Shown piece after piece: positions 1 to 42,050 of a stretch of DNA of 42,050 nucleotides. The notes beneath the pieces were generated by a model, which worked only from the letters and a program-made list of their open reading frames with translations, was not told the origin of the DNA and searched no databases. The translations under genes were made by a program, and so were the position numbers. The DNA comes from Paracoccaceae bacterium (lineage in GTDB: Bacteria > Pseudomonadota > Alphaproteobacteria > Rhodobacterales > Rhodobacteraceae). The number at the start of each line of letters is the position of its first letter. Within the stretch, counting starts at the first letter, position 1. The stretch covers positions 1 to 42,050 of the forward strand of contig JAQWUC010000042.1 of NCBI GenBank assembly GCA_029242355.1. The letters run 5' to 3'.

Positions 1-1002
1 GCTCAACTTTCACTTGAAAAAGAATATGAAAAATATAGAGGTTATGACACTCGGTTTAGAGTTATGTTGGAAAACTCAAGCGAAAATATCATAATTTTAA
101 ACGCTCAAACAGGTCATATAACAGACGCTAACGTGTCCGCTGCAAAATTATTAGGTTCAGATTTAATGCCCTTAATAAATACGGAAATGCACAGCATATT
201 CAAAAATCAAGAAAAGGACACCTTTCTATCAAAATTAAAGGCTAAAAACGGGCACAAGCTATTAAATTCCGAAAGATTTATATTACTAAAAAGTAATCTA
301 GAAGTACTTATTTTTCCTACGGTTTTTAGAGCAAATAGCGATATGCTTATTGTATGTAAGTTGGAACCCTTGGATTCAAATTTAAATGCGAGTCAGGAAT
401 TCGTATCCGCACTTCAAACCCTTTACGAAAATAGTCCTGATGGAATGATCTTTACTGACAGAAACGGTTTAATTACCTACTCTAATGAAAGTTTCTTATC
501 AATTTGTGATGTTGCCGATATCGGAGACATTCGTTCTAAATCGCTAGGCGACTTTCTAAGTCGTGGTGGTGTTGATCTTAAAGTGCTGATAGAGAACACT
601 CAGAGTAAAGGTACAATGCAATTTTACTCAACTAAAATGCGTACAAGTTTTGGAAGGCAGACCTTAGTCGAAATATCAGCAACCCATCTTGGAGAGAAAA
701 ACGAACCATCGTTTGCATTTGTAATAAAAGATACCTCACGACTCGAATCTGGACGCCATAGCACGGATGCTGTTTCAGAAAAAGCACTTCAAAACGTAAT
801 GAAGTTGGTGGGATCAGCTCCCCTTAAGGAATTAGTTGCGGATACTAGTGATGTAGTCGAACGCTTGTGTATTGAGACTGCAATTGAATTAACAGCAAAC
901 AATAGAGTAGCTGCAGCTGATATGCTTGGTGTATCTCGCCAAAGTCTTTATGTGAAGTTACGTAAATATGATTTAATGAGTAAGGCTCCCGATCCCTATT
1001 AA
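1..1002 (+). CDS. ppsR: PpsR/CrtJ photosynthesis repressor, 5' end cut by window
   Basis: Oxygen- and light-responsive transcriptional repressor of bacteriochlorophyll, carotenoid and light-harvesting genes. The frame is open from base 1, so the N-terminal part (roughly 130-150 residues by family length) lies outside the window. PAS-like blocks are followed by a Fis-type helix-turn-helix at about 898-975, containing NNRVAAADMLGVSRQSLYVK, which is typical of PpsR. Two cysteines stand where the redox-active pair of PpsR/CrtJ is expected: codon 505-507 (FLSICDV) and codon 868-870 just before the HTH (ERLCIE). I matched these by motif, not by alignment. It sits 61 bp upstream of bchG on the same strand. 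TGT-N12-ACA boxes elsewhere in the window are its probable targets. Confidence 0.93.
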   Translation, partial: AQLSLEKEYEKYRGYDTRFRVMLENSSENIIILNAQTGHITDANVSAAKLLGSDLMPLINTEMHSIFKNQEKDTFLSKLKAKNGHKLLNSERFILLKSNLEVLIFPTVFRANSDMLIVCKLEPLDSNLNASQEFVSALQTLYENSPDGMIFTDRNGLITYSNESFLSICDVADIGDIRSKSLGDFLSRGGVDLKVLIENTQSKGTMQFYSTKMRTSFGRQTLVEISATHLGEKNEPSFAFVIKDTSRLESGRHSTDAVSEKALQNVMKLVGSAPLKELVADTSDVVERLCIETAIELTANNRVAAADMLGVSRQSLYVKLRKYDLMSKAPDPY

Positions 1003-1044
1003 TTTACCAAACAAATTTAAAAAACTGCTTGCCTTATGTGTAAA

Positions 1045-1062
1045 TGTAAATAAAAATTGACA
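1045..1062. promoter_or_regulatory. Putative PpsR operator before bchG
   Basis: A TGT-N12-ACA palindrome (TGTAAATAAAAATTGACA) ends one base before the bchG ATG. The spacing matches the known PpsR/CrtJ recognition pattern. Its position leaves no room for a ribosome binding site between operator and start codon. Confidence 0.55.
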
Positions 1063-1063
1063 C

Positions 1064-1966
1064 ATGAATTCACTTCAGAAAATCCAGAATCATTCGTATC
1101 CTGACATCTCTACGTCGCTTGAATTAATTAAACCAATTACTTGGTTCCCACCAATGTGGGCATTTTTGTGTGGCGCGGTGTCAACTGGAGCAATAACAAT
1201 TGATAACTTGCCTCTGATTGGCCTTGGTATTTTTCTAGCAGGTCCAATAGTTTGTGGAATGAGTCAAGCTGCAAATGATTGGTGCGATCGTCACGTTGAT
1301 GCTATCAATGAACCAAACAGACCAATACCTTCAGGTCGAATGCCAGGAAAATGGGGCTTATGGATAGCTATACTAATGTCGATAACCAGCCTTTTTATTG
1401 GCTGGTTCTTGGGTACTTGGGGATTCATCGCTACCCTGATAGGTGTTGTTTGTGCTTGGGCCTACTCAGCAGAACCAGTTCGACTCAAAAAATCAGGTGT
1501 TTGGGGACCATTTCTTGTAGGCATTTGTTATGAAGGGCTACCTTGGTTTACAGGAGCAGCAGTACTTTCACTAGGCCTTCCAAGTATAGAAACAATTGTA
1601 CTAGCTTTTCTCTACGCACTCGGGGCCTTTGGAATTATGACTTTGAATGACTTTAAGGCAATGAACGGTGACCGAGAAACAGGAATTAACTCGTTACCTG
1701 TGGTAGCTGGGGAATATTTAGCAGCGCGAATAGCTTGCACGGTAATAGCAATTCCTCAAATTATAGTCATTATTCTTTTACTTTACTGGAACCTTCCCGT
1801 TTATGGATCGATGATAGTTACTAGTTTAATTTTGCAATTCCTAGCAATGCGAAGATTTTTAAAAGACCCTGTTGGGTTAGCGCCTTGGTATAATGCTACG
1901 GGCGTCATGTTATATATTGTCGGAATGATGATTAGTGCAATTGCAATCAGCGAGAGTTTAATATGA
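1064..1966 (+). CDS. bchG: Bacteriochlorophyll a synthase BchG
   Basis: Integral membrane prenyltransferase of the UbiA superfamily that esterifies bacteriochlorophyllide a with geranylgeranyl or phytyl diphosphate, the last assembly step of bacteriochlorophyll a. The 300 residues fit the family. The N-terminal LIKPITWFPPMWAF block is typical of BchG. The first aspartate-rich loop NDWCDRHVDAINEPNRPIPS binds Mg-diphosphate, and DFKAMNGDRETGINSLPV is the second conserved loop; multiple hydrophobic helices surround both. The ATG at 1064 is the only usable start before the conserved region but has no Shine-Dalgarno sequence and directly follows a PpsR-like operator. The stop overlaps the next start (ATGA), so translation of bch2 is probably coupled. 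Confidence 0.96.
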   Translation: MNSLQKIQNHSYPDISTSLELIKPITWFPPMWAFLCGAVSTGAITIDNLPLIGLGIFLAGPIVCGMSQAANDWCDRHVDAINEPNRPIPSGRMPGKWGLWIAILMSITSLFIGWFLGTWGFIATLIGVVCAWAYSAEPVRLKKSGVWGPFLVGICYEGLPWFTGAAVLSLGLPSIETIVLAFLYALGAFGIMTLNDFKAMNGDRETGINSLPVVAGEYLAARIACTVIAIPQIIVIILLLYWNLPVYGSMIVTSLILQFLAMRRFLKDPVGLAPWYNATGVMLYIVGMMISAIAISESLI

Positions 1967-3270
1967 ACAAAACACTTTCCTGGTTTTCAATATTTCGATT
2001 AGGTTTAGTTCAAATGGCGCTTGGCTCAGTAATTGTGCTTACTACTTCAACATTGAATCGTTTAATGATCGTTGAGGGAGCATTACCAGCTGTGATTCCT
2101 GGCCTGTTAGTCTCTTTTCACTACGGAATACAAGTAACCCGACCTGCTTGGGGATTTTTTTCCGATACTGGAAAAACTCGAACAAAGTGGATTCTAATAG
2201 GGATGACTACTTTATCGTTTGGTGGTGTGCTCGCAACATTAGGGACAATAACTATTCAATCAAATTTTGTTTTTGGAATCACAATATCGATAATTTCGTA
2301 TGCTCTCATCGGCCTTGGCGTTAGCGCCGCTGGAACATCACTACTCGCCTATTTAGCTATCGCTACAAAACCAGAGAGACGCGCGGCAGCGGCATCATTA
2401 ACCTGGCTTATGATGATCTTTGGTATAGCCGTTACTGCAGGAGTCGTTGGAAATATGATAGACCCTTTTTCCAATACTCGATTAATAACTGTTATTTCAG
2501 CAGTTTGCGTAATAGCAATACTAATAACAATAATAGCAGTCTACGGTATTGAAGAAAAACACCCTTATCAAACTCAAACTTTAAATAACGAGAATTTAGC
2601 AATAATCGAAGGCTTGAAAGAAGTTTGGCAAGAGCCAAAGGCAAGGGTATTTACATTATTTGTGGCAGTTTCGATGACAGCATACTTCATGCAAGAATTA
2701 ATTCTAGAGCCCTATGCAGGATTAGTATTCAACTTAACTCCAGGACAAACAACTTCATTATCAGGAGTTCAAAATGGAGGTGTCTTTTTGGGAATGCTCG
2801 CCGTTGGCACTACAGTGTCAGGATTCAAAATTGGATCCCTCAAAATATGGGTTTTCCTTGGTTGTCTTGGATCAGCCTTAGCGTTAATAACTATTTCACT
2901 ATTTGGTTATAATGATTTTGGCCTATCAATTTCATTTCCTATTGTAATCTTGGGATTCTGCAACGGTGCCTTCGCAGTAGGAGCCATCGGCTCAATGATG
3001 CAACTCGCAGGAAACGGAAAACTAAATAGAGAAGGCACACGAATGGGCCTTTGGGGCGCTTCACAAGCCATTGCAGCAGGATTTGGTGGCTTGTTAGGCA
3101 CCGTACTTGTAGACCTTCTAAGACTATATTTCTTAAACCCCGCCGACGCATTTGGAATCGTATTTTTCTTTGAAGCCATTTTATTTACTTTGGCAGCTTT
3201 GATGAGTTTAAGAATAATAGATTCCAATCAGCATAGGTCAAAAAACCAGCCCATAGGAGTATTAGAATAG
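1963..3270 (+). CDS. PucC/Bch2-family MFS protein of the bchG-bchP interval
   Basis: A 435-residue polytopic membrane protein with about 12 predicted helices, in the position of ORF428/bch2 of Rhodobacter clusters. The family (PucC, LhaA, Bch2) belongs to the major facilitator superfamily and is thought to assist light-harvesting complex assembly or pigment delivery; its transport substrate is not established. Sequence support: HYGIQVTRPAWGFFSDTGKT in the first cytoplasmic loop and GLWGASQAIAAGFGGLLGT near the C-terminus, both typical of PucC relatives. It overlaps bchG by 4 nt and abuts bchP with no gap, so bchG-bch2-bchP-idi looks like one transcription unit. Being outside a puc operon, it is better called bch2-like than pucC. 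Confidence 0.88.
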   Translation: MNKTLSWFSIFRLGLVQMALGSVIVLTTSTLNRLMIVEGALPAVIPGLLVSFHYGIQVTRPAWGFFSDTGKTRTKWILIGMTTLSFGGVLATLGTITIQSNFVFGITISIISYALIGLGVSAAGTSLLAYLAIATKPERRAAAASLTWLMMIFGIAVTAGVVGNMIDPFSNTRLITVISAVCVIAILITIIAVYGIEEKHPYQTQTLNNENLAIIEGLKEVWQEPKARVFTLFVAVSMTAYFMQELILEPYAGLVFNLTPGQTTSLSGVQNGGVFLGMLAVGTTVSGFKIGSLKIWVFLGCLGSALALITISLFGYNDFGLSISFPIVILGFCNGAFAVGAIGSMMQLAGNGKLNREGTRMGLWGASQAIAAGFGGLLGTVLVDLLRLYFLNPADAFGIVFFFEAILFTLAALMSLRIIDSNQHRSKNQPIGVLE

Positions 3271-4449
3271 ATGGATGTATTTGAAGTCATTATAATAGGT
3301 GGCGGACCATCTGGAGCCACCGCTGCACATGAATTGGCAAAAAAGGGTACAAAAGTAGCATTTATAGATAAGGCGGGTCGAATTAAACCATGCGGAGGAG
3401 CAGTGCCTCCTCGGCTAATCATAGATTTTGAAATTCCTGAAAATCAAGTCGTAGCAAAAATTCGAACTGCACGAATGATCTCACCAACTGCTCGTAAAGT
3501 AGACATGCCGATTGAAAATGGTTTTGTCGGCATGGTAGATAGAGAAAACTTTGACGCATTTTTACGTAAAAGAGCCTGCAATGCTGGAGCAAAAGAGTAT
3601 ACCGGTACATTTTTAAGAATTGAAAGACTCAGTGAGAAAACTTTGGTAATTTATCGGGACAAAAAAACGGGCGACGAAATAACTTTGCAAACCACTGCAA
3701 TTATTGCAGCAGATGGAGCTAGATCGAATGTAGTCCGATCTGAAATACCCGGCGGTCGAGAGATTCCTTATGTAATCGCTTACCACGAGATCATTAAAGC
3801 ACCAAAACAAGAATCATATGACCCTGATCGATGTGATGTAATATATGACGGAAAAATTTCCCCAGATTTTTATGGATGGATTTTTCCGCATGGCAAAGTA
3901 GCCAGTGTAGGGATGGGAACTGGAATAGATGGAATTGATTTAAAAGCTGCAACACTAGAGCTGAGAAAATCAGCGGGGCTTTCCAACTGTGAAACTATCC
4001 GACGAGAGGGCGCTCCGATCCCTTTAAGACCTTTAGATAAATGGGATAACGGTAAGGATCTTGTCCTAGCGGGTGATGCTGCAGGCGTCGTGGCTCCATC
4101 TTCTGGTGAAGGTATTTACTACGCAATGGTTGGCGGTCAACAAGCAGCAAATGCAATTTTTTCGTTTCTGAAGAATGCGGATCCTCATATGCTTAAAATT
4201 GCTAGAAAAAGATTCATGGCAGAGCACAAAACTGTTTTTAGAGTTCTAAGTGCAATGCAGAACGCTTATTACCGATCCGACGATCGAAGAGAACGATTTG
4301 TAAGCTTATGTAAAGATAAAGATATTCAAAAGTTAACCTTCGAAGCATATATGAATAAAAAGTTAATAAAAACAAGGTTGTTAGCTCATTTAAAAATAAT
4401 GGTAAAGAACATAGCTCATCTGACTGGAGTAATTAAAGCAACATCGTGA
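3271..4449 (+). CDS. bchP: Geranylgeranyl diphosphate/geranylgeranyl-bacteriochlorophyll reductase BchP
   Basis: FAD-dependent reductase that saturates three double bonds of the geranylgeranyl tail to give phytyl. The N-terminal dinucleotide-binding motif IIGGGPSGATAAHELAKKG is at residues 6-24, followed by the BchP/ChlP signature KPCGGAVPP near residues 36-44. The second flavin motif LVLAGDAAGVVAPSSGEGI is at about residues 267-285. The length of 392 fits the family. The ATG directly follows the bch2 stop, with AGGAG about 10 nt upstream. The stop codon overlaps the GTG start of idi, extending the tail-synthesis operon. Confidence 0.97.
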   Translation: MDVFEVIIIGGGPSGATAAHELAKKGTKVAFIDKAGRIKPCGGAVPPRLIIDFEIPENQVVAKIRTARMISPTARKVDMPIENGFVGMVDRENFDAFLRKRACNAGAKEYTGTFLRIERLSEKTLVIYRDKKTGDEITLQTTAIIAADGARSNVVRSEIPGGREIPYVIAYHEIIKAPKQESYDPDRCDVIYDGKISPDFYGWIFPHGKVASVGMGTGIDGIDLKAATLELRKSAGLSNCETIRREGAPIPLRPLDKWDNGKDLVLAGDAAGVVAPSSGEGIYYAMVGGQQAANAIFSFLKNADPHMLKIARKRFMAEHKTVFRVLSAMQNAYYRSDDRRERFVSLCKDKDIQKLTFEAYMNKKLIKTRLLAHLKIMVKNIAHLTGVIKATS

Positions 4450-4973
4450 ACGACATGATCCCGGCCTGGGAAAACGGTAAATTGAAACCTATCGAAAAGC
4501 TTGAAGTACATAAACGCGCGCTCAGGCATAAAGCTGTTTCAGTGTTTATAATTTCAGGATCCGAGACTTTAATTCAAAAACGAGCTTTAGATAAATATCA
4601 TACCCCAGGCTTATGGGCAAATGCGTGTTGCACTCATCCTTTTTGGAACGAACTCGCAAGTGATTGTGCTAAACGCCGAATCAGAGAAGAACTCGGCGTA
4701 AAAACAAGCATAAATTTCGTTTACTGCGATCAAATAGAGTACAAAGCTCATGTTGGAAATGGATTAGTCGAGCACGAACTCGTAGATGTTTTTACTATAA
4801 CTATAGATAAAAAAGATAAAATTAAAATTATCCCTAATTCATCTGAAGTAATGGATACACGGTGGGTCGAATTCAAAACCCTTCAGCAAGAAATACAAGA
4901 AAATTCTGAAAAATTCACACCTTGGTTAAAAATTTATCTCACGGACCATATTGACCAGATTTTAAATAAGTAA
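4446..4973 (+). CDS. idi: Isopentenyl-diphosphate delta-isomerase, type I
   Basis: Nudix-fold enzyme interconverting isopentenyl and dimethylallyl diphosphate, feeding precursors to carotenoids and the bacteriochlorophyll tail. The catalytic cysteine lies in NACCTHP and the acid-base glutamate in GLVEHELVDVF; the Nudix-like segment RIREELGVK is present. At 175 residues it matches the Rhodobacter PGC isomerase (ORF176). The start is taken as GTG 4446, overlapping the bchP stop (GTGA); ATG at 4455 is an alternative. It ends 2 nt from the convergent dxs stop. Confidence 0.96.
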   Translation: MNDMIPAWENGKLKPIEKLEVHKRALRHKAVSVFIISGSETLIQKRALDKYHTPGLWANACCTHPFWNELASDCAKRRIREELGVKTSINFVYCDQIEYKAHVGNGLVEHELVDVFTITIDKKDKIKIIPNSSEVMDTRWVEFKTLQQEIQENSEKFTPWLKIYLTDHIDQILNK

Positions 4974-4975
4974 TT

Positions 4976-6895
4976 TTATTTAACAATTTTAATCTTTGCG
5001 TTACTTTCTTTATCCAACTGAAGAACTTCCGATATGCAATCGAAAATAGATAAGTAGTCCAAACCAGCCACTTTATACATATCATCCGGACTAGCCTGAT
5101 CAATAAATTCATCTTTTAAAGTCAATGTCCTCACCTTTAAATCTCTATCAAGATTTCCAGTCTCAGCCAACCAATGCAATACATGGGCACCAAATCCACC
5201 TTTTGCTCCTTCCTCAACCGTTATTAAGACATCATGATTTTCAGCTAAATTTTGAATTAGTTGGATATCAAGCGGTTTTGAAAACCTCGCGTCTGCAATG
5301 GTAGGAGTAACTCCCTTTTCATTTAACATTTCCGAAGCCTTTATGACGTCACTTAAATGGGTACCAAAACTTAGTACTGCCACCTTGTCGCCTTCTTGGA
5401 TTACTCGCCCTTTCCCAAGAGGGATCGGAACACCCTCTTTTGGAAGGTCAACACCTACCCCTTCACCCCTTGGATAGCGAAAGGCTATAGGGCCATCATT
5501 ATATGCTACGGCAGTCGCAACCATATGAATTAACTCAGCCTCGTCCGAAGCAGCCATAACCACCATATTCGGCAAATTTGTTAGATAAGCTATGTCAAAA
5601 GATCCAGCATGAGTAGGTCCATCTGCGCCAACTAAACCAGCTCTATCTATCGCAAAACGAACAGGAAGATTTTGCAATGCAATGTCGTGTACAATTTGAT
5701 CATATCCTCTTTGAAGGAAAGTAGAATATATTGCGCAAACTGGCTTCAAACCACCAGCCGCCATGCCACCAGAAAAAGTAACTGCGTGCTGTTCGGCTAT
5801 TCCAACATCAAATACTCTCGTTGGGAACCGCTTGGCCATAATATCAACACCTGTTCCCGAAGGCATTGCAGCCGTTACTGCTACAACTTTTGGATCTCGC
5901 TCCGCCTCAGCTAATAAAGCTTTACCAAAAACTGAAGTGTATGACGGAGCATTCGGTTGGGATTTTTTCTGAGCACCAGACATCACATCAAACTTTGCAA
6001 CCCCATGGTACTTATCATCTGCGAGCTCCGCAGGATCATAACCTTTACCTTTTTTTGTAATACAATGAATAAGAACTGGTCCTTTTGCTCTCGTTCTAAC
6101 AGCTTTTAGAACTGGGATTAATTGGTCCATATCATGACCATCTATGGGGCCAACGTAAGAAAATCCTAATTCTTCAAAAAAAGTATTTCCACCTGCCAAT
6201 CCAGTAACAAGACTTTTTGCCCTTCGAGCCCCCTCTCGCAGAGGCGATGGCAAGCTTTTTGTAAAATCCTCGGCTAACTCTGCTATACTATAAATAGGTG
6301 AACTTGAGTAAAGGCTTGAAAGGTACTTTGACATTGCACCAACTGGAGGAGCAATTGACATCTCGTTGTCATTAAGAATTACGAACATACGGCGACCTTC
6401 TGCTCCTGCATTGTTAAGAGCTTCATAAGCCATTCCCGCACTTATTGAGCCATCTCCAATTACCGCGATAGACTCTCCGGTTTGTTCACCAAAATCGTGA
6501 GCAATTGTAAAACCTAATGCAGCCGAGATGGATGTCGAAGAGTGAGCAGCCCCAAACGGATCAAATTCGCTTTCGGCTCTTTTGGTGAAACCCGAAAGAC
6601 CAGCCTTCTTTCTCAAAGTCCGCATTTTATCACGCCTGCCTGTAAGTATTTTATGCGGATAACACTGATGGCTTACATCCCAAATAAGTTTATCATAAGG
6701 TGTATTAAAAACAGCATGAACGGCAATAGTTAACTCTACCACACCAAGGCTAGAACCAAGATGGCCTCCCGTCTCGGAGACAATTGAAATCGTTTCACTA
6801 CGGAGTTCATCTGCTAGGTGTGATAACTCAGAGTTATTCAATCCACGAAGATCCGTTGGTGATTTGATAATATCAAGAAGTGGCGTATTACTCAT
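4976..6895 (-). CDS. dxs: 1-deoxy-D-xylulose-5-phosphate synthase
   Basis: Thiamine-diphosphate enzyme condensing pyruvate and glyceraldehyde 3-phosphate, the entry step of the methylerythritol phosphate pathway to isoprenoids. The thiamine/Mg motif [18 protein letters not shown] and the catalytic glutamate in [16 protein letters not shown] are present. The 639-residue length is normal. The ATG at 6895 was chosen because AAAGGA lies 6-7 nt upstream; a GTG 18 nt further upstream is in frame but lacks such a site. It lies directly behind pufM, as in Rhodobacter PGCs, separated by a strong stem-loop, so some expression by readthrough from puf is possible. Confidence 0.97.
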
Positions 6896-6927
6896 TTTTG
6901 TTCCTTTACGCACAAATTCTTGTTAAA

Positions 6928-6957
6928 TGAGCTTGGGAAAATATCGTCCCAAGCTCA
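6928..6957 (-). terminator. Stem-loop at the end of pufQBALM, before dxs
   Basis: Perfect 11-bp inverted repeat, TGAGCTTGGGA (6928-6938) and TCCCAAGCTCA (6947-6957), with an 8-nt loop. In the direction of transcription it is followed by TTTAACAAG rather than a long T run. It may therefore act as a leaky terminator or a 3' mRNA-protecting hairpin between pufM and dxs. Confidence 0.7.
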
Positions 6958-6969
6958 CTTTTGTCTGCC

Positions 6970-7950
6970 TTAATTTGCGGCAGTAATCCTTTCACATATT
7001 GCCGAGCATTCTGGTACTGAATATTCCAGCTCAGCGGCAAAATTATGGACGATTGCCCATTCTCGCCAATCATCTACCACCGTACCCGTAAGTAGAATAC
7101 CTATACCACCTGTGATAGGCACCAATATTGCGAACCACCAAGCCCAGCGATGGATCCCCTCCATAGAAGCGTTGAACCCCATTGTCCATCTCCAAAAAAG
7201 GGCGGCTCTCTCCGACGCGGTGCCTCTATCATAAATCTGTTCTAATTCTCGATCACCACCATACCGAGACACTGCTAAGATAGTAGCGCCATGCATAGCA
7301 AAAAGCAAAGCAGACCCATACAAAAAGGCGATGCATAATGCATGAAAAGGATTATAGAAGAGATTTCCATATGTTAACGAGAAGTAGTTTGTCCAGTCTA
7401 AGTGAGGAAATATTCCATACGGAACCATTTCAGACCAAGAGCCCATTGCTAATGGTCGAAACAACCCAAGCACAAGGAAAAGCCATATTGCAGCAGCAAA
7501 AGCCCAGCATATATGTTTGCCCATTCCAAGTTCATTAGCTCGAATGTAAGATCTTATCCACCAGCTAATAACCGAAATCAAAAGGCACATGCTTGCAATC
7601 ATATACATACCACCTTCATTAAGCGGTGGCATTGACAAGCCATATTCTTCTGCAGGAGGTTCCATTGCCAACCAGAATCCCTGCTTGATGAATTCGAAAA
7701 GGTTATAGTCTACCTGACCAAGCATATTGAAACCAACTAGCAAAAACCATACTGCGAACATGTAGACTGATACTACACCGAACATGCCCAAATGGATTGG
7801 CCCTAATTGTGCGTTACCCATCCAACCAAGTAAGTTCGAAAATCTTGGGGTTATTCCTCTTTCTGCTTGCAAAACACCATTCGGATCTAAGCCAATTTCA
7901 GCCGGACCACGGACTTGGACTTGAGTGAAAATATTTTGATATTCGGCCAT
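6970..7950 (-). CDS. pufM: Photosynthetic reaction centre M subunit
   Basis: Five-helix membrane subunit binding half of the special pair, a bacteriopheophytin, the quinones and the non-haem iron in the type 2 reaction centre. Diagnostic segments: [20 protein letters not shown], containing the special-pair histidine and the tyrosine equivalent to M210; [20 protein letters not shown] with an iron-ligand region; and [20 protein letters not shown] with a second iron-ligand histidine. The ATG at 7950 lies 1 nt after the pufL stop and 4 nt after GGGAGG; a TTG 15 nt upstream is rejected. At 326 residues it is slightly longer than Rhodobacter PufM, with a divergent C-terminus. No pufX or pufC follows. 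Confidence 0.98.
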
Positions 7951-7951
7951 C

Positions 7952-8797
7952 TTAACCTCCCACAATAGCTGTCAATAGATTAGGCCACCAATCCCACCAC
8001 TCAATCCAACTTTCGCCATCTGGCATTAGCCATGACGGTCCTGAAATCAAGATACAAATGGCAGACCAAAAAGCAGCATTTAAGGCGAGTAGTAATCCAA
8101 GTCGATGTATGCCAAGCGTTCCTACGGAATAACCTATAAAGTCACGAAAATAGGTATCTTCGTGATCAGGTGTCCTGGCCTCTTCTCCTTTTTCAGGATT
8201 CGCAGCAGATAAAATCAATCCTCCGTGAAGTGCTAAAGCCAAAGTCGTAGTAAAAAACAAAGTGATTGCCAGCATGTGCACTGGATTATAATGAAAATTT
8301 CCATATTGATAACCCGTGTAAGATACCCAGTCTAAATGGCTAAATATTCCATAAGGGAATGCATGACCCCAGGCACCCATTAAAATGGGTCTTATTACTA
8401 CTAACGAAACATAAGCGAAAATTGCTACGGCAAATGCTGCTGGGACATGAAGTCCCATTCCAAGTTTTCTAGCTATTTCCACTTCGCGTAGCATCCAACT
8501 ACCGAACGCTCCGATTGCGCATAAGGTAATTATTTGCCACAAACCACCATCATTAAGCGGCGCAAAACTAAGGCCATACTCAATCGCAGGTGGATCTATA
8601 CTTATTAAAAATGGATTCCAAGTTCCTTGTAGGGCAGCGCCCCATAGCACCAAAAGTGTTCCCAAACTTGCAAAAAAGATTGATGTTAGTCCAAAAAAAC
8701 CAACAAAAAACGGTCCAATCCAGAAATCGAATAGATCACGACCTATTAACGTTCCTCCTGGAACACGATATTTTCTCTCAAAACTGAGCAACGCCAT
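7952..8797 (-). CDS. pufL: Photosynthetic reaction centre L subunit
   Basis: Partner of PufM in the reaction-centre core, binding special-pair and accessory bacteriochlorophylls and the secondary quinone. The N-terminus [20 protein letters not shown], the helix segment [20 protein letters not shown] with the special-pair histidine, [10 protein letters not shown] and GTLGIHRLG with iron-ligand histidines, and [19 protein letters not shown] are all classic PufL. The 281-residue length is standard. GGAGGT lies 6 nt before the ATG. The leader between pufA and this start carries two stem-loops that probably set the ratio of light-harvesting to reaction-centre mRNA. Confidence 0.98.
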
Positions 8798-8821
8798 TTC
8801 GTGACCTCCATGCCCTCTAAA

Positions 8822-8838
8822 GCTCCTCTATTGGGAGC
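8822..8838 (-). other. Small stem-loop upstream of pufL
   Basis: GCTCC (8822-8826) pairs with GGAGC (8834-8838) around a 7-nt loop, close upstream of the pufL ribosome binding site. It is a weaker companion of the larger hairpin at 8853-8894. Confidence 0.5.
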
Positions 8839-8852
8839 AAAGTTTAAAAATT

Positions 8853-8894
8853 GCCGTGGGCGGTCACCGGGGGGATTGGTATCCCGCCCACAGC
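8853..8894 (-). other. pufA-pufL intercistronic hairpin
   Basis: GTGGGCGG (8856-8863) pairs perfectly with CCGCCCAC (8884-8891), and the stem can extend by two further pairs (8853-8854 with 8893-8894) around one mismatch. It is GC-rich against an AT-rich background. In Rhodobacter capsulatus a hairpin at this position stabilises the upstream pufBA mRNA against 3' decay; the same role is inferred here. Confidence 0.72.
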
Positions 8895-8910
8895 GTTCCT
8901 TCAGTTAAAA

Positions 8911-9072
8911 CTAACCACCAGACATTCTGGCAGCTTGCTCAAACCAATTGAAATGCTCGGTACTTAACAGAACTAAATGAATCAGCGCTGCTAATAAGAA
9001 GAGAAAGACTCCCTGTGCTACGAACACACGACGGGGGTCAAATATCTGCCATATTTTATAAAATTGACTCAT
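8911..9072 (-). CDS. pufA: Light-harvesting LH1 alpha polypeptide
   Basis: A 53-residue single-span antenna protein, identified by translating the gap upstream of pufL. It begins [17 protein letters not shown], the usual LH1-alpha N-terminus with the basic cytoplasmic segment. The membrane helix [16 protein letters not shown] contains His32, the expected bacteriochlorophyll ligand, and the short periplasmic tail has FNWFEQ. It forms the LH1 ring with PufB around the reaction centre. GAGGAG lies about 6 nt before the ATG, and the start is 10 nt downstream of the pufB stop. Confidence 0.96.
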
Positions 9073-9082
9073 ATTTCACTCC

Positions 9083-9241
9083 TCACCCGAAAAAAAACCA
9101 AGGGCGCCAGAACCACGTCGCTATATGAGCAACTACGGCTATGAGTGTGAATACCCATAAACCGCTCATATAAACGCTGTGTAATTCTTGCGCTTGGTCA
9201 TCTGTTAAACCTGATAAAGACAGGTCATTGTTTCCAGCCAT
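9083..9241 (-). CDS. pufB: Light-harvesting LH1 beta polypeptide
   Basis: A 52-residue antenna protein, identified by translating the gap. A polar N-terminus ([20 protein letters not shown]), characteristic of LH1-beta, is followed by a single helix with His39 in AVVAHIATW as the bacteriochlorophyll ligand and the conserved C-terminal FWRPW. It pairs with PufA in the LH1 ring. CGGAGGA lies a few nt before the ATG, downstream of a cluster of three small hairpins. The order pufQ-B-A-L-M is the standard one. Confidence 0.96.
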
Positions 9242-9268
9242 TGAACATCCTCCGGATTTGACTGATCC

Positions 9269-9338
9269 CGTGATTTCTCACGAGCTTGACATCAGTGGAA
9301 AAAATATTCCACAGACGATTCTTCCACTCTATCGAGTG
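9269..9338 (-). other. Three stem-loops in the pufQ-pufB interval
   Basis: Three inverted repeats occur in about 70 nt: CGTGA/TCACG at 9269-9282 (4-nt loop), GTGGAA/TTCCAC at 9295-9312 (6-nt loop), and CACTC/GAGTG at 9325-9338 (4-nt loop). They separate pufQ from pufBA and are likely RNA processing or stabilising structures that shape the 5' end of the abundant pufBA message. None has a T run. Confidence 0.55.
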
Positions 9339-9361
9339 AAAAGAATTCCTTGCTCCGCCTA

Positions 9362-9589
9362 TCATGCGGAAAATATCATAGGTGTATAAGCTCGAGCTTT
9401 ATCCCAAGCACACCTTATAATGCCGTTCCATCCCTCACCTCTTTTTAACACCCCCACTCGCGCTAAGAAGCAGTGTATAGTCGCGGGAATTAACCCAATT
9501 AAGAAAATTAAGGTAAAATAAAGTCGATATTCCCACATTCGCGTATTTCGACGACGACTTGTGAAATCCTTAGAAATTCTAGTTATCAT
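9362..9589 (-). CDS. pufQ: PufQ, bacteriochlorophyll-related accessory protein
   Basis: A 75-residue protein with one hydrophobic span (about residues 22-45) preceded by a basic, arginine-rich segment. The pattern SRRRNTRMWEYRLYFTLIFL and the C-terminal WDKARAYTPMIFSA resemble PufQ, the first gene of puf operons in Rhodobacteraceae. PufQ is implicated in bacteriochlorophyll or porphyrin supply to forming complexes; its exact biochemistry is unsettled. Its ATG overlaps the bchZ stop by one base (TAATG), so puf is translationally linked to bchCXYZ, as in the classic superoperon. A separate puf promoter inside bchZ is likely by analogy but I could not identify it. Confidence 0.88.
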   Translation of the reverse strand: MITRISKDFTSRRRNTRMWEYRLYFTLIFLIGLIPATIHCFLARVGVLKRGEGWNGIIRCAWDKARAYTPMIFSA

Positions 9590-11064
9590 TACTTTTCCTT
9601 TCCGATTTTTGAATTTTCGTTTGGCTGCAACGCCATAATAGTCTCAAGGACAACTCGCTCTGCTCCATTATCTAAAGCTGACTTCTCAGCGGTGTCACGC
9701 AACGACTTAGCAACTGATATTCTCGTAAGCACTGGATGTTCTTCAACAATTTTATTGAGTAAATCTTGGGCATCATCATCCCAAGGAAAGTCTTTTATCA
9801 ATTTTGTTGGCGTTGCTTGAGCGCTATCCATTTCAGTGCCAAGTGGTAAAATATGGAAAAGTGCGTCAAACAAGCTATTACAAACTTCTTGCACTAAATA
9901 TGTAGCTCCGGCGTACCCCATCATCGGTGTTCCAGTTGCTCGTCTAATTGCTGCACCAGGAAAACTTGCTGGAACAAATGCTGGTTTGGGTCCGAAGCCT
10001 TGGTTTAACTCAGCCATATACATTTTCTCATTTATCGAACCCATTATTACTAAAGGTCGCTTTTCCACCATAAGCTTTCGGACTTCATCATTATCTGTCT
10101 TTGAACCCGCCTTTCGAGCCACAGCGAAAGCACATGGTAAACCTAGATCATCCTCTAAAAACTTTCTAATACCTCTTGAATAAGTCTCATTTGCAACAAT
10201 TGCAAAGCTCGCTGTAGCAAAAAAATCTTGCGTTACAGATCGCCAAAGATCCCAAACTGGTTTAATTGTCGAATGTTTCTCTTTTTCAATAAAAGGTTCT
10301 GGATCTAAACCAAGTATTTCTCCGAGTGTTTGAAGAAACTTTGTTGTACTATCCAATCCGATCGGAGCCTGCAAGTATGGTTTATCCAAAATTTCAGCCA
10401 AATTTCTACCGAACTCTCGGTACATCACAATATTTGCATCCGAATTTACGAGTTTATTCATCTCAGATAAATGCATCCCTAAAGGCATCACCATATTAAT
10501 TTCTGCCCCAATACCTTCCACCAAGCGCCGTATTTCAGCCAGATCTGAAGGCATGTTAAAAGTTCCATACATCGGGCCAAGAATATTTACACGCGGCTTA
10601 GAACCTTCTGCTCTTTTTGCTTCTCTGGGCATTCGACCTTTAGTCATTCCATAGTTCGTAAAAAGCCATGACATAGCACGGTCGGCAGATTGCCACTGAT
10701 CCTCATCTATAGTTCGAGGCAAAAACCTTTCTATGTTTGTTCCCTCTGGAGTGACTCCACCGCCTATCATCTCAGAAATAGATCCTGTTACCACAACGGC
10801 AGGAAGAACCGGGTCCAATGTTCGCCACGCTCTTTTCATGGAGCCTTCAGTTCCTTCTCTACCAAGTTCCTCTTCACCAAGTCCCGTTACTACAATCGGC
10901 AACTCATGGGGAGGTAATGCATCCGTGTAATGTAACACGGATGTCACTGGTAAATTTTCACAGCCTACGGGACCATCAATCACCACTTGAATGCCTTTTA
11001 CGCCACAAAATGCATAAACTGCGCCCCAATAACCACCTGCTCTATCATGATCTTGAATCAACAT
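9589..11064 (-). CDS. bchZ: Chlorophyllide a reductase subunit Z
   Basis: One of the two nitrogenase MoFe-like subunits of chlorophyllide a reductase (COR), which reduces the C7-C8 bond of ring B to make the bacteriochlorin ring. The N-terminal [20 protein letters not shown] and [20 protein letters not shown] contain conserved cysteines for the inter-subunit iron-sulfur cluster. The 491 residues fit BchZ. The start overlaps the bchY stop (TAATG) and the stop overlaps the pufQ start, giving a continuous bchX-Y-Z-pufQ message on the minus strand. Confidence 0.97.
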
Positions 11065-12638
11065 TATATCATCTCCGCCGCTTTAGCTGCGCGCGCACGC
11101 TTTTCCAATTTTTTTTGTTGATGAGCTCTAAAGGTTGGGTTTACATTCGGTTTTCCTTCCCATATGCCTGCGGTGTCACCATGACCAACACCATCAAAGA
11201 AACTCTTCATAGTATTCATTCGTTCTTTATTACCCATCGCTGCGTTGACTACTTGTGCAAGACTACCTGCACCTGAAGGACCCATAAGCGGCCTAGCCGA
11301 GATTAAGTTTGTAAAATAAAGCGATGGGATCCCTAATTCTTTACCCTTTTGAACGACTGGAGTTGTGCCAACAGCCAGGTCAGGTTTTATTGCCTCCATC
11401 GCCGCACAATCGTCCTCCAAACTTGCTCTAAACTTAACTTTAGTTCCACGTGACTCCAACCACGCTTGATCAATTTGCGCCCACTTAGTTTTAGGACATG
11501 CCGTCCCGACGTATGGGATATTAGCTCCGCTTTCAATAAGAAGTCGGGCCACGAGTAATTCAGAACCTTCATATCCAGACAATGTAATTGTTCCATTGAT
11601 AGGAGCCGCGGATAAAGATTCTTTAATTGCTGGAAGAAATTTATTTTTGGCGATAGCCACTTTACCTTTTGCAATTGAAAAGTTTTCCCCAACAGTTTCA
11701 AGCCAGTCATCGGTACCTTCTACACCCACTGGTCCAGACCCAAAAATGGGTCGCCCCGCCGCCTCAAATTCTCTGACTGCAGCTGTATAAAAAGGATGAA
11801 TTGCAGCCACTCCACCACAATCGAGTGCAGAGTAAAGCTCGCGCCACTCTCGACAAGGTACTGTGGGTCCAATTGTAAGCTCTAACGGATCAAGCATTGC
11901 TGCTATCATAACTGGATCAGCAGGAAACATCTCTCCTAGCAATGCTACCGTTGGCCTATCCGATTTACCAGTTAAAGGCATAGCGACCGGCCCAGCTTCA
12001 ATTTCTTTTCGAGCATAATTTAGCATTGCGCCCGCTAAAACATCTTTGGCTTCAGCATGTGTAGGGATCCCAAAACCCGGTACATCTATACCAATAATTC
12101 GAACACCATCAATCTCGTCAGGTAATAATCTAAGCGGCACCCCTGATGCCGTCGGCACACATAAGTTAGTTATTACTATAGCGTCATACTTATCGGGATC
12201 GGCCATTTTATGAACTGCATCTCGTATATCCTCATAAAGCTTACCAGTTACAAGAGACTCTGAGTTAAACGGTACATATCCAACAGACCGTCTGGCACCA
12301 TAAAAATGAGATACAAAAGTTAAACCATAAACGCAGCAAGCAGAGCCTGACAATACAGTTGCTACTCTTCTCATACGGAGACCCACTCTAAGCGAGCCAA
12401 AAGCAGGACACATACTTTGAGGTTTATCGTGCGGTCCTTGTGGATAATCCTTTGCATATTGATCTAAAATATCTGATTTGCCTGTTGCCCGAGCCGCAGC
12501 CTCCATTTGACCGACTCCAGCATGACATCCCATTCCATCTACCAATGAAGAGTCAAGCGATGGAACAACAGTTTCGTTCGGGGTTCCAGTTAGAACCTCC
12601 GCTTGGTCTGTCTGATCATAACGTAACTCTATGCTCAT
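11064..12638 (-). CDS. bchY: Chlorophyllide a reductase subunit Y
   Basis: Catalytic-component partner of BchZ in COR, homologous to nitrogenase NifD and BchN. The N-terminal [20 protein letters not shown] and [19 protein letters not shown] carry conserved cysteines for the 4Fe-4S cluster, and [20 protein letters not shown] is a further BchY-type block. At 524 residues it is of normal size. It lies 31 nt downstream of bchX and overlaps bchZ by one base. Confidence 0.97.
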
Positions 12639-12669
12639 AAATCAATACCGCTCAATTACTTACCACTTT

Positions 12670-13689
12670 TCATACTGCATCATCATAAATAACCTCTAGG
12701 GATGCTTTAGGTTCAGAAAACTTGCCTCGCATATCCTGATCTGTAGCAGGCTCGAGGACAAAATCTCCACCTGTTTGGCTCTCATCAAACAAACTCAGCA
12801 AACCGTCCTGGTTAACCGGCGTTGGCCTTACCGGCGGGGCCTCTGCTACATTCACTGATAACTCAGTAAACAATTCTCCCCAGTGAGACTGCGCTGATCC
12901 AACAATTTGGTAATTTGCCGATTTACGACGGAGATCTTCGTCCTGAGGTATGGCAGCTAAAACAGGTATTCCTACAGTCTTTGCAAAAGCCGCAGCTTCA
13001 CCAGTTCCATCATCTTTATTTATAACCAAGCCTGCGACTCCGACATTACCACCAAGTTTTCGAAAATACTCGACTGCTGAACACACGTTATTAGCAACAT
13101 ACAAAGATTGCAGATCATTAGAGGCAACCAAAATTACTTTTTGCGCCATATCCCTTGCGATCGGCAACCCAAATCCACCACAGACAACATCCCCAAGAAA
13201 ATCAAGTAAAACATAATCAAAATCCCAATCATGAAAACCCAATTTTTCCAATAATTCGAACCCATGAATAATACCTCGACCGCCACAACCTCGACCGACC
13301 TCAGGTCCACCAAGCTCCATAGCGAAAACACCGTTCCTTTTAAAACACACATCACCTATTTTAACTTCTTCACCAGCTAATTTCTTTTTTGCTGATGTTT
13401 CTATTATTGTCGGACAAGCCTTCCCGCCGAACAATAAAGAAGTGGTATCAGATTTAGGATCACATCCGATTAACAAAACTCGTTTACCTAACTCCGCCAT
13501 CATGCAACTTAAATTCGCCAGAGTGAACGATTTTCCAATTCCACCTTTTCCGTATATTGCTATAATTTGTGTTTTCTTTTTGGCCTCTTGCACTGGAATA
13601 TCATCGATATCCTCGTTCGCCTCGACACGAAGACGCTCATGATGCTCATGCAAGCTTTCACTTTTCAGATTTGGAACATCTAAAGTCAT
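12670..13689 (-). CDS. bchX: Chlorophyllide a reductase iron protein BchX
   Basis: ATP-dependent electron donor of COR, homologous to NifH and BchL. The P-loop GKGGIGKS is at residues 47-54; the two cysteines that bridge a 4Fe-4S cluster across the dimer are C135 (GRGCGGRG) and C170 (GDVVCGGFG). The ATG at 13689 overlaps the bchC stop (ATGA) and has AAAGG upstream. An in-frame non-ATG start 36 nt further upstream lies within bchC and is less likely. The 339-residue product has the N-terminal extension before the P-loop that distinguishes BchX from BchL. Confidence 0.97.
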
Positions 13690-14627
13690 GCTGCCTTTCT
13701 CCAATCTAGTACCATTTTTAAACATTTTGGATCATTAAATGCTTTTTCGTACGCCTTAGATACATTTTTAGCAGGTTGTTTATTTGTCACGAGCCCTTCT
13801 AATGAAAGATCCCCAGATTCAATTAACGCCCGAGTTACGCCAACGTCCTCTGAATTGAATTCTGCTGAGACTCTCAACCTTGCCTCTTTCATGAAAGCCG
13901 CGGGAAAAGCAAAATTTATGTTTCCCGGATAAAAACCAGCTAGTACAATCTCACCGCCCTTAGATAGACGGTCCACTAATTCATTAACTATGCTTGGATC
14001 CCCACTGACGTCATAGATCGACTTATAATCTTTCTTCTTATCAGCGCTCGGCTGAAGCACTTCGTAGCCTTGAGCGCCACTCATTCGCTCTTCATTTGAT
14101 TCCCATACAGTCGGTACATCGCCTCCTGCAGCTACTGCCAATCGTGCCAATAAGCGACCCAAAACTCCATGCCCAACAATCAAATCTGGGAGCTCGCTGC
14201 CGAACCCCGCTATAGAATGACGAGCCGTAGCTGCAAGAGCGAAAAGAACTCCATCAGATCTCATTCCAGGATCTATTTTAATAATTCTTGAAGCCGGAGT
14301 GACTAATGTTTTTGCAGCACCTCCAAACAAACCTTTTATTTCACCAAAACAATTTGCACCTGGTACGAAAACAGAATCACCGATGTTAAATCCTGTATTT
14401 GACGCCGCGCTAACAACCTCGCCGACGGACTCATAACCTGGAACAAGCGGATATCCCATTCCAGGAAAGTGTGGCATTTGACCGGACCAGAATAATTTTT
14501 CTGTTCCTGTCGAAATACCAGAATACTTGATTTCCACAACCACTTCACCAGCGCCCGGTTCACTTACGATGAGAGACTCCACCGAAAGCTTTTTTGGCCC
14601 TGTCATAATAACTGCATCAGTCTTCAT
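13686..14627 (-). CDS. bchC: Bacteriochlorophyllide a dehydrogenase BchC
   Basis: Zinc-free MDR-type oxidoreductase that oxidises the C3 hydroxyethyl group to acetyl late in bacteriochlorophyll a synthesis. The sequence shows [15 protein letters not shown] and the BchC-type core [19 protein letters not shown], a variant nucleotide-binding glycine loop. The 313-residue length fits. It is the first gene of bchCXYZ-pufQBALM. The 113-nt gap upstream to crtF contains two TGT-N12-ACA operators overlapping a sigma70-like promoter, so PpsR repression is expected. Confidence 0.96.
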
Positions 14628-14680
14628 TTTTTTCTTATTTCCCTAAACTAAGCCTGCGACAATTTGTACCGATCATTTAA

Positions 14681-14698
14681 TGTCATTCTAACCTGACA
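14681..14698. promoter_or_regulatory. Putative PpsR operator 1 of bchC
   Basis: TGTCATTCTAACCTGACA fits TGT-N12-ACA with the preferred C after TGT and TG before ACA. It overlaps the proposed -10 element of the bchC promoter. Operator 2 begins 8 bp further from the gene, the spacing described for CrtJ at Rhodobacter capsulatus bchC. Confidence 0.78.
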
Positions 14699-14712
14699 CT
14701 CTGTGTTGTCAA
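14685..14712 (-). promoter_or_regulatory. Predicted sigma70-type promoter of bchC
   Basis: On the minus strand TTGACA (14712-14707) is followed after 16 bp by TAGAAT (14690-14685). Both hexamers lie inside the two PpsR-like operators, a layout that would block RNA polymerase directly. The bchC ATG is 58 bp downstream of the -10. Confidence 0.6.
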
Positions 14713-14724
14713 TAAATTTAGACA
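14707..14724. promoter_or_regulatory. Putative PpsR operator 2 of bchC
   Basis: TGTCAATAAATTTAGACA fits TGT-N12-ACA; its TGTCAA is the complement of the proposed -35 TTGACA. It is separated from operator 1 by exactly 8 bp, suggesting cooperative binding of two PpsR units. Confidence 0.78.
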
Positions 14725-14740
14725 CTTTAAATAAAAATAA

Positions 14741-15862
14741 TTAAAACTTTTTCTTTGCCGTGATAACCTGAGTGATAAATTCACGCGTTCCTTTATGTTT
14801 TTTTATATTTTGAAACCCCGCTTTCCGTAAGAAAAATTCATGTATTTCTGCAGAACGTGGCCGACCAGTCGTCATAGCCATTGTATAAAAGCCAAAATAA
14901 GAATCACCCGAACGGGTGGGAAATTTGCCACCAGACATTGGTTCTGAAATAATGATCTGCCCATTTTTAGGTAAACTATCATAAATTTTTTTTAATAGCA
15001 TGGTGACTATGTGATCATCGTGGTCATACAGAACACGTATAAGCGTGATTGTATCAAAGCCCTTTGGAATCTTATCAGTTACAAAACTACCACCATATAC
15101 GTCGAAGTTGTTCGCATTTTCTTTACGTAAAGTTAATTTTCTTGCTTTATCAACTACCTGAGGTAAATCAAACAGGCAAAAGGATATGCCCGAGGTAACT
15201 TTTGATACTTCTTCTATAAAAGCGCCAGTTCCACCGCCTATATCTAATAAGTGCTTTGTTCGAGAAAAGGAAATAAGGCGGAGTGTTTCTTCGGCCACCA
15301 ATTTTTGCGAAGACCTCATCAAATCAGAGTATATTTCCGCTACTTCAGGTTTTAATGGTTTTTGCGAGGTTTTGTTTAAAACATATGGCCAATATTTACT
15401 CATATGCGTATCAACTTTATTTTTTAACAAGCTCACTGGATCTATTAAATCTTCGTAAAAAAGTCGGTGATGCCGAATCATATCGATCAACCCAGGAACG
15501 CCGAGGACGGAAGCTCCCAAACGTGACAAAGCATATTGTCCAAAATTAAGCCGTTCTAATAAATTTATAGCTGTGGCTGATTGACACAAAATAATCATAT
15601 TTTTTTCTGGAACTCCGACTTTCTGAGAAAGAGCAACCGCCGTAAGAGATCGTCCCTTTAGATGATTAAAAATATCAAGCTCAACCATAGCCAAAAGTGT
15701 TTGTGAATAGACAAAACCAGCCATCAAATCATAGATTTTTTCCCCATCTTTTCGAGCAATAGCTCTCACAACAGGTGTATTTCCAGCCCACTTTTGAAAT
15801 CGGTGAGAACCAACCAAACCATTACGCCAATTAACAAAAAATAGCTTTAACTCATTGAACAA
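14741..15862 (-). CDS. crtF: Hydroxyneurosporene/demethylspheroidene O-methyltransferase CrtF
   Basis: SAM-dependent methyltransferase that methylates the C1 hydroxyl of demethylspheroidene or related intermediates in the spheroidene pathway. An N-terminal dimerisation and winged-helix region is followed by the SAM-binding glycine motif LLDIGGGTGAFIEEV and ISEPMSGG near the C-terminus. The 373 residues fit CrtF. The start at 15862 is a TTG without an obvious Shine-Dalgarno site and is uncertain; no in-frame ATG precedes the conserved region. It lies 79 nt downstream of crtE in the same direction. Confidence 0.94.
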   Translation of the reverse strand: MFNELKLFFVNWRNGLVGSHRFQKWAGNTPVVRAIARKDGEKIYDLMAGFVYSQTLLAMVELDIFNHLKGRSLTAVALSQKVGVPEKNMIILCQSATAINLLERLNFGQYALSRLGASVLGVPGLIDMIRHHRLFYEDLIDPVSLLKNKVDTHMSKYWPYVLNKTSQKPLKPEVAEIYSDLMRSSQKLVAEETLRLISFSRTKHLLDIGGGTGAFIEEVSKVTSGISFCLFDLPQVVDKARKLTLRKENANNFDVYGGSFVTDKIPKGFDTITLIRVLYDHDDHIVTMLLKKIYDSLPKNGQIIISEPMSGGKFPTRSGDSYFGFYTMAMTTGRPRSAEIHEFFLRKAGFQNIKKHKGTREFITQVITAKKKF

Positions 15863-15941
15863 AACAAGCTCTCAGACTTTGAAAACGGATGATTAATAAA
15901 TGTAAAAATGTCCCGTCCTTTAAAACCATTGATCTTTCAAT

Positions 15942-16811
15942 TTAAATGTTGTGATTTTTATAATTTATAGGTGTCAAAAGAGCAGCCTGCTTTCTTACTA
16001 TCTCACATAGATCCGCCTCGCCAGGACAAGACGGTATTGAAGAAATAGCGCCACTTAAAATGTCTTGAAGCTTTTCTATTGCACCAGCAACGCCTAATTC
16101 ATTCACTGCATTAGGTCTATTTTTTGCGAGATCTTGCCCAGTTGGCTTTCCAATTTGATGGGATGTTTCAAGCGCATCCCTAACATCATCTGCAACCTGA
16201 AATGCCTCACCAATTCGAGCGCCTAACTCTTCCCATGGTTCAGGATCTTCACCAGCAGAAATAGCGCCCATTTGCGTCGCTGCAACAAACAAGGAACCAG
16301 TTTTTAACTGATGATACGCACTCAGATTAATCTCAGGTTCGCTTTCCCAACCTTGGCCTGAACAAATTCCAAAAGGCATACCCCCTGATCTTCCTAATAT
16401 ACCTATTAAGGTGGGTAATCGCTCAGGTGTTATGTCTGAAGAAATTCCAAGAATCTCAAATGCCATCATAATTAGAGCATCTCCTGCCAAAACAGCAATA
16501 GGTTCATTGAAAGCCTTATGCAACGATGGCTTGCCTCTTCTTATACTTGCATCGTCAAAACAGGGGAGATCATCATGGATTAAACTCGCGCAATGAATTA
16601 GCTCAATGGCAATAGCAGAAGCATTGCTTAATTTTGGATTGTCATCACCACATGCGATAGAAACCGACAAAGCTAGTTGGGGCCTTACCCGTGCTCCTCC
16701 AGGAAAAACAGAATAATTCAAAGCCGCGGCTAATTTAGGGGGTGCAGGATCTAACTTAGCTCTTCGAAGAACCTTGAGCAAAGTTTCTTCGATCCTGTCA
16801 GATATCTTCAT
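15942..16811 (-). CDS. crtE: Geranylgeranyl diphosphate synthase CrtE
   Basis: Trans-prenyltransferase making C20 geranylgeranyl diphosphate for phytoene and for the bacteriochlorophyll tail. The first aspartate-rich motif is in LIHDDLPCFDDASIRRGKPS and the second is DDVRD. The ATG at 16811 is supported by GGAGAAG just upstream and by the start of homology (MKISDRIEETL); a non-ATG start 60 nt upstream is rejected. The length of 289 is normal. It is transcribed divergently from crtD across a 126-bp region containing a PpsR-like operator and a 16-bp tandem duplication. Confidence 0.96.
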   Translation of the reverse strand: MKISDRIEETLLKVLRRAKLDPAPPKLAAALNYSVFPGGARVRPQLALSVSIACGDDNPKLSNASAIAIELIHCASLIHDDLPCFDDASIRRGKPSLHKAFNEPIAVLAGDALIMMAFEILGISSDITPERLPTLIGILGRSGGMPFGICSGQGWESEPEINLSAYHQLKTGSLFVAATQMGAISAGEDPEPWEELGARIGEAFQVADDVRDALETSHQIGKPTGQDLAKNRPNAVNELGVAGAIEKLQDILSGAISSIPSCPGEADLCEIVRKQAALLTPINYKNHNI

Positions 16812-16852
16812 ACGCTTCTCCAAACTCAGTGTGGTGTTATTTTCACAATAAG

Positions 16853-16870
16853 TGTAAATTATATTGGACA
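16853..16870. promoter_or_regulatory. Putative PpsR operator between crtE and crtD
   Basis: TGTAAATTATATTGGACA fits TGT-N12-ACA. On the minus strand it embeds a perfect TATAAT (16863-16858), a probable -10 for crtE. I see no clear -35 at the usual spacing (a TTGACA is present but 20 bp away). Confidence 0.65.
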
Positions 16871-16885
16871 CTTAATGTTATTGTG

Positions 16886-16917
16886 TCAATAGTAGCCGTT
16901 ATCAATAGTAGCCGTTA
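16886..16917. repeat. 16-bp perfect tandem duplication in the crtE/crtD control region
   Basis: TCAATAGTAGCCGTTA occurs twice back to back (16886-16901 and 16902-16917), 21 bp before the crtD ATG. The array lies on the crtD side of the PpsR-like operator. Function unknown. Confidence 0.95.
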
Positions 16918-16937
16918 TTAGAAACAACGTGAGAATT

Positions 16938-18425
16938 ATGGTAAAGAATAAAATTGTTGTAGTCGGCGCAGGTATTGGAGGACTCGCCTCGACATTAGAA
17001 CTCGCCCATCAGGGCCATGAAATCGAAGTGTTTGAAACCCATGGAATGCCAGGAGGAAAGATGCGTACGATAGACAGTCCATCTGGCATGATCGATGCTG
17101 GTCCAACTGTTTTGACCTTGAAGCATATCTTTGAAAAACTATTTGCGGACGTTGGAGAAGACATTAATAAGCATTTGCAATTAAGTAAAGACCCAGTTTT
17201 AGCTCGTCATTTTTGGCCTGATGGAACAAAGTTAGACCTAAGTTCTGACGCAGAAGAAAATTATAAGACCATCAAGGCGTTTGGAGGCCAAAGATCGTTA
17301 AACGAATTTAAAAAATTTAACAAACTAACAAGATGCTTATACGAAAGTTTTGATTTCCCTATTTTACAAAATCCTAAACCGTCCATCACAAATACGATTC
17401 TGCAGACTTCACACCAATCGTTAAACTTTTTACCAGCACTTCTACCGGGTCGCACGCTTGCCAATCTGGTTAACTCGCACTTTACAGATATACGACTACG
17501 CCAGTTATTCTCTCGTTATGCCACGTATGTCGGAGGTTCCCCCTTTAACTCTCCGGCTATACTATCTCTTATTTGGCAAGCAGAATCGAGGGGTGTTTGG
17601 CGAATAATTGGAGGGATGCATAAGTTAGCAAGAAAAATTCATGACCTTGCTAAAAGCCGTGGTGCAAAATTCAATTTTAATACTTCAGTTTCAGAAATTT
17701 TAATAACTAAACAAAAAGTGGAAGGTGTGAGATTAAGTAACGGCAAAGAAATTCTTTGTAATTCTCTAATTTTTAACGGGGATCCAAATGCCATATTTAG
17801 AGGGTTCTTAGGTCAGGACATCAGAAAAGTAGTTGCACACAAGAATGTAAAAAACAGATCTTTATCTGCATATGTCTGGACTTTCTCAGCTAAACCTTCT
17901 CGTTCTGATCTAGTACACCATAATGTATTTTTTAACAAAAAATATAAATCAGAATTTACAGATATATCCTCCGGAACGATTCCTAAGGACCCGGCACTAT
18001 ATGTATGTGCTCAAAATCTAGACGATCCAAACAAATCAAATAGTACGATAAAATTTGAAATAATTATGAATGCATCGCCAGTAACAAGCAAAAACTTTAA
18101 CGAGGAAGAGGAATTTAAAATATGTCAGGAAATAACTTTCGGAAATCTGAACAAAATGGGACTCACATTCAATCCAATTCCATCAACCGAAGCACTTACA
18201 ACCCCGCAAAAATTCAACAAACTTTTTCCAGCGTCAAACGGATCTCTTTACGGGCTGAGCCCACAAAATTTCATGACAACTTTCAAACGACCTCAAGCTC
18301 GAACAAAAGTACGAGGTCTTTATCTAGCAGGAGGAGGGGTGCATCCTGGACCAGGAATTCCGATGGCTCTTCTCTCAGGAAGGCACGCAGCCGCGGCGAT
18401 AATGAAAGACCAAACTTTAACTTAG
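16938..18425 (+). CDS. crtD: Methoxyneurosporene/hydroxycarotenoid C-3,4 desaturase CrtD
   Basis: FAD-dependent desaturase of the CrtI family that introduces the C3-C4 double bond on the hydroxylated or methoxylated end of the carotenoid. The N-terminal dinucleotide motif VVVGAGIGGLASTLELAHQG and the C-terminal LYLAGGGVHPGPGIPMALLSG are diagnostic of the carotenoid desaturase family, and the position beside crtC and crtE assigns it to CrtD rather than CrtI. ATG 16938 is preferred; GTG 16929 is in frame, and neither has a strong ribosome binding site. About 495 residues. The end is entangled with crtC, whose frame is open throughout the last 300 nt of this gene. Confidence 0.94.
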   Translation: MVKNKIVVVGAGIGGLASTLELAHQGHEIEVFETHGMPGGKMRTIDSPSGMIDAGPTVLTLKHIFEKLFADVGEDINKHLQLSKDPVLARHFWPDGTKLDLSSDAEENYKTIKAFGGQRSLNEFKKFNKLTRCLYESFDFPILQNPKPSITNTILQTSHQSLNFLPALLPGRTLANLVNSHFTDIRLRQLFSRYATYVGGSPFNSPAILSLIWQAESRGVWRIIGGMHKLARKIHDLAKSRGAKFNFNTSVSEILITKQKVEGVRLSNGKEILCNSLIFNGDPNAIFRGFLGQDIRKVVAHKNVKNRSLSAYVWTFSAKPSRSDLVHHNVFFNKKYKSEFTDISSGTIPKDPALYVCAQNLDDPNKSNSTIKFEIIMNASPVTSKNFNEEEEFKICQEITFGNLNKMGLTFNPIPSTEALTTPQKFNKLFPASNGSLYGLSPQNFMTTFKRPQARTKVRGLYLAGGGVHPGPGIPMALLSGRHAAAAIMKDQTLT

Positions 18426-18454
18426 AAGTTCCATCAAACGGCTACGCATGGTGG

Positions 18455-19336
18455 TATGTGGATGGACTTTCATACGATGGAGCCAAAGCTATTTCTATAA
18501 TTAGTTTTATAGGGTCTGTTTTTTCACCCTGGTACGCATGGACCAAAAGAAAGGCCCCACATAATCATTGCTGTATAAACGTAGCAATGTATGGAAAAGG
18601 TTGGCGATGGACCATGACCGAACGTGGCGAAGAATCATTAAAACAGTCTCAAGATCAATTACAGGTCGGACCTAGCTCGTTTACTTGGAAAGATGGAAGA
18701 TTAATAATAAATATTAATGAAGTATCCACCCCACATTTCGATAAAGTAATTGGAACTGTAACAATAACACCGAAATATGTGACTGACGTAGAAGTAAGTT
18801 TAAGTAAAGACGGATCTCACATATGGCGACCTTTTGCTCCTAATGCAGAGATAACGGTTGATATTGACAAAAAAGGATGGAATTGGAAAGGGCACGGTTA
18901 CTTTGACGCTAATTTTGGTACCCGTGCCTTAGAACAGGACTTCTCATATTGGACTTGGTCGCGCCTTCCCTGCAAAGATGGCTCTATCGCTTTTTACGAC
19001 GCAGAACGTCGAAAAGATGAACCTTTAAGTGTGTCACTTAAATTTCATTCCAGCGGGGTCGTGGAAGAAATTACAGACGCCCCAAAAGCGAGCCTTCCCA
19101 GATCATTATGGGCTGTTAAACGTGAAACAAGATCTGATGAAGGATTCAAACCAAGACAAATAAAACATATGCTGGATACGCCGTTCTACACGCGGTCCGC
19201 TATTAAAACAAAAATAAATGGCGAAGAAATCATCGGAATTCATGAGGCATTGGATTTGAATAGATTTTCTAGTCCACTTTTAAAGCCTATGCTAGCTTTA
19301 CGTGTACCTAGAACAACGAGATGGAAATCAAAATAA
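18455..19336 (+). CDS. crtC: Hydroxyneurosporene synthase (carotenoid 1,2-hydratase) CrtC, start uncertain
   Basis: Adds water across the C1-C2 double bond of neurosporene or lycopene in the spheroidene pathway. Core motifs: SFIGSVFSPWYAWTKRK, NHCCINVAMYGKGWRWTMTE, GHGYFDANFGTRALEQDF and YWTWSRLP. The frame is open back to an ATG at 18122, which would overlap crtD by 304 nt. Family similarity (ERPNFNLEVPSNGYAWWYVD) appears to begin near 18407, but no ATG, GTG or TTG is in frame between 18125 and 18455. GTG 18455 is the nearest usual start codon, yet it falls inside the conserved GYAWWYVD block. Either the real start is unusual or a base is missing near 18402-18422. The 3' end converges on tspO. 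Confidence 0.9.
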   Translation, partial: YVDGLSYDGAKAISIISFIGSVFSPWYAWTKRKAPHNHCCINVAMYGKGWRWTMTERGEESLKQSQDQLQVGPSSFTWKDGRLIININEVSTPHFDKVIGTVTITPKYVTDVEVSLSKDGSHIWRPFAPNAEITVDIDKKGWNWKGHGYFDANFGTRALEQDFSYWTWSRLPCKDGSIAFYDAERRKDEPLSVSLKFHSSGVVEEITDAPKASLPRSLWAVKRETRSDEGFKPRQIKHMLDTPFYTRSAIKTKINGEEIIGIHEALDLNRFSSPLLKPMLALRVPRTTRWKSK

Positions 19337-19338
19337 TT

Positions 19339-19794
19339 TTAATCAGGTCTGTTTCGTCTTAATAAGGAAAAATTCAATGCACTAGCAATTGTCACCCAAA
19401 TTATATAGGGCATAATTATAATGCCAGCCATTTTATCAACCTGGAAACAATGGTAAATCATCCCCAACGTCGAAACCCATAGGAGTGATATTATAATCAT
19501 CCCCGCTTTAAGATTCCGCGCACCAAAGAAAACAGGCGTCCATAGTGTATTAAGTGCAATGTGAAGGGACCAAAAAGAAACTGCAAATTTGTTCTCTGGC
19601 ATCATTGCCACTCGCGTACCTGCAAATGCCAAAGCAAAATAGAAAATTGTCCAAGCAATTGGGAAGACCCAATCAGGAGGTGTCCATTTTGGTTTGTCTA
19701 GGCTTTTATACCAATTCCCCGTCGGGAAAAGCGCTCCACTGGCTGCAGCAGAACCACATGCTCCAAAAAAAACGAGAAAGACCCAAATATCCAT
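19339..19794 (-). CDS. tspO: Tryptophan-rich sensory protein TspO
   Basis: Five-helix membrane protein of the TspO/translocator protein family, an oxygen-linked modulator of photosynthesis gene expression in Rhodobacter, thought to bind or export tetrapyrroles. Key features are GALFPTGNWYKSLDKPKWTPPDWVFPIAWTIFY (first loop, split here as GNWYKSLDKPKWTPP and WVFPIAWTIFYF) and ALNTLWTPVFFGARN. The 151-residue length is typical. It lies 26 nt downstream of crtB on the same strand, matching the crtI-crtB-tspO order of Rhodobacter, and converges with crtC (2 nt between stops). Confidence 0.95.
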   Translation of the reverse strand: MDIWVFLVFFGACGSAAASGALFPTGNWYKSLDKPKWTPPDWVFPIAWTIFYFALAFAGTRVAMMPENKFAVSFWSLHIALNTLWTPVFFGARNLKAGMIIISLLWVSTLGMIYHCFQVDKMAGIIIMPYIIWVTIASALNFSLLRRNRPD

Positions 19795-19820
19795 AAACTA
19801 ACTACTACTGATATTGCTTA

Positions 19821-20846
19821 TTATTCTAACGCTTCCTGAAACCCTCGGTCACGCCTCTCCATTTGTTCAAGAATATTCATCACAGTTCCAGCTTTCCTAT
19901 CTAGAAAATTCTTAGGCGCTTTCACCTGATGCGCAGCATCAACTAAAAATTTCATCTCTTTCAAAGGTTCAGCGTGTACAATCGCAGATCGCGGCATCAC
20001 AGAAACCGTGGCAGTGTTTGCCAATGACAACATAAGAAATCCTATTTTTTCGATTTTTGTCGTAAAAGCTCTGTTGGTGATAGAATCATAATTAGCCGCA
20101 GCAATGTGTTTGCCAATTCTTTCATAGATGTGCCTTGCAGCAAATATTCCAGGTCGACAAAATAACGGCAGCTCTGATAGGCCTGCCTCAGCTCGGTGAT
20201 ATAATTGCTCGGCTTCAAATAGTAAGCGCTTGGCTATTCTTGCTGTCTTTTCGCTTGGATTTGGATTTTTTAAAAATTTAACAGGATTTATACCTTCTTC
20301 ACTCATCCATTTAAGAGGAATGTACAATCTTCCATTTCGTGCATCTTCACCTATATCTCTAGCAATGTTGGTTAACTGCATTGCAGCGCCTAAATCACAA
20401 GCTCTTGCCAAAACATCCTTATGCCTTACATCCATAATCACGCACATCATAACTCCAACAGCTGCTGCCACCCTTGCAGAATATGAGTGCAAATCAGACA
20501 ATGTTTCAAAGCGTAAGTTCAAAGAGTCCCATTCAAGGCCTTCTAAAAGTGCGTCGGGAAGTGCCTTGGGCATTTCACACAGATCTACCAAAGATGCGAA
20601 GGCCCGATCTACGGAATCATTTTTCGGAGTTCCAAGATATGCCAACTCTAAACGCTCCCGAAGCAAATCAATTGCATCTTGAGAAGCATCTTCCGCATCA
20701 ACATTATCATCAGCAACTCTACAAAAAGCATATAAGACCACGGCAGGATCTCTAACTGGTTTTGGTAATAATTTTGAAGCTGCATAAAAAGAATGTGAAC
20801 CTTTTCTAATAGCTTCATAGCAACCATTAATATCAGCCTCGATCAT
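19821..20846 (-). CDS. crtB: 15-cis-phytoene synthase CrtB
   Basis: Condenses two geranylgeranyl diphosphates to phytoene, the first committed carotenoid step. The two aspartate-rich Mg-binding motifs of squalene/phytoene synthases are present: CRVADDNVDAED near residues 42-53 and NIARDIGEDARNGRLYIP near residues 160-177. The 341 residues fit. The ATG overlaps the crtI stop by 4 nt (ATGA), so crtI and crtB are translationally coupled. Confidence 0.97.
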   Translation of the reverse strand: MIEADINGCYEAIRKGSHSFYAASKLLPKPVRDPAVVLYAFCRVADDNVDAEDASQDAIDLLRERLELAYLGTPKNDSVDRAFASLVDLCEMPKALPDALLEGLEWDSLNLRFETLSDLHSYSARVAAAVGVMMCVIMDVRHKDVLARACDLGAAMQLTNIARDIGEDARNGRLYIPLKWMSEEGINPVKFLKNPNPSEKTARIAKRLLFEAEQLYHRAEAGLSELPLFCRPGIFAARHIYERIGKHIAAANYDSITNRAFTTKIEKIGFLMLSLANTATVSVMPRSAIVHAEPLKEMKFLVDAAHQVKAPKNFLDRKAGTVMNILEQMERRDRGFQEALE

Positions 20847-22444
20847 AGTGAATACTCCAAATTAGTTTCATTTTTACGTATAGATTTTTCGAAAGTACCA
20901 TCAGCATTTGGTATAAGTTTTGCCACAATTTCGGCTGACGCGAGGACCCCAGGGACACCAGGGCCTGGGTGAGTTCCTGCTCCAACAAGATAGAGTCCTG
21001 GGAAGTTTTCTGAGATATTATGTGGTCTAAACCATGCACTTTGAAACATTTGTGGTTCCATCGAGAATCCACTACCAAAAGGACTTAAGTACTTATCCCG
21101 AAAATCAATAGGCGTCATAATCTCACTTTCTGTTAGGTGCTTTCCTAGACCTGGCAACAAGTTTTTTTCCAATAAGTCCTGCATTTTTTTTCTGTAAGGT
21201 TCTGCCTCCTTCTGCCAATCAATCGGATTTTTAAAACCTAGATTAGGAACTGGTGAAAGTGCATAAAAGGTATCACAATTTTTTGGTGCTGCTGTAGAAT
21301 CAACTACAGTCGGGCGATGTACATAAAGACTCATGTCATCAGACAGTTTACCATTTACAAAAATATCGTTCACCAAACCTTTATACCTGGGTCCATTCAC
21401 AACTGTATGAAAATCAACATCTTTCCATAAACTACGCGTATTATTTGTTCCAAAATACCAAACAAACAATCCCATAGACCACCTTTGTCTACCGATTTTT
21501 TTATCGGTCCAACGTTTCTTTTTGGACTTTCTTAGTAATTGGTTGTAAGTATGGCCGGAGTCAGCGTTAGAAATTACAATATCGGCAGCTAAATCCTCGC
21601 CACTAGATAACTTTACACCAGTTACTTTTCCAGAAGACACCAAAATTTCGTCTACTTGTGAGTTCAATCTTAATTCATTACCTTGCTGAGATATAACTTT
21701 AGCCATTCCTTTTGCGATAGCAACTGAACCACCAATAGCATAATGAACACCATAAGTTTTCTCCAAATGACAGACTAAGCCCCACATAGACGTTACCGTA
21801 AATGGGTTTCCTCCAACGAAAAGAGGATGAAAACTTAATGCCATTCTCAAACGTTCGTCCTTCACATACTTTGCCGCATTACCAAAGACAGACCTATCTG
21901 CTCGCATCAGAGCAAACTTGGGAATTACCTTAAGGGTATCCCATAAGCGCTGCATTGGAAGTCTCCCAATTTTATTAGTCGATGAAAACGCAAACTCGTA
22001 CCGACGTTCAGAATCAACCATAAATCGATCATATCCATCTAAGTCATTAGGAAAAAGTCTTGCTACCTCTTTACGCATCAGTGTTTCATCTTGTTGAGCA
22101 TGAAATTTTGTGCCATCGGGAAAGGTGATCGTGTAAAATGGAGTTTTAGCTCTTAAATCGATGTAATTTGAAAACCTCTTGCCACAAAACGCCCATAGTT
22201 CTTCAAGTAAATGTGGCATAGTTATAATCGTCGGACCCAGATCAAATCGATAGCCACCTTTTTCTATACAGGAACCTCTTCCACCCACAATATCGAGTTT
22301 ATCAACAACAGTAACTTGATATCCTTTTGCCCCCATTCTCATGGCTGCCGCCAAACCACCGAAGCCTGCGCCGATCACAGCAACATGCTTTTTTGCTGAT
22401 TTAATTTTGATATTTTTTTCTAAAGTGTCTAGTTTAACTAACAT
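20843..22444 (-). CDS. crtI: Phytoene desaturase CrtI
   Basis: FAD-dependent phytoene desaturase carrying out three or four desaturations to neurosporene or lycopene; in spheroidene-making bacteria the three-step product dominates, but specificity cannot be read here. The N-terminal Rossmann motif VIGAGFGGLAAAMRMGAKGY, the VVDKLDIVGGRGS strand and the C-terminal YLVGAGTHPGPGVPGVLASA define the family. The 533-residue length is slightly long, with a roughly 20-residue N-terminal extension before the Rossmann strand. No Shine-Dalgarno site is visible at the ATG. It diverges from crtA over a 123-bp region with a PpsR-like operator. Confidence 0.96.
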   Translation of the reverse strand: MLVKLDTLEKNIKIKSAKKHVAVIGAGFGGLAAAMRMGAKGYQVTVVDKLDIVGGRGSCIEKGGYRFDLGPTIITMPHLLEELWAFCGKRFSNYIDLRAKTPFYTITFPDGTKFHAQQDETLMRKEVARLFPNDLDGYDRFMVDSERRYEFAFSSTNKIGRLPMQRLWDTLKVIPKFALMRADRSVFGNAAKYVKDERLRMALSFHPLFVGGNPFTVTSMWGLVCHLEKTYGVHYAIGGSVAIAKGMAKVISQQGNELRLNSQVDEILVSSGKVTGVKLSSGEDLAADIVISNADSGHTYNQLLRKSKKKRWTDKKIGRQRWSMGLFVWYFGTNNTRSLWKDVDFHTVVNGPRYKGLVNDIFVNGKLSDDMSLYVHRPTVVDSTAAPKNCDTFYALSPVPNLGFKNPIDWQKEAEPYRKKMQDLLEKNLLPGLGKHLTESEIMTPIDFRDKYLSPFGSGFSMEPQMFQSAWFRPHNISENFPGLYLVGAGTHPGPGVPGVLASAEIVAKLIPNADGTFEKSIRKNETNLEYSL

Positions 22445-22507
22445 ACGAGTACGGTATCATAAGGATTTTTTTTGACAATCTCTTAAATTTGTTTTTAAAC
22501 AAAATAA

Positions 22508-22525
22508 TGTCATTTTTATTTGACA
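22508..22525. promoter_or_regulatory. Putative PpsR operator between crtI and crtA
   Basis: TGTCATTTTTATTTGACA fits TGT-N12-ACA with consensus flanks. It lies 63 bp upstream of the crtI start and 42 bp upstream of the proposed crtA start, so it could repress both. No convincing -35/-10 pair was identified for either gene. Confidence 0.72.
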
Positions 22526-22567
22526 GGTAAAATATGGGTGCAAAACCTACCCTAGAAAGGTGTAACA

Positions 22568-23293
22568 ATTCAAACAGTAACTATCAGTTTCTTTCAATTT
22601 GATTCTCCAATTTCACGAATTTGGGCATTCGCACAAATGGGATTTGCCCGGTTGTATTTGTCCCAAATTAAAGACCTAAGTTTTTATAAGCTTTTTGGTA
22701 CTGGTTCAGACGAAGGTTTTACATTTAAGTTTAATCCATTAACTAACTCAGGAGTTTACGCAATATTAGCTGTCTGGTCTGATGAAAATAATGCTAGAAA
22801 CAGTGTCATTCATTCTAAAATATTTCAGAAATACAAAGCCCGGTCCAAGCAAAATTGGACAATATTTCTCAAACCAATATCCGTGCGAGGATCTTGGAGT
22901 GGTAAAGTGCCATTTTTAGCAGAGGATAACAATACATCAGGCCAAATTGTTGCACTAACGAGAGCAACGATAAAATTCACAACATTACTTAAATTTTGGA
23001 AAAAGGTGCCTGACGTACAACAGCTTATCAGATCAGATAAAAATGTATTATTTAAAATTGGATTAGGTGAGGTCCCTGGTCGTCAGCAGGTCACATTTTC
23101 CATTTGGCCAAGTCAATCCGCCATGAATGCATTCGCCAGACATAATGGTGCTCATGCAGAAGCCATTAAATCAGTCAGAAAAGACAATTGGTTTTCTGAG
23201 GAATTATACGCTAGATTTAAAATCGTTGATGAAATAGGTACGTGGAACTTAAAAAGCCCGCTTATAGTAACTGAAAATGTAGAGGTGACATGA
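22568..23293 (+). CDS. crtA: Spheroidene monooxygenase CrtA, probable ATT start
   Basis: Oxygen-dependent enzyme converting spheroidene to spheroidenone (and related 2-oxo products). Motifs: [48 protein letters not shown] and [17 protein letters not shown]. The first in-frame ATG (22637) cuts off a conserved N-terminus: the same frame upstream reads [20 protein letters not shown], which fits the CrtA start. The frame opens after a TAG at 22553 and holds no ATG, GTG or TTG before 22637. ATT at 22568 lies 7 nt after AGAAAGG, a good ribosome binding site, so an AUU start is proposed (241 residues). The stop overlaps the bchI ATG. Its presence suggests oxygen is met during growth. Confidence 0.93.
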
Positions 23294-24297
23294 GACATCC
23301 ATTTCCATTTTCGGCCATTGTTGGCCAGGAAGAAATGAAACAAGCTATAATTCTGACTGCTATTGACCCATCCATAGGAGGTGTTCTTGTTTTTGGAGAT
23401 AGAGGTACTGGAAAATCAACCGCGGTCAGAGCGCTTGCTTCACTATTACCATCAATAAAAGTTGCTGACGGCTGCCCCTATAACTGTAATGTTATCGGCT
23501 CTGATTGTCCTCACTGTCAAAACAAAAAACCAAATACACTAATCGAGAAAAAAACGCCCGTCATTGATCTGCCGCTCGGAGCAACCGAGGATAGAGTATT
23601 AGGATCTTTAGATTTGGAGGCTGCACTGGTTGATGGCAAAAAGTTGTTTGAGCCAGGCCTATTAGCCAAGGCAAATAAAGGATTTCTTTATATCGATGAA
23701 GTCAACTTGCTCGAAGATCATATTGTTGACTTATTATTGGATGTTGCGGCTTCCGGAGAGAACCTCGTTGAACGTGAAGGACTTTCAATTAAACATGAAG
23801 CACAATTTGTTTTAATTGGCTCGGGGAATCCAGAGGAAGGCGAACTTCGTCCCCAATTGCTTGACAGGTTTGGGCTTTCAGTTGAAGTATCATCCCCTCA
23901 AGATATAACTCAAAGGGTACAGGTTGTAAAAAGACGCGATGCATTCGAAACAAATTATGAAAATTTCATAAAAGAATGGCAATTAGAGGACTTAAAGATC
24001 AGAAAAAAAATTCTCGCAGCCAGAAATTTAATCAAAAAAGTTGTTATACCCGATAGTATAATTGAAGAGTGCGCTCAACTATGTATCGCTTTAGGAGCAG
24101 ATGGACTTAGAGGAGAATTAACGCTTTTAAGGTCCACTCGAGCGCTTGCAGCTTTTAAAGGAAATAAAAAAACGGGGAGAAACCACTTAAAAGAGGTTGC
24201 GACAAGTGCTTTAAGACATAGGCTACGTCGTGACCCTCTTGATGAAGCGGGGTCTACAATTAGGATACAAAAAATAATTTCTGAGGTGCTTAATTAA
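23290..24297 (+). CDS. bchI: Magnesium chelatase ATPase subunit I
   Basis: AAA+ ATPase subunit of the BchHID chelatase that inserts Mg2+ into protoporphyrin IX, the first committed step to bacteriochlorophyll. The Walker A motif GDRGTGKST is at residues 36-44; a Walker B-like segment is in [20 protein letters not shown], and [19 protein letters not shown] is the family's sensor and arginine-finger region. The 335-residue length is typical. The ATG overlaps the crtA stop (ATGA) with GAGGTGA upstream. It starts the bchI-D-O run. Confidence 0.98.
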
Positions 24298-26024
24298 TGC
24301 CAAAGAATAATGAGCAACCGTTAGATGCATACGATACACAAAACCTACAAATATCTATGCTCATTAATGGACTGTCACTAGTATCTATCGATCATAAAAA
24401 TCTAAGAGGCCTTCTTTTAAAAGGGCGCCCCAGCCCTATTCGACAAAAAATATTTAACTCAATCAAGACACTCTTTGCTGACTATAAATTACAAAAAATC
24501 CATCCCCAAGTATTAGATAGCGAGCTCTTTGGAGGCTTAGACTTTGCTAGAACTTTTGAAACCGGACGGCCTGTACGTACTAACGGTTATCTAAACCATC
24601 ATAAGTCTATTATACTACTTTCTATGGCAGAACGGCTTGAAGCTAGTTTAGTATGCAAATATAGTACAGCATTAGATCTTAACAATGATTTAAGCTTTAT
24701 AGTTTCAGACGAAAGTACTGATGAGGAGACTGTTGGAGAGGCATTAAAGGATAGATTAGCTTTTTCAATTTCCATTGAAAACTTACATTATTCGCAAACT
24801 AAGCATATTTTATTTGACCTAACGAAAATAAAATTAGCTCAAGAAGCTCTACCATCAATTCCAATTGATCACAATGTTATCAAAACGTTAACTGAAGTTT
24901 GCGTTAGATTAGGTATTAACAGCTTACGAGCTCCAATTCTAGCGTCTTATGCTGCTAGAGCTTCAGCGGCCTTTTCTAACAACCCAAAGATACTGGAGGA
25001 GGATATTGTAACAAGTATTAAACTCGTTCTTTCGCATCGAGCAAGAATATTACCCGATGAGAATGACGTGCCGGAAGATGAAGAACAAGAAACTAATCCA
25101 CCAGACAACAATGAAACGGAATCCTTAGAAGACGGCCTCGAACCGACAATTCCCGCCGAAATGTTATTAGATGCTATAAAATCTAGCCTATCGCCGGAGG
25201 TTCTAAAAAACTTAATTGATAAATCAAAAAACCTTAAAGTACAAAAAAATAATTCTGGATCGGGCAAAAAGAAGCTTAGTAATAGGAGAGGTCGTCCCCT
25301 GTCATCTCGAGCCGGAAAACTGGACAATACAAAACGGCTAGACATCACAGAAACTTTAAAAGCCGCCGCACCTTGGCAAACTATTCGAAAGAAAAGGTCA
25401 TTAAATAATTACTCTAGGATAATAATTAGAAGTGAAGATATCAGAATAAAACGTCACCAGGAACAATCTGATAGATTGATTATATTTACCGTTGATGCTT
25501 CAGGAACCTCCGCTCTAGGAAGACTTGGCGAAACAAAAGGCGCAATTGAAATACTATTATCAGAGGCTTATGCGAGAAGAGATCAAGTAGCTCTAATTTC
25601 CTTTCGTGGCCAAACAGCACAAATTGAACTACCACCAACCCGTTCTTTAGTACAAACAAAAAAAAGATTGGCAGGACTTCCCGCGGGTGGAGGAACCCCT
25701 CTCGCTTCGGGCCTTTCGGTTAGTTACAATCTTGCCCTACAAGCCAAAAGCAGAGGCTTGTCGCCATCGCTCGCATTTTTGACAGACGGCAAAGGAAATA
25801 TTACCCTCGATGGTACTCCGAGCCGAGTTGGATCCGCCTCAGAGACAAAAGACCTAGCCCAAAAAATAAGTTTTGCCAAGATACCAACCATTGTAATTGA
25901 TATTTCCAATAGGCCGCAAAGCGAGGCAAAAGACCTAGCAAGAAATTTGATAGCTACTTATTTAGCTTTGCCAAGAGCCGACTCTCGAAGGTTATCAGCA
26001 GCAGTCACTTCAGTTATGGATTAA
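24297..26024 (+). CDS. bchD: Magnesium chelatase subunit D
   Basis: Partner of BchI in the chelatase motor. The N-terminal half is a degenerate AAA-like domain, followed by an acidic linker near residues 255-280 (DENDVPEDEEQETNPPDNNE) and a basic stretch rich in KKLSNRRGRP. The C-terminal von Willebrand A domain has a MIDAS-type motif beginning at D400 (DASGTSALGRLGETKGAIE) and AGGGTPLASGL. The 575 residues fit BchD. The start overlaps the bchI stop by one base (TAATG). Confidence 0.97.
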   Translation: MPKNNEQPLDAYDTQNLQISMLINGLSLVSIDHKNLRGLLLKGRPSPIRQKIFNSIKTLFADYKLQKIHPQVLDSELFGGLDFARTFETGRPVRTNGYLNHHKSIILLSMAERLEASLVCKYSTALDLNNDLSFIVSDESTDEETVGEALKDRLAFSISIENLHYSQTKHILFDLTKIKLAQEALPSIPIDHNVIKTLTEVCVRLGINSLRAPILASYAARASAAFSNNPKILEEDIVTSIKLVLSHRARILPDENDVPEDEEQETNPPDNNETESLEDGLEPTIPAEMLLDAIKSSLSPEVLKNLIDKSKNLKVQKNNSGSGKKKLSNRRGRPLSSRAGKLDNTKRLDITETLKAAAPWQTIRKKRSLNNYSRIIIRSEDIRIKRHQEQSDRLIIFTVDASGTSALGRLGETKGAIEILLSEAYARRDQVALISFRGQTAQIELPPTRSLVQTKKRLAGLPAGGGTPLASGLSVSYNLALQAKSRGLSPSLAFLTDGKGNITLDGTPSRVGSASETKDLAQKISFAKIPTIVIDISNRPQSEAKDLARNLIATYLALPRADSRRLSAAVTSVMD

Positions 26025-26029
26025 ACTAT

Positions 26030-26905
26030 ATGGATTGGAACTCAGAAGGACGCGATTGGCCGTTAAACCAACTCAGCAGATTTTGCCATGTTCGGCCATA
26101 TAACTGGCATATTCAAGATACTAATGATTCTGAAAAACCTATCTCACTTTTAATTCATGGAACAGGTGCCTCAACACATAGCTGGCATCGCCTTATTCCT
26201 TTACTTAAGGAATCATTTCGCGTAATAGCACTTGATTTACCAGGCCATGGTTTTACAAAATCTAAAGATCATAACCGCTCTAGTTTGAATCATATGGCTG
26301 ATGACATACAGTCATTGTTAACAACCGAAGGACTTCAACCTAAAATTATAGTAGGTCATTCTGCAGGCGCTGCCATAGCGTTCAGATTAGCTTTAAATAC
26401 TAAACAACAGGTAGAGGGAGTTGTAGCAATTAATGGTGTTTTAGATAATTACTTTTCTGGTTTAAGCAGTATTTTTTATCCAATAGCAGCCAAAGCTCTT
26501 GCTATGAACCCACTCGCCGCTCCATTTTTTGCTAAAATAAACGAACTTACAAATCAAACCCTGCGAATTACAAAAATGACTGGAAGCAAAATTGATGATG
26601 AAACTTTAAGACACTACAATAAATTATTCTCAGATCCAAAACATCTTGCTGGGACCTTAGCGATGATGTCCCAATGGAAATTAGATGGCTTAAATAATGA
26701 TTTGCCTAACTTTAACAAGCAATCTCTTTTTTTAATTGGTAAAAACGACAGAATGGTCGCTGAAAATTCTTTAATTAACTATGCACAAAAACTGAAAAAC
26801 TCTAAAATAGTTATAGAAGGTGGACTAGGTCATCTCATGCACGAAGAAAACCCACTAAAAATTTTCGATCACCTTATGTGTTTTTATAATGAAATTAAAT
26901 ATTAA
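26030..26905 (+). CDS. bchO: Alpha/beta hydrolase BchO of the Mg-chelatase operon
   Basis: Alpha/beta-hydrolase fold protein found next to bchD in purple bacterial PGCs and often labelled a Mg-chelatase accessory protein; its substrate is not established. The oxyanion HGTGASTHSWHRLIP, the nucleophile elbow VGHSAGAA (Ser) and the C-terminal GGLGHLMHEENP with the likely catalytic histidine are present. The 291 residues fit. It starts 5 nt after bchD and ends the crtA-bchI-bchD-bchO operon, converging with the TPR gene 6 nt away. Confidence 0.92.
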   Translation: MDWNSEGRDWPLNQLSRFCHVRPYNWHIQDTNDSEKPISLLIHGTGASTHSWHRLIPLLKESFRVIALDLPGHGFTKSKDHNRSSLNHMADDIQSLLTTEGLQPKIIVGHSAGAAIAFRLALNTKQQVEGVVAINGVLDNYFSGLSSIFYPIAAKALAMNPLAAPFFAKINELTNQTLRITKMTGSKIDDETLRHYNKLFSDPKHLAGTLAMMSQWKLDGLNNDLPNFNKQSLFLIGKNDRMVAENSLINYAQKLKNSKIVIEGGLGHLMHEENPLKIFDHLMCFYNEIKY

Positions 26906-26911
26906 AACTCA

Positions 26912-27511
26912 CTAAATTCTTTCTCCAAATACGCGTTGTTCTAATATTGGGATGAGGCGCAGAGCACCTCTGCTAAAAGGGTTTATTTGCAAAACCCTTT
27001 TGTAAGCTCGTAATGCGCCTTCAAAATCTTTTTCTTTCTGTAGAATTAACCCTAAACCCGACATTGCTCCAAAATGCTTGGGCTCTTTTGAGAGAACTAC
27101 AAATACATCTTCTAGAGACGTCTCCATTTTACCCATCATAAACCTAATCGTCGCCCTTTTATTCCACGCTTCAATGTAATTAGGCTGTTTCAAAATTAAG
27201 GTAGAAAACAATTTTTCAGCTGCAGTTAACCTACCCTGATTCATAAGATTGATTCCTTGTTCCATAGCATAGCGGCTCGAATCTGAAGCCGAGTCATTAG
27301 TCCAAATTTTCCATATTTGAAGAGTGATTTTATTAGCAGAAGAAGCGGTTTCACTTCTTAAAAGTTCATTAAATAAGAATTTCAATTGAATGTCATTTGT
27401 GCTAGATCTACCGTCAGCAAATCCTAGCTCTAAGTTTATGCCGATCACGAAGACTAACCAAGAAAAAGAAATTAAGAATTTTCTTAAAGAGATTGTCAGT
27501 AGCTTTATCAT
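26912..27511 (-). CDS. Tetratricopeptide repeat protein, probably exported
   Basis: A 199-residue protein with a basic N-terminus and one hydrophobic segment (about residues 11-30, FLISFSWLVFVIGINLELGF) suggesting a signal peptide or membrane anchor. Two or three TPR-type helix pairs follow (AMEQGINLMNQGRLTAAEKL, YIEAWNKRATIRFMMGKMET, and GALRAYKRVLQINP). Probably a periplasmic or inner-membrane scaffold; no specific function can be given. It lies at the PGC border and converges with bchO, so there is no sign of a role in photosynthesis. Confidence 0.8.
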   Translation of the reverse strand: MIKLLTISLRKFLISFSWLVFVIGINLELGFADGRSSTNDIQLKFLFNELLRSETASSANKITLQIWKIWTNDSASDSSRYAMEQGINLMNQGRLTAAEKLFSTLILKQPNYIEAWNKRATIRFMMGKMETSLEDVFVVLSKEPKHFGAMSGLGLILQKEKDFEGALRAYKRVLQINPFSRGALRLIPILEQRVFGERI

Positions 27512-27555
27512 AGAAGATAATTAGCTCACTAACTTTGAAAGTAAAACCAGTAATA

Positions 27556-28440
27556 TCATGATTTACTTTTTATTTTTCGTATGTTCTCCCGATATGATAT
27601 GAGGGTAATCGAAACAATGATAAGTCCACCCCCAATTACAACAAATGGATCCACACCTTCCCCAAAAACTAGTATTCCAAGCAATGTCGCCCAAACCAGC
27701 TGTAGAAACGTTACTGGTTGCACTACGACTAATGGCGCCAATGCTAATGCCTTTGTCATAAAAAAATGACCAAGTGTTGCAAAAAGGGCCACGAAACTTA
27801 ACGCGATAATGTCCATTAGCGAAGGCGACACCCATACTATGAAAGCTAAAGGAGCTAAGGCGATTGTAACAAAAAGAGTCATCATAGCAACAATTGCTGT
27901 TGCACTTTCGGTTCGGGTAAGTTCCTTCACCATAAGATAAGAACCTGCAAAAAACATGGTTGCACTTATTTGGGCAGCATGCCCAAAGATTAAATTTTGA
28001 AACCCAGGGCGCAAAATTAATAATACTCCCAAAAATGCCAAAATGATGGCTCCAATTCTCCAAAAAGAGATTTTTTCTTTAAAAAAAATAACGGCCCCTA
28101 AGGTCACAAATACTGGCGTCATGTATCCTATCGCCGTTACTTCGGCGACTGGTAATTTTGACATAGCATAAAACCAGAAAACCACCCCTAACGAATGAAA
28201 AATTGAACGAATAAAATAAGGCCAAAAATTACTTTTCCGGAACTGAATAGCTGAACCCCGAAAAAAAAAGGGTATAAAAAAAATCACCCCAATAAAATAC
28301 CTTATGAAAGACGCCTGCGCTGCTGGTAACGCACCGTCCAAATTTTTAACTAAACCAATAACTGCAACAAAACAAAGACCGGACCCAAGCATGAAAATCA
28401 TACCGAAAGATGTGTTTTTCTTAGACCCCTCAATTTGCAC
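27556..28440 (-). CDS. EamA/DMT-family transporter
   Basis: A 294-residue protein of about ten hydrophobic helices arranged as two EamA repeats. The second half of each repeat is recognisable in GYMTPVFVTLGAVIFFKEKISFWRIGAIILAFLGVLLILRP (in pieces: GYMTPVFVTLGAVIFFKEKI and GAIILAFLGVLLILRPG) and in FLQLVWATLLGILVFGEGVDPF. Such drug/metabolite transporters often export amino acids or metabolites, but the substrate here is unknown. The start is a GTG. Confidence 0.9.
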   Translation of the reverse strand: MQIEGSKKNTSFGMIFMLGSGLCFVAVIGLVKNLDGALPAAQASFIRYFIGVIFFIPFFFRGSAIQFRKSNFWPYFIRSIFHSLGVVFWFYAMSKLPVAEVTAIGYMTPVFVTLGAVIFFKEKISFWRIGAIILAFLGVLLILRPGFQNLIFGHAAQISATMFFAGSYLMVKELTRTESATAIVAMMTLFVTIALAPLAFIVWVSPSLMDIIALSFVALFATLGHFFMTKALALAPLVVVQPVTFLQLVWATLLGILVFGEGVDPFVVIGGGLIIVSITLISYRENIRKIKSKS

Positions 28441-28487
28441 TTATTCTATTTCCTACTAAAATTGGAATGATTAAATAAAATTTTAAA

Positions 28488-29261
28488 TTATTTACCTTTA
28501 AATATTGGTTGTTCCTTTTTAAAAAAAGAAATCACGGCATTCTTAAAATCTTCAGAAATAGAAACTTTGTCCTGCTCAAGAGCTTCCGCCATAAATGCCT
28601 CATCGTAACTATAGGAAGGAGCTTTTCGAAGAAGTCTCTTAGCTGCTGAACTTGCCAGCGGGGAACGACTTGCCAATAGATAAGCCCATTTGTTGGACTC
28701 CTCGTGTAATTTGTCATCTGGCACAACTTTATTTGCTAAACCAAATTTAACACATTCATCCGAGCTGAGTTTTCCTCCTTCTACAACCAGTTGCAGAGCT
28801 TGACGATAACCCAATGCTTTTTCCAAGAGCCATGTAGCGCCTCCGTCAGGAACAAGCCCAATATTACTAAAAATCATTGATAATTTTGCCGACTTACTCA
28901 TAATTAGAAAATCACAGGCTAAGGCTAATGCAGAGCCTATTCCCGCTGCAGAGCCATGAACCGACGCTACGTACAGCAATCTGCTCTTTACTATTTTATC
29001 AAATATTGGCTTGTATTCTTTTTCCAAATGCTCGGAGATAGGAGTTGGAAAACCTTCCTTGAGATCTGCACCAGCAGTAAATCCAGGTCCAGACCCTCTG
29101 ATAACGACAACCCGGACTTTATGCATACCTTCTAACTTTTCAAGAAGTTCTGGTAAATCTTTCCTTAATTTGTTATTAAAAGCATTATATTGTTTCGGGC
29201 GGTTAAGCGTGATCTCAGCGACAGAATCTGTAATTAAAAAAGTCAAACATTCTTCAGACAA
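28488..29261 (-). CDS. Enoyl-CoA hydratase/isomerase family protein (crotonase)
   Basis: Crotonase-fold acyl-CoA enzyme of 257 residues. The oxyanion-hole segments FTAGADLKEGF and HGSAAGIGSALALACD are present, and FSNIGLVPDGGATWLLEKALG is the second active-site region, of the PDGG type common in PaaG-like isomerases/hydratases rather than the ERLT type of classical hydratases. The precise substrate is open. The start is TTG at 29261, supported by GGAGGG 5 nt upstream. It diverges from a second crotonase gene across 89 bp. Confidence 0.9.
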   Translation of the reverse strand: MSEECLTFLITDSVAEITLNRPKQYNAFNNKLRKDLPELLEKLEGMHKVRVVVIRGSGPGFTAGADLKEGFPTPISEHLEKEYKPIFDKIVKSRLLYVASVHGSAAGIGSALALACDFLIMSKSAKLSMIFSNIGLVPDGGATWLLEKALGYRQALQLVVEGGKLSSDECVKFGLANKVVPDDKLHEESNKWAYLLASRSPLASSAAKRLLRKAPSYSYDEAFMAEALEQDKVSISEDFKNAVISFFKKEQPIFKGK

Positions 29262-29350
29262 TTAACCCTCCAGGAATTATAATGCTTAGATACGTACCTT
29301 CACAAACTAAAAGCATGACTTCAATGCTTTTTAATTAGCGATATCATATT

Positions 29351-30172
29351 ATGTCAGAATTTATTAAATTTGAATTAAAAAATAATATTGCTACGATTAC
29401 CATTAATAGACCAAAGAAAAAAAATGCTCTCACTTTCGAAATGCTGCAAAGATTAACAGATATAGGTGAAAGCTTAAAATCTGAAAATAATCTTTTGTGC
29501 GTACTAATAACCGGTAAAGACGGTATTTTCTGCTCTGGAATCGATATTACTAATTTCGCGACACTGGCAACTAACAAGACTTTCCTTAACTCATTGATAG
29601 AGCCTTTGAACGGGTTACCCTACAACACAATGCAAAAACCATGTATTATTTGGCAGGAATTAGCGGTTCCAGTAATTGCTATCCTTGAAGGTCCAGTTTT
29701 TGGTGCCGGCCTTCAACTCGCCTTAGGAGCGGATATCCGAATTGCAGCGCCCAATGCTGAACTTTCAATCATGGAAACTAAATGGGGTTTAATTCCTGAT
29801 ATGGGAATTACACAGACTCTTCCGAAGTTAATGAACTACGATCAAGCTTTGCTTGCAACGCTAACTTCAACTTTAATAAACGCAAAAAAAGCTTGCGAAT
29901 TAGGCCTAATAACAATTTGTACTGAAAGTCCGTATCAAAAAGGTATTAAATTGGCAGAAGAATTTGGCTACAAATCACCAGACGCTCTGAGAGCTGCAAA
30001 AACCCTTTATAAGAAAGCTTGGAGAGAAACTAATACTGATAATCTTCAATTAGAAGCTTTGTTACAAAAACAATTGATTGGTAGCGCAAATCAAATGGAA
30101 GCTGTCTTTGCAAATATTGAGAAGCGTAGACCCAACTTTAGCAAACAACCTATATGTAATGCAAAATCATGA
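29351..30172 (+). CDS. Enoyl-CoA hydratase/isomerase family protein (second crotonase)
   Basis: A 273-residue crotonase. ITINRPKKKNALTFEMLQRL is the family N-terminus, FCSGIDITNF and EGPVFGAGLQLALGADIRIA the oxyanion-hole region, and METKWGLIPDMGITQTLPKL the second active-site region, with D in place of the classical hydratase glutamate. It is distinct from the divergent crotonase next to it and probably acts on a different acyl-CoA. Its 3' end overlaps a small zinc-finger gene by 14 nt. Confidence 0.9.
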   Translation: MSEFIKFELKNNIATITINRPKKKNALTFEMLQRLTDIGESLKSENNLLCVLITGKDGIFCSGIDITNFATLATNKTFLNSLIEPLNGLPYNTMQKPCIIWQELAVPVIAILEGPVFGAGLQLALGADIRIAAPNAELSIMETKWGLIPDMGITQTLPKLMNYDQALLATLTSTLINAKKACELGLITICTESPYQKGIKLAEEFGYKSPDALRAAKTLYKKAWRETNTDNLQLEALLQKQLIGSANQMEAVFANIEKRRPNFSKQPICNAKS

Positions 30173-30497
30173 GCTAAAAATAATTAAGAAAGTAATAAAT
30201 GATCGTCTCAAAATTCTAACTTTTGAAGACGAATTCAACAAAGGTGCTTCTAATACAGTCGAATTAGACCAACAAAGCATTGGACGCTTAAGCAGAATGG
30301 ACGCTTTGCAACAGCAAGCCATGGCAAAAGCAATGGGTGCCAGAAGGCAAAACGAAAAAAGAGCTCTTAAAGAGGCTCTTTACCGAATGAACCAAGGTGA
30401 CTATGGTGACTGTATTGATTGCGGCGAAGCAATTGAATTTGAACGCCTGAAATTAAAACCGTCAGTTTTAAAATGTTTAGATTGCATGAAAATGTAA
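30159..30497 (+). CDS. DksA/TraR-type C4 zinc-finger protein
   Basis: A 112-residue protein with a helical N-terminal region (RMDALQQQAMAKAMGARRQN) and a C-terminal CIDCGEAIEFERLKLKPSVL...CLDC zinc finger with two CxxC pairs. This matches short DksA/TraR-like proteins that bind the RNA polymerase secondary channel; the acidic coiled-coil tip of true DksA is not obvious, so the effect on transcription is unknown. ATG 30159 is chosen because homology starts soon after it; an earlier in-frame start would overlap the crotonase by 95 nt. Confidence 0.85.
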   Translation: MQNHELKIIKKVINDRLKILTFEDEFNKGASNTVELDQQSIGRLSRMDALQQQAMAKAMGARRQNEKRALKEALYRMNQGDYGDCIDCGEAIEFERLKLKPSVLKCLDCMKM

Positions 30498-30540
30498 TTA
30501 TACAAATTCTTATTAGGCATAATTTATTGTATGAAATTAT

Positions 30541-31758
30541 ATGATTAAGAACAACTTTTATGTAGATAATGCGCAATGGTTGTTTGCTGGCGCCCTCTTA
30601 ACTTTTTCAACTGCGTTTGGGCAGACGTTTTTTATTTCACTATTTGCAAGTGAAATACGCAACTATTTTAATATAAGCCACTCAATGTGGGGGGCAATTT
30701 ATGCAACTGGCACACTTTCAGCGGCTACTTTAATGCTTATTGTCGGAGGGCTCGCCGATAATTATCGAGCACGCCCTTTAACCCTAACTATAATGGGTCT
30801 CTTTATGCTATCTTCTTTAATGATGGCTACAGTATCATCCATCTGGTTATTACCACTTATCATTTTTGGACTTCGATTTTGTGGTCAAGGTATGCTATCG
30901 CATTTAGCCATGGTATTTGCAGGCCGATGGTTTTCAAAAAACAGAGGTCGAACGATTGGGATCGCGTCCCTTGGCCTATCAATTTCTGAGGCGATTTTCC
31001 CTTATTTATTTGTCTTTCTGACTGGTATCCTTGGTTGGCGAGGAAGTTGGGGTGTAGCTACAGTTCTCATTGCAATTCTGGCGATTCCAATGTCACTTCT
31101 GCTTTCAAAAGAGCGTAATCCTAAATCATCGGGAGACGGAACAAAGCAAAAGATAACAGGCATGTTGGGTCGCCATTGGAAACGAGCAGAAGTACTAAAA
31201 CATTGGGTCTTCTGGTTAGCTCTGCCCGCGTTACTGGTGCAGCCGATTTTCAGCACAACCTTTTTCTTTCAACAGGTGTATTTCACTGAAATTAAAAATT
31301 GGCCGCTAGAACTTTATGTCGCACTAATTCCTATATATACTATCACCAGTCTAGTGGGATTATTTATTGGAAGCCTTATTATAGATAGGTACCGAACCCC
31401 AATATTGTTGCCACTATATTTGCTCCCAATGGCAGCTGGCTTCATTATAGGCGCCAACGCGGATACATTAATAGGTGCCGGAATATGCTTCATGTTTCTT
31501 GGTTTGATGCAAGGTTTAGGCGCAACTGTTTCTGGAGCATTCTGGCCGGAGTTTTATGGAACAAAACACTTAGGTTCCGTGCGATCTGTTGCCATGTCAT
31601 TAATGGTGTTTGCTACCGCCCTCGGCCCTTTAGGTAGTGGCATTCTAATTGATAAAGGATTTGGATTAGAGTTTCAATACACCATAATGGCCGGAGTTAC
31701 TTTGGCCGCCTGTGGCGCCATGCTTTTTGTGACCATAGGTACAAAAAAAATGTTTTAA
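30541..31758 (+). CDS. Major facilitator superfamily transporter
   Basis: A 405-residue protein with 12 predicted helices. The loop motif GGLADNYRARPLT after helix 2 and FAGRWFSKNRGRTIGIASLG after helix 4 are MFS features of the monocarboxylate/oxalate-formate antiporter-like branch. Substrate unknown. It lies 43 nt downstream of the zinc-finger gene and converges with the CoA-transferase genes. Confidence 0.9.
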   Translation: MIKNNFYVDNAQWLFAGALLTFSTAFGQTFFISLFASEIRNYFNISHSMWGAIYATGTLSAATLMLIVGGLADNYRARPLTLTIMGLFMLSSLMMATVSSIWLLPLIIFGLRFCGQGMLSHLAMVFAGRWFSKNRGRTIGIASLGLSISEAIFPYLFVFLTGILGWRGSWGVATVLIAILAIPMSLLLSKERNPKSSGDGTKQKITGMLGRHWKRAEVLKHWVFWLALPALLVQPIFSTTFFFQQVYFTEIKNWPLELYVALIPIYTITSLVGLFIGSLIIDRYRTPILLPLYLLPMAAGFIIGANADTLIGAGICFMFLGLMQGLGATVSGAFWPEFYGTKHLGSVRSVAMSLMVFATALGPLGSGILIDKGFGLEFQYTIMAGVTLAACGAMLFVTIGTKKMF

Positions 31759-31776
31759 AAATCAATGTATCAAACT

Positions 31777-32403
31777 TTAATCAATGAGCTTGGCCTCAGT
31801 GATAACTTTAACATTATCTAAAGAAACTCCAGCTGCAAGCTCTACAATCTTCAAACCGCCAGCAACAACGTCAAAAATACCCATGTTAGTGATAACTCGA
31901 TCTACAACAGATTTGCCCGTAAGCGGCAAAGTACAGTCTTTTAAAAGTTTGCTTTCACCATGTTTGTTGGAATGATCCATTATAACAACAACTCTCTTTA
32001 CTCCGGCGACTAAATCCATCGCTCCTCCCATACCCTTAACTAATTTTCCTGGAATCATCCAATTCGCCAAATCACCATTTTCTGAGACTTCCATAGCGCC
32101 CAAAATCGCCATATCAATATGACCTCCTCGGATCATTGAAAAGCTATCCGCACTATTAAAATAACTAGTCCGTGGAAGCTCCGTAACAGTTTGTTTTCCA
32201 GCATTTATTAAATCAGCGTCAACTTGGTTTTCTGTTGGGAAGGGACCCATACCAAGCATCCCATTTTCCGATTGAAGAGTTACATCTATTCCTTCGGGAA
32301 TAAAATTGGAAACGAGCGTAGGAATGCCAATACCTAAATTAACATACATTCCATCTTTAAGCTCTTTAGCAGCAACTTCAGCCATTTGATTTCGATTCCA
32401 CAT
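31777..32403 (-). CDS. scoB: 3-oxoacid CoA-transferase subunit B
   Basis: Beta subunit of the heterodimeric CoA-transferase that activates acetoacetate (or 3-oxoadipate) with succinyl-CoA. The catalytic glutamate lies in [15 protein letters not shown], and [14 protein letters not shown] is the family N-terminal block. The 208 residues fit the subunit. It starts 2 nt after the scoA stop, in the same operon. Acetoacetate versus 3-oxoadipate cannot be separated from the sequence; no protocatechuate genes are nearby, so ketone-body use is preferred. Confidence 0.93.
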
Positions 32404-32405
32404 TT

Positions 32406-33110
32406 TTAAACTTCCTTTGAACTACTTAAAGTCAAATTTTCAATCCTTTTCTCATGATCGCCTTTGATTATTCGATTTACAAATATACCAGGCGTATGAA
32501 TTTCGTCTGGATCCAAAGTCCCTATTGAAACGATTTCTTCAACCTCAGCTACACAAATCCTTCCGCAAGTGGCAGCGTTGGGGTTAAAATTACGGGCTGT
32601 TTTTCGGTAGACTAAATTCCCCTGTTCATCACCCTTCCAAGCCTTGACAATCGATAAATCCGCCATCATTCCAAGCTCTAAAATATAAGTTTGATCATTA
32701 AAAACCTTATGCTCTTTTCCCTCAGCAACTGTTGTTCCAACGCCGGTCTTAGTATAAAATCCTGGGATCCCCGCACCACCAGCCCTCATTCTTTCAGCCA
32801 ATGTTCCTTGAGGAGTAAACTCTAGCTCCAGCTCACCCGCTAAATATTGGCGCATAAATTCTGCGTTTTCTCCAACATAAGAGGAAATCATTTTCTTTAT
32901 TTGTCGTGTGGCCAAAAGTTGACCTAGACCAAAATCATCAACGCCCGCATTATTAGACGCAACAGTTAAATCTTTAATCTTTGTTTTTGAAATTTCTTCA
33001 ATTAAATTTTCAGGAATGCCGCATAATCCAAAACCTCCCGCGGCTATTAACATTCCATCAAATAATAAACCATCCAATGCTGAAGCTGCTGACTTATATA
33101 TCTTCTTCAT
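32406..33110 (-). CDS. scoA: 3-oxoacid CoA-transferase subunit A
   Basis: Alpha subunit of the same CoA-transferase. [15 protein letters not shown] near residues 23-37 is the family CoA-binding signature, and [19 protein letters not shown] is a second conserved block. The 234 residues fit. It is the first gene of the scoAB pair, preceded by 106 bp of AT-rich sequence with no clear promoter. Confidence 0.93.
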
Positions 33111-33216
33111 TTAACTTTAACCCAAATTTTAATTTCCTATAATTCATACGTACACTGACTATCCTAATTGGTCTATTAGAAATATAATATAAACAACTTA
33201 CTAAGAACGCCTTGAT

Positions 33217-33849
33217 TTATTCATTTTCGTTATCATCGGCCCCTGCCCCAAGTAACCGCGACATCGGACTTTCTGGTACATAGGTTTTATGCGCCATTTT
33301 TGTTAAAAAATCCCAGCTATCAATTGAACTTCTTTCTATTGATCGCTTTAAAAAAAATGGTTCTTTTGAACTCTCAGAGATTGAAACAACTAAACTACCA
33401 ACACTTTTGGGATTAATATTTTTCCCAGAAACATTAAAACCGTCCTCATTCATAGTAATTTGACAATTATCCCATGAGACAGAAAAAGAATACTGTTCAT
33501 TTTGCAACCGCAATAATGCTCCTACAACAGAAAGTGGACCAATAACAGGGTCTTTTATCTTAATGTTACTCTCGAGTACATCTGACAAACAATCTAAAAA
33601 AAACACTCCGAGTAGAAGGCCCGTTTTAGGCTTACCTATTTCATCAAAAGATCCTTCATAAATCGAAGGATGTTCCAAACCATTGTCATCTATAAATTTC
33701 AAACTTAAATAAATTGCATCAGGGCCCGGTAACCTGAGCTCAGACAGATGTCGCGCAATCAAACCAGTTTCTTCGGCCAGACCCCAACTAAGTCCAACAC
33801 CTTTTGCAGCTTTTTTACATTGAGCTTCTATCTCACCAAGGGAATACAT
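33217..33849 (-). CDS. DUF3726-like protein of the M19 cassette
   Basis: A 210-residue protein of unknown function. The N-terminus MYSLGEIEAQCKKAAKGVGLSWGLAEETG resembles the DUF3726 family (quoted here as MYSLGEIEAQCKKAAKGVGL and SWGLAEETG), recognised by memory and not by search. No signal peptide or membrane segment is seen. ATG 33849 begins 5 nt after the stop of the upstream 565-residue gene and matches the family start; a TTG 36 nt earlier would overlap that gene. It is the last gene of a cassette with that protein and an M19-type enzyme, so a shared role is likely but unknown. Confidence 0.72.
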   Translation of the reverse strand: MYSLGEIEAQCKKAAKGVGLSWGLAEETGLIARHLSELRLPGPDAIYLSLKFIDDNGLEHPSIYEGSFDEIGKPKTGLLLGVFFLDCLSDVLESNIKIKDPVIGPLSVVGALLRLQNEQYSFSVSWDNCQITMNEDGFNVSGKNINPKSVGSLVVSISESSKEPFFLKRSIERSSIDSWDFLTKMAHKTYVPESPMSRLLGAGADDNENE

Positions 33850-33854
33850 CGCGT

Positions 33855-35552
33855 CTAAGAGACTTTCGAACCCGAATAAGGCCAAAAATCATCATATGCA
33901 CAAACTAACTCATTTGGAAACGGTGCATTTTGATACATACAAATTCTAACCCAACGGTCGGAGCGTGGATCAAACCTGTCAGCGCCAAAAAAAGAAAGCT
34001 TACATCTCAACATATCGATTGGTTTCATGTTTGAACCAATTAAATTATCTCTAATCTCACCATAAGGAACTTCCCGATGCTCCGTTACCCGTCTAACACA
34101 ATGCCGATGTTGTGGATAAAGCATTAAAAAATTAGCGATCTTATCGTTTAAAGGCCATTCTTGAAGGGCCTCATACAACTCTTTAATATCACGCCCTATG
34201 GCCAGTGGTTGTTCTAACTCTGATCCATCTTCTTCAAATCTTTGTCCTAATCTAGGCTCTAATTTATCCTCAGAGACATACCAAAATCTTGCTTGTCCAT
34301 CTTGGGTTTTATAATCATATTCAAGTGCCCAAGAAAACGAATGTTTAATTATATTTATAATTATTCCACAAGCTAATTTACCGTCTAAACGGAAATATTT
34401 GTTTTCATCAATCGCCATTTCTGACGATAACCCATCAACTAAATCCCCGTATGGCTCTAAGATTAGAGAACATAAAGCTTCTTGGCCTTCCAACGTTAAG
34501 TTTATTAATGCCCAGTCATATAATTTGTTCCATGGGAATTGGTCACCAATGCAGATTGACTTAAAAAACCCTTTAATTTCTTTCAAATCTTTCCGGAGGT
34601 TCTTCAGCTTAGAAATTTGGATTGGGTGCTGCGATGTCCAACAAATAGCATTTTGATAGCAGCTCTCTAAAAGCATCGAAAAAAGATTCGCCTCTTCACT
34701 CGTCATAATTGGTATTTCTCTAACACGTGCAATCGCTGTTTCCCTTGCTCTAATCCATCGATCGAATAAACTGGGGTGATTTACAATAAATGGTGCCATT
34801 CCAAGACCAGTTGAGTTTCCAATTCCAAAGCGCTTACGCAATTTAGGCTCTATCTTACAAGCATTCTCACCACCCTGCTCGAAGGCAACAAACTCAACTA
34901 GATCTAGTACAAAGCATCGCACAAGATAAACTGCCAACATTTCAGCTTGAAATGGCATCGCCAACTCTACCCTATCTTTTAAAAAAGTTCGGTCGCTTAA
35001 ACCAAATTTACCAGATCCATATACAGCGGTCGTTCGCATCAAGTAGCCAACATCCTCTACATCTTTAAGCTCTGGCTGCTTACCTTCGGAAAGTGCCGTA
35101 ACGACTTTGTTCCAAAGCCTTACTGATTTATTAGCTCTTCCAAGTACCAGCTCTGTCGCGTTCAAACGTCCTTCCTCTTGGAAAGGAACGTTTTTTTTCA
35201 ACCGGTCAATTTCTTGAGTATCTGGAATACCGTCAAAAAGAGTAAATGTAACATCCCAGGCTGTGGCAATTACGCGATCAGACCGTTTGTCAGCCGGTAA
35301 ATAGTTTGAGAAAGTCACTAACGAATATTCTCGCTCTGGACCCTTCACACTATAAACTGCGGTTCCGTATCCGTCAGCAGATATGTCCCAAACTGGAATT
35401 GAGAATTTCCACTTTTCCACTGCCAGCCGTCGCAGTAATTGCCTCATAAAACTTAAACGCGTCTGATGGAAGCTACCTAATCTTGGAAGATGCATAACCT
35501 CACTTGGAGTTCTTAAAGAAATTTTTATTTTTTTACTCTTTAAACTTTTCAT
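33855..35552 (-). CDS. Conserved-looking protein of unknown function, 565 residues
   Basis: I do not recognise this family. The protein appears soluble, without signal peptide or clear membrane segments, and is rich in charged and aromatic residues. Potential landmarks are LPRLGSFHQTRLSFMRQLLR near the N-terminus, ELVLGRANKSVRLWNKVV, FGIGNSTGLGMAPFIVNHPS in the middle, and a tryptophan-rich C-terminus ending FWPYSG. Codon use looks like its neighbours, so this is a real gene. It lies 27 nt after the M19-type gene and 5 nt before the DUF3726-like gene. The start ATG has a weak ribosome binding site; MHLPRLGSF further in is a possible alternative. Confidence 0.7.
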   Translation of the reverse strand: MKSLKSKKIKISLRTPSEVMHLPRLGSFHQTRLSFMRQLLRRLAVEKWKFSIPVWDISADGYGTAVYSVKGPEREYSLVTFSNYLPADKRSDRVIATAWDVTFTLFDGIPDTQEIDRLKKNVPFQEEGRLNATELVLGRANKSVRLWNKVVTALSEGKQPELKDVEDVGYLMRTTAVYGSGKFGLSDRTFLKDRVELAMPFQAEMLAVYLVRCFVLDLVEFVAFEQGGENACKIEPKLRKRFGIGNSTGLGMAPFIVNHPSLFDRWIRARETAIARVREIPIMTSEEANLFSMLLESCYQNAICWTSQHPIQISKLKNLRKDLKEIKGFFKSICIGDQFPWNKLYDWALINLTLEGQEALCSLILEPYGDLVDGLSSEMAIDENKYFRLDGKLACGIIINIIKHSFSWALEYDYKTQDGQARFWYVSEDKLEPRLGQRFEEDGSELEQPLAIGRDIKELYEALQEWPLNDKIANFLMLYPQHRHCVRRVTEHREVPYGEIRDNLIGSNMKPIDMLRCKLSFFGADRFDPRSDRWVRICMYQNAPFPNELVCAYDDFWPYSGSKVS

Positions 35553-35579
35553 TTTTCACACAAAATGTCCTATTAAGCA

Positions 35580-36566
35580 TTATTTACTTTTTAGCGTAAA
35601 ACTATTCTCAAAAAATCGTAACCAGTTTCCACCCATGACTTTGGAAATATCGTCATTGTTCATTCCTAATTTCTTTAAGCCAACCTGTAAATTGGGAAAA
35701 TCGGTATTGTCTTTATAAAAATCTGGCATAACCGGAAAGCCCGCATTTGATGCCGAACCTTCGCCATAATCAATTTTTTTTGTCCAACGCCCGGCACGCA
35801 TCCATTCTACAATAGAATTAGGTTGATCCTGGCACAAATCAGAACCGATTCCAATATTCTCTACTCCAATCATATCTGCTGTTTTGCAAATCATACCACA
35901 AAAATCCTCTAAAGAACAGAGTGACCCATTTTTTAAATGGTGCGGGTAAAGTGAAAATCCAATCATACCACCCGTTTGTGATAACGCCTTTAAGACCTTA
36001 TCTGACTTATTTCTAAGAGCAGAATGCCACCAAGAAGGGTTGGCATGTGTAATGGCTACAGGACGATTGGAAGTTTCAATAACTTGCAAAGTGGATTTCT
36101 CACCAGAATGGCTCATGTCAATCACCATACCCAAGCGGTTCATTTCTTCAACGACTTCCAAACCCATCCGAGTCAATCCAGTATCTTGCTTTTCATAGCA
36201 ACCTGAAGCAAGAAGAGATTGGTTATTGTAGGTGAGTTGCATAAATCTTATCCCCAGCTTTTGCCATACTTCTAATAATCTAATATCATCCTCGATGGGG
36301 GAAGGGTTTTGAAAGCCTAAAAAAATTGATGTGCGGCCTGTTTCCTTTGCTAGCCGAACATCCTCAGCATAAAATCCTTGAAAAATATGATCCGAATAAT
36401 CTTGAAAATACTGATGCCACTTTTCAAGATTTAGAACGGTATCTCGAAACCCCTCATGGTAGGCAATTGTAACGTGAACCGCATCAATATGCGCATCTCT
36501 CATCTCTTCAAAAACCTTGCCTGACCAATTGGCGTACTGTAAGCAGTCGATTAAAACGTCATCCAT
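35580..36566 (-). CDS. Peptidase M19 (membrane dipeptidase)-like protein with degenerate metal site
   Basis: TIM-barrel protein of the M19 renal-dipeptidase superfamily, 328 residues, without a signal peptide. IDMSHSG (His153), ITHANPSWW (His174) and GIGSDLCQ (Asp243) match metal ligands and the catalytic aspartate of M19. The N-terminal HxD metal pair is replaced by L9 and Y11 in IDCLQYANW, and the bridging glutamate by Q86 in FLGFQNPSP, so a binuclear zinc site of the normal kind is unlikely. A similar M19 subtype (IDGL...W start) is linked to dimethylglycine/betaine catabolism genes in Pseudomonas, as I recall. Function here is unknown; calling it a dipeptidase would be unsafe. Confidence 0.82.
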   Translation of the reverse strand: MDDVLIDCLQYANWSGKVFEEMRDAHIDAVHVTIAYHEGFRDTVLNLEKWHQYFQDYSDHIFQGFYAEDVRLAKETGRTSIFLGFQNPSPIEDDIRLLEVWQKLGIRFMQLTYNNQSLLASGCYEKQDTGLTRMGLEVVEEMNRLGMVIDMSHSGEKSTLQVIETSNRPVAITHANPSWWHSALRNKSDKVLKALSQTGGMIGFSLYPHHLKNGSLCSLEDFCGMICKTADMIGVENIGIGSDLCQDQPNSIVEWMRAGRWTKKIDYGEGSASNAGFPVMPDFYKDNTDFPNLQVGLKKLGMNNDDISKVMGGNWLRFFENSFTLKSK

Positions 36567-36724
36567 CCATTTTCCTTAACCATCACAACAATCCTTTTCT
36601 TTAAACAAATTAGTAAAGGCTTGGTTTAAAGTTTTTAAAAAAATACAAAATAGTTCATTTAACTTTTAACGATAATTCTAAAAGCTTGAAATTCAATTTT
36701 AGCAAAATCCATTGACACCTCAGT

Positions 36725-37957
36725 TCAATAATAATTTTCAAACCACTCCACAATAAGATTTCGTTCACTTGGCTCCATATAAGATATATTATTTGGTGGC
36801 ATGTAATTGCTTATCCCTGCATTAACATAAATCTGCTTTGCGTTTCTCGCAATATCATACTTAGTTTCCAAAAAAAGGCCCCCAGGCGCTTCAGCAAGAC
36901 CATCCCATAATGGTTCACGGGCATGGCACATGGCACATCGACTTATTATTGTGTCAGCCAGCTCCTCATATTTTGCTAGTTCTAGGGCAGAACCATGATT
37001 ATTATTTAACGACAACTCATCATCAATATTAGCTGGAGGTGGCCGTAAAACTGACAATAATATTACCGAAACAAACAAAAATGCAGTTACAAGCCAAGCC
37101 CAAATTGGTTTCAAATTGAACGCGTGTTTTTGATTAAAGTAATGGCGTATCGATACTCCCATTAAGAACACTAAACCAGCAATCACCCAATTATACTGTG
37201 CACCAAACGCTAGTGGGTAATGATTCGATATCATCATAAAAATAACAGGTAGTGTTAAATAATTATTATGAGTAGACCTCTGTTTGGCAATAACACCATA
37301 CTTTGGATCAGGGGAGCGACCAGCCATCAAATCAGCCACAACAATCTTCTGATTAGGAATAATTATAAAGAAAACATTAGCAGACATTATAGTTGCCGTT
37401 AGTGCACCCAAATGTAAGAATGCAGCTCGTCCACTAAACATATGACAGTACGCCCAAGAAAATCCAACTAACATGAGAAATAACATAAGCATTAAACGCG
37501 TATCATTCTTTCCAATGTTTATCTTGCATATGATGTTATAGAGAAACCACCCAAGTGCTAAAGAGAAAATAGACAACAGTATTGCCGATGTAACTGAAAT
37601 ATCTAAAACAGAAGCATCGATTAAAAGTAACTCTGCACCTCCATAATAAACAATTGCAAGAAGTGCGAACCCCGAGATCCAAGTGGCATAACTCTCCCAT
37701 TTAAACCAAACAAGTTTTTTCGGAAGATCTGGTGGTGCTATTGTGAATTTACGAATATTATAAAAACCACCCCCATGCACTTGCCACTCCTCCCCTTTAA
37801 CTCCTTCAGGTAAAGTCGGAGAATGTCTCAAGCCTAAATCTAATGCTATGAAGTAAAAAGATGAACCGATCCATGCGATGGCAGTGATGACATGAATCCA
37901 TCGAACAGCAAACTCTATCCAATCCCAAAAAATGATTTGAACCATTAAAATATCCAC
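36725..37957 (-). CDS. puuD: Urate hydroxylase/oxidase PuuD with C-terminal cytochrome c
   Basis: Membrane urate oxidase of the PuuD type, oxidising urate to 5-hydroxyisourate and passing electrons to the respiratory chain. About eight or nine hydrophobic helices begin with WIHVITAIAWIGSSFYFIALD, and GGFYNIRKFTIAPPDLPKKL is a family loop. A C-terminal cytochrome c domain has the haem motif CAMCH at residues 341-345 and a likely axial Met386 in NYMPPNN. The 410 residues fit. The GTG start at 37957 is supported by GGGAG 6 nt upstream; ATG 37945 is an alternative. It lies 2 nt after uraH. Confidence 0.93.
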   Translation of the reverse strand: MDILMVQIIFWDWIEFAVRWIHVITAIAWIGSSFYFIALDLGLRHSPTLPEGVKGEEWQVHGGGFYNIRKFTIAPPDLPKKLVWFKWESYATWISGFALLAIVYYGGAELLLIDASVLDISVTSAILLSIFSLALGWFLYNIICKINIGKNDTRLMLMLFLMLVGFSWAYCHMFSGRAAFLHLGALTATIMSANVFFIIIPNQKIVVADLMAGRSPDPKYGVIAKQRSTHNNYLTLPVIFMMISNHYPLAFGAQYNWVIAGLVFLMGVSIRHYFNQKHAFNLKPIWAWLVTAFLFVSVILLSVLRPPPANIDDELSLNNNHGSALELAKYEELADTIISRCAMCHAREPLWDGLAEAPGGLFLETKYDIARNAKQIYVNAGISNYMPPNNISYMEPSERNLIVEWFENYY

Positions 37958-37959
37958 TT

Positions 37960-38337
37960 TTAACTCCCTCGATAAGTTGAATACCCAAAAGGGGATAAAA
38001 GAAGTGGCACATGATAATGTTCCATAGCTTTGGAAATTCTAAACCTTATAGGAATTTCCTCCAAAAACAAATTCTGATTCTTATCTTTGAAATGAGCTTT
38101 TAGATAACTGCTGACATGAAAAATAAGTTGATATTGACCATTTTTAAAGCCATTTCCTGCCAAAATGGGTTTTGGCAATCGCCCATCATGATTTGTTTCA
38201 CCACTTCCGATAAGGACAAAATCATAGTCAGCACTAATTTTAAAAAGAGTGATTTCTATCCCTCCAGCAGGGCAACCTCTGGCAGTATCTAACACATGCG
38301 TTGTAAGAAACCCTCTATCTTTTACTTCGTTTGTCAT
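37960..38337 (-). CDS. uraH: 5-hydroxyisourate hydrolase (transthyretin-like)
   Basis: Hydrolyses 5-hydroxyisourate, the PuuD product, to OHCU. The N-terminal TTHVLDTARGCPAGGIEITL and the C-terminal YHVPLLLSPFGYSTYRGS are the two signatures of the family, including the YRGS tetrapeptide that lines the active site. The 125-residue protein has no signal peptide and is cytoplasmic. The ATG 38337 has GAAAGG upstream. It is operonic with puuD and diverges from puuE. Confidence 0.95.
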   Translation of the reverse strand: MTNEVKDRGFLTTHVLDTARGCPAGGIEITLFKISADYDFVLIGSGETNHDGRLPKPILAGNGFKNGQYQLIFHVSSYLKAHFKDKNQNLFLEEIPIRFRISKAMEHYHVPLLLSPFGYSTYRGS

Positions 38338-38486
38338 TCGAATGCCTTTCAATTTAAGAGTAACTTTAAAAACAACGTGACAATTAGTCTACGAAAATAA
38401 ATATTCCTAGTTGTTAAATCTTTGATATTTGTTAGCGATGTGTATAAATTAAAGTTAAATATTCCTAATTTATTTCTGGAGTTAAA

Positions 38487-39902
38487 ATGCGCTATCCTAG
38501 AAACATGATTGGATACGGACAACAAACACCAAATCCAAAATGGCCTCAAAATGCGAATATTGCCGTGCAATTTGTTATCAATTACGAAGAAGGTGGCGAA
38601 AACTGTCTGTTGCATGGTGACAAATCGTCCGAAGCATTTCTTTCGGAGATTGTTGGGGCATCTCCTTGGCCAAACCAACGCCACTGGAATATGGAGAGTA
38701 TTTATGAATATGGAGCTAGATCTGGGTTTTGGAGATTGTATCGCTTATTCACCGAAGCCGGAATTCCTATTACCGTATTTGGAGTAGCTAATGCTCTTGA
38801 GCGGGCACCAGAGCAAGTGCTCGCAATGAAAACTGCTGAATGGGAAATAGCATCTCATGGATTAAAATGGATAGATTATAAAGATGTAACACCCTCTCAG
38901 GAGAAAGGTGACCTAACCAAGGCAATACAAATTCATACAGCAGTGACAGGATCGGCGCCATCTGGATATTATTTAGGCAGGTGTTCTGAGCACACTGTTG
39001 AAATTGCAACTAACCATGGAAATTTTGAATACATATCCGATGCCTACGATGACGATCTTCCCTATTGGAAGTCACATGGAAATAAAAATCAATTAATTAT
39101 TCCTTATACACTCGATGCAAATGATATGCGTTTTGCCACACCACAGGGTTTTAATTCAGGAACGCAATTTTACGATTATCTCAAAGACTCATTTGATATG
39201 TTACTTCTTGAGGGTCGCCAGGGATCGCCAAAAATGATGAGTATTGGGTTACATTGTAGGCTTGCAGGACGCCCCGGAAGGGCAATCGCTGTGAAACGTT
39301 TCCTAGACTATATAAATAATTTTCCAGATATTTGGATAGCCAGGAGAATAGACATCGCGAACCATTGGAAAAAATACCACCCCCCTATAATATCAAAAGT
39401 GGCTCCCTTTAACTTGAAAAAAAGTGACTTTTTATCAACATTTGGCAATGTTTTTGAGAATAGTTCCTGGATAGCGGAACGAGCCTTCAAAAAAGAATTA
39501 AGCCCATCAATGAATACAATTATCGGAATACACAGCGCGCTTTGTTTCCAATTCCGAACTGCATCACAAGAAGAAAGAGTTGGTGTTCTTAACGAGCATC
39601 CGGACTTAGCTGGAAAACTCGCTAGCGAAAATCAATTAACGGAAGAAAGTACAAATGAACAAAAATCTGCTGGTTTAGACCAACTCACCTTAGCCGAACT
39701 TACAGAGTTTACTACCCTAAACGATAAATATATCAAAAAATTTAAACACCCATTCATTATGGCCGTAAGCAACAAAACTAAGGAAGAAATACTTCAAACA
39801 TTTTACGTAAGAATTGAAAATAACGCTAATCAAGAACTAGCGACAGCATGCGCAGAGGTTGAAAAAATAGCCCTAATTAGAATACAGCAAATCTTTAAAT
39901 AG
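38487..39902 (+). CDS. Bifunctional allantoinase PuuE / OHCU decarboxylase fusion
   Basis: A 471-residue fusion. Residues 1-305 are a cofactor-independent allantoinase of the polysaccharide-deacetylase fold (MRYPRNMIGYGQQTPNPKWP, WEIASHGLKWIDY, PSGYYLGRCSEHTVEIA and MMSIGLHCRLAGRPGR). Residues 310-471 are OHCU decarboxylase (UraD), with HPDLAGKL at residues 371-378 and LTEFTTLNDKYIKKFKHPFI. It would convert OHCU to S-allantoin and then to allantoate. GGAG lies 6 nt before the ATG. Fusions of this kind are known in alphaproteobacteria. It starts a unit with allA. Confidence 0.92.
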   Translation: MRYPRNMIGYGQQTPNPKWPQNANIAVQFVINYEEGGENCLLHGDKSSEAFLSEIVGASPWPNQRHWNMESIYEYGARSGFWRLYRLFTEAGIPITVFGVANALERAPEQVLAMKTAEWEIASHGLKWIDYKDVTPSQEKGDLTKAIQIHTAVTGSAPSGYYLGRCSEHTVEIATNHGNFEYISDAYDDDLPYWKSHGNKNQLIIPYTLDANDMRFATPQGFNSGTQFYDYLKDSFDMLLLEGRQGSPKMMSIGLHCRLAGRPGRAIAVKRFLDYINNFPDIWIARRIDIANHWKKYHPPIISKVAPFNLKKSDFLSTFGNVFENSSWIAERAFKKELSPSMNTIIGIHSALCFQFRTASQEERVGVLNEHPDLAGKLASENQLTEESTNEQKSAGLDQLTLAELTEFTTLNDKYIKKFKHPFIMAVSNKTKEEILQTFYVRIENNANQELATACAEVEKIALIRIQQIFK

Positions 39903-39920
39903 AGTTACAGATTACATATT

Positions 39921-40430
39921 ATGAAACCAATATCAATTATTCCTGTCCCACTATCACAATACGAATTCGCAGAATTTGGTGATGTGTTGGAGACCGAAAA
40001 GCGTGACAGTTTTCCTATTAATAAAGGAATGTGCAGGCGATATGACCGTTTATCAGATGTTACCTTTGATAATGGAATTGGAACACCTAGTATTTCGATT
40101 TTCAGAGGAAAACCTTATAAATTGCCACTTCAGCTAAAACTATTAGAAAGACACCCATTTGGTTCCCAGGCATTCATTCCATTACATTCGAATCCATTCT
40201 TAGTTATTGTCGCTGAAGACATGAACGAAGAACCTTTACTTCCAAAAGTCTTTTTCACCAACGGACATCAGGGTATAAATATAAAAAAAAATACCTGGCA
40301 CGGTGTGCTTACACCTCTTTTTAACGAATGTAATTTTGTTGTAATAGATCGAATTGGAACTACTTCCAATTTAGAAGAATTTATCTTAACTCAAAATATT
40401 ATTATAGAAGCATTTCCCAAAAAAGTCTAA
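39921..40430 (+). CDS. allA: Ureidoglycolate lyase
   Basis: Cleaves ureidoglycolate to glyoxylate and urea, the last step of allantoate breakdown. The 169-residue cupin-like protein shows FGDVLE near the N-terminus, ISIFRGKPYKLPLQLKLLER, HPFGSQAFIPL and NTWHGVLTPL, all typical of AllA. It follows puuE by 18 nt. Its substrate would come from an allantoicase or allantoate amidohydrolase not found in this window. The stop overlaps the convergent trkH stop by 4 nt. Confidence 0.9.
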   Translation: MKPISIIPVPLSQYEFAEFGDVLETEKRDSFPINKGMCRRYDRLSDVTFDNGIGTPSISIFRGKPYKLPLQLKLLERHPFGSQAFIPLHSNPFLVIVAEDMNEEPLLPKVFFTNGHQGINIKKNTWHGVLTPLFNECNFVVIDRIGTTSNLEEFILTQNIIIEAFPKKV

Positions 40431-41875
40431 TCGCGCCAGAGTAAAGGAACAAATAAAGCTAAAGCAACAAGAAGCTCTAAACGACCAATAATCATTGCGA
40501 AAACAAGTACATATTTCTCTGGATCAGTTAAGGTTGAAAAACTACCCGTAGGACCTATAACATCGCCTATTCCAGGACCTACATTGGCCAAAGCTGTAGC
40601 TGCCCCAGATAGAGCAGTGATAAAATCTGCGCCAAGAGCTCCCAAAATAATTGTAAAAATAGCCAAAAAAACAAAAAAACAACAGATCATAACCATTGAT
40701 GACCTAAAAGCATCCTTATCAATAATTTGCTTCCCATAACGCATTAAAAAGACACCGCGACTATACATCAGTTCCTGTAAAGAAGTTCTTATAAGTTGAC
40801 TTAGCACAATAAACCGATAAATTTTTATTCCACCTGAAGTTGAACCCGCGCAACCCCCAATAAAGATCAAAAAGAAAAAAAGCGTAGCCCCAATACCACC
40901 ATAATCCATAAAATTTCCAGAGGCGTATCCAGTTGTCGTGAGTATTGAAATCACATTGAAAATATACTGAGAAAATTGAGCGAAATTATTTGCATGATCC
41001 CAGCCATCTGCAAATAAAACTAATCCACTCGCTATAATGATTAAAGTAAAAAAAACCGCTATTTGAGGATCGTATCTTGGTAAATTGCGGGCAAAAAATA
41101 TGGCTATAAAAAAACTAAAGGGCAACGCTCCGGCAATCATAAAGATAATTGCTATCCATAAAACGTGCCATCCTTCGTAATAGCCCAAAGATTCGTCATG
41201 TGTAGAAAAACCCCCCGTTGAAACAGTTGTCATGGCATGCGTTAACGCATCAAAAGGGGCCATGCCGACGGATAGATAGCCAATAGAACAAAGTACTGAA
41301 AGTACAACGTATATTATAATAATTGATTTTGAAATTTCAATAAGCCTCGGAAGAGGTTTCTCAGAACGATCAGAACTTTCCATTCTAAAAAGCTGCATGC
41401 CTCCTACTCTTAAAAAGGGTAAAAGAATTAATCCAAGTGAAAGTATTCCAAGCCCGCCAACCCACTGCATAATAGCTCGCCAGAGTAACACTGGGCGACT
41501 TTGATGAACTAAATCAGTTACTATTGTTGATCCTGTAGTCGTCAATCCTGATGTAGCCTCAAACAATGAGTCTGCAAAAGAAAAACTTTCATTTGAATTC
41601 ATTAACGGGATTGCACAAATAAGTGGAAGCACCCACCAAAGCATATTCACAACGATAACACCGAACCGAGTTGAAACTCTTGGTGTCTCACCCCAACCAG
41701 AAACCATGACTAGAGAACATGCTAATCCAGTTGTAAGACCAGACCATAAAAAGGACTCTCCCCCAGCCCATCCCGTAAAGATAGATGCGGCCCATGGAAT
41801 TAACATCAAGAATGAAAATACCAATCCTACTAGCGCAACTATTTGACTCGCTGCTCTCAGTTCTTGGGAAAGCAT
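40427..41875 (-). CDS. trkH: Trk-type potassium uptake protein TrkH
   Basis: Potassium-transporting membrane subunit of a Trk system, 482 residues with about ten to twelve hydrophobic segments and repeated selectivity-filter-like loops (EATSGLTTTGSTI, TTVSTGGFSTHDES, SILTTTGYASGNF, and ATALANVGPGIG). The SxTTGxST type of pore loop is diagnostic. AGGAGG lies 4 nt before the ATG. It needs the cytosolic TrkA partner, not present here. Confidence 0.95.
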   Translation of the reverse strand: MLSQELRAASQIVALVGLVFSFLMLIPWAASIFTGWAGGESFLWSGLTTGLACSLVMVSGWGETPRVSTRFGVIVVNMLWWVLPLICAIPLMNSNESFSFADSLFEATSGLTTTGSTIVTDLVHQSRPVLLWRAIMQWVGGLGILSLGLILLPFLRVGGMQLFRMESSDRSEKPLPRLIEISKSIIIIYVVLSVLCSIGYLSVGMAPFDALTHAMTTVSTGGFSTHDESLGYYEGWHVLWIAIIFMIAGALPFSFFIAIFFARNLPRYDPQIAVFFTLIIIASGLVLFADGWDHANNFAQFSQYIFNVISILTTTGYASGNFMDYGGIGATLFFFLIFIGGCAGSTSGGIKIYRFIVLSQLIRTSLQELMYSRGVFLMRYGKQIIDKDAFRSSMVMICCFFVFLAIFTIILGALGADFITALSGAATALANVGPGIGDVIGPTGSFSTLTDPEKYVLVFAMIIGRLELLVALALFVPLLWRD

Positions 41876-41888
41876 TTAACCTCCTGTC

Positions 41889-41902
41889 AGTTTTTAAAAA
41901 CT
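41889..41902. repeat. 14-bp palindrome upstream of trkH
   Basis: AGTTTTTAAAAACT is a perfect palindrome in the AT-rich gap between trkH and the window end. It may be a protein site or only low-complexity sequence; function unknown. Confidence 0.4.
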
Positions 41903-42006
41903 CCTATAAAAACTTATTCAACCTATTTAGTGGTTTATAAAGACAAATAAAAGCTATTTAAAATTAAATTTTACTACAGTACTTTTGTTAAGGAAGGGAA
42001 TAGTTA

Positions 42007-42050
42007 ATGATCGATAAACTAAATTTTTTTATTGCTTTGGCAGCATAGCG
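42007..42050 (+). pseudogene. Possible LysR-type regulator start with in-frame stop, cut by window
   Basis: ATG at 42007, preceded by AAGGAAGGG, reads MIDKLNFFIALAA and then TAG at 42046-42048. These 13 residues resemble the first codons of LysR-type regulators (M-D-K-L-x-x-F-x-A-L-A), where the next residue is often glutamate. A GAG to TAG change, or a reading error, would explain the stop. Only 44 bases are visible, so this may equally be chance. Confidence 0.3.

Follow-up and report, generated by a model that had tools for sequence, protein, structure and literature searches.

What do three tightly packed genes do next to a set of urate degradation genes in a Paracoccaceae bacterium? The question is raised by the window, which is the whole stretch of 42,050 nucleotides analysed here. 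The trio is arranged as follows.

35580..36566, minus strand: M19-like gene, 328 aa, ATG start, Pfam PF01244
33855..35552, minus strand: P565 gene, 565 aa, ATG start, without a Pfam or NCBIfam match
33217..33849, minus strand: DUF3726 gene, ATG start at 33849, Pfam PF12525

The cassette of three packed same-strand genes, proposed in the original prediction, was confirmed: 27 nt separate the M19-like ORF from the P565 ORF, and 5 nt separate the latter from the DUF3726 ORF when this is read from its ATG at 33849. The longest DUF3726 ORF begins with TTG at 33885 and overlaps P565, but the ATG is favoured because the conserved N-terminal motif (M)YSLxEIE begins there. The pN/pS values against the congener L026 were 0.15 for M19, 0.17 for P565, and 0.36 for DUF3726. 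All three genes are under purifying selection, and the three-gene cassette is real. No promoter or terminator consensus was found between the uricase and M19 genes. The Pfam matches were strong for the M19-like protein (Peptidase_M19, E 6e-72, 242.9 bits against a cut-off of 26) and lower for the DUF3726 protein (E 2e-10, 40.8 bits against a gathering score of 22.1). The NCBIfam search gave zero matches for the three proteins.

The 565-residue protein was expected to lie outside the described families, and this held in the Pfam, NCBIfam, and PDB sequence searches, the last carried out with profiles. When 23 of its relatives were compared with Pfam, only weak single-member matches appeared (best E 0.0045). 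The P565 profile also hit coiled-coil and V-ATPase subunit C chains of the PDB (best E 0.0094), and these matches were taken for chance. An AlphaFold2 model was built from 8 sequences and reached a pLDDT of 61. Foldseek returned no match under E 0.001 for the model, and every VIA-align Z stayed below 8. Therefore, no fold is claimed for P565. The protein is present in 47 of the 337 genomes of the class. Relatives are also found on plasmids of Caballeronia and of one haloarchaeon, while the search of IMG/VR revealed none. The annotators' label for P565 is hypothetical.

The gene neighbourhood was compared between 53 P565 loci and 18 control regions. The gene after P565 is DUF3726 in 47 loci (18 of which overlap with profile building) or a DUF3726-like partner in 5 (3 of which overlap), which makes 52/53. 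M19 is near P565 in 47/53 loci against 0/18 controls. The grouping is not by chance; as predicted, the trio is conserved as a unit. Further partners, each against 0/18 controls, are an aldehyde dehydrogenase (ALDH) in 27 loci (20 of them over 600 bits), Ldh in 17, the transporter BCCT in 9 (p 0.06 alone), and ProX in 7 (p 0.12 alone); 16 loci in total have BCCT or ProX. The linkage of LysR and ProV was not above that of the controls. In Phaeobacter the operon, at PGA1_RS18995-RS19015, is LysR-ALDH-M19-P565-DUF3726. Ruegeria sp. TM1040 has the same genes plus Ldh, with BCCT, at TM1040_RS02315-RS02345, and Aminobacter and Pararhizobium have them plus Ldh, with ProXWV. By sequence, the partner Ldh is a member of the delta1-piperideine-2-carboxylate reductase/Ldh family. 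In the PDB, the TM1040 Ldh comes closest to delta1-piperideine-2-carboxylate reductase (E 4.8e-53), followed by 2x06, L-sulfolactate dehydrogenase. The NCBIfam model of the latter enzyme also ranks first for an Ldh of L032, at a score far below the model cut-off. The top NCBIfam models for the ALDH of L034 are 2,5-dioxovalerate and alpha-ketoglutaric semialdehyde (KGSA) dehydrogenase, both below their cut-offs.

Because a DUF3726 or DUF3726-like gene follows P565 so regularly, the two proteins probably form one two-subunit enzyme, and DUF3726 is proposed as the obligate partner subunit. An hhalign comparison of DUF3726 with three Ldh profiles gave a probability of 68–85% over about 50 N-terminal residues, against 0.1–0.3% for eight unrelated profiles and 0.8–1.3% for reversed Ldh. 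For the DUF3726 profile, no PDB match fell under E 0.6. The DUF3726 model (pLDDT 58) likewise had no Foldseek match under E 0.001. In a second look with VIA-align, the ten best structural matches were all Ldh-family chains (Z 9.5, rmsd 2.2, 74 aligned), where unmatched models typically reach Z 7 to 8. This low-confidence model and the profile match suggest that DUF3726 may be an Ldh-fold relative of reduced size. On the other hand, it is mostly 150–250 aa long (152–248 aa measured) compared with about 335 for Ldh, and no conserved His was found in its alignment (A3), whereas the histidine of the SHG motif (His48) is invariant in the Ldh alignment (A9). DUF3726 is probably not a dehydrogenase. 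The S. meliloti-type partner (A6), whose profile was built from three of the five loci that match it, showed a weak likeness to DUF3726 (hhalign probability 18%, E 0.0013) and none to Ldh (0.4%). The name DUF3726 was not found in the literature searched.

The favoured reading, in which we have moderate confidence, places the trio at the core of an operon that degrades a small N-methylated betaine to N-methylglutamate, with homarine (N-methylpicolinate) as the most likely substrate. Homarine is an abundant nitrogen-containing metabolite of marine plankton. In the first step, P565 and DUF3726 would use O2 and reducing equivalents to cleave the pyridinium ring at its C5–C6 bond (C7H7NO2 + O2 + 2H -> C7H9NO4), giving 2-(N-methylformamido)-5-oxopent-2-enoate. 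Second, the C5 aldehyde would be oxidised by the KGSA-type aldehyde dehydrogenase. Third, the M19-like enzyme would remove the N-formyl group to leave the enamine or imine of 2-oxoglutarate and methylamine. Fourth, the imine would be reduced to N-methylglutamate by the Ldh-family enzyme, which resembles delta1-piperideine-2-carboxylate reductase. At last, the Mgd tetramer would demethylate N-methylglutamate to glutamate. What the data show is the conserved linkage, the protein families, the type of transporter, the Mgd-type relatives next to the operon in five genomes, and the altered metal site of M19; the substrate, the ring-opening role, each reaction step, and complex formation are what we infer. 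P565 is proposed as the large subunit and the one that catalyses ring opening, a chemistry that would fall to it by elimination since the protein has no confident fold.

The published homarine pathway appears to share features with this scheme. The hom operon (homABCDER) presumably holds five catabolic genes and a regulator, a number that fits LysR with ALDH, M19, P565, DUF3726, and Ldh. The word homABCDER was absent from the matching papers listed. The hom genes may be the genes of the P565 operon. The homarine catabolic pathway was reportedly described by Ferrer-Gonzalez and colleagues in 2026 (Nat Microbiol 11:1531), and the view that the trio lacks an assigned function is probably outdated. 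Homarine catabolism is stated to use Mgd (PMC13390433). Unlike that pathway, the lineage of the window keeps only three of the genes together, beside urate genes.

A wider proposal, which is tentative and in our view somewhat less probable than its negation, is that P565 and DUF3726 represent a new superfamily of two-subunit enzymes opening N-methylpyridinium or related N-heterocycles. The small subunit would be a shrunken, repurposed relative of the often-adjacent Ldh/piperideine-carboxylate reductase, and the Sinorhizobium, Mesorhizobium, and haloarchaeal relatives would act on other N-heterocycles. The enzymes would probably be flavin-dependent or cofactor-free because no His or Cys is invariant across the family. 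At the entry to homarine breakdown, a widespread enzyme pair with neither fold nor chemistry described would open aromatic N-methyl rings in a novel manner, and the relatives in rhizobia and haloarchaea would point to further substrates. DUF3726 also gains a probable identity and P565 a testable role.

The last step of the homarine scheme directs attention to N-methylglutamate-dehydrogenase-type genes. In TM1040, L021, G243, G333, and G197, genes for the B, D, and A subunits of a sarcosine-oxidase type lie near P565; the gamma subunit gene does so in TM1040 and L021 only. The linkage, 5/53 P565 loci against 1/18 controls, is not significant alone; G243 and G333 belong to one genus, and a weak SoxA match in L069 (93 bits) was left out of the count. 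In a SoxA tree of 26 proteins, the five linked copies are located within a 14-row clade that also holds three copies, from two lineages, near mgsABC-like genes, and none is in the other clade; one of the linked SoxA copies (L141) sits on a long branch, and its placement is uncertain. Besides, soxA is over the cut-off in 29/35 genomes with P565 and in 4/24 without it, the family of the window being left out. G016, G028, and G333 show only a glutamate-synthase-sized GXGXG match, so not every P565 genome carries mgs-type genes. Together with the betaine transporters and the piperideine-carboxylate-reductase-like Ldh, the Mgd-type genes point to small N-methylated amines, and the earlier idea of small amine or N-methyl compound metabolism holds in outline; the urate link does not.

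Another N-methylated or quaternary betaine, such as trigonelline, proline betaine, or hydroxyproline betaine, is possible as the substrate but rather unlikely. The transporter and imine-reductase logic would be the same, and many betaines are taken up by BCCT and ProXWV. The single PDB match of the ProX of L058 is 7yle, a glycine betaine/proline-type binding protein. The diverged P565 relatives (S. meliloti, Alloyangia, Mesorhizobium, Natrinema) lie in other gene contexts, some with aminotransferase, SSADH, and RidA genes; they probably have other substrates, so that the family probably serves several. The trigonelline (tgn) pathway comprises a two-protein ring opening, an aldehyde dehydrogenase, and a hydrolase. 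This logic is like the one proposed here, but the product differs and P565 has no Pfam family. Moreover, trigonelline breakdown is expected to release methylamine, which speaks against this substrate, and the position of the five linked SoxA copies in the mgs-associated clade points to N-methylglutamate.

Catabolism of glycine betaine, dimethylglycine, or sarcosine, to which the original prediction leaned, is improbable. In its favour, the nearest PDB chain to the M19-like protein is 2i5g, a Pseudomonas aeruginosa amidohydrolase (E 1.7e-61) that is probably PA5396 of the dimethylglycine region. No paper joining two of PA5396, PA5397, PA5398, dgcA, and 'dimethylglycine catabolism' was found in the literature search. 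The TM1040 operon adjoins a GbdR-like regulator (below the model cut-off) and the sarcosine-oxidase-type tetramer, which NCBIfam names as sarcosine oxidase family and no finer. However, the linked SoxA copies lie in the mgs-associated clade and not in the other SoxA clade, and this route is not known to have a place for an ALDH or a piperideine-carboxylate-type reductase.

Urate or ureide breakdown, with the trio acting on an allantoin-type intermediate, is very improbable. In the window, 158 nt separate the trio from the uricase gene, which shares its strand and also adjoins it in L026 and L029. However, uricase is clustered with the trio only in these 3 of 44 loci, which are near relatives, and the suggested tie to urate degradation is not supported. 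The urate neighbourhood is peculiar to the clade of the window, and the window itself already encodes uricase, HIU hydrolase, OHCU decarboxylase, allantoinase, and ureidoglycolate lyase by Pfam and NCBIfam. Of the partners tested, only M19 is near P565 in the window, and the core trio alone is linked in its clade, which suggests a pathway with unlinked partners. An orthologous ALDH was not found in the genus of the window or in the neighbour G034 (ALDH matches of about 27–35% identity); the aldehyde step would come from another of the clade's aldehyde dehydrogenases.

The least probable reading makes M19 a true dipeptidase in a cassette handling small peptides, because despite the Peptidase_M19 match the HxD motif is not conserved, Gln86, present in 25/25 homologues, aligns to the Glu of GliJ, and the recurrent partners identified include no peptide transporter. 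HxD and the bridging Glu are presumably metal ligands of the binuclear site in M19 renal dipeptidases. Only H153 and H174 are His residues kept in 25/25 homologues. The alignment suggests that the M19-like protein is without the dipeptidase metal ligands. The best PDB match, 2i5g, likewise misses HxD from its aligned N-terminus and has Gln replacing Glu. D243 is kept in 25/25 M19 homologues.

The three genes of the cassette were placed by ORF calls as follows:

33217-33849, minus strand, DUF3726 protein (PF12525), from its ATG
33855-35552, minus strand, 565-residue protein (P565)
35580-36566, minus strand, M19-like protein (Peptidase_M19, 328 residues)

The positions and shared strand in the original prediction were borne out, and its gaps of 27 and 5 nt are exact with the DUF3726 start at the ATG of 33849. 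All three genes are kept by selection, because pN/pS against the congener L026 is 0.15 for the M19-like gene, 0.17 for P565 and 0.36 for DUF3726. Pfam recognised DUF3726 and Peptidase_M19 and found nothing in P565, and NCBIfam recognised none of the three proteins. P565 had been said to match no known family, which holds in both databases. Among 23 P565 relatives, Pfam gave weak matches in single members alone (best E 0.0045). The uricase gene, 158 nt from the trio (36725-37957, minus strand), encodes a membrane urate oxidase (Urate_ox_N); by eye, its C-terminal tail carries a CxxCH motif like c-type cytochromes. A single 471-aa protein at 38487-39902 (plus strand) combines allantoinase PuuE with OHCU decarboxylase (UraD) in a fusion. 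The trio is separated by 106 nt from a gene pair resembling an atoDA-type 3-oxoacid CoA-transferase (31777-33110, minus strand; function judged by eye from sequence), which also follows it in L026 and in locus L029.

The predicted coupling of the genes was also seen across relatives. P565 is followed on the same strand by DUF3726 in 47 and by a DUF3726-like partner in 5 of 53 loci (the window plus 43 genome and 9 plasmid loci), thus in 52/53, with profiles built partly from counted loci (18 of the 47 and 3 of the 5). A diverged locus, L071, is the sole one with neither. The adjacency persists in relatives at about 27% identity, and it is mainly because of this constant partner that P565 and DUF3726 are read as one enzyme. 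The alignment of 17 diverse P565 sequences contained no invariant His or Cys, which tentatively argues against a metal or haem held by His or Cys; seven Arg and a single Asp, Tyr and Asn are invariant. One invariant His, H259, appears in a closer set of 23.

DUF3726 was modelled with AlphaFold2 from 8 sequences (pLDDT 58, pTM 0.60). Foldseek alone found no match to this model under E 0.001. In a second look with VIA-align, the ten best entries all belonged to the type-2 malate/lactate dehydrogenase (Ldh) family, to which the YiaK entries among them belong. The values were Z 9.5 for 1s20 (rmsd 2.2, 74 aligned), Z 8.6 for 1nxu (rmsd 2.1, 73 aligned) and Z 7.0 for the delta1-piperideine-2-carboxylate reductase 1wtj, but with rmsd 12.3 over 128; a model lacking any clear match usually gets to Z 7 to 8. 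The first row unrelated to Ldh had Z 3.7. As an independent line, hhalign matched about 50 N-terminal residues of DUF3726 to Ldh proteins, mostly from the same operons. Six profile pairings gave probabilities of 68-85%, whereas eight unrelated partner profiles reached 0.1-0.3% and reversed Ldh 0.8-1.3%. DUF3726 is shorter than the Ldh proteins and lacks a conserved His, so it would be at most a shrunken relative. The two methods agree, and the kinship stays a suggestion because model confidence is low.

In PDB the M19-like protein matched best to the P. aeruginosa amidohydrolase 2i5g (E 1.7e-61). Among 25 homologues, H153, H174 and D243 are invariant and the N-terminal region reads D7-[GNCA]-[LC]. 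No HxD motif is conserved in them, since no other His is invariant, and all 25 have Gln at the position aligning with the Glu of GliJ. In renal dipeptidase these positions are metal ligands. Judged from these residues, the M19-like protein is not a normal dipeptidase.

The gene context of the 53 P565 loci was counted against 18 control regions. M19 was near P565 in 47/53 loci, an aldehyde dehydrogenase (ALDH) in 27/53 and Ldh in 17/53, each against 0/18. Twenty of the ALDH matches score over 600 bits, and the remaining ones may be other ALDHs. Transporter genes were BCCT (9/53 against 0/18, p 0.06) and ProX (7/53 against 0/18, p 0.12); LysR (21/53 against 5/18) and ProV (20/53 against 4/18) were not significant. 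In named operons the full order is LysR, ALDH, M19, P565, DUF3726, Ldh and then ProX-ProW-ProV, or alternatively a BCCT transporter is present (Ruegeria sp. TM1040). The closest PDB entry to the TM1040 Ldh was delta1-piperideine-2-carboxylate reductase, followed by L-sulfolactate dehydrogenase. The latter was also the top NCBIfam model for the Ldh of L032 (175 bits, cut-off 500). The ALDH of L034 is nearest to 2,5-dioxovalerate/KGSA dehydrogenases, with scores below their cut-offs in NCBIfam. The single PDB match of the L058 ProX was 7yle, presumably a DMSP-binding protein. At L060 (genome G294), a TauD-family dioxygenase gene and a ProXWV transporter adjoin M19-P565-DUF3726. At L076 (Phaeobacter inhibens pPGA1_262), the opposite strand downstream of the cassette carries genes with the annotations DMSP demethylase, dmdD and acyl-CoA; no other annotated region showed such DMSP-type genes.

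Next to the TM1040 operon lie genes for a complete sarcosine-oxidase-type tetramer and for a GbdR-like regulator. The B, D and A subunit genes are also near P565 in L021, G243, G333 and G197, and gamma only in L021 of these. The raw linkage was not significant (5/53 loci against 1/18 controls). In a tree of 26 alpha subunits (SoxA), all five P565-linked copies fell in one supported 14-member clade, with the G197 copy (L141) being a long branch of unsure placement. The same clade holds three copies near mgsABC-like genes, from two lineages. The other clade, of 12 members, has no P565-linked copy, though G243 and G333 (one genus) and G197 have one copy in each clade. Genome-wide, soxA exceeded its cut-off in 49/56 genomes with P565 and 22/44 without. 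The counts were 29/35 and 4/24 outside the window's family, confounded by ancestry and genome size, and within that family 20/21 and 18/20, which is no difference.

Operon homABCDER, credited to Ferrer-Gonzalez et al. in 2026, reportedly occurs in Rhodobacterales, SAR11 and SAR116 and yields N-methylglutamate and glutamate. The cassette probably belongs to this recently published pathway; it is ordinary-looking yet informative. N-methylglutamate dehydrogenase (Mgd) takes part in homarine catabolism according to PMC13390433, citing Ferrer-Gonzalez et al. 2026. According to PMC12817926 and PMC9723723, R. pomeroyi draws homarine down rapidly, and as of 2022 no homarine transporter had been confirmed there. 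In the proposed route, P565-DUF3726 would open the ring, ALDH oxidise the aldehyde, M19 deformylate, Ldh reduce the imine and Mgd demethylate. The ring-opening balance, C7H7NO2 + O2 + 2H -> C7H9NO4, was worked by hand on the analogy of the trigonelline route. Such a chain would account for every gene.

In the window and its near relatives G001 and G034, the trio adjoins urate genes, and no partner ALDH, Ldh or betaine transporter is linked. No orthologous ALDH was found in the three genomes, where matches had about 27-35% identity. Absences are soft in the window's own genome because it is 61% complete, against 96% for G001. G034 has an Ldh relative of 44% at another site, and the window's genome has, close to mgs-like genes, a SoxA (L150) that belongs to the mgs-associated clade.

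P565 relatives were found in 17/61 near genomes and class-wide in 47/337, with genomes of 1.2-1.4 Mb among these; IMG/VR contained none. Plasmid matches occurred in 168/72,556 records, chiefly Sinorhizobium (64) and Phaeobacter (58), and included Caballeronia at about 40% identity and, at 29%, the archaeon Natrinema. L078 and L083 (Sinorhizobium meliloti and Alloyangia) have diverged P565, DUF3726-like and M19 clusters that also contain IclR, ABC transporter and RidA genes, and have aminotransferase and SSADH genes close by; their substrate is probably a different N-heterocycle or amine. Near the haloarchaeal relative L079, on a Natrinema versiforme plasmid, are a BCCT transporter and an aldehyde dehydrogenase.
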